33,075 bases of DNA, from the NCBI GenBank assembly GCA_902727985.1, contig CACVAY010000056.1, forward strand, positions 1 through 33,075, read 5' to 3'. The position numbers and the translations under genes were made by a program. Below, piece after piece: positions 1 to 33,075 of this stretch. This DNA is from an uncultured Thiotrichaceae bacterium (GTDB taxonomy: Bacteria; Pseudomonadota; Gammaproteobacteria; Thiotrichales; Thiotrichaceae). The notes below the pieces were generated by a model. It was not told where the DNA came from, did not search any database, and saw only the letters and a program-made list of their open reading frames with translations. Positions within the stretch are counted from its first letter, which is position 1; each line of letters starts with the position of its first letter.

Positions 1-48
1 CCATCGAACGGGTTATACTCTCACTGCTCTTAAATTAGGATAAATACA

Positions 49-900
49 ATGCACTTGTCGGCCGATCAATTTCTGCAGTGGGAACACAAATCGATCACCT
101 TGTTGGGAATGTCAGGAGTTGGAAAAACCTTCCTTTCGACTTTACTTAGAAATCATGACTGGTTTCATTTTTCTGGTGATTACCGAATTGGTACCCGCTA
201 TCTGAATGAACCCATTCTCGACAATATTAAGTTACAGGCTATGCAAGTACCATTTCTTCGTGATTTATTGCGCTCTGATTCAATTTTCATTGAGAACAAT
301 ATTACGGTTGATCATTTAAAACCAGTATCCAGTTTCTTGGGAAAAATGGGTAACCCTGACCTTGAAGGCTTACCATTGGTTGAATTCAAACGCCGCCAAG
401 CTTTACACCGTGAAGCAGAAATTGCTGCGATGCGAGACGTCCCTTCTTTTATTCAAAAGGCACATGACATTTACGGCTTCAATCACTTCATCAATGATGC
501 AGGAGGGAGTGTCTGCGAACTTGATGAACCTAGCTTACTAGACGAGTTAGCAGAAAACACCATCGTGCTCTATATCAAAGCGACTGAGCAAGATGAAAAA
601 ATGCTTATTGAACGAGCAAAGTATAGTCCTAAGCCCATGTATTATCGTGAGCAGTTACTAGACCAACTCACTAATGAATACCTCACCGAAAAAAACCTGG
701 AATACACAACGCTCATTGAGCCTGATGATTTTGTTCGCTGGTCTTTCCCGAAACTATTCTATTCGCGCATCCCACGTTATGATGCAATAGCAGGCGAATA
801 TGGTTATACCATCTCAACAACCGAGTTATTCAAAGTAAAAACCGAACAAGATTTTATCGATTTAGTCGTCAAAGCAATAAATCGCAAAGAAAAAGGATAA
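49..900 (+). CDS. P-loop NTPase of unknown function, upstream of metA
   Basis: The 283-residue protein carries a clear Walker A motif, GMSGVGKT at residues 20-27, right after a short beta-strand-like segment (SITLLG). This is the layout of small kinase-like or adenylate/shikimate-kinase-fold P-loop proteins. No signal peptide or membrane segment is visible, so it should be cytoplasmic. An AGGA lies about 8 bases before the ATG. The stop is followed after 3 bases by the metA start, so the two are probably co-transcribed and translationally coupled. That suggests a role tied to homoserine/methionine metabolism, but this is inference from position. I do not recognise a characterised family; a nucleotide or small-metabolite kinase is possible. 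Confidence 0.8.
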   Translation: MHLSADQFLQWEHKSITLLGMSGVGKTFLSTLLRNHDWFHFSGDYRIGTRYLNEPILDNIKLQAMQVPFLRDLLRSDSIFIENNITVDHLKPVSSFLGKMGNPDLEGLPLVEFKRRQALHREAEIAAMRDVPSFIQKAHDIYGFNHFINDAGGSVCELDEPSLLDELAENTIVLYIKATEQDEKMLIERAKYSPKPMYYREQLLDQLTNEYLTEKNLEYTTLIEPDDFVRWSFPKLFYSRIPRYDAIAGEYGYTISTTELFKVKTEQDFIDLVVKAINRKEKG

Positions 901-903
901 GGA

Positions 904-1971
904 ATGCCTCTCGTTGCTCACAATAATTTACCCACTTTCCAGCGTCTCACAGAGGAAGGCCAAACAGTTTTAGGAAAAAATCGCGCCCATACGCAACATA
1001 TTCGCGAACAACATATTGGCCTGCTGAATATGATGCCTGATGCAGCCATTCAAGCAACAGAAAGGCAGTTTTATCGCTTGGTGGGTGAAAGCAATCCTAT
1101 CGTGCAAATATACATGCACCCTTTTACGCTACCAGAACTGGAGCGTAGTCAAAAAGCACAAGCACACATTGATCAATATTACGAAACATTCGAAGACATA
1201 CAACTGGATGGTTTAGATGCACTCATTATTACTGGTGCAAATGTGACACAACCCAACTTATCTGATGAGGTATTTTGGGAGCCACTCACCAAAGTATTTG
1301 AGTGGGCACACAATAATGTTGCCTCTGTACTTTGCTCCTGTCTTGCGACTCATGCCATCATGGAATTTGCACACGGTCAAAAACGTCGACACATGAGCAA
1401 TAAACGTTGGGGCGTCTATCCGCATCATGTCACTGATAAAAGCCACCCTTTAGTGCGCGATATCAACACTCGCTTTGATGTTCCACATTCGCGCTTTAAT
1501 CAGGTTGATCGAAGCCAATTTGAAAACGCCAATGTTAAAATTCTATGCGAAAGTGAAGAAGCAGGGGTACATCTTGCCGTTAGTGAGGATGGCATACAAA
1601 CGGTTTATTTTCAGGGACATCCTGAATATGACGTTATCAGCTTATTGAAAGAATATAAACGTGAAATCATGCGCTTTATTAAAGGTGATTTAAACGCTCC
1701 TCCACCTTTTCCTGACCATTATTTTGATGACATCACCAAGGCAATTTTTAGAGAATATCTGCAAAAAATAGCTGAAGCCCTAGCCTGCCATTCAGAAATT
1801 CCAGAATTTCCAGAATCTCTCATCATAGACCATCTCTACAACACATGGCATGACACTGGAGAAGCCGTGATCGGCAACTGGCTAGGATTAGTCTATCAAC
1901 TTACCAACCCTGATCGAACATTACGCTTTATGGATGGTGTTGACCCAAATAATCCTTTAGAAAGCCTTTAG
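904..1971 (+). CDS. metA: Homoserine O-acyltransferase, MetA family (probably O-succinyltransferase)
   Basis: Activates homoserine by acylating its hydroxyl group, the first committed step of methionine synthesis in the cytoplasm. The 355-residue protein has the MetA glutamine-amidotransferase-like fold. A nucleophile-elbow cysteine lies in SCLATHA (Cys146 by my count, with Cys144 beside it), and the FQGHPEYD block supplies the catalytic His239 and Glu241. It is longer than E. coli MetA (309 residues), with extra C-terminal sequence. The acyl-CoA specificity position (Gly111 in the E. coli succinyltransferase, Glu in acetyltransferases) aligns by eye to Thr115, in TGANVT, so the acyl donor cannot be read directly. 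An O-succinylhomoserine sulfhydrylase-like gene (metZ) about 13 kb downstream favours succinyl-CoA. It follows the P-loop gene by 3 bases. Confidence 0.9.
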   Translation: MPLVAHNNLPTFQRLTEEGQTVLGKNRAHTQHIREQHIGLLNMMPDAAIQATERQFYRLVGESNPIVQIYMHPFTLPELERSQKAQAHIDQYYETFEDIQLDGLDALIITGANVTQPNLSDEVFWEPLTKVFEWAHNNVASVLCSCLATHAIMEFAHGQKRRHMSNKRWGVYPHHVTDKSHPLVRDINTRFDVPHSRFNQVDRSQFENANVKILCESEEAGVHLAVSEDGIQTVYFQGHPEYDVISLLKEYKREIMRFIKGDLNAPPPFPDHYFDDITKAIFREYLQKIAEALACHSEIPEFPESLIIDHLYNTWHDTGEAVIGNWLGLVYQLTNPDRTLRFMDGVDPNNPLESL

Positions 1972-1986
1972 CCCCTATTAACAAGC

Positions 1987-2007
1987 GATCTTCGACCCAC
2001 GAAGATC
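1987..2007. repeat. Perfect 8-bp hairpin after metA
   Basis: GATCTTCG, a 5-base ACCCA loop and CGAAGATC form a perfect inverted repeat 15 bases after the metA stop codon. Position suggests transcript-end structure or RNA stabilisation. There is no T-tract behind it, so a Rho-independent terminator is not clearly supported. Confidence 0.4.
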
Positions 2008-2181
2008 ATAAAACGATCCTCTCTATAAATTAGCTCATCAGTATATTTTAATATTAAGCTATCATTAACCTGGGCAATATATGATCACCTCGAAAATGCT
2101 AGCTGCCCTGTTTTTAGAACCCTCTAAAATATACAAGCGCTATCCATATTAATAATAAAATTCTACGCTAGGACAATTATC

Positions 2182-2366
2182 ATGAAACGACAGTCATTGA
2201 CTTTGACTATCGCAGCACAATGGACACGAAGATATCTGCTGACGGTCAAGGGGAAGCAAAAGGAAATGGTGTTGCAGCACCTTATACAATGCAAGCACCT
2301 GTAAAACTAACGGTTACTACTGCGCCGTAAGCAAATATTACCGTTTCTACACCTGATAATTCTTAA
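2182..2366 (+). pseudogene. Decayed small exported-protein gene
   Basis: A start at 2182, with AGGA about 9 bases upstream, opens like a signal peptide (MKRQSLTLTIAA), but that frame ends at 2304 after 40 residues with an unlikely basic tail. From about 2220 a different frame reads a soft, Gly/Ala/Thr-rich segment (DTKISADGQGEAKGNG, then PVKLTVTTAP), hits TAA at 2328, and continues in the same frame through ANITVSTPDNS to TAA at 2364. The simplest reading is a small secreted protein that suffered a frameshift or internal deletion and a later stop. I do not recognise the parent family. A functional 40-residue peptide is an alternative but less likely. Confidence 0.4.
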
Positions 2367-2383
2367 TTAAAGTGTTTAAAGTA

Positions 2384-2533
2384 TGCTGTACCTACATTCG
2401 TAGGTAGCAAATGATAATTATGGGAGTAATTATCATTTGAGGATGCACTGGCAGAAACAGCAAAGCTCTTCAACAAAACACTATTAACATCGCTAGGAAG
2501 TACCAAAGGCCGACCTTTGTCGGCCTTTCTTTT
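2384..2533 (+). ncRNA. Candidate small RNA: two hairpins plus terminator
   Basis: Three structures follow one another on the plus strand. The first is TACCTAC / ATTCG loop / GTAGGTA at 2389-2407, with TGC/GCA flanks able to extend it. The second is a perfect 12-bp stem at 2410-2439 with a 6-base TGGGAG loop. After an unstructured linker comes a canonical terminator at 2505-2528. No credible open reading frame uses this terminator, so a short non-coding transcript is a reasonable guess. Alternatively it is the 3' UTR of the decayed gene upstream. Confidence 0.3.
2505..2533 (+). terminator. Intrinsic terminator upstream of speD
   Basis: AAAGGCCGAC, a CTTT loop and GTCGGCCTTT make a perfect 10-bp stem followed by CTTTT. 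It ends whatever is transcribed from the pseudogene/small RNA region and isolates speD from it. Confidence 0.85.
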
Positions 2534-2550
2534 GCCTGCAAAAAAACAGT

Positions 2551-2577
2551 CAATACTATTAAAGGTGCAATACTATT
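2551..2577 (+). promoter_or_regulatory. Tandem 10-base direct repeats before speD
   Basis: CAATACTATT occurs at 2551-2560 and again at 2568-2577, a 17-base period, 31 bases before the speD start. TACTAT within each copy could serve as a -10 element. The tandem arrangement could also be a regulator site. No protein is assigned. Confidence 0.3.
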
Positions 2578-2608
2578 TATGTAAGAGAAAATAGGTGATA
2601 ATTATACC

Positions 2609-3004
2609 ATGAGCAATACCAACACATTGATACTCAACCCTAAAATACCTGCATTCACAGCAGCTGGGCATCACCTTTTAATTGACCTATGGACTAAGCA
2701 AAATCTTGATAATATTGATTATATAGAAAAAACCTTAAGAAAGTGTGTCACCGCCTGTCATGCAACCTTGCTGCACATACACGTTCATCATTTTTCCCCC
2801 CACATGGGAGTTAGCGGTGTTGCCGTTCTAGCCGAGTCGCATATCAGTGTTCACACTTGGCCAGAACAGGGTTACGCCGCCTTTGACGTGTTTATGTGCG
2901 GAAATACTCAGCCTCAGAATGCCGTGAAAATTCTGAAACAAGCCTTTACACCGACACACTGCAAAATTCAGGAGATCCAGCGCAGCGCAACCATCAAAAA
3001 CTAA
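2609..3004 (+). CDS. speD: S-adenosylmethionine decarboxylase proenzyme (pyruvoyl)
   Basis: Decarboxylates S-adenosylmethionine to give the aminopropyl donor for spermidine synthesis. The 131-residue protein matches the short prokaryotic SpeD/SpeH class. LAESHIS at 74-80 holds the self-cleavage site, with Glu76-Ser77 the expected scissile bond and Ser77 becoming the pyruvoyl group. It is followed by VHTWPE (His82) and DVFMCG (Cys97), the other conserved processing and catalytic residues. AGGTGA about 12 bases before the ATG is a plausible ribosome site. No spermidine synthase gene is adjacent; the neighbour is the convergent outer-membrane protein gene 53 bases away. Confidence 0.92.
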   Translation: MSNTNTLILNPKIPAFTAAGHHLLIDLWTKQNLDNIDYIEKTLRKCVTACHATLLHIHVHHFSPHMGVSGVAVLAESHISVHTWPEQGYAAFDVFMCGNTQPQNAVKILKQAFTPTHCKIQEIQRSATIKN

Positions 3005-3057
3005 AAGAGAACTTAATTCCGAAAAAAATTAACTGCTCCATCTCCATAATTTACACT

Positions 3058-4233
3058 TTAGAAATAACGCTGAATCTCCAACTGGATCAAATCATCATTC
3101 CTCAGCCCATGGAGAATGGCATCCTCCGCATCAGTATCTGTGATGACCTGGGCTTCCAAATTCACCTTAACATTGTCTCCAAAACGCCGACTTGCCTCTA
3201 CACGAAATGACTTACTGCTGTTATCTAAGTCAAGAATAGTACCAGCCAATAACTCTGTACTCTCAGCATCATTCAACGCTAAACGCGCACCAAGAAACAC
3301 ATCATTTTGCAAAGGACTGGTCGCTAGTTCATCGCGAGAATCAACATGATATTCAGCAATAGCCCCAAGATCAGCTCCCGTCTCTGTAATACCCGCAAAG
3401 GTATACTCAAAACCGCCCACTGCGGCATTGTAGCCAGTATCAGCATTCTCACGACGCAGCGCTTCTAACTTCCATAACCATGCATCACCGGTGTATTGGA
3501 GGTCTAAACCTAACTGTTGAATTTGTCGATAATAAGGAACTAGTGTGCTACCGACTTGATTAAACTCAGGATCTCTCGCTGTACCATCAAAATAAGACAA
3601 GCCCAGATCAACACTATCTAAGGTTTGCTCCCAACGCAGTGCAACATCGACATGTTGTTCTTCATCAGCTGATTCATAAGTCGCATTATCTGTATCAACC
3701 ACCAATGGCGAACGTAGCCTACCTTCGGCTCCTGAAAATGTACGCTCACGAAAATACGGCAAGACAAACAAGCCAATGGAGCCATTTTCCAGGAAACGCG
3801 TCATACGCAACATGGGCTGTCCGAGTTTATCTTCACCATCAAAATTTTCGACGGTATCCGTTTGATTGATAATATCAACAAGATGCTGGGATTCAGTAAC
3901 GCCCCAAAAGACTTTACCCACACCCGCCTGGAATTCCCAATTATCGCTTGCCATTGTGAAATCTAACTGACGAATATCGCCATGAGATCGCTCATCATCC
4001 TTCTCATCCCAACGATAAAATGGAATGAAAGTCAGAGACTTACGACCATTATCCCACTGACGGCGAAATTCAGGCTGAATACTTAGCGATAAGCCACCGT
4101 CTTCTTGCCCAGGATACAAGGCATCCTGAGGAAAATAGCGCGCTTCCACGCCAACATTCCCAGATACTTCAATATCATTTGCAGCTAATGGCATAGCCAC
4201 CATTGCCGATAAAACCAGCATCAATGCTTTCAT
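3058..4233 (-). CDS. Outer-membrane beta-barrel protein of the RND/LolA-like operon
   Basis: The 391-residue product starts with a Sec signal peptide (cleavage likely after MPLAA, about residue 18). It continues as alternating polar/hydrophobic strands (for example LSLSIQPEFRRQW, RKSLTFIPFYRW, VDVALRWEQ) and ends in a C-terminal phenylalanine (EIQRYF), the signature recognised for barrel insertion. It is the last gene of the operon, 9 bases after the methyltransferase gene. Inference: it forms the outer-membrane step, or a partner, of the transport route defined by the RND and LolA-like proteins. I cannot place it in a named porin family with confidence; DUF1302-like barrels occur in comparable clusters. 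Confidence 0.8.
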   Translation of the reverse strand: MKALMLVLSAMVAMPLAANDIEVSGNVGVEARYFPQDALYPGQEDGGLSLSIQPEFRRQWDNGRKSLTFIPFYRWDEKDDERSHGDIRQLDFTMASDNWEFQAGVGKVFWGVTESQHLVDIINQTDTVENFDGEDKLGQPMLRMTRFLENGSIGLFVLPYFRERTFSGAEGRLRSPLVVDTDNATYESADEEQHVDVALRWEQTLDSVDLGLSYFDGTARDPEFNQVGSTLVPYYRQIQQLGLDLQYTGDAWLWKLEALRRENADTGYNAAVGGFEYTFAGITETGADLGAIAEYHVDSRDELATSPLQNDVFLGARLALNDAESTELLAGTILDLDNSSKSFRVEASRRFGDNVKVNLEAQVITDTDAEDAILHGLRNDDLIQLEIQRYF

Positions 4234-4242
4234 GACAAATCC

Positions 4243-4698
4243 TTATATCCAGCGTTTAACACGCACTTTGTAATCCAAATATTCCTGACCAAACTTTTCT
4301 TCCAGAATGTCTTCTTCTGGAATAATTTGCATAACGGTAATAATCCACACGAATGGAGGTATCAATACAAAAGGCGTAACACTTCCAAGATACACTCCCC
4401 AGCCCGTTAAAATAATCACCATTCCGAGATACATTGGGTTTCGTGTAAAACTGTATGGCCCCGTTGTCACTATCGTTTGTGTTTTCCGAGGCCGAAAAGG
4501 GTTAGGCGTCGTGTGCTTTTTGAAGAAAGTCATTAATGAGGTCAAATCAATCAAAAATGCGCTACCAATCAAGACCAAACCAATTTTGTTCCATGGCTCA
4601 GAAAGCCATTCAAAGAGTGGAAAAGTACGATCAATTGCCCACATCGACGCTGCAAACAACAATAGCCATGCAGGTGGAGGAATCAATAGTTTCAACAT
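4243..4698 (-). CDS. ICMT/PEMT-like integral membrane methyltransferase
   Basis: The 151-residue protein has about four hydrophobic segments: PAWLLLFAASMWAI, NKIGLVLIGSAFLI, PMYLGMVIILTGWGVYLG and VTPFVLIPPFVWIITV. It also has the family hallmark of isoprenylcysteine carboxyl methyltransferase/phospholipid methyltransferase-like proteins: TTGPYSFTRNPMYLG, then a PEED(I)LEEKFGQEYLDYK block that binds S-adenosylmethionine. Bacterial members have diverse or unknown substrates such as lipids or small hydrophobic acids. Its location inside an export operon, 26 bases after the LolA-like gene and 9 before the barrel gene, suggests that the transported molecule or an envelope lipid is methylated. That is inference. 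Confidence 0.85.
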   Translation of the reverse strand: MLKLLIPPPAWLLLFAASMWAIDRTFPLFEWLSEPWNKIGLVLIGSAFLIDLTSLMTFFKKHTTPNPFRPRKTQTIVTTGPYSFTRNPMYLGMVIILTGWGVYLGSVTPFVLIPPFVWIITVMQIIPEEDILEEKFGQEYLDYKVRVKRWI

Positions 4699-4724
4699 AA
4701 ATGGCTCCTTAGAGCAATGATGAC

Positions 4725-5504
4725 TTAGCGGCGCTTAATCGCGTTCTTATTAAAATCACTTGCCCTCAACCCCACTTTAAACGTGTAATTGTTCCAATTT
4801 AACGTCGTTGATTTCCCCGTCTGATGATTATCCATTTGCATACGTGCTGGACGCCAATATCCTGCATACTCTCTATAACCCGACGAAACCAAGGTTTTGA
4901 GTTTGCTATTTTTACGGTCATAGAATTCAATTTTTGTAGGCCGATATTCCTTGTTATCAATCCATACCACTTGACGTGTATAACCAGAATATTGATAAGC
5001 AGGTTTACGCTCAATCACATGACATGTCCAACCTTGGCCACATGGCTCATCACGTAAATAATTGTAGCGATACTTTTCTACTTCCTGAGAGCCCAAATCT
5101 TCAAAGGCAAACTCGCTCCCCATAAATGGGCCAGACTTGTTGCGAGAATTAATGCGCTTTACACGCTTTAACGCAGGCAGATAAAGCCATTGATCATCTG
5201 GCTTTAAACCATGTGAATAAGTCAACATGGTTGTACCTTTGATATCGGCAGGCGTATCGAAAAGCGACATGCTTTTGTCACCATCTCCCAGCACTTCCAG
5301 CGTTTTGATACGTATTGAACGTGTACTGGTTTTACCAGCACGATTCTTCAGAATCATCTGCATATCGGCAGTAAAATCCTGGAAGCCTGTATCACGAGCA
5401 TCTGCTGCTTTAGCAATACCTAGCCCCTTCTCCTGAGATGTCTCAGCAAATGCCGAAGCTGTAATCAAGCTTAGTGAAACAGCTAATGCTGTTATTGTTT
5501 TCAT
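4725..5504 (-). CDS. LolA-like periplasmic outer-membrane lipoprotein-sorting protein
   Basis: The 259-residue protein has a clear signal peptide ending in ASAFA (about residue 20). A soluble domain follows whose motifs fit the LolA-like family (the kind labelled outer membrane lipoprotein-sorting protein): MILKNRAGKTSTR, SLFDTPADIKGTTMLTY, DDQWLYLPALKRVKRI and GSEFAFEDL. The fold is a half-barrel that cradles hydrophobic cargo. Such genes regularly accompany RND/MMPL exporters. Here it sits between the RND gene (127-base gap) and the methyltransferase gene, so it is likely the periplasmic carrier taking substrate from the RND pump towards the outer membrane. Substrate unknown. Confidence 0.85.
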   Translation of the reverse strand: MKTITALAVSLSLITASAFAETSQEKGLGIAKAADARDTGFQDFTADMQMILKNRAGKTSTRSIRIKTLEVLGDGDKSMSLFDTPADIKGTTMLTYSHGLKPDDQWLYLPALKRVKRINSRNKSGPFMGSEFAFEDLGSQEVEKYRYNYLRDEPCGQGWTCHVIERKPAYQYSGYTRQVVWIDNKEYRPTKIEFYDRKNSKLKTLVSSGYREYAGYWRPARMQMDNHQTGKSTTLNWNNYTFKVGLRASDFNKNAIKRR

Positions 5505-5631
5505 AATGATTTCCTTAGACTTTCTTCAAAGTTGTTCGAAATTTAAAACCACAAACCTATTAGCAAGTTTATGTAAATACATCTATGTTTTCTAATGGCA
5601 TAAGCACTTCCGCACCGATAAAACTTTACAT

Positions 5632-7968
5632 TTATGTTGTTCTTACCATTGCTGTTGGGCTTAGCTTAGCCGTTACATACTGGTCATTGTCGTGCAACCA
5701 CGCATCCAACTTTATCAACAACGGTGGTAAAAACAGAAAATCAGCAATAATAGCGAATAGAATAACAATTGAGACAAGCAATCCCATACCTGAGTTCAGT
5801 TCAAACGAAGAGGTTGCCAACACCAAGAACCCTGCAATCAAAGCAAACGAGGTGACTAATAAGGCAATACCAACCGTAGAAAAGGCATAGCGCACCGCAT
5901 CTTCAGCCGATAACCCCTTCTCTCGTTTCGCACGCTGATATTTGCTCAAAAAGTGTACCGTGTCATCCACAACTATTCCAAGTGTCATCGCCGCAACCAC
6001 TGATAAACTCAACCCAACATTACCACTCACGATACCCCACAAGCCAAACGCCATACCTGCTGGCACAAGATTAGGAAGCAGGCTCAACATACCGTAGCGG
6101 AATGATTTCAACGCAAAGATTAATATCAATGAAATTAAGACTAAAGCCAGCACCGTCCCTTTCAGCATACTGCGAATATTTTGATGACCGATATGGGCAA
6201 ACATCACTGAGGGGCTTGAACCATAAGTCGCAATCGCTGGCGTATTCGCCTCCATCCATTGAATCGCCCTCTTTTCGAAAGCCAGAATGCGTTCTGTATC
6301 CAAGGTTTTTAACGTGACCGATAAACGTGTTGTTTGCTTACTAATATCAATTTGGTTATTGAGATCCAAACCATAAGGCAATGACATTTCATACAAAAGC
6401 AAATACTGTGCTGCAAGCTCTTTATTATCAGGGAGGGTGTATTTGGCAGCATCATCACCATGCATATTACGATTCAAACGCTTCATAATATCGGTAAAAG
6501 TATTCACATGAAGCACTTCTGGCTGTGTACGCAACCATTTCGTGAAGTCTTCCAGTTCCTCTTCAAAACGCGGACTAGCAACACCTCGCTCTTGTGAATT
6601 CAGTGAATAGTCAATGAAATAGACACCGGTGAGGTTTTCAACAACAAAATCAGTATGGGTTCTAAATTCAATGCGCTCATCGAAATATTCAACAAAGACA
6701 TCATTGAGCTGGTTTCTCGGAATAAATGCCACCAAGAAAAGAATAACAATTCCCATCGACCACATCAGCCTCGTTTTATACGTGATAACAAAATCAGCAA
6801 AACGGGACATCATATCTTCACGTGATGCTTCTTTTGCTTTAATGCGAGTCGGTAATAAGGTCACTATCGCTGGCAACAAGGTCATAGATAAGAACCACGC
6901 CAACATCACACCGATTGCCGAGGTATTGCCTAAATCACGAAACGGAGGTGCATCACTGAAATTCAGTGACATGAAACCAATAGCCGTGGTAACTGAAGTC
7001 AGAAAAACAGGCCCTGCATTTATTCGCAAGCTTTCCTGCATCGCCGCTTTTTTATCTAAACCAGCCTGAATACCTTGTTTCCAATTCGAGAGGATATGCA
7101 CACCATCGGCTACCGCTAGCGTCATAATAATTACTGGCGCAGTAAACAAGGGCGGGGTCAGCGGGAATCCCATCAAGCCAGCTGCCCCCATAGCACCCGC
7201 TACCGATAAAATAATAACCAGCAAGACCGAAAATGTTCCCGACAAACTCCTCAACATCAGAAATACCATCAACAGAATCAACCCGTAAGCAAGAGGCGTC
7301 AGGTGCGTCATGTCATATTGCGAAGCCTCTGGGAAGGCATTATTCATCATCACGATACCTGACAAATACACATCAGTGTTCGGATACGTATCAAGAATAT
7401 ACTGGCGTAGCTCACGAACAGACTTAGCAACAACAGGGACTTCCATCTCCGCCTGCGGCGGCAATTCAATAGTGATATTAACTGCCGTAACATGCCCTTG
7501 TGGCGAGACTAAACGCCTAACCAGCAACGGCTCATTCAAAGCCACATCCTTGATTGACTGGAGCTTGTCAGCGGACAAACCCTCAACATCATCAACCAAA
7601 TCAATAACGGTTAAGTCATCACCTTCCGCGAAAGTATGCTGATAATTTGAAAGTGAATCGACGCGAATCGAATAAGGCGTCTGCCATGCACGCTCGGTAA
7701 CATCTTTGACGGCAGCCAGTGTTTCTTTGGTAAAAACATTGCCATCTTTGGGGGCCATAACCAGTAAAACATTATCGTTTTTCGTATAGGTTGCCTGTAA
7801 CTCCTCAAAGGCTAACAGCTGTGGATTATTACCATCAAAGAACACACGATAATCATTATTGAACTGTAAAAAACGCGCGCCACTCGCAATCAGTACAACA
7901 ACTAACAAAGACAACAACAATGTTACCCATCTATGATCCAAGATCCATTTAATCAGTTTACTCGTCAT
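5632..7968 (-). CDS. RND superfamily exporter, MMPL type
   Basis: The 778-residue inner-membrane protein shows the RND/MMPL layout. One membrane helix lies near residues 14-32, followed by a large periplasmic loop to about 225, then five clustered helices. A second isolated helix near 403-418 precedes a second loop to about 600 and a final helix cluster to about 755. The helix-4-type motifs LAVADGVHILSNWKQG and GIVVDDTVHFLSKYQRAK in the two halves carry the acidic residues used for proton coupling. The family exports lipids, sterol- or hopanoid-like molecules or other hydrophobic compounds. It follows the tetR gene by 76 bases on the same strand and is followed by LolA-like, methyltransferase and barrel genes. 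Confidence 0.93.
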   Translation of the reverse strand: MTSKLIKWILDHRWVTLLLSLLVVVLIASGARFLQFNNDYRVFFDGNNPQLLAFEELQATYTKNDNVLLVMAPKDGNVFTKETLAAVKDVTERAWQTPYSIRVDSLSNYQHTFAEGDDLTVIDLVDDVEGLSADKLQSIKDVALNEPLLVRRLVSPQGHVTAVNITIELPPQAEMEVPVVAKSVRELRQYILDTYPNTDVYLSGIVMMNNAFPEASQYDMTHLTPLAYGLILLMVFLMLRSLSGTFSVLLVIILSVAGAMGAAGLMGFPLTPPLFTAPVIIMTLAVADGVHILSNWKQGIQAGLDKKAAMQESLRINAGPVFLTSVTTAIGFMSLNFSDAPPFRDLGNTSAIGVMLAWFLSMTLLPAIVTLLPTRIKAKEASREDMMSRFADFVITYKTRLMWSMGIVILFLVAFIPRNQLNDVFVEYFDERIEFRTHTDFVVENLTGVYFIDYSLNSQERGVASPRFEEELEDFTKWLRTQPEVLHVNTFTDIMKRLNRNMHGDDAAKYTLPDNKELAAQYLLLYEMSLPYGLDLNNQIDISKQTTRLSVTLKTLDTERILAFEKRAIQWMEANTPAIATYGSSPSVMFAHIGHQNIRSMLKGTVLALVLISLILIFALKSFRYGMLSLLPNLVPAGMAFGLWGIVSGNVGLSLSVVAAMTLGIVVDDTVHFLSKYQRAKREKGLSAEDAVRYAFSTVGIALLVTSFALIAGFLVLATSSFELNSGMGLLVSIVILFAIIADFLFLPPLLIKLDAWLHDNDQYVTAKLSPTAMVRTT

Positions 7969-8044
7969 TACCCACCTCTTTTACATGTATTTAAACGATG
8001 CCCTGCAAGCGCCATTCATTTCAATTCAGACTGTTTCTGAGGAA

Positions 8045-8683
8045 TTACCTCAATGTCTCTAATAAATCCATCAGCCCCATCCCGCATTCCTGCAGTATTT
8101 CCATATCCTGCGAGGACTTAGCCATCCCAATACAGCCCTCTAATGTGGCCACAAACACTATAGCGAATTGTTTTGTATTCACATCTTCTCTAACTAGCTG
8201 CCTCGCTTTACCTGACTCAAGTGCATCAGCAATAGCCACTCGCCAGTCTTGGTAAAGCCCTTCAATACGATGTCGAAACCCATCATCAATGCTCGACATT
8301 TCTTGTGATAAATTATTTAAAGGACAACCAAGCTCAATATCCTCTTGAGTCATTTGTTCGCCTGTGTACTGCATAATTTCTTTGAGCGTTTGTATGGGGT
8401 CATTCGTCTGAGCCAGTGGTTTTATCCACTGCTCATGAATAAAATCTTTGAGAATTTCATCAACGACGGCATAACCAATGTCTTGTTTATTGCGAAAATG
8501 GTGATAGAGAGCGCCTTTGGTTAACTTTGTATTTTTTAGAATGTTTTGCAAGCTTGATGCTTGGAAACCACAACGATGAATTTCCTCAAAAGACGCCAAT
8601 AACAATGTGCGCCTTGTTTCCTCAGAGGCGCGTTCAGTATCGCAGCGATTACAACGCCACGCATGCCACCAAGCACTTTTCAT
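8045..8683 (-). CDS. TetR-family transcriptional repressor of the RND operon
   Basis: The N-terminal helix-turn-helix reads RRTLLLASFEEIHRCGFQ, then SLQNILKNTKLTKGALYHHF, typical of TetR/AcrR regulators. The C-terminal part is a ligand and dimer domain. I place the start at 8683 (212 residues), because GGAGTGAGG lies just upstream at normal spacing. An in-frame ATG at 8743 would add 20 residues (with the repeat HTDWYG/HTNWYG) that merely translate the two palindromic operators. It heads the operon and very probably represses itself and the downstream envelope genes, releasing when a hydrophobic ligand binds; the ligand is unknown. The region before the helix-turn-helix is unusually rich in Trp, Cys and Arg (SAWWHAWRCNRC). 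Confidence 0.88.
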   Translation of the reverse strand: MKSAWWHAWRCNRCDTERASEETRRTLLLASFEEIHRCGFQASSLQNILKNTKLTKGALYHHFRNKQDIGYAVVDEILKDFIHEQWIKPLAQTNDPIQTLKEIMQYTGEQMTQEDIELGCPLNNLSQEMSSIDDGFRHRIEGLYQDWRVAIADALESGKARQLVREDVNTKQFAIVFVATLEGCIGMAKSSQDMEILQECGMGLMDLLETLR

Positions 8684-8697
8684 ATTGAACCTCACTC

Positions 8698-8713
8698 CAT
8701 ACCAATTGGTATG
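8698..8713. promoter_or_regulatory. TetR operator 1, perfect palindrome
   Basis: CATACCAATTGGTATG is a perfect 16-bp palindrome ending 15 bases upstream of the tetR start chosen here. Together with a near copy 27 bases away it fits a dimeric TetR-family operator controlling the tetR-RND operon. Confidence 0.75.
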
Positions 8714-8724
8714 TAACTTACATC

Positions 8725-8740
8725 CATACCAGTCGGTATG
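8725..8740. promoter_or_regulatory. TetR operator 2, near-perfect palindrome
   Basis: CATACCAGTCGGTATG repeats the operator with identical outer half-sites (CATACC/GGTATG) and a changed centre. The centre-to-centre distance from the first operator is 27 bp, with 11 bp between the sites, compatible with binding of two dimers. Confidence 0.7.
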
Positions 8741-8873
8741 CAATGCATTTTTTACGTGTAGAAAATATTAATAATCGCTTTTCATAGACAGAAAACTTTT
8801 TCATTGAAACACAAACAAACTCTGTGTCACCCTACAAACTATAAAAGTTTTAAAGGCGAAGGAGCCAGCATAC

Positions 8874-10007
8874 ATGTACGAATATATAGATTCTGAAGAT
8901 CAACTCCGATCCTTTGTCAACGATATTAAAGATGTTGACTGGATAGCACTCGATACAGAATTTATTCGTGAAAAACACTACTATGCCGAACTTTGCCTCG
9001 TGCAAGTTGCAACCAAGGATCGCCTCGTATGCATTGACCCAATGGCCATCAAAGACCTCTCAGCATTTGCTGAAATTCTTAATAATTCCAAAATCATCAA
9101 AGTGCTGCATGCTGCCTTTCAGGATTTGGAAATCTTTTATAATTTATTCGAACGGGTTCCTGCGCCTATTTTCGACTCACAATTGGCCGCAGCAGTTTTG
9201 GGTATTGGCGATCAGATCGGCTATGCGAGACTCATTCAAGATTGTTTGAAAGTGCAACTCGAAAAATCTCAATCTCGAACCAATTGGGCACAACGCCCCC
9301 TATCCACAAAGCAACTCGATTATGCCATTGATGACGTTCGTTATTTACGAGAAGTCTACCCAATGCTCATAGAAAAACTAGAAAAACTCGGCAGAACGAC
9401 ATGGTTGGATAAGGATTTTGACTATCTGACTGAAGCAAGCACCTATGAAGCTGATTTACGAACTATCTGGCAAAAAGTAAAAGGCTCGCAACGTCTAAAA
9501 CCTAAGCAACTCGCAGTTTTGCGTGAACTCGGCGACTGGCGTGAAAGTATGGCCATCAAGAAAAATTTACCTCGTCGCTGGATGGCATCGGATGATGTAC
9601 TCCTTGAAATCGCACAGCAAATGCCGCAACAACCCAGCGATTTTTCACATTTCCGTGGCTTAAATGAAAATAACCCGCATATAAAAGACTGGATTCAATG
9701 TGTGGAAATTGGGCTCGCTGTGCCTGACGATGAATGGCCACGCATTGCCAAATTTAATAAACCTACCGAACAACAGGCGCTACTTATCGATTTATTGATG
9801 CTAATCGTGCGCCACCAAGGTGTTGCAAATAACATTTCTCCAGCTGTTATCGCCGGCCGCAAGCGTGTTGAAAAGATGCTTTTAGCTGGGGAAACGTCAC
9901 TATCAAATGACTGGAGAGGTCACTTAGTTAATGAACAATTTCAGGAAGTTTTAACAGGTGAAGCAAAAATATCGGTAGAAGACGCGCGTAAAGTAGTTAT
10001 CAACTAA
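8874..10007 (+). CDS. rnd: Ribonuclease D
   Basis: A 3'-5' exoribonuclease that trims tRNA and other structured RNA 3' ends. The 377-residue protein has the DEDD catalytic set. Exo I is DTEF, with Asp27 and Glu29. Exo II lies in HAAFQDLEIF, with Asp84. Exo III is YAIDD, with Tyr150 and Asp154, making it DEDDy class. An HRDC domain begins near residue 205 (KPKQLAVLRELGDWRE) and covers RNA binding. AAGGAG lies 9 bases before the ATG. It runs in the same direction as hisB, whose start is about 45 bases downstream, so it may be co-transcribed with the histidine genes. Confidence 0.95.
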   Translation: MYEYIDSEDQLRSFVNDIKDVDWIALDTEFIREKHYYAELCLVQVATKDRLVCIDPMAIKDLSAFAEILNNSKIIKVLHAAFQDLEIFYNLFERVPAPIFDSQLAAAVLGIGDQIGYARLIQDCLKVQLEKSQSRTNWAQRPLSTKQLDYAIDDVRYLREVYPMLIEKLEKLGRTTWLDKDFDYLTEASTYEADLRTIWQKVKGSQRLKPKQLAVLRELGDWRESMAIKKNLPRRWMASDDVLLEIAQQMPQQPSDFSHFRGLNENNPHIKDWIQCVEIGLAVPDDEWPRIAKFNKPTEQQALLIDLLMLIVRHQGVANNISPAVIAGRKRVEKMLLAGETSLSNDWRGHLVNEQFQEVLTGEAKISVEDARKVVIN

Positions 10008-10052
10008 TCATTAAGTGCTATTATCTTTTTTTGATTTTTTAGAGCTGTGCTT

Positions 10053-10649
10053 ATGTCTGAAGAACGTACTGCTACCGTAGAACGGGATACGAGAGAAACC
10101 CAAATTCGCGTCAAACTGAATTTGGATGGTTCAGGAACTTCACGATTCAAGACGGGCGTTCCATTTTTAGAACATATGCTTGACCAGGTTTCACGCCACG
10201 GCATGATTGATTTTGACATCAATGCTAGTGGTGATAATCATATTGATGATCACCACGCCGTTGAAGATATCGGCATTTCAATTGGTATGGCAGTTGCAAA
10301 AGCCGTTGGAGACAAACGCGGCATAACCCGATACGGACACGCCTATGTCCCACTTGATGAAGCACTTTCTCGCGTCGTTATCGACTTCTCAGGACGCCCT
10401 GAATTAGTAGACACTGTTGAATATACTCGTAACAGCTTGGGCGCATTCGACACGCAATTATTCCACGAATTTTTCCAAGGCTTTGTCAATCACGCTAATG
10501 TTACCCTGCACATTGATAATATCCGCGGCAGGAACGCACATCACCAAGCTGAAACTGTATTTAAGGCCTTTGGTCGCGCTCTTCGTATGGCTCTAACGAT
10601 TGACGAGCGCATGGCGGACAATATTCCTTCGACTAAAGGCTCGCTTTAA
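10053..10649 (+). CDS. hisB: Imidazoleglycerol-phosphate dehydratase
   Basis: Catalyses the sixth step of histidine synthesis, dehydrating imidazole glycerol phosphate. The protein of about 198 residues is the monofunctional form, without the phosphatase domain found in E. coli HisB. Manganese-binding histidine/glutamate motifs are visible: [23 protein letters not shown], the central FFQGFVNHA and RNAHHQAE. I chose the ATG at 10053; a GTG two codons earlier is possible, and neither has a strong ribosome site. Its stop overlaps the hisH start (TAATG), so translation is coupled. It is the first gene of the his-tat run. Confidence 0.95.
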
Positions 10650-11299
10650 TGTCGAGTATTGCAATCGTTGATTACGGGATGGGCAATCTACGCTCTGTCT
10701 CACAAGCCCTAAAACACGTTGCAGCTGATGGAACCCGAATCGAAATAACATCAGATCGCCAACACATTTTAAATGCAGACAAAGTTGTTTTCCCTGGACA
10801 GGGAGCAGCTCGGGATTGCATGCGCTCTTTAAAGGAGTACGACCTTGTTGATGTCGTACTGCAAGCCTCAGAAGAAAAACCTTTTCTCGGCATCTGCATG
10901 GGCATGCAAGTATTGATGCAAACCAGTGCTGAAAACGATGGTGTTGATTGTCTCGGTAAATTCAGTGGACAGGTTAAACGCTTCAAAGATGCACCCGAGA
11001 TAGCAAACTCAGAGGAAAAACTCACCTTCCCACAAATGGGCTGGAATCAGGTTTTCCAAACAACCGATCACCCACTTTGGCACAGCATTGATGATGCTGC
11101 ACGTTTCTATTTTGTGCACAGTTACTTTGTTTCAGTCGATGACCCTTCGCTAAGCTGTGGCGAAACCGAGTATGGCATTCGTTACACCTCTGCTATCGCC
11201 AAGGACAGCGTATTTGCTATTCAGTGCCATCCAGAAAAAAGCGCTGATGACGGACTGCAACTTCTGAAAAACTTTACCCAATGGGATGGGAAAGCCTAA
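10649..11299 (+). CDS. hisH: Imidazole glycerol phosphate synthase, glutaminase subunit
   Basis: Releases ammonia from glutamine and channels it to HisF. The 216-residue class I glutamine amidotransferase shows the nucleophile Cys83 in GICMGMQ and the His194/Glu196 pair in QCHPEKS, plus the oxyanion-region sequence [12 protein letters not shown]. The start codon overlaps the hisB stop by one base. HisA begins 2 bases after its stop. Confidence 0.96.
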
Positions 11300-11301
11300 A
11301 C

Positions 11302-12039
11302 ATGTTATTCATACCTGCAATAGATTTAAAGGACGGCAAATGTGTTCGTCTTCGCCAAGGCCGCATGGAAGAAACCACGGTATTCTCAGATAGTCCTGTC
11401 GATATGGCTCAGCAATGGGTTGATGAAGGCGCACGTCGCTTACATCTCGTTGATCTTAATGGCGCATTTGCTGGCGAACCCGTTAATGGTGACGTCATAG
11501 AGGCCATCGCCAAACAATTTCCTGATATTCCAGTACAGATTGGTGGAGGAATTCGTGATGCTGAGACCGTAGCTGCGTATATTAAAGCAGGCGTTCAATA
11601 CTGCATCATCGGTACAAAGGCTGTTGAAGAGCCCGACTTTGTCATTGAGCTATGTAAACAATTCCCAGGACATATTATTGTAGGTATCGACGCTAAAAAT
11701 GGCATGGTTGCTACAGAAGGCTGGGCTGAAGTTTCGAGCGTATCCGCGATTGATCTTGCCAAACAATTTGAAGAAGCTGGCGTAAGCGCCATCGTCTATA
11801 CCGATATCGCTCGCGATGGCATGATGCAAGGACTGAACCTTGAAGCGACCGTCGAACTAGCTGAGAGTATCAATATCCCTGTTATTGCTTCAGGCGGCAT
11901 GACCAACATGGACGATGTCCATTCAGTGAGTGCAAAACAAGATACTGGCATCATGGGGGCAATCCTAGGGCGCTCAATCTATGAAGGCACAATCAGTCTT
12001 TCTGGTGCTCAACAATATGCTGACGAGCCAGGAGCCTAA
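11302..12039 (+). CDS. hisA: Phosphoribosylformimino-AICAR-phosphate isomerase
   Basis: Amadori isomerase of histidine synthesis that converts ProFAR to PRFAR. The start at 11302 gives 245 residues, the usual length, beginning [17 protein letters not shown] with catalytic Asp8. An earlier in-frame ATG at 11281 lies inside hisH and would add seven non-conserved residues. The second catalytic aspartate is in YTDIARDGM. Phosphate-binding glycine motifs of the TIM barrel, QIGGGIRD and ASGGMT, are present. Two bases separate it from the hisH stop and one base from hisF. Confidence 0.96.
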
Positions 12040-12040
12040 A

Positions 12041-12814
12041 ATGGGACTCGCAAAACGTATTATTCCCTGTCTTGATGTTGATAATGGTCGTGTTGTAAAA
12101 GGCGTAAACTTCGTCAATATTCGTGACGCTGGAGACCCGGTAGAAATTGCACGTCGCTACAATGCGGAAGGTGCCGATGAAATTACCTTTCTGGATATCA
12201 CCGCAAGCTCTGACGATCGTGAAACTATTTTGCATGTTATCGAAGATGTCGCAACACAAGTCTTTATCCCACTTACCGTAGGTGGTGGTGTCCGTAAAGT
12301 CGAAGATGTGCGTAAGCTACTCAATGCAGGCGCTGACAAAGTTGCAATCAATACTGCTGCAGTATTCACGCCTGAGTTAGTCAAAGAAGCCAGTGATTAC
12401 TTTGGTTCGCAGTGCATTGTTGTCGCTATTGATGCAAAACAGGTTAGCGAAGAAGGCGAACCACTCAAGTGGAATATCTTTACTCACGGCGGCCGCAAAG
12501 ACGCTGGAATCGATGCTGTAGAATGGGCTGAAAAGATGGCCGAACTGGGTGCCGGCGAATTACTCGTAACGAGTATGGATCGCGATGGTACCAAAATCGG
12601 TTTTAATTTACCCCTGACAAAAGCTATTACTGATGCTGTCGATATCCCTGTTATTGCCTCAGGCGGCGTCGGGAACTTGCAACATCTTGCAGATGGCGTC
12701 CTGAAAGGTCATGCTGATGCGGTACTTGCTGCGAGTATTTTTCACTTTGGCGAATACACGGTAGGTGAAGCAAAACAACATTTAGCCGCTCAAGGCATTG
12801 AAATGCGACTTTAA
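12041..12814 (+). CDS. hisF: Imidazole glycerol phosphate synthase, cyclase subunit
   Basis: Uses ammonia from HisH to close the imidazole ring and release AICAR. The start at 12041 gives 257 residues beginning [13 protein letters not shown] (catalytic Asp12 here). It has AGGAG about 7 bases upstream, which decides against a longer start inside hisA. The second catalytic Asp is in TSMDRDGTK. Phosphate loops are TVGGGVRK and ASGGVGN. It belongs to the tight hisBHAF run. The next gene is hisE after 16 bases; no hisI lies between. Confidence 0.96.
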
Positions 12815-12830
12815 CCCCATAGGTAATGGT

Positions 12831-13154
12831 ATGAGTAACGAATCAGTACTCCAACATATTGCAAATGTGTTAGAGTCTCGAAAATCCGCAGCACCTGATA
12901 GCTCCTATGTTGCCAAACTGTATGATAAGGGCCTTGATTCCATTTTAAAAAAAGTGGGTGAAGAGGCTACAGAAACAGTTATGGCAGCAAAAGATGGCGA
13001 CCAATCCCATATTATTTATGAGGTAGCTGATCTGTGGTTTCATACAATGGTGCTTTTAGCACATCAAGGGTTATCACCCGATGATGTGTTGAAAGAATTA
13101 GAACGTCGCTTTGGCACATCAGGCTTGGTCGAGAAAGCGAATCGAAATAAATAA
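12831..13154 (+). CDS. hisE: Phosphoribosyl-ATP pyrophosphatase
   Basis: Hydrolyses phosphoribosyl-ATP to phosphoribosyl-AMP in the second step of histidine synthesis. The 107-residue protein (start 12831, with GGTAATGG upstream; the in-frame upstream extension overlaps hisF and is not conserved-looking) has the metal-binding MazG-like core [16 protein letters not shown], then [14 protein letters not shown]. It stands alone rather than fused to HisI as in E. coli. The cyclohydrolase gene hisI is not adjacent or elsewhere in this window. tatA starts 12 bases downstream. Confidence 0.95.
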
Positions 13155-13166
13155 CTGGAGAATCAC

Positions 13167-13406
13167 ATGGGATTCAGTGGAATTAGCCCTTGGTCATTAT
13201 TATTAATCTTGGTTATCGTACTTTTATTATTCGGCACAAAACGCCTTCGTAACGTAGGTGGCGATCTAGGCGGTGCGATTAAAAACTTCAAAAAGTCGAT
13301 GAGCGAGACTGAGAAAAAAGAAGCAGAAAAGAAACAAGTTGCTCAAAAAGAAGCTGGTCAGGTCATTGACAGCGAAGCAACGACTAAAACTCAAGATAAA
13401 GTATAA
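13167..13406 (+). CDS. tatA: Sec-independent translocase protein TatA
   Basis: A pore-forming subunit of the twin-arginine translocase of the inner membrane. The 79-residue protein shows an N-terminal membrane helix ([16 protein letters not shown]), the [22 protein letters not shown] hinge and amphipathic helix region, then a charged tail. CTGGAGAA lies 8-9 bases before the ATG. It is encoded 12 bases after hisE and 6 before tatB, so histidine synthesis and Tat genes probably share a transcript. AmiC, encoded in the same window, looks like a Tat client. Confidence 0.95.
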
Positions 13407-13412
13407 CCCCTT

Positions 13413-13802
13413 ATGTTTGATGCTGGCTTTCTTGAGATGATGGTCATTGGCGTTATCGCCCTGCTCATCGTAGGCCCCGAGCGCCTGCCTGGCATCGCCA
13501 GAAAAGCGGGAGCGTTTCTTGCACGCGCCAAAGCCTTTGTTTCCTCAACGAAAGCTGATATCGAAAAAGAACTTCATGCTGAAGAAATGAAAGACATGCT
13601 TTCTAAGCAAAGTGCTGAAATAGAAGAGCTTAAAAACATGGTGCATGATACACAACGCACAATCCATCAGGAAACATCGGGCATTGAGGCACAAATCGCA
13701 GAACGAGCAGCCTCAAGCACCTCAGCTTCTGATTTAACTGACGATGACTTTGAGCCTGCTCAGAGCAAATCTGATGCAGATAAACCCAAAGCAAAATCCT
13801 GA
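13413..13802 (+). CDS. tatB: Sec-independent translocase protein TatB
   Basis: Tat receptor subunit that works with TatC in signal-peptide recognition. The 129-residue protein has the short membrane helix FLEMMVIGVIALLIVGPERLPGIAR, with the conserved Glu near the start (FLEM) and the GPERLP hinge, then a long amphipathic/coiled region and a polar C terminus. It lies between tatA and tatC with spacings of 6 and 17 bases. Confidence 0.95.
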   Translation: MFDAGFLEMMVIGVIALLIVGPERLPGIARKAGAFLARAKAFVSSTKADIEKELHAEEMKDMLSKQSAEIEELKNMVHDTQRTIHQETSGIEAQIAERAASSTSASDLTDDDFEPAQSKSDADKPKAKS

Positions 13803-13819
13803 TCTCTACGACATAAATC

Positions 13820-14962
13820 ATGGCAACTAACCAAGAATCACAAGACTCATCATCAGCCGCAGCGGGTGGCATGGGATTCCTCGCTCACCTGATTGAGCTT
13901 AGAGATCGTCTTCTTAGAATGGTCTTAGTGCTTGGTGTCGTTTTCATCATCTTGTTTCCCTTTGCTCAAGACTTATATGAATGGCTTGCCGCACCAGTGC
14001 TCAACCAAACGAGTGCTGGAATGATTGCAACAGGACCAATAGCACCAGTCTTTATCCCCTATAAAGTGGCTCTACTTGCCGCATTCCTAATATCACTCCC
14101 CTATATCTTTTATCAAATGTGGTCATTTATTGCTCCAGGTTTGTATAAACATGAAAAACGGCTAGTTGTTCCCCTGATCGTTTCAAGTGTCACACTCTTC
14201 TATACCGGCATTGCTTTTGCCTACTATCTGCTATTACCAATGATCTTCAAAGTCGTCCAAGCGATGACGCCTGAAGGTGTAGCTGCGATGCCAGACATCA
14301 GTGCCTATCTTGATTTTGTCATGATGATATTCATTGCCTTCGGTTTTGGATTCGAAATGCCAATTGCAACCATTCTCATTATCAGCACTGGCATGATCAG
14401 CGCCAAAGAGCTTGGCAAAAAACGTCCCTATGTGGTGGTTGGTGCATTCGTCATTGGCATGCTGTTAACCCCACCTGATATTATCTCTCAAATCATGCTC
14501 GCCATTCCGATGTGGCTGCTATTTGAACTGGGCCTCTTTTTAAGCCGCTTCTTCAAACAAGAATTAAAGGCCGCAGGTAAAGCTCGTGAAGAAGTTGACC
14601 GTTTAGAAAGAGATAAAATGGATAAAGAAGATGCAGATGCTGCAAAATTAGCTGCTGGATCTTCAGTTGCTGCGGCGACAGCTGCAGCCGCCACATCCAG
14701 CGACAGCTCTGCCGATGATGCACCGATGTGGGAAGATGATAAATATACCTATGAAGATGATAATGACGTTAATCTCGATGATGAGGATTACGTTCCTCTT
14801 ACCGAAGAGGAAATGGACGCGGAATTAGACCGTATTGAGGCTGAAGAGGCGGAGCAAGACGCACGTGATAGAAACACGTCAAAACCATCGCCTTCAGCCG
14901 ATGAAGGTAATGCAGACGCAGACTCTTCACAAAACAATAACAAAGACACGAAAAGCAAATAA
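13820..14962 (+). CDS. tatC: Sec-independent translocase protein TatC with long acidic C-terminal extension
   Basis: Core receptor of the Tat translocase with six membrane helices in roughly residues 30-250. Conserved features are LIELRDRLLR at the N terminus, the FIAPGLYKHEKRL loop with the essential Glu, and LTPPDIISQ with the conserved Asp in the last loop. The family is usually about 250-260 residues; this protein has 380. The extra part after about residue 255 is a charged helix (KAREEVDRLERDK), an Ala/Ser run and a very acidic stretch rich in Asp and Glu, ending in a Ser/Asn/Lys-rich tail. By topology it should lie in the cytoplasm. Its function is unknown. Confidence 0.95.
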   Translation: MATNQESQDSSSAAAGGMGFLAHLIELRDRLLRMVLVLGVVFIILFPFAQDLYEWLAAPVLNQTSAGMIATGPIAPVFIPYKVALLAAFLISLPYIFYQMWSFIAPGLYKHEKRLVVPLIVSSVTLFYTGIAFAYYLLLPMIFKVVQAMTPEGVAAMPDISAYLDFVMMIFIAFGFGFEMPIATILIISTGMISAKELGKKRPYVVVGAFVIGMLLTPPDIISQIMLAIPMWLLFELGLFLSRFFKQELKAAGKAREEVDRLERDKMDKEDADAAKLAAGSSVAAATAAAATSSDSSADDAPMWEDDKYTYEDDNDVNLDDEDYVPLTEEEMDAELDRIEAEEAEQDARDRNTSKPSPSADEGNADADSSQNNNKDTKSK

Positions 14963-14987
14963 AGACGTAACTACTGACTGGATATAA

Positions 14988-15006
14988 CGCCACTAGAACA
15001 GTGGCG
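14988..15006 (+). terminator. Hairpin after tatC
   Basis: CGCCACT, an AGAAC loop and AGTGGCG form a perfect 7-bp stem 25 bases after the tatC stop codon. The T-tract is poor, so it may act as a weak terminator or as 3'-end protection of the his-tat transcript. Confidence 0.45.
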
Positions 15007-15072
15007 ACATACTGTCATATAGATTTACATACCACTCTTTCTGAATAAGGAATACACAGAAGCCCTCTGCCT

Positions 15073-16251
15073 ATGCATAAAAAGTCACGCAAATTTGCCA
15101 CATTAGCCATTCGAGAAGGCCATCATCAGACCCCTGAACAAGAACATTCTGAAGCCATCTTCCCTACCTCCAGTTATACATTTGCTAACGCCGAAGAAGC
15201 CGCCGCTAAGTTTTCTGGAGACATAGCTGGTAATATTTATTCTCGATTTAACAACCCTACCGTTCGCTATTTCGAAGAACGACTCGCTGCACTAGAAGAA
15301 GGAGAATCTTGTGTAGCAACCTCCTCAGGTATGTCTGCGATTTTGGCAACCATGATGGGGCTCTTACAGCAGGGTGATGAAATTGTCTGCTCAAAGTCCA
15401 TTTTTGGAACAACGACTAACCTCTTCAATAATTATCTTACGAAATTTGGTATCAAGTTTACCTTTGTTGATCTCACTGATCTTGAAGCATGGGAAACTGC
15501 CATTACTAACAAAACGCGACTGTTATTTGCTGAGACACCCTCCAACCCACTGACAGAAATTGTCGATATAAAAGCCCTGTCTCAGATTGCTCACCGCAAC
15601 GATGCATTATTAGTGATTGATAACTGTTTTTGCACCCCCGCTTTACAAAAACCCTTAACTCTCGGTGCTGACATTGTTGTTCATTCAGCAACAAAATATA
15701 TTGACGGGCAAGGCCGATGTATTGGTGGTGCTGTTGTTGGCGATAAAGAACTCGTCGGCAATCAAATCTTTGGAGTTCTGCGCTCAGCCGGTATGACAAT
15801 GAGCCCATTTAACGCCTGGGTCTTCCATAAAGGACTAGAAACACTCGATATTCGCATGAGCGCGCATTCACAAAACGCCTCTACACTAGCACACTGGTTA
15901 GACCAGCAAGAATCTATCGAGCAAGTTTATTACCCTGGCCTCACAAGCCATCCACAACACGAATTAGCCCTGCAACAACAATCCGACTTTGGCGGTATTG
16001 TTTCATTTGCCGTTAATGGCGGGAAAGAAGCAAGCTGGAATGTCATGAACCACTGCGAACTATTATCAATTACGGCGAACTTAGGCGATACTAAAACAAC
16101 GATTACACACCCTGCATCAACCACACATGGTCGACTTTCAGCAGAGGAACGAGCCAGCGCAAACATTACTGACGGACTCATTCGCGTTGCTGTTGGCCTA
16201 GAACATATTGATGATATCATTGGTGACTTCAAAACAGGGCTGAAATCATAA
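15073..16251 (+). CDS. metZ: O-succinylhomoserine sulfhydrylase
   Basis: A PLP enzyme that joins O-succinylhomoserine (or O-acetylhomoserine) with sulfide to give homocysteine in the direct sulfhydrylation route to methionine. The 392-residue protein belongs to the Cys/Met metabolism gamma-family. The Schiff-base lysine is Lys208 in HSATKYIDGQGR, whose DGQGR continuation is typical of MetZ rather than MetB. Other family blocks are YSRFNNPTV, ATSSGMSAI and DNCFCTPAL. Close relatives include cystathionine gamma-synthase, so activity is inferred. It pairs functionally with metA at the left end of the window. No clear terminator follows it. Confidence 0.9.
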   Translation: MHKKSRKFATLAIREGHHQTPEQEHSEAIFPTSSYTFANAEEAAAKFSGDIAGNIYSRFNNPTVRYFEERLAALEEGESCVATSSGMSAILATMMGLLQQGDEIVCSKSIFGTTTNLFNNYLTKFGIKFTFVDLTDLEAWETAITNKTRLLFAETPSNPLTEIVDIKALSQIAHRNDALLVIDNCFCTPALQKPLTLGADIVVHSATKYIDGQGRCIGGAVVGDKELVGNQIFGVLRSAGMTMSPFNAWVFHKGLETLDIRMSAHSQNASTLAHWLDQQESIEQVYYPGLTSHPQHELALQQQSDFGGIVSFAVNGGKEASWNVMNHCELLSITANLGDTKTTITHPASTTHGRLSAEERASANITDGLIRVAVGLEHIDDIIGDFKTGLKS

Positions 16252-16332
16252 AAGTACCTAAAATGCACTTTACTTTCGGCACTAATAAATTTCATATAAA
16301 CTTCAGTTTACTTTCGTCTATACTCATATTAA

Positions 16333-16893
16333 ATGAAAAATCTCATATTACATACACTCCTTATTTTCGGTCTTTCTGCTTGCAATGAAGAATCACGAGA
16401 AATAACAAATTCGCCCGACAAGTCAACGGTTACTGAAACCCGATATGAGTCAACGGCAAACCAAGTGCAGGACGATACAGAAAAGCCCAACACCCAGGCA
16501 CCCAACTTCCGTTTTCGTGATAGCTTTACTGCAGACTCCCCGTCAACCGAAGAAGCTCCCACTAGCGACACAACAAATAAAGTCACTGCAGAAAGGACTA
16601 GTACTCCTTCAACCACTCATATGGCTGAAGCGAAACCTGTTACACAAGCTACTGAAGAAAATGAAGCTCAACAAACAGCGAACGTCATAAACCTCCCTAA
16701 AAATGACACCTTAAATGTTCGCAAACGAGCAGGAACTAACAACACCATCCTTGAAAAACTTGCACCGAACGACAAAGTCATTGTTACAGGCAAGTCCAAG
16801 ACAACCAAAGATGGACAACAATGGCTCGAAATAATCACCAAGAAGAAGGTTACTGGCTGGGTGAATGATCATTACCTCAGACTCAATGACTAA
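16333..16893 (+). CDS. Lipoprotein with C-terminal bacterial SH3 domain
   Basis: The 186-residue protein starts with a lipoprotein signal peptide whose lipobox LSAC puts the lipidated cysteine at residue 17. Residues about 20-115 are low-complexity, rich in Thr, Ser, Glu and Pro, a likely flexible tether. The C-terminal 65 residues form an SH3b domain (LNVRKRAGTNNTILEKL, WLEIITKKKVTGWVNDHYL), a fold that usually binds peptidoglycan or peptide. Likely an envelope anchor or sensor protein. There is no ribosome site upstream, and a TATACT box at 16319-16324 sits only 8 bases before the ATG, so a leaderless transcript is possible. Confidence 0.8.
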   Translation: MKNLILHTLLIFGLSACNEESREITNSPDKSTVTETRYESTANQVQDDTEKPNTQAPNFRFRDSFTADSPSTEEAPTSDTTNKVTAERTSTPSTTHMAEAKPVTQATEENEAQQTANVINLPKNDTLNVRKRAGTNNTILEKLAPNDKVIVTGKSKTTKDGQQWLEIITKKKVTGWVNDHYLRLND

Positions 16894-17342
16894 TGACTTT
16901 CTATGCTTAAACACAAGTAATATAAAATGGCTGATACTTTCTGGTATCCAGCCAAGAAATCCAAGCAAACTTTCATCTGACTTTACCCATATTTCCATCA
17001 TATATATTCAAAAAATTACAACAATAACGTCTTGACAAAAGCCAATTCAGCTCATGTTAAGCCTATTCAGGTAAACATCTCTTTAAGTTTTATAGATTTT
17101 TTATTTTTTGCGAGTATCATGTTTGGTATATGACTTGAGTTATGCCTTACGATTTTCCAAGAATAAGCCTTGATACTCCAGATAAGTCAAAACCTATAAT
17201 TATACAACGTAGTGATCGTAGAAAAACTATACTAACGTCCTACTAAATAAAAAGAATATTTCTAGACTACCTATGTCATTGTTCAATGGTTATATAACAA
17301 TGGCTGTCAATCTAATACACACCTATTTTCCTGGCAACGATT
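16894..17342. other. AT-rich intergenic region with a hairpin
   Basis: This 449-base stretch contains no convincing gene. After the SH3 lipoprotein there is a hairpin at 16929-16953 (GGCTGATAC, TTTCTG loop, GTATC-C-AGCC) without a T-tract. A TTGACA hexamer at 17032-17037 could be a -35 element, but no good -10 box follows at normal spacing. A 7-bp repeat CATTGTT/AACAATG flanks about 17277-17301. Otherwise I see nothing. Confidence 0.5.
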
Positions 17343-18500
17343 ATGTTAGAAAAGAACACATTAGAAACTCTCCTCCTAGCCATTGCACTCTCCTTGGGGT
17401 TTAACACATCCACTGCAGATGATGATATTTTTGATACAGATTCATCGCCCGAGGCTTCAAATAAGCCTGCCTCTTTCTTCTCAAGAATTTTTGGTAATAA
17501 TAGAGAAGTCAATCAGCCTAAGTTGACAACGGTAACCACTAGCTCCCCTCCTGCGTTGGCTACAGTGCATACAAACCAAGCTCCAGCAGTCACCACACCT
17601 ACTCCAGTTAAGCCAAAAGCATTACCGCACGATCCAAGCATTCGAATTCGTCACCACACCAACAACCCTACTATTGATAAAAATCTGCGTGTCTCTCTAC
17701 AGCACAATTATATGAAAGAAGCGGATCGTTGGTATGAGGATGGCGCTGGCATTAACACGACAGATGCAAGTGGCAGAAGCCTGCTATACCTTGCAATTCA
17801 ACGCAGACATACTGATGGCATTAAATTCTTACTACTACGTCAAGCAAACGTTAACCAGAAAAATAGCGATGGGAGCACACCTCTGCACATAGCCATTACT
17901 AGCGGTCAATCGGAAGTCGTAAACATGCTTCTAGAAAGAAATGCTAAAATCGACACACTACCAAGTGGCGAAACGATGATTCACCATGTTATCCGCAAAG
18001 GTTTTGAAGATATTGCATTGTCCATAATGGCAAAAGGTGTGGATGCTCAAAAAGTGTATGGTCATAACAATACGCTTTTACACATTTCAAGTGCTCGCGG
18101 CATGTACAGAACCGTCAATGCACTCATTGCGAGAGGAGCGAATGTCAATGCCGAAAACAAAGATGGTATTACGCCACTCCATGAGGCATCAGCAAGAGGC
18201 CACTTGGCAATAGTCAAGACGCTCATCAACAATAAAGCGAATGTAAAAGCATTAAGTAGTAAAAAGTGGACTCCATTGCATCACGCAGCAAGGTTTGGCA
18301 ATAAAGATGTCGTTGTACATCTTCTTTCAAAAGGAGCCTCATCGAATGCTATCAACTCCGATGGAAATACACCATTCGGTTTAGCCAAGCACCTTAATCA
18401 TGTTTCTGTGATAGAAGTTCTCGATTCACGAACTACAGTTGCTCGAAATAGCCGTGCCAGTTCCAGCCCTCGCAGCAGCACAGGGTGGTTTTGGGAATAA
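17343..18500 (+). CDS. Exported ankyrin-repeat protein
   Basis: The 385-residue protein starts with a hydrophobic, signal-like segment (LLLAIALSLGFNTSTA, about residues 10-26). A Pro/Thr-rich spacer runs to about residue 100. From about residue 135 come about seven ankyrin repeats, seen as repeated TPLHIAITSGQSEVV-, TPLHEASARGHLAIV- and TPLHHAARFGNKDVV-type units. It ends in a Ser/Arg tail and GWFWE. Ankyrin repeats bind other proteins. Placement in the periplasm is inferred from the N terminus and from the surrounding envelope genes; no partner is identified. The start has no strong ribosome site. Confidence 0.8.
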   Translation: MLEKNTLETLLLAIALSLGFNTSTADDDIFDTDSSPEASNKPASFFSRIFGNNREVNQPKLTTVTTSSPPALATVHTNQAPAVTTPTPVKPKALPHDPSIRIRHHTNNPTIDKNLRVSLQHNYMKEADRWYEDGAGINTTDASGRSLLYLAIQRRHTDGIKFLLLRQANVNQKNSDGSTPLHIAITSGQSEVVNMLLERNAKIDTLPSGETMIHHVIRKGFEDIALSIMAKGVDAQKVYGHNNTLLHISSARGMYRTVNALIARGANVNAENKDGITPLHEASARGHLAIVKTLINNKANVKALSSKKWTPLHHAARFGNKDVVVHLLSKGASSNAINSDGNTPFGLAKHLNHVSVIEVLDSRTTVARNSRASSSPRSSTGWFWE

Positions 18501-18503
18501 AAA

Positions 18504-18530
18504 AAGAGGAGGGGACACACCTTTCCTCTT
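18504..18530 (-). terminator. Terminator of the thioredoxin-like gene
   Basis: On the minus strand AAGAGGA, a short interior and TCCTCTT form a stem followed directly by TTTTTTTATT, a clear U-tract. It lies between the two convergent genes ankyrin and thioredoxin-like, so it may also stop the plus-strand transcript, though less efficiently. Confidence 0.75.
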
Positions 18531-18535
18531 AAAAA

Positions 18536-19114
18536 CTATCCGAAATACTCTGGCTCATTGCCCACTTTCCACTTAATATTACATCCCAAAGACGCAAACT
18601 GTTTTTCAGGTGCGTCTTTGCCTGCCAACAAATAATCTGCAGCATTTCGCAGATCTTTTCCGCTTACAGCCGCATCATTTCCTGGACGAGAATCATCAAA
18701 CTGGCCACGATAATACAAAACATGTTCTGAATCGAATAAGAAGAAATCTGGAGTACAAGCCGCTTGATAGGCCTTAGCCACCTCTTGTGTTTCATCATAC
18801 AAATACACAAATGGAAACCTATACTGCGTGGTATCTACCATCATTTTCTCCGGACTATCATCGGGATAGTTTTCAACATCATTGGAATTAATTGCAACAC
18901 ACTGTAACCCTTGCCCTTGATAATCTGACACAAAAGCATTAAATGCCTCTCGAATATGAACAACATATGGACAGTGGTTACAAATAAATGCCACTAATAA
19001 AGGCTGCCCCGTAAAATCGTTTTTACTAACAGCCTTCCCAGTCAGTGGCTCAACAAGCGTAAAATCTGGAGCACTGATTCCTAACTCAAGCATCGTAGAA
19101 GATGTTTTAGCCAT
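18536..19114 (-). CDS. Thioredoxin-fold AhpC/TSA-like protein
   Basis: The 192-residue protein starts at 19114, where GAGGA lies about 8 bases upstream; a longer in-frame reading adds about 30 unlikely residues. It begins with the peroxiredoxin/TlpA-like entry GISAPDFTLVEPLTGKAVS and has the active-site segment FICNHCPYV (Cys45 and Cys48, a CxxC pair). VAINSNDVENYPDDS, then CTPDFFLFD with the cis-Pro loop, completes the fold. This cytosolic family of about 190 residues is common in proteobacteria, and its substrate is not established. No signal peptide is seen. It is monocistronic by position. Confidence 0.85.
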   Translation of the reverse strand: MAKTSSTMLELGISAPDFTLVEPLTGKAVSKNDFTGQPLLVAFICNHCPYVVHIREAFNAFVSDYQGQGLQCVAINSNDVENYPDDSPEKMMVDTTQYRFPFVYLYDETQEVAKAYQAACTPDFFLFDSEHVLYYRGQFDDSRPGNDAAVSGKDLRNAADYLLAGKDAPEKQFASLGCNIKWKVGNEPEYFG

Positions 19115-19222
19115 CGCAAATATCCTCGTAAAAACATAATTATCGCAACCCCTATGCATTTCGCAAGAAGATAACAACAATTTGGATACAGGTCTCCCTC
19201 TCATCAGAATATTCGTTTAATT

Positions 19223-19251
19223 TATAGACTATGCTATGCTCTGAATATAAT
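19223..19251 (+). promoter_or_regulatory. Putative promoter of the FimV-like gene
   Basis: A perfect TATAAT at 19246-19251 is preceded at 17 bases by TATAGA (weak -35, 3 of 6). This would give a leader of roughly 85 bases before the ATG at 19344, containing the hairpin at 19272-19312. Confidence 0.45.
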
Positions 19252-19271
19252 TGTGTTAAAAAACGATGTAG

Positions 19272-19312
19272 GCTGAACTATGGTCTTGGGGAATTGTCAC
19301 CTATAGTCCAGC
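19272..19312 (+). promoter_or_regulatory. Hairpin in the 5' leader of the FimV-like gene
   Basis: GCTGAACTAT and ATAGTCCAGC pair at 9 of 10 positions around a loop of about 21 bases that can close further (GG/CC). It lies between the putative promoter and the start codon, 31 bases before the ATG. It matches no riboswitch class I know. It may be a protein- or sRNA-responsive leader, or a stabilising structure. Confidence 0.4.
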
Positions 19313-19343
19313 ACCCAACCCAACTAATTTCACGTATAACATC

Positions 19344-20525
19344 ATGAAAAATCTATTAATGACTTTATTGGTCTTCGGGCTTATCCTGACAGGCACTATT
19401 CAAGCCAAACCAAACGTAAAGTCTTATGGCCCCATTAAATCCGGCGAGACTCTTTGGGGAATTGCATACAAGACCCGTCCTAATGGCATCTCTCGCTTAC
19501 AGATGATGCGTGCAATTCATAAAATGAACCCGAATGCCTTTGAGAAAGGTAATATCAATCTTTTGAACAAAGGCGTAATGCTTAAAATTCCCCATACCCA
19601 GTCCTTAGTTAGAAACGTATTATCTAAGGAGAGTTTGGCTATTGCAGCTGCCGAGAGCCCTGAAGATGAGAAAGACATCAATGCTCTTAAGAATCAGCTG
19701 CAAAAGGTCAAAGATGAACTGAAGGCTTCTCGCGAGCAACTTAAAGGGCTTCAGGCGCTAAAGAAAGATGAAACTAACTCAACTCCGGACGTTTTAGCAA
19801 CTACACAAAAAGCACTGATAAAGACTCAATCAGAAGTTGCCGCACTTAAAGAACAAAATAAACGTCTGCTTGAAAACAGCAAAAAGGTTGATACTTCAAA
19901 AGTTGCTGTCATGGAACAAGAGCTGGCTGACACCAAAGATAAGCTAGGTGCCTTAAAATTACAAAACCAGCTATTACTCGAAAAATCAGCAAATGCGGAT
20001 ACAAAGAAAGAACAAGATACAAATAATAACAACCAGCAGGTTTCTGAAACCATTGCAGCCTTGAATGCTGATATTGGTCAACTAAGAACACGCATCAAAG
20101 AACTTGAAGAAGTAGAAAAGCTTAAAGACGCACATATTGCTGAACTCAAGAAATCACTTGATCACGCATCAACTGTTATTAAAGAGCAAACAGAGGTTAA
20201 CAAGAAGATCTTTGCGCAACTCAATGAACTAAGAGAAGCCAAACAAGCACGCGATATTCAACAAGCATCAGCTCTAACGGTTGACAATGGAACGGCTGTT
20301 AAACCAGCAGAAGGGGTGCCTTCAGAAAGAGAAACTAGCGCTGTACAGCCTCTGAGTAGCTCAAATACCAATCAAACAACTACTAGCAGCACTGAACCTC
20401 CGGTTACGCAAGCAATCCAACATATCTCCCCTAAGTTTTGGCTCATCTTAACCTTGGCGGGTCTATTACTCGTATTAGCTTTGCTATGGAAACTAGTCGC
20501 GGTTAAGCACGATGATATAACCTAA
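19344..20525 (+). CDS. FimV-like LysM protein with coiled coil and C-terminal membrane anchor
   Basis: After a signal peptide (to about IQA, residue 21) comes the FimV-type N-terminal domain, YGPIKSGETLWGIAYKTRP then QMMRAIHKMNPNAF and NINLLNKGVMLKIP. This is a LysM-like peptidoglycan-binding module. Residues about 105-300 form long heptad-rich coiled coils with LKNQLQKVKDEL-type units. A Ser/Thr-rich linker follows, then a membrane helix near residues 364-386 (FWLILTLAGLLLVLALLW) and a short cytoplasmic tail. Classical FimV proteins are two to three times longer and have a cytoplasmic TPR domain that this 393-residue protein lacks. Probably a polar or septal envelope organiser. Confidence 0.8.
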   Translation: MKNLLMTLLVFGLILTGTIQAKPNVKSYGPIKSGETLWGIAYKTRPNGISRLQMMRAIHKMNPNAFEKGNINLLNKGVMLKIPHTQSLVRNVLSKESLAIAAAESPEDEKDINALKNQLQKVKDELKASREQLKGLQALKKDETNSTPDVLATTQKALIKTQSEVAALKEQNKRLLENSKKVDTSKVAVMEQELADTKDKLGALKLQNQLLLEKSANADTKKEQDTNNNNQQVSETIAALNADIGQLRTRIKELEEVEKLKDAHIAELKKSLDHASTVIKEQTEVNKKIFAQLNELREAKQARDIQQASALTVDNGTAVKPAEGVPSERETSAVQPLSSSNTNQTTTSSTEPPVTQAIQHISPKFWLILTLAGLLLVLALLWKLVAVKHDDIT

Positions 20526-20909
20526 GAAGCGCCTACCTAACAGCGTGATTCATAAAAAGAGAGGGAGAGCCATGCTTCTCCCTCTCTTCATTTCTAAACT
20601 TTCGTGCCCCTAATAAACCTTCCCTTTCTTAAGAAAAGCGCCCAAAGAAACAATTAACACACCTGACAAGGCAAGCCTATTTCAACACCAGGTAAACCCA
20701 AACCAAGAAATCCCCTTAATTGATAAATGCTAGTATTTATAGCCTCAAAGACACAACGTTATAACTTCCTGTAGCAGGTTTCATAAATATGCTAATGTTT
20801 CGCGAACTTTGCATTCGTTCTATGTAAAAGAGCTACCTAAATACACTAGATGTCATTAAGGATATTCAAAACTTTTATAAACATGAAAACAGCATAAGAG
20901 TACGCATTA
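20526..20909. other. Intergenic region before the HupE-like gene
   Basis: This 384-base stretch holds the strong hairpin terminator at 20557-20588, a perfect 12-bp palindrome TTTCTTAAGAAA at 20625-20636 and an 8-bp palindrome GTTATAAC at 20758-20765. No gene is apparent. A promoter for the putative metal-uptake pair should lie here, but I could not identify boxes with confidence. Confidence 0.5.
20557..20588. terminator. Terminator after the FimV-like gene
   Basis: AAGAGAGGGAGA and TCTCCCTCTCTT form a perfect 12-bp stem 31 bases after the stop codon. The plus-strand tail is CATTTCT, moderate. On the minus strand the stem is followed by TTTTTATG, so it could work in both directions. Confidence 0.75.
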
Positions 20910-21437
20910 GTGAACAACTTTTTTCTTCAGGGACTTCAACATCCATTTTTTACACCAGCACACCTCATTACACTGCTTGCTCTTGCAATGCTATTGGGTA
21001 TACATAAGCGCACTCATGCTATTTTTGCACTACCTATTTTTGTTATTTTCGCACTGATGGGGCTACTAGCAACTCGCTTTTATCGACCTGACTTAAGCTT
21101 TGAGGTAATTTTATTAGCAGTTGCTGCCCTGATAGGCATTATCATTGCTATCAAAGTCACACTACCCAAAATGATGCTCTTTATTCTTGCCAGTATTATC
21201 GGCATAAGCATTGGACTTGATTCCGAAGTCATCATTATTCCTGGCCTAAAAGCAAGCACCACATACTTCAATATGCTTGGCACATTACTTAGCGTCAGTT
21301 TCACATTACTGATCACCACACTTATCTCAATGACACTCAATCCGTTATGGAATAGTATTGTTTTGCGTATTTTGGGGTCATGGGCATCCGCCAGCTCTTT
21401 AATGGTCTTGGCCTTTATATTTGCCCCAAAAGCATAA
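20910..21437 (+). CDS. HupE/UreJ-like membrane protein (putative metal permease)
   Basis: The 175-residue, highly hydrophobic protein has about six membrane segments. It opens with QGLQHPFFTPAHLITLLALAM, resembling the HP(x)nDH entry motif of HupE/UreJ nickel/cobalt permeases, and ends VLRILGSWASASSLMVLAF, like that family's GSW C terminus. The usual Asp before the second His is Ala here. The only plausible start is GTG at 20910. It is followed after 113 bases by a DUF1007-type periplasmic protein, and such pairs are associated with Ni, Co or Zn uptake. The metal is not determined. Family assignment is by eye and moderately secure. Confidence 0.65.
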   Translation: MNNFFLQGLQHPFFTPAHLITLLALAMLLGIHKRTHAIFALPIFVIFALMGLLATRFYRPDLSFEVILLAVAALIGIIIAIKVTLPKMMLFILASIIGISIGLDSEVIIIPGLKASTTYFNMLGTLLSVSFTLLITTLISMTLNPLWNSIVLRILGSWASASSLMVLAFIFAPKA

Positions 21438-21550
21438 CGAACAATGAACTCAACTATCGAATTTAGGTCTCTAAGAAACGCATAAGAAAAGTGAAAATAT
21501 CGGCACTTATCTTGATTCCTATTTACCTCTTTTGTTAACGAAAAAACACT

Positions 21551-22135
21551 ATGAAATATCAGATTTTACGACTTATTGCACTATTTACTTTCGCTCTTTC
21601 AACTCAAGCAACAGCTGGCGACTTTCATTATCAAATTGATGCGATGTCCAAAATACTTAGCGCTCCCAATAAACAGCTTGGTGCTTTACAAATGAGCTGG
21701 CTTTATGATGAGCAAACCACAACCATGCTCTTACAAGATGCAGATTTGTCACCTAAAAAGCGCCAGCATTCATTAAACACCATTGGCCAACGTACCATCA
21801 AAGACCTTAAGCGCTTAAACTACTTCACTGACATTAAAATCAATGGCAAGCCTGTAAAGCTAGCACCCCCTGAGAACCTCATGGTAGAACTCATTGATGG
21901 CAAATACTTCAGACTATTCTTCATTCTGCCCTTCTCAGAAACTGTGGATGCTAAAAATGGCACATTGAGTTTTAGCTTACTCGACCCAAATGGCATTGCA
22001 TTGCCGCTCTTTGATAGTCAGGAACGTATCAGTGTTGATGCAACACTACAAAATAGCTGTCACGTTAACTTGGTTAATTTTGAAGAATACAAACACGGGA
22101 CAGCAGCTCAACGCGTAGATGTCAGCTGCAAGTAA
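21551..22135 (+). CDS. DUF1007-family periplasmic protein (metal-uptake associated)
   Basis: The 194-residue protein has a signal peptide ending TQATA (about residue 22) and a single domain. Its blocks fit DUF1007: LGALQMSWLYDEQTTTMLL, IKDLKRLNYFTDIKINGKPV, LMVELIDGKYFRLFFILPF and GTLSFSLLDPNGIAL. In Haemophilus the relative ZevA works with a membrane partner in zinc uptake, and others sit beside Ni/Co permeases. The first domain strand carries few histidines compared with the typical HPHVF-type start, so metal binding may differ. It likely works with the preceding HupE-like gene. Confidence 0.75.
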   Translation: MKYQILRLIALFTFALSTQATAGDFHYQIDAMSKILSAPNKQLGALQMSWLYDEQTTTMLLQDADLSPKKRQHSLNTIGQRTIKDLKRLNYFTDIKINGKPVKLAPPENLMVELIDGKYFRLFFILPFSETVDAKNGTLSFSLLDPNGIALPLFDSQERISVDATLQNSCHVNLVNFEEYKHGTAAQRVDVSCK

Positions 22136-22164
22136 GTCGACATTGAAGTACAAAACGTAAAAAA

Positions 22165-22183
22165 GCCACGGTACTACCGTGGC
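22165..22183 (-). terminator. Terminator of tsaE-amiC
   Basis: GCCACGG, a TACTA loop and CCGTGGC form a perfect 7-bp GC-rich stem. On the minus strand it is followed by TTTTTTACG, 25 bases after the amiC stop. It also sits after the convergent DUF1007 gene and may serve both. Confidence 0.85.
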
Positions 22184-22207
22184 CAATTCACAATGAAGGG
22201 ATTTTGA

Positions 22208-23593
22208 TTACGAACTCACAGGAATGGATAAGTGCTGTCCGACTTTAATCGTTGAACTACTCAATTGATTTTCACGACGAAGTTGATTTAATGATACACC
22301 ATATTCACGAGCAATTTTAGAAATAGAATCGCCCGGTTGAACTATATGATTCGGAGCATTATCAACACTAGCATAACCATGTAATTTACCACCTGGCGCC
22401 AAGGTTAGTTGATAAGACTTAATGCCCCGAAACATTGCATTAGCCATCTTAGATTGGTAAGCGCTCGTTCTTAAGCGTTTCTCTTCTGTTGGATTACTAA
22501 TAAAAGCAGTTTCAACCAATATGGAGGGAATATCGGGTGACTTAAGCACCACAAACGCAGCACTCTCTACCTTACTATGCAAAAGACGGTTCACACCACC
22601 TAACTCACGTAGAGTACGTTTTGCAATATTCAAGCTATTATCAATAGTCGCCGCTTGTGACAAATCCATTAACATAGAATTCAAGGTACTGTCATTACTG
22701 AGATTTGCTCCAGCAAGGTTTGAATCATAGGCATTTTCTTTATTTGCCAACCACCTCGCCGCTTCACTCGAAGCGCCATTCTCAGAAAGTATATATACTG
22801 ATGACCCCTTCAAATTGCGATGGGGGTTTGCATCCGCATGAATAGAAATAAACAAATCAGCATGTTTACGACGTGCAATATCCATACGCTTTCTCAGAGG
22901 AACGTAATAGTCACCTTCACGAATCAACACACCACGCATACCTGGCTGACGATCAATTTTGGCTTTTAGCTTTTTTGCAATCTGTAGCACGACATCTTTC
23001 TCACGGGTACCACGCGCACCAACCGCGCCAGGATCTCGACCACCATGACCTGCATCAATAGCAACAACAAACGCACCACCACGCGATCTTAAAGGAGAAA
23101 TAGGTCTCTGTTCTTTAACTGGCTTTGTTGCTCTCTTTACAGGTGTTTTTTTATCTGATGCAGCTGTCTGGCTAGAGAACTTAAAGAAAACTTCAAGCTG
23201 ATTGCCTTTAACACTGGATTTTACCTCGGCGGTTTTCTTTAAATCCAACACAAGACGCAAATCATTCTTATTGCGGGTAGCGTAACGAAGCCCAGTAAAA
23301 TTCCTACCTTTTGTACCATTCAGTTTAAGATTTGATTGCTTGGTATTACTTAAATCAACAACCACACGATCAGGTGATTTAAGTGTGAAAATTTTGTGCT
23401 TAGCTGGACGATCAAGCGTGATAATTAACTTATCACCATTTTTGTCCGATGACACTTTTGCGCTTTTAATAAGCGCGACTTTATCCCCAGCAAGCAGCTC
23501 CATGGGCGCTAAAGACATTCCTATAGCCCCAGCTAATTTGGCTGCTTTGAGAATAAACTCTCTGCGATTTTGATTTTTAGTACATTCAGCCAT
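22208..23593 (-). CDS. amiC: N-acetylmuramoyl-L-alanine amidase with AMIN and LysM domains, Tat signal
   Basis: Cleaves the amide bond between MurNAc and the stem peptide at the septum during cell separation. The N terminus NRREFILKAAKLAGAIGMSLA contains a twin-arginine motif (Arg10-Arg11), so export through Tat is expected, as for E. coli AmiA and AmiC. An AMIN domain (about 40-135) directs the enzyme to the division site. A linker precedes the Amidase_3 zinc domain, with ligands in DAGHGG, GTREKD and SIHADA, and the catalytic Glu in VETAFISNPTEE. A C-terminal LysM (HIVQPGDSISKIAREYGVS) binds glycan. The 461-residue layout is like AmiB/AmiC of gammaproteobacteria; which of amiB or amiC is the better name is uncertain. 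tsaE lies 110 bases upstream. Confidence 0.9.
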   Translation of the reverse strand: MAECTKNQNRREFILKAAKLAGAIGMSLAPMELLAGDKVALIKSAKVSSDKNGDKLIITLDRPAKHKIFTLKSPDRVVVDLSNTKQSNLKLNGTKGRNFTGLRYATRNKNDLRLVLDLKKTAEVKSSVKGNQLEVFFKFSSQTAASDKKTPVKRATKPVKEQRPISPLRSRGGAFVVAIDAGHGGRDPGAVGARGTREKDVVLQIAKKLKAKIDRQPGMRGVLIREGDYYVPLRKRMDIARRKHADLFISIHADANPHRNLKGSSVYILSENGASSEAARWLANKENAYDSNLAGANLSNDSTLNSMLMDLSQAATIDNSLNIAKRTLRELGGVNRLLHSKVESAAFVVLKSPDIPSILVETAFISNPTEEKRLRTSAYQSKMANAMFRGIKSYQLTLAPGGKLHGYASVDNAPNHIVQPGDSISKIAREYGVSLNQLRRENQLSSSTIKVGQHLSIPVSS

Positions 23594-23703
23594 AATCTTC
23601 TATATATCAATGCTTAAGGTTAGATACCTATAGTAAAACCTAATCAGCAACTTATTTCAAGTAGAATTTAGAAGTATTTTGCAAGTAATTGTTTTTTAAC
23701 AAA

Positions 23704-24126
23704 TCACTGAAATTCTCTCACCATCCGACCTTCTTGTTGATAACTTAACTTGACTAATAAGTTCCCAGCAGGTAGAAAACCCTCCGCTTTCTCTGGCCAC
23801 TCGACCAAACATAAAGCGTCAGTTGAAAAATAATCACGTCCCCCCATATATTCCAGCTCTTCAGGATGCCCAAGACGATACAGATCAAAATGATAAATAG
23901 TCTTTCCTAGCAACTCATAAGGCTCAACCAAGGTATAGGTCGGACTCTTCACGGCACCAATATGGCCCCGTGCACGCAAAATTCCACGAACCAGAGTCGT
24001 CTTACCGGCTCCCAAATCTCCCTGCAAAAAAATAATGCCTCCATCTGCAAAACGCTTCGACAACTCAGCCCCATAATCGAGGACTGCTTGTTCATTTGCA
24101 CAAAAGTGCTCCAACACCTGCTCCAT
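23704..24126 (-). CDS. tsaE: tRNA threonylcarbamoyladenosine biosynthesis ATPase TsaE
   Basis: An ATPase that, with TsaB and TsaD, is needed for the t6A modification at position 37 of ANN-decoding tRNAs. The 140-residue protein has the P-loop GDLGAGKTT, the SPTYTLVEPY block, HFDLYRL and the C-terminal VEWPEKAEGFLP, all diagnostic of TsaE. It precedes amiC on the same strand, a common gammaproteobacterial pairing. The usual upstream nnrE gene is absent here; queG diverges on the other side. Confidence 0.95.
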   Translation of the reverse strand: MEQVLEHFCANEQAVLDYGAELSKRFADGGIIFLQGDLGAGKTTLVRGILRARGHIGAVKSPTYTLVEPYELLGKTIYHFDLYRLGHPEELEYMGGRDYFSTDALCLVEWPEKAEGFLPAGNLLVKLSYQQEGRMVREFQ

Positions 24127-24345
24127 AACGCATTAATTCCCTTTTACTCATTTCAATCAATTTTTAAGTATGGCAACAAGCTTTATAGCCACTCAGGTTG
24201 CCCACTCATTTATTCAAGAGCAAGTCAAAAAAGGCTGAGTGTAATAAAAAACATCACTAGCGGTTAAGCTGGGTAGCTATGTCGTCCATTGCATTCATGC
24301 AACACCACGGCTACCATAACTCATTCATTAAAACCTGCCTCTTTT

Positions 24346-25434
24346 ATGCCTCGCGAAACCATTTCAAATATCGATACCCCCAAGCTTATCAGCAAAATTC
24401 ATAATTGGGGCAAAGAGCTAGGCTTTCAACAACTAGGCTTTAGCGGCATTGATCTTTCAGATGCTGAACGCAATTTACATAACTGGCTGGCCAAAGGCTT
24501 TCATGGCGATATGGAATGGATGGCATCTCATGGCACAAAACGTTCTCGCCCGAAAGAACTTATACCCGACACCTACAGTATCATTTCCGTAAGGATGGAA
24601 TACTTACCTAATGAAGAGTTTGACCCTACATTGATTCTCAATCACCCTGAAATGGCATATATCTCGCGTTATGCACTAGGCCGCGATTATCATAAGATGA
24701 TGCGTAACAAACTGCAAAAACTTGCCAAGCATATCACTCAACACATTGGCGACTTTGGCTATCGTGTATTTGTAGATAGCGCTCCTGTATTGGAAAAACC
24801 CATTGCCGTTAAAGCAGGCTTAGGCTGGGTTGGAAAACACACGAACATCTTAAACCGAGAAGCTGGCTCATGGTTCTTTCTTGGAGAAATCTACCTCGAC
24901 CTAGAACTTCCCACCTCTGAACCTGTGGAAGAACATTGTGGTGACTGCACAGCCTGCATCGACGTATGCCCTACCGCAGCCATTATCGCCCCTTACAAGC
25001 TAGATGCGCGTCGCTGTATCTCTTACCTTACCATTGAGCATAAAGGCTCTATTCCTAAAGAATTCCGCACCGCAATAGGTAATCGAATCTACGGTTGCGA
25101 CGACTGTCAGCTGATATGCCCCTGGAACCGCTTTGCGAAAACCACGACAGAACAAGACTTCCAAGCCCGTCATCAACTAGACCAAACACATCTACTCACT
25201 TTGTTTGCATGGAATGAGGAGACATTTTTAAAGAACATGGAAGGCTCAGCTATCCGCCGCATTGGCTTTGAACGCTGGCAACGTAACCTTGCCATCGCAC
25301 TCGGAAATGCACCAACATCAGAAGCCATTTTTCAGGCACTAACAGACAAACTAAACTCCGCCTCTGAGCTTGTAACAGAGCATATCCATTGGTCGCTTTT
25401 ACAGCACCAGAAAAAGAGCACAACTGAAAAATAA
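24346..25434 (+). CDS. queG: Epoxyqueuosine reductase
   Basis: A cobalamin-dependent iron-sulfur enzyme that reduces epoxyqueuosine to queuosine in tRNA. I take the ATG at 24346 (362 residues, MPRETISN); a TTG-initiated extension to 24289 would add 19 unconserved residues. Diagnostic blocks are YALGRDYHKMMRNKL, FVDSAPVLEKPIAVKAGLGWVGKHTN, and two 4Fe-4S ligand sets, CGDCTACIDVCP and CDDCQLICPWN, followed by the C-terminal HEAT-like helices (FERWQRNLAIALGN). It diverges from tsaE, with about 220 bases between the starts. Confidence 0.95.
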   Translation: MPRETISNIDTPKLISKIHNWGKELGFQQLGFSGIDLSDAERNLHNWLAKGFHGDMEWMASHGTKRSRPKELIPDTYSIISVRMEYLPNEEFDPTLILNHPEMAYISRYALGRDYHKMMRNKLQKLAKHITQHIGDFGYRVFVDSAPVLEKPIAVKAGLGWVGKHTNILNREAGSWFFLGEIYLDLELPTSEPVEEHCGDCTACIDVCPTAAIIAPYKLDARRCISYLTIEHKGSIPKEFRTAIGNRIYGCDDCQLICPWNRFAKTTTEQDFQARHQLDQTHLLTLFAWNEETFLKNMEGSAIRRIGFERWQRNLAIALGNAPTSEAIFQALTDKLNSASELVTEHIHWSLLQHQKKSTTEK

Positions 25435-25439
25435 ATCCG

Positions 25440-25464
25440 CTTATGTATCTAAGGCTTACATAAG
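25440..25464 (+). repeat. Hairpin just after queG
   Basis: CTTATGTA, a 9-base loop and TACATAAG form a perfect 8-bp stem starting 6 bases after the queG stop. No T-tract follows, so its role as a terminator is doubtful. Confidence 0.35.
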
Positions 25465-25659
25465 GTAGAATACTCCCCCTAATTACTGTAGCCTTTCTAA
25501 CACGCCTTAAAAACTGTCTTTTGCGAACCTTTGTAGCCCCTATTAGCAGCTTCAGTTCCAAGGTTATGAAAACTCACGCATACAGTCATGATAGCATCTG
25601 CCAAGCATCACGCGATGTATGAACTTTTAGCTGAATAATCAATAACAAACCCTAAGTTA

Positions 25660-26928
25660 ATGCACAAAATTATAATATGGACAATCAGTGCGCTACTGAC
25701 CTTAAGCCATTCTACGGCTTTCGCAGAAGAGAGCACGAGCACAGACATCTACTCGGATACCCAACAATCGGTCTACCAAATCCGTGTCGCCAACAAACAA
25801 ACAGGCAATAAATCCTCTATTGGATCAGGCTTTATTGTTATACAAGGCGACATTCTTGCGACCAATTATCACGTTGTCAGCAGTTACGTGAATGATCCTG
25901 AGATGTACTCACTCGATTATCTGGGGAAAGATGGCAACGAAGGTTCGCTCAAGATTCTCGATTTAGATATCACTCATGACCTCGCCGTTCTACAGGCGGA
26001 TAAAAAGCTTGGCCCGCCCCTTAATATCGCGGGCCTTCCTGAGAAAGGTGCCAAACTTTTCTCTCTTGGAAATCCCATGGATTTAGGCTTCTCCATTGTA
26101 GAAAGCGTCAATAATGGCATCATGGAAAACAGTGAAGAAAAAAATATCTTAGTTTCCGGCAGCCTTAATCCAGGAATGAGCGGTGGCCCAACCTTAAACC
26201 AAGACGGTGAAGTCGTTGGAATCAATGTAGCAACATCAGGCAATGAAATAAGTTTTCTTGTCTCAGCTGAATATCTTGTAAAAATACTGGAGCGGCTTCA
26301 AGCTCGCAATTTCACACCAGTCGAGGATATATTCCAAACCATGTCGGCTCAGCTTACTGAGAACGCGCAAATGCAAATTGATCGATTACTCAACCAGCGC
26401 TGGAAAACCACCCAAACAGGAAAGTTTGAGGTGCCTTCACAGCTCTATAAAACCTATCGCTGCTGGGATGCTAGCCCATCCTTTCGGAAAGAAATCCTCT
26501 ACAAGCTAACATCGACCAGCTGCTCAAACCAATACAATATTTACTTAGATAACAACCTAGAGGTGGGTGGCATTGCCTATGAGTATCACTGGATAGATAC
26601 CGAAAAGCTCATTCCTCAACGTTTCTACTATTCTGCCTATGAGGTGCTCAACGACAGCGTCCCTCCTGGTAATGCAGGCAAGGAAGATGTGACCAACTTT
26701 GCTTGCCACACCAAATTCATCAAGATAAGTGACAACGAGTTCAAAGCAACCATTTGTCGACGTGACTATCTTGCCTATGCAGGACTGAGCGACGTTCTAA
26801 GCACGATTGCCATGGTTGGACACCCAAAAGAAGGCTTTATTTTTAATATGGATTTTGTTGGAACAGACTTTAACTCTGCCATGGATCTGCTACAGAAAAT
26901 GCTGGAGAAAATCACATGGACAGAATAA
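25660..26928 (+). CDS. Exported trypsin-like serine protease with unknown C-terminal domain
   Basis: The 422-residue protein has a signal peptide ending STAFA (about residue 22). A trypsin-like peptidase domain follows with a complete catalytic triad: His71 in TNYHVVS, Asp107 in THDLAVL and Ser174 in GMSGGPT. The domain ends near residue 212. There is no PDZ domain, unlike DegP/DegS. Residues about 225-422 form a domain I do not recognise, with four or more cysteines (CWDAS, STSCSN, FACHT, ATICRR) that could make disulfides in the periplasm. Its end overlaps the FHA gene by 13 bases, so the two are translationally coupled. Confidence 0.88.
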   Translation: MHKIIIWTISALLTLSHSTAFAEESTSTDIYSDTQQSVYQIRVANKQTGNKSSIGSGFIVIQGDILATNYHVVSSYVNDPEMYSLDYLGKDGNEGSLKILDLDITHDLAVLQADKKLGPPLNIAGLPEKGAKLFSLGNPMDLGFSIVESVNNGIMENSEEKNILVSGSLNPGMSGGPTLNQDGEVVGINVATSGNEISFLVSAEYLVKILERLQARNFTPVEDIFQTMSAQLTENAQMQIDRLLNQRWKTTQTGKFEVPSQLYKTYRCWDASPSFRKEILYKLTSTSCSNQYNIYLDNNLEVGGIAYEYHWIDTEKLIPQRFYYSAYEVLNDSVPPGNAGKEDVTNFACHTKFIKISDNEFKATICRRDYLAYAGLSDVLSTIAMVGHPKEGFIFNMDFVGTDFNSAMDLLQKMLEKITWTE

Positions 26929-27908
26929 TCGTTGCAACACATGTACGCGGTGCTGAGAACTACACTAAAGTTGATCAATTCCCAGCAACCATTGGACGTG
27001 CTCTGGATAATGACATTATTCTATCTGATCTTTCCGTATCTCCTCATCATCTAAAAATTGATAAAACTGAAAACGGTGATATCGAGGTCACGAATATATC
27101 AAATGAAAATGGCACCACACTGAATAAAGAAGAAATGGCCGAAGAACAAGGCAGCCTTATAAGCTGTCCTAGTACCTTATGGTTAGGCCATAGTAAAATT
27201 CGCCTACTGTCTCCTGATATGCCAGTAGAACCGACCAAGTTATGGGCTTGTACAGGCATTTTTTGTCTACTAACCAAAAAAATATGGGCTTTCACCCTGA
27301 CGTTCATTTTACTCGGTTTATTCACACTGGATCACTATCTTGGCACCCCCATTGATAAATCGATAAGCCACTTTATCAACGAAAGTTTCACCTCGGTACT
27401 CTACTTAATTGGCTTCTTCTTAATTATCGCAGGCATTAGTCGCTTGGCCACACATCGCTGGGATCTTATACCTGCACTGAGTGTCGCCACACTGTTTTTC
27501 CTGATCCCTAAATTATTCAGCTACAGTAGCGAATTAATCAATTACTTCTTCTCAACAACAACGTTCTCAAGTATTTCTTTATACGCACTGGATTTCTTGC
27601 TGCTTCCCGTTTTACTCGTCCTTTTCATGACACGTATTGCGCACAGCCCCCTAGGGCCATCCATTGGTGTTTCCCTACTTGTCAGCTCACCCTTTATTGC
27701 ACTAAAAGCAAAAGAATTAGCTGATGATCTGACCCGCCCTGATTTCTCACAACTTCCTTCCTACAATAGAACATTAAGCTCGTTTGATATTCGCAAAGAT
27801 GAGAGTATTTCAACCACCAGCTTTTTGGAAGAAGCGGAACAATTCTTATCAGAACAAATGCAAATTGAGCTGGAAAAAGCGAATAAAGAACAACGAAAGG
27901 ATAATTAG
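26916..27908 (+). CDS. FHA-domain integral membrane protein
   Basis: An N-terminal forkhead-associated domain (about residues 5-98) shows Gly27-Arg28 in PATIGRALDND, the phosphothreonine loop LSVSPHHLKI (the usual Arg of SRxH is Pro) and NENGTTLN with the Asn65-Gly66 pair. Five or so membrane segments follow, near residues 123-138, 160-176, 184-201, 220-238 and 246-264. A charged C-terminal helix (SFLEEAEQFLSEQ) ends the protein. By topology the FHA domain lies in the cytoplasm, where it could read Ser/Thr phosphorylation. It is coupled to the upstream periplasmic protease gene by a 13-base overlap, suggesting one functional unit. No kinase or phosphatase gene is in the window. Confidence 0.85.
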   Translation: MDRIIVATHVRGAENYTKVDQFPATIGRALDNDIILSDLSVSPHHLKIDKTENGDIEVTNISNENGTTLNKEEMAEEQGSLISCPSTLWLGHSKIRLLSPDMPVEPTKLWACTGIFCLLTKKIWAFTLTFILLGLFTLDHYLGTPIDKSISHFINESFTSVLYLIGFFLIIAGISRLATHRWDLIPALSVATLFFLIPKLFSYSSELINYFFSTTTFSSISLYALDFLLLPVLLVLFMTRIAHSPLGPSIGVSLLVSSPFIALKAKELADDLTRPDFSQLPSYNRTLSSFDIRKDESISTTSFLEEAEQFLSEQMQIELEKANKEQRKDN

Positions 27909-27909
27909 T

Positions 27910-28605
27910 ATGCCCACATTACTCATAACAGGTGCAAATCGCGGTATAGGTTTAGAACTATGCAAACAATATCTTGCTGAAGATTGGACAATTCACGCGA
28001 CTTGTCGTCAGCCAGAAAGTGCACAAGAACTGAATAAATTATGCCAGGCAAGCAATGGCAAACTAACGGTTCACCCATTGGACGTCACCAACCCGACACA
28101 AATCAAAAACCTCCAACAGGTTCTCAAAAACACCTCTATCGATATCCTGCTCAATAACGCAGGCGTACATGCACAAGATGCCTCACAATTTGGCAAAAGT
28201 GATGAAGCGACTTGGGATGAGGCAGTGCATGTGAATTTATTAGCCCCCCTAAAAATGATGGAACATTTTGTTGATCATGTCGGGGATAGTGAACAACGCT
28301 TAATAGTTAATATGAGTAGTAAAATGGGCAGCATAGCTGATAATGGCTCCGGCGGTGCCTATGCCTATCGTGCAACAAAAGCCGCCCTGAATGCTGTTAC
28401 TGTCAGCGCAGCACAAGACCTCAAATATCGTAAAATTAATGTTATCGTTATGCACCCTGGCTGGGTAAGAACGGACATGGGTGGCCCAAATGGTGAGATT
28501 TCAGTAGCAGAATGTGCCACTCAACTACGCGCCATCTTTGGCAAACTCACCCTCAAAGACAGCGGCAAGTTTCTTGATATTGATGGTACTGAGATTCCTT
28601 GGTAA
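27910..28605 (+). CDS. Short-chain dehydrogenase/reductase
   Basis: An NAD(P)-dependent oxidoreductase with a Rossmann fold. The start at 27910, one base after the FHA stop, gives 231 residues beginning MPTLLITGANRGIG, with the cofactor motif TGxxxGIG at 7-14; a longer in-frame reading into the FHA gene is not plausible. NNAG at 82-85, Ser137 in NMSSKMG and the YxxxK pair Tyr153/Lys157 complete the active site. The protein resembles the C-factor/sniffer-like group. It appears to be the third gene of the protease-FHA transcript; substrate unknown. It ends 4 bases before the convergent lipoprotein gene. Confidence 0.9.
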   Translation: MPTLLITGANRGIGLELCKQYLAEDWTIHATCRQPESAQELNKLCQASNGKLTVHPLDVTNPTQIKNLQQVLKNTSIDILLNNAGVHAQDASQFGKSDEATWDEAVHVNLLAPLKMMEHFVDHVGDSEQRLIVNMSSKMGSIADNGSGGAYAYRATKAALNAVTVSAAQDLKYRKINVIVMHPGWVRTDMGGPNGEISVAECATQLRAIFGKLTLKDSGKFLDIDGTEIPW

Positions 28606-28609
28606 GCAA

Positions 28610-29386
28610 CTAATATACCGGGTTTAAGTAGGAACGAATTCTATCTTCAACAGCTCCTCCACTAAACCCGGTATTATCTTCCACCGACTCAACAAAAGCC
28701 GCTAACACTCGCTCATCGCTGGTTTGTTTTTCCATACGTGATAGCACTATTGGCAAACGCTTCTCATCAAAACTCACATAATCCAGTAGCGGATATAGAC
28801 CATCTTTGACATTCTGCATGGCATGCAAGTTATAAATCAAACGCTTACGCTCTCTCCCCTTCGCCTGTTGAACCATCTTCGGCGTATTTTCATGCAGTCT
28901 CTCCAATAAAAAAAGCACCTGCAACTCTTTGGTCATTCGCAAAATACGCCGTAACTCCCGCATTTCAGGATCACCTATCGATTGCTCAAAAGATTGTCGA
29001 TTAGACCATGGAGCACCTCTTGGCATTGCATTCACCAACCAAATAGGCAAAGGAACTTGTTCTTTTTGTAAATACTGAAGATACTTCGGAAAAGAACTTT
29101 TAGCAGTGAGAACACTCGTTTGTGGATACCAGACAAACCCAAAACCAAGATTCAAGGATTGCTGCTGGTCATTCCATTGAACAATACGGTCAGCATCTCC
29201 TTGGGTAATATTCTGATATAAACGCTGACTTACGCGAGATAATTCATCCTCTGAAATTTTAGAGAAATAAGGGGCAGCGCCCTGATTATAGATAGGCTCG
29301 GCTTCCGGTACATTATGACTCACACCACACGCTGATAGAAAAACAGCAAACACCATTAAAAAAACATACACCCTACATCGAATCAT
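28610..29386 (-). CDS. Lipoprotein of unknown function
   Basis: The 258-residue protein has a lipoprotein signal with lipobox LSAC and lipidation at Cys20. The mature part is mostly helical and polar, with a basic middle (AKGRERKRLIYNLHAM) and no motif I recognise. It lies downstream of proB on the same strand (42 bases between) and may belong to the obgE-proB transcript. Mature residue +2 is Gly, so outer-membrane sorting is expected. Role unknown. Confidence 0.75.
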   Translation of the reverse strand: MIRCRVYVFLMVFAVFLSACGVSHNVPEAEPIYNQGAAPYFSKISEDELSRVSQRLYQNITQGDADRIVQWNDQQQSLNLGFGFVWYPQTSVLTAKSSFPKYLQYLQKEQVPLPIWLVNAMPRGAPWSNRQSFEQSIGDPEMRELRRILRMTKELQVLFLLERLHENTPKMVQQAKGRERKRLIYNLHAMQNVKDGLYPLLDYVSFDEKRLPIVLSRMEKQTSDERVLAAFVESVEDNTGFSGGAVEDRIRSYLNPVY

Positions 29387-29428
29387 TGCTACCCCTTAAG
29401 CTTATTCGAAAAACTTCCGCCAAGGCTC

Positions 29429-31565
<2,137 letters not shown>

Positions 31566-31605
31566 TCAATTGCTTTGGAGAGTTACTCATTCATACGTGA
31601 TGCAA

Positions 31606-31633
31606 ATCATACTCTCAACGTAGAATTGAACAA
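31606..31633 (-). promoter_or_regulatory. Putative promoter of obgE
   Basis: On the minus strand TTGTTC (31633-31628), a 16-base spacer and TATGAT (31611-31606) form a fair sigma-70 promoter. It lies between the rpmA terminator and the obgE start, consistent with obgE having its own transcription. Confidence 0.45.
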
Positions 31634-31647
31634 GTCTGGATACAAAA

Positions 31648-31671
31648 AAAGCCCCGACAATGCGGGGCTTT
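31648..31671 (-). terminator. Terminator of rplU-rpmA
   Basis: AAAGCCCCG, an ACAATG loop and CGGGGCTTT form a 9-bp stem. On the minus strand it is followed by TTTTTTTG, 21 bases after the rpmA stop. This separates the ribosomal-protein transcript from obgE. Confidence 0.9.
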
Positions 31672-31691
31672 CTTAAGATCGAAAGAACGAC

Positions 31692-31955
31692 TTATGCAGC
31701 TTCAGTTACGATGCTAACAAATTGTCTCTTCTTAGGGCCTTTAATTTGGAATTCTACACGACCATTAGATTTTGCGAATAAAGTGTGATCTTTACCCATA
31801 CCAACGTTCTCACCAGCGTGGAACTTAGTACCACGTTGACGTACAAGAATATTACCTGCAAGTACTTCTTGACCGCCGAAACGTTTTACACCTAAACGCT
31901 TAGATACCGAATCGCGACCGTTACGAGTACTACCGCCTGCTTTTTTATGTGCCAT
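31692..31955 (-). CDS. rpmA: 50S ribosomal protein L27
   Basis: The 87-residue protein matches L27: [20 protein letters not shown], then [21 protein letters not shown] and GKDHTLFA. Its N-terminal tail reaches the peptidyl-transferase centre. The alanine and lysines after the initiator Met show the uncleaved gammaproteobacterial form. AAGAGG precedes the ATG. It is co-transcribed with rplU, 17 bases apart. Confidence 0.97.
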
Positions 31956-31972
31956 TGTCTTTTAACCTCTTA

Positions 31973-32284
31973 TTAAGCAGAAATGCCTGTAATTTCAACT
32001 GTCGTCAAATACTGACGATGTCCAGTGCGTTTCTGGTGATGTTTACGACGTTTGAATTTGATAATCTCAACTTTCTTGCCGCGCTTCTGCTCTTTAACTG
32101 TACCAGTTACTTTGCATCCGTCTACGTAAGGTGCGCCGATTTTAACATCTTCACCTGCACCAACCATTAGAACGTTCTCGAAATCCACATCAGAACCTTC
32201 GTCTATTTCTAATTTTTCTATTTCTATCACGTCGCCTTCTGCTACGCGATATTGTTTTCCACCAGTTCTGATGACAGCATACAT
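31973..32284 (-). CDS. rplU: 50S ribosomal protein L21
   Basis: L21 binds 23S rRNA. I place the start at 32284, giving 103 residues beginning [18 protein letters not shown], the usual L21 N terminus and length. GGAG lies 8 bases upstream of this ATG, which decides against the in-frame ATG at 32290 and a longer extension to 32347 that would run over the promoter. The C terminus has the basic RNA-binding [15 protein letters not shown] segment. First gene of the rplU-rpmA transcript. Confidence 0.97.
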
Positions 32285-32326
32285 GGCCATGTCTCCGAGT
32301 AAATGCCTTGTAAAAAAAGGAGCGGT

Positions 32327-32355
32327 ATTGTAAAACTCCTTTCCCAACGAGTCAA
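32327..32355 (-). promoter_or_regulatory. Promoter of rplU-rpmA
   Basis: On the minus strand TTGACT (32355-32350), a 17-base spacer and TACAAT (32332-32327) make a strong sigma-70 promoter. It fires away from ispB and leaves a leader of about 35 bases before the rplU ATG. Confidence 0.8.
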
Positions 32356-32398
32356 TGCCTCATTTTTCTATTTTTTCCTACCTCATCTACAAACATTC

Positions 32399-32427
32399 TT
32401 GACAGGCTCGCGCCATGTACCTAGCAT
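32399..32427 (+). promoter_or_regulatory. Promoter of ispB
   Basis: A perfect TTGACA (32399-32404), a 17-base spacer and TAGCAT (32422-32427) lie 31 bases before the ispB ATG. It is divergent from the rplU promoter with about 45 bases between the -35 boxes. Confidence 0.7.
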
Positions 32428-32458
32428 GCGTCATTCAATTCTAAAATGACCCGAATCC

Positions 32459-33075
32459 ATGGATTTTAACGACATATATCAACTTGCAGCCGATGATATG
32501 GAGGCTGTTAACCAGCTGATCCAAGACAGGCTCCAATCTGATGTCGTATTGGTCAATCAGCTCAGTGCATACATTATAAATAGCGGCGGCAAAAGATTAC
32601 GCCCATTACTCGCATTACTGGTGGCCCGCGCTTGTGGTTACTCCGGAACCAAGCACATAGAAGTCTCGGCCATTGTTGAATTCATCCATACCGCCACGCT
32701 ATTACATGATGATGTGGTTGATGAATCTGACCTACGCCGTGGCAAAGAAACCGCCAACAATGTCTGGGGCAACCAAGCCGCCGTTCTTGTGGGTGACTTC
32801 TTGTATTCTCGTTCGTTCGAAATGATGGTGGATGTTGGTTCCATGCGTGTCATGGAAATTCTCGCCACGACCACAAACACCATTGCTGAAGGTGAAGTGC
32901 TGCAATTACTTAATTGTAACGATGCAGACACGACCGAAGAAAGCTACATGGAAGTTATTCACTCCAAGACAGCCAAACTCTTCGAAGCCGCTTGTTTGAT
33001 TGGCGCAGTGCTTGCTGAATTACCAGAAGAACATCAAGCAGCCATGGCAAAATATGGCATGCATTTAGGCACAGC
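32459..33075 (+). CDS. ispB: Polyprenyl diphosphate synthase (octaprenyl type), partial
   Basis: Elongates farnesyl diphosphate with isopentenyl diphosphate to make the ubiquinone side chain. About 205 residues are present before the window ends; the family has about 320, so the 3' third is missing, including the second Asp-rich motif. Visible motifs are GGKRLRP at 43-49 (IPP binding) and the first aspartate-rich motif LLHDDVVDESDLRRG (Asp84, Asp85, Asp88). NNVWGNQAAVLVGDFLYSRSF and GEVLQL also fit. Starting MDFNDIYQLA matches the family. The divergent position next to rplU-rpmA is a conserved gammaproteobacterial arrangement. Chain length (C40 or other) cannot be told. Confidence 0.95.
   Translation, partial: MDFNDIYQLAADDMEAVNQLIQDRLQSDVVLVNQLSAYIINSGGKRLRPLLALLVARACGYSGTKHIEVSAIVEFIHTATLLHDDVVDESDLRRGKETANNVWGNQAAVLVGDFLYSRSFEMMVDVGSMRVMEILATTTNTIAEGEVLQLLNCNDADTTEESYMEVIHSKTAKLFEAACLIGAVLAELPEEHQAAMAKYGMHLGT

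Follow-up and report, generated by a model that had tools for sequence, protein, structure and literature searches.

Few routes are known by which proteolysis beyond the inner membrane is controlled from inside the cell, and the model case is LapD-LapG, a system of c-di-GMP-controlled periplasmic proteolysis (PMC3032553, PMC3032545) whose membrane receptor is reported to bind a periplasmic protease in response to a ligand in the cytoplasm (PMC3032553). An FHA-FHA-trypsin fusion from Bacteroides thetaiotaomicron (NP_811686.1) is counted once in a survey (PMC2605481), and a report on type VI secretion describes Fha together with threonine phosphorylation by PpkA (PMC3953482).

The locus analysed here lies in a window of 33,075 nucleotides, the whole of one contig (C56; CACVAY010000056.1) of the 3.54-Mb, 152-contig genome of an uncultured Thiotrichaceae bacterium, and consists of a gene for an exported trypsin-like serine protease overlapped by a gene for an FHA-membrane protein, its partner. 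The two genes are read as one functional unit giving inside-out control of the periplasmic protease through the FHA domain (probability about 0.5); by this route a cell may be able to act from its cytoplasm on a protease beyond the inner membrane. A dedicated complex of the two proteins at the inner membrane, that is, a physical partnership, is judged probable. A fuller version, put forward tentatively, is that cytoplasmic threonine phosphorylation, read by the FHA domain, controls the periplasmic serine protease in a widespread and undescribed module, of which a kinase-poor lineage shed or degraded the FHA domain while retaining both protease and membrane switch. If true, the conserved FHA-linked module would give Gram-negative Hanks kinases a possible periplasmic output and would be a phospho-signalling counterpart of LapD-LapG; being made of two genes, with a conserved coding overlap and relatives that naturally lack FHA, it lends itself to direct testing. 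Searches of open PubMed Central papers found no account of such a pair, which falls short of proving it new.

LapD-LapG and, by proposal, the present module both place a receptor in the inner membrane, with its sensor in the cytoplasm and a further element in the periplasm, where it controls a protease. LapD, whose degenerate GGDEF/EAL domains sense c-di-GMP, also has a HAMP domain and a periplasmic output domain, whereas the partner has an FHA domain, five helices and a short tail, and LapG is a cysteine protease, whereas the window enzyme is a serine protease with an H-D-S triad. GGDEF, EAL and HAMP gave no match in the window partner at E <= 1, nor do they occur in the family lists of the 94 members. 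LapD-LapG is the closest working analogue of the module, which by its parts is not a member of that system.

With the HtrA/Deg proteases (S1C; DegS, DegP, HtrA1) the window protease shares the catalytic fold and triad, but in place of the typical PDZ domain it has a different, four-Cys C-terminal domain; no PDZ match was found at E <= 1 in the window protease or in 17 C-terminal domains, and the NCBIfam cut-offs for the Do family (62.6 of 416.2 bits) and DegS (43.4 of 422.95 bits) were both missed. HtrA proteins usually carry GNSGGP, with Asn before the catalytic Ser, in contrast to GMSGGP here. The protease model also aligns to 3k6y (Z 24.8, rmsd 2.6, 189 aligned residues), which we take to be Rv3671c, or MarP, a mycobacterial membrane serine protease. 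There too a trypsin-like protease is tied to a multi-helix membrane part, but MarP is one polypeptide, whereas the helices of the present module belong to a second protein, which also carries an FHA domain; the MarP NCBIfam cut-off was missed by the window protease (61.3 of 250 bits). NP_811686.1 likewise combines FHA with a trypsin-family protease but, as listed in the survey, does so in one polypeptide that has two FHA domains, in contrast to a two-gene exported module. In type VI secretion an envelope process is likewise controlled through the reading of phosphothreonine by FHA. The type VI system is, by contrast, a secretion machine and not a protease; no gene for it was recognised by eye among the window ORFs.

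Architecture of the locus

The sequence-only reading of this stretch had described an exported protease with a His71/Asp107/Ser174 triad, an unrecognised, Cys-containing C-terminal domain, an overlap of 13 bases, and an FHA domain followed by about five helices. All of these were recovered by ORF calling, profile matching and modelling, with coordinates as listed in Table 1.

Table 1. Features of the protease-partner locus; positions are those of the window and residues those of the encoded protein
Feature	Position	Strand	Basis
Exported trypsin-like serine protease gene, 422 aa	25660-26928	+	ORF call, Pfam, homologue search
Sec signal peptide, residues about 1-22 (..STAFA/EE), cleavage site inferred	25660-25725	+	hydrophobic N-terminus
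Trypsin/HtrA-type catalytic domain, residues 38-215, GMSGGP signature	25771-26304	+	triad H71/D107/S174; fold match
C-terminal alpha/beta domain, residues 224-422 plus stop, four conserved Cys	26329-26928	+	high-confidence model
Shine-Dalgarno-like GGAG for partner, inside protease gene	26904-26907	+	sequence, 8 bases before ATG
Gene overlap, 13 bases	26916-26928	+	sequence
FHA-membrane protein gene, 330 aa, protease partner	26916-27908	+	ORF call, Pfam, AlphaFold2 model
Predicted cytoplasmic FHA domain, residues 1-98 (R28, S42, H45, N65)	26916-27209	+	Pfam FHA; VIA-align
Membrane helix 1, residues 122-143	27279-27344	+	model, loop charges
Membrane helix 2, residues 150-179	27363-27452	+	model, loop charges
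Membrane helix 3, residues 184-212	27465-27551	+	model, loop charges
Membrane helix 4, residues 216-241	27561-27638	+	model, loop charges
Membrane helix 5, residues 246-272	27651-27731	+	model, loop charges
Predicted periplasmic tail, residues 273-330: F277, P281, Y283, L287, F303, then helix	27732-27905	+	conservation

The Trypsin_2 profile matches the window protease over residues 55-188 (E 2e-20), the triad is kept in 95/95 aligned proteases, window included, and the AlphaFold2 model (mean pLDDT 94.4) superposes on the catalytic domain of HtrA1 (3tjn_B; VIA-align Z 26.3, rmsd 2.9, 189 aligned residues). Within the signature at G172-P177, M173 before the catalytic Ser is invariant in 95/95, partly through selection, the alignment having been gathered in part with the GMSGGP motif. 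By a simple scan, a hydrophobic region similar to that of the window signal peptide was seen in 85/95 aligned proteases and an AxA-like site in 90/95.

The C-terminal domain of the window protease gave no Pfam match and no significant match among PDB sequences (best E 0.26); among 17 members of the domain, seven Pfam families match, each in one member. Cys268, Cys288 and Cys366 are kept in 95/95 aligned proteases, and C349 in 94/95. In the model, C268 lies opposite C288 in one predicted beta hairpin (strands 266-270/282-290), and C349 opposite C366 in another (348-356/359-370), from which two cross-strand disulphides can fairly be inferred. Foldseek and VIA match lists for the protease model were dominated by the catalytic domain, and no NTF2 fold is claimed for the C-terminal domain: RsgI9 S1C-NTF2 (7sjy) ranks high, and its 193 aligned residues may be almost wholly protease. 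An anti-phage reading was set aside, with PADLOC matches covering the protease domain alone (best RT-Protease_XI, 51.5 bits) and none found for the FHA-membrane protein. A mobile element was likewise set aside; the window C-terminal domain matches no plasmid record, and the 161 plasmid records matched by a full-length protease relative were none of them matched over more than 80% of its length and were all below 60% identity.

In the partner, only two Pfam families pass their cut-offs, FHA (PF00498; 42.1 bits against 20.7, E 1.2e-10, residues 25-76) and the FHA-like Yop-YscD_cpl (40.1 bits, over the FHA region). Assignment to the type III secretion ring protein SctD was rejected, TIGR02500 scoring 14.6 bits against a cut-off of 86. 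Residues 1-100 of the AlphaFold2 model (mean pLDDT 94.0) superpose on the FHA domain of MDC1 (3umz_A) and on DgcB (6hbz_B) with VIA-align Z 15.8 and rmsd 2.0 over 100 aligned residues. Five hydrophobic peaks were counted in 84 of the 94 aligned partners (window included), six in 7 and four in 3.

The FHA domain is N-terminal and the partner has no signal sequence. Since an FHA domain must meet phosphoproteins, and thus lie inside, the five helices would place the C-terminus outside, and the tail in the compartment of the protease. Mean counts of K+R per segment over the 94 partners were 1.23, 2.23 and 2.16 for the predicted inner segments and 1.26, 0.15 and 0.86 for the outer, so that the first inner/outer pair is not discriminated by K+R alone; the corresponding counts of D+E were 0.30, 0.65 and 0.07 against 1.48, 1.11 and 2.54. 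Prediction thus supports an N-in/C-out partner, with a cytoplasmic FHA domain and a short, conserved periplasmic tail. In the extended part of the tail (residues 273-299), conservation slightly exceeds that of the helices (mean information 1.79 bits, compared with 1.52-1.74 in the helices and 2.11 in the FHA domain), with peaks at F277 and L287 (each kept in 83 of 94) and with P281, Y283 and F303 kept in 56, 70 and 68, respectively; the last tail helix (residues 300-329) is the least conserved region of the partner, at 1.36 bits.

The partner ATG of the window is formed across the C-terminal Trp codon of the protease (A-TGG; W420), a residue kept in 90/95 aligned proteases. With starts assigned by a simple rule, the partner begins 13 bases inside the protease gene at 87/121 loci; the overlap is 16 bases in 11, 10 in 9 and 4 in 5, and the remaining nine loci have 25 (two), 28 (one) or 1 (one) bases of overlap, or none as called (five). 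The window GGAG falls in Leu-Glu codons of the protease, and an SD-like 4-mer precedes the partner at 94/121 loci (a raw count). From the conserved 13-base overlap and the GGAG inside the protease gene, translational coupling of the two genes is the natural inference. No tRNA was found within the window and no Rfam RNA in 21400-29500.

Pairing across genomes

In single-sequence searches of the 60 genomes of the window family, window included, the protease was matched in 56 (E 4e-97 or better) and the partner strongly in 53 (E 3e-43 or better). Three genomes have a protease without a partner match; one contig stops inside the gene (G028), another ends 42 bases after the match (G042), and in the third the protease match is truncated by the contig edge, at base 3 (G002). 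In a further genome (G046) the two genes lie at the ends of different contigs.

Profiles of the C-terminal domain found it in 25/369 genomes of the class and in 19/398 genomes of the phylum, five of the latter outside the window class and with the partner adjacent. The reverse search, with a profile of helices and tail, found 23/369 class genomes, 22 of which also have the protease C-terminal domain. The exceptions are a partial helices-and-tail match without that domain (G251, E 2.3e-4), a protease cut by a contig end (G202), a contig ending 294 bases on with the start of an FHA domain visible (G360), and a C-domain match in a 56-residue frame that is probably spurious (G303, E 7.6e-4). Because the separate searches find the same genomes, with exceptions at contig ends or among very weak matches, we take this as strict co-occurrence of the protease C-terminal domain and the partner.

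A total of 134 distinct proteases with the C-terminal domain were pooled, leaving out the window's own copies, and 7 of these have less than 300 bases downstream. A same-strand membrane protein of the partner kind follows the protease in 127/127 evaluable distinct loci, a count made with profiles built from members of these same loci, and FHA is detectable in 121/127 of the downstream partners; the first partner finds and the reverse search with helices and tail were independent of protease presence. The adjacency is therefore not confined to one genome, and the comparisons of sequences confirm the protease-partner pair as a conserved two-gene module, beyond chance.

Named genomes were scanned with two short peptide patterns, at least 551 relatives were confirmed by tblastn, and the best 80 of 551 were kept, a selection that favours close relatives. 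These best 80 of at least 551 include Cocleimonas flava, Leucothrix arctica, several Thiothrix and Thiolinea disciformis, Chromatiales and other gammaproteobacterial MAGs, an Olavius symbiont, a Cardiobacteriaceae MAG, and six MAGs titled Omnitrophota and one titled Fibrobacteres, in which the pair is present; in that last set, loci L137 and L148 have neighbours unlike those in Thiotrichaceae. Among the matches listed, the closest full-length named relatives of the window protease are in Thiotrichaceae MAGs (e.g. JALXAX010000165 and WFWY01000166, 71% identity).

FHA conservation and loss

PF00498 matches 93/94 aligned partners at E <= 0.01, window included. The phospho-site residues of FHA domains are R, S/T, H and N, of which this Ser contacts the phosphate, and the window FHA carries the full set. 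Among the 94 aligned partners, R28, H45 and N65 are each kept in 91 and G27 in 94, while S42, and with it the full four-residue set, is present in 62, window included; in the 32 others, S42 is mostly replaced by A, C, E or D. Incomplete sets occur also in genomes that have kinases. Phosphothreonine binding is thus plausible for the window FHA and, because S42 is missing in a third of partners, doubtful for about a third of its relatives.

In family f149 the protease is present in 12/12 genomes and the helices, by profile, are kept in 12/12 partners; six partners have no FHA domain (L152, L153, L155/L058, L158, L159 and L160), and in the other six the FHA is degenerate, with S42 replaced in all six and R28 in four (L149/L053, L150, L151, judged from L147, and L154), FHA states having been read by eye except at L053 and L147. 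The named Cardiobacteriaceae locus L147 probably belongs to f149, since it has the same protease C-terminus as L151. A tail is recognisable in the f149 partners that were aligned or read, including the six FHA-less ones. Retention of helices, tail and protease after FHA loss shows, as far as sequences can, that what constantly accompanies the protease is the helices plus tail, and that FHA is a removable input.

Hanks-type kinases are common across the class (325/369 genomes), so that their presence in 23/25 module genomes proves nothing. The class-sample module genomes without a kinase match (G207 and G319) are both of family f149, where kinases were matched in 5/12 genomes, all partially (40-53 bits); such partial matches include three from genomes whose partner has no FHA (G432, G434 and G435, of six). 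FHA loss and kinase scarcity are hence concordant within one family, though not genome by genome and not as statistically independent observations. The window genome has two Pkinase matches, on other contigs (C38 and C12), in agreement with the original observation that no kinase gene is nearby. Across the compared neighbourhoods, reading the 25 commonest neighbour clusters by eye likewise brought up no kinase, phosphatase, two-component or sigma gene. The accompanying proposal, that the pair links cytoplasmic phosphorylation with periplasmic proteolysis across the inner membrane, is favoured for the window by the conserved module, the suitable topology, the full FHA set and these two kinases; as a universal property it is opposed by the 32 incomplete sets and by f149, with FHA deleted in 6/12 and degenerate in 6/12.

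Proposed mechanism and alternatives

Under inside-out control, the protease would be bound by the helices and tail, its four-Cys C-terminal domain being the probable contact, and would thereby be held or gated at the inner membrane. With less certainty, the FHA domain would dock a threonine-phosphorylated cytoplasmic protein, and the five helices might relay this event to the tail, altering protease activity or substrate access.

The partner may instead serve anchoring or assembly alone, localising or stabilising the protease while FHA tethers the complex to a cytoplasmic or cell-division partner, with no switching of proteolysis. FHA domains often act as scaffolds, and both the loss of FHA without loss of the pair and the incomplete residue sets would suit such a role, but the near-invariance of G27, R28, H45 and N65 suggests that a binding surface has been kept, and lipidation of the protease itself would provide a cheaper anchor. 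On balance this explanation is thought somewhat unlikely.

Signalling might also run from outside in, with envelope damage activating the protease, which would cleave the periplasmic tail of the partner and so change FHA binding inside. DegS, which cleaves RseA, is the model for this course of events, and it draws on the HtrA-like catalytic domain, a fold used in stress sensing, and on a tail that is conserved and predicted to be partly extended. Set against it are the missing PDZ match, the tails kept by the six FHA-less partners, the unusual choice of a five-helix protein as substrate in a DegS/RseA-type cascade, and the neighbourhoods, in which no sigma or anti-sigma gene was seen among the 25 commonest neighbour clusters, read by eye. 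Together these make outside-in signalling unlikely, and inside-out control remains the preferred reading.

Gene neighbourhood

A set of 83 neighbourhoods was compared, comprising the window, L035, L036 and 80 named loci (the best 80 of at least 551). The protease cluster is present in 80/83 and the partner cluster in 77/83; the next commonest neighbour cluster, presumably queG-type, is present in 24/83. Since it occurs in differing housekeeping contexts, the pair looks self-contained. A protease of ordinary quality control in the envelope, next to a membrane protein that is merely co-transcribed, would account for a catalytic domain of plain HtrA type, but is made very improbable by the 127/127 pairing in varied neighbourhoods, the conserved overlap and the lack of a convincing orphan in 369 genomes.

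The earlier suggestion that the downstream SDR might belong to the module, as a third gene, is refuted as a general rule and has next to no likelihood: in one set of loci the gene right after the pair is an SDR only in four, the window, L004, L005 and L011, but these are all of the window genus, and its cluster occurs in 4/83 neighbourhoods (window, L069, L099 and L131), the L131 copy lying ~4 kb from the pair on the opposite strand.

Co-variation between the two proteins

Co-variation was computed over 127 pairs, window included (effective number 85), and the analysis is underpowered. At this depth, tail-protease pairs showed no excess (5 of the top 100, against about 13.7 expected), and the tail could serve assembly alone. 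A mild excess was seen between FHA and the protease C-terminal domain (27 of the top 100, against 16.5 expected, with the same limited power), which may reflect shared ancestry and, if the topology is right, would not be direct contact. The strongest co-varying pair, T421-D2, is the coding overlap itself.

Protease motif and partner tails

Residues 172–177 of the exported trypsin-like protease read GMSGGP, and Met directly preceded the catalytic Ser in 95 of 95 aligned sequences, some of which had been gathered using the GMSGGP motif itself. A Met just before the catalytic Ser is unusual among HtrA-type proteases. In six family f149 loci in which the membrane partner lacks the FHA domain (L152, L153, L155, L158, L159 and L160), the partner tails approximate an aromatic-aromatic pair followed by P-x-(Y/F)-(H/N)-x-x-L. 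At the beginning of the L159 and L160 partners lies a charged, unrelated segment.

Kinases and second FHA gene of the genome

Two Hanks-type kinase genes were found in the window's genome, on contigs C38 (locus L033) and C12 (locus L034), and their products are candidate phosphothreonine sources, with no link to the protease–FHA module. By eye, the L033 kinase gene adjoins a gene resembling that for the type II secretion protein GspC. A second FHA gene, at locus L002, has a 431-residue product that begins like an FHA domain and contains a single membrane helix, and it adjoins a gene for a 226-residue protein resembling a secretin N-terminus (both by eye); judged from sequence, these two genes of a Thiotrichaceae genome look like a type III secretion SctD/SctC pair.

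Other genes in the window

The HupE/UreJ-family and DUF1007 genes perhaps form a metal-uptake pair. Pfam and NCBIfam searches with the 258-residue putative lipoprotein gave no convincing match; in two loci of the window's genus (L004 and L005), a similar gene comes, by eye, after the SDR gene.

Coordinates of the features discussed
Feature	Location	Strand	Basis
Protease gene	window 25660–26928	+	
HupE/UreJ-family membrane protein gene, then DUF1007 gene	window 20910–22135		family matches
Putative lipoprotein gene	window 28610–29386	minus	
Second FHA gene with neighbour gene	L002 (G000:C72), 484–1776 and 1813–2490	minus	by eye
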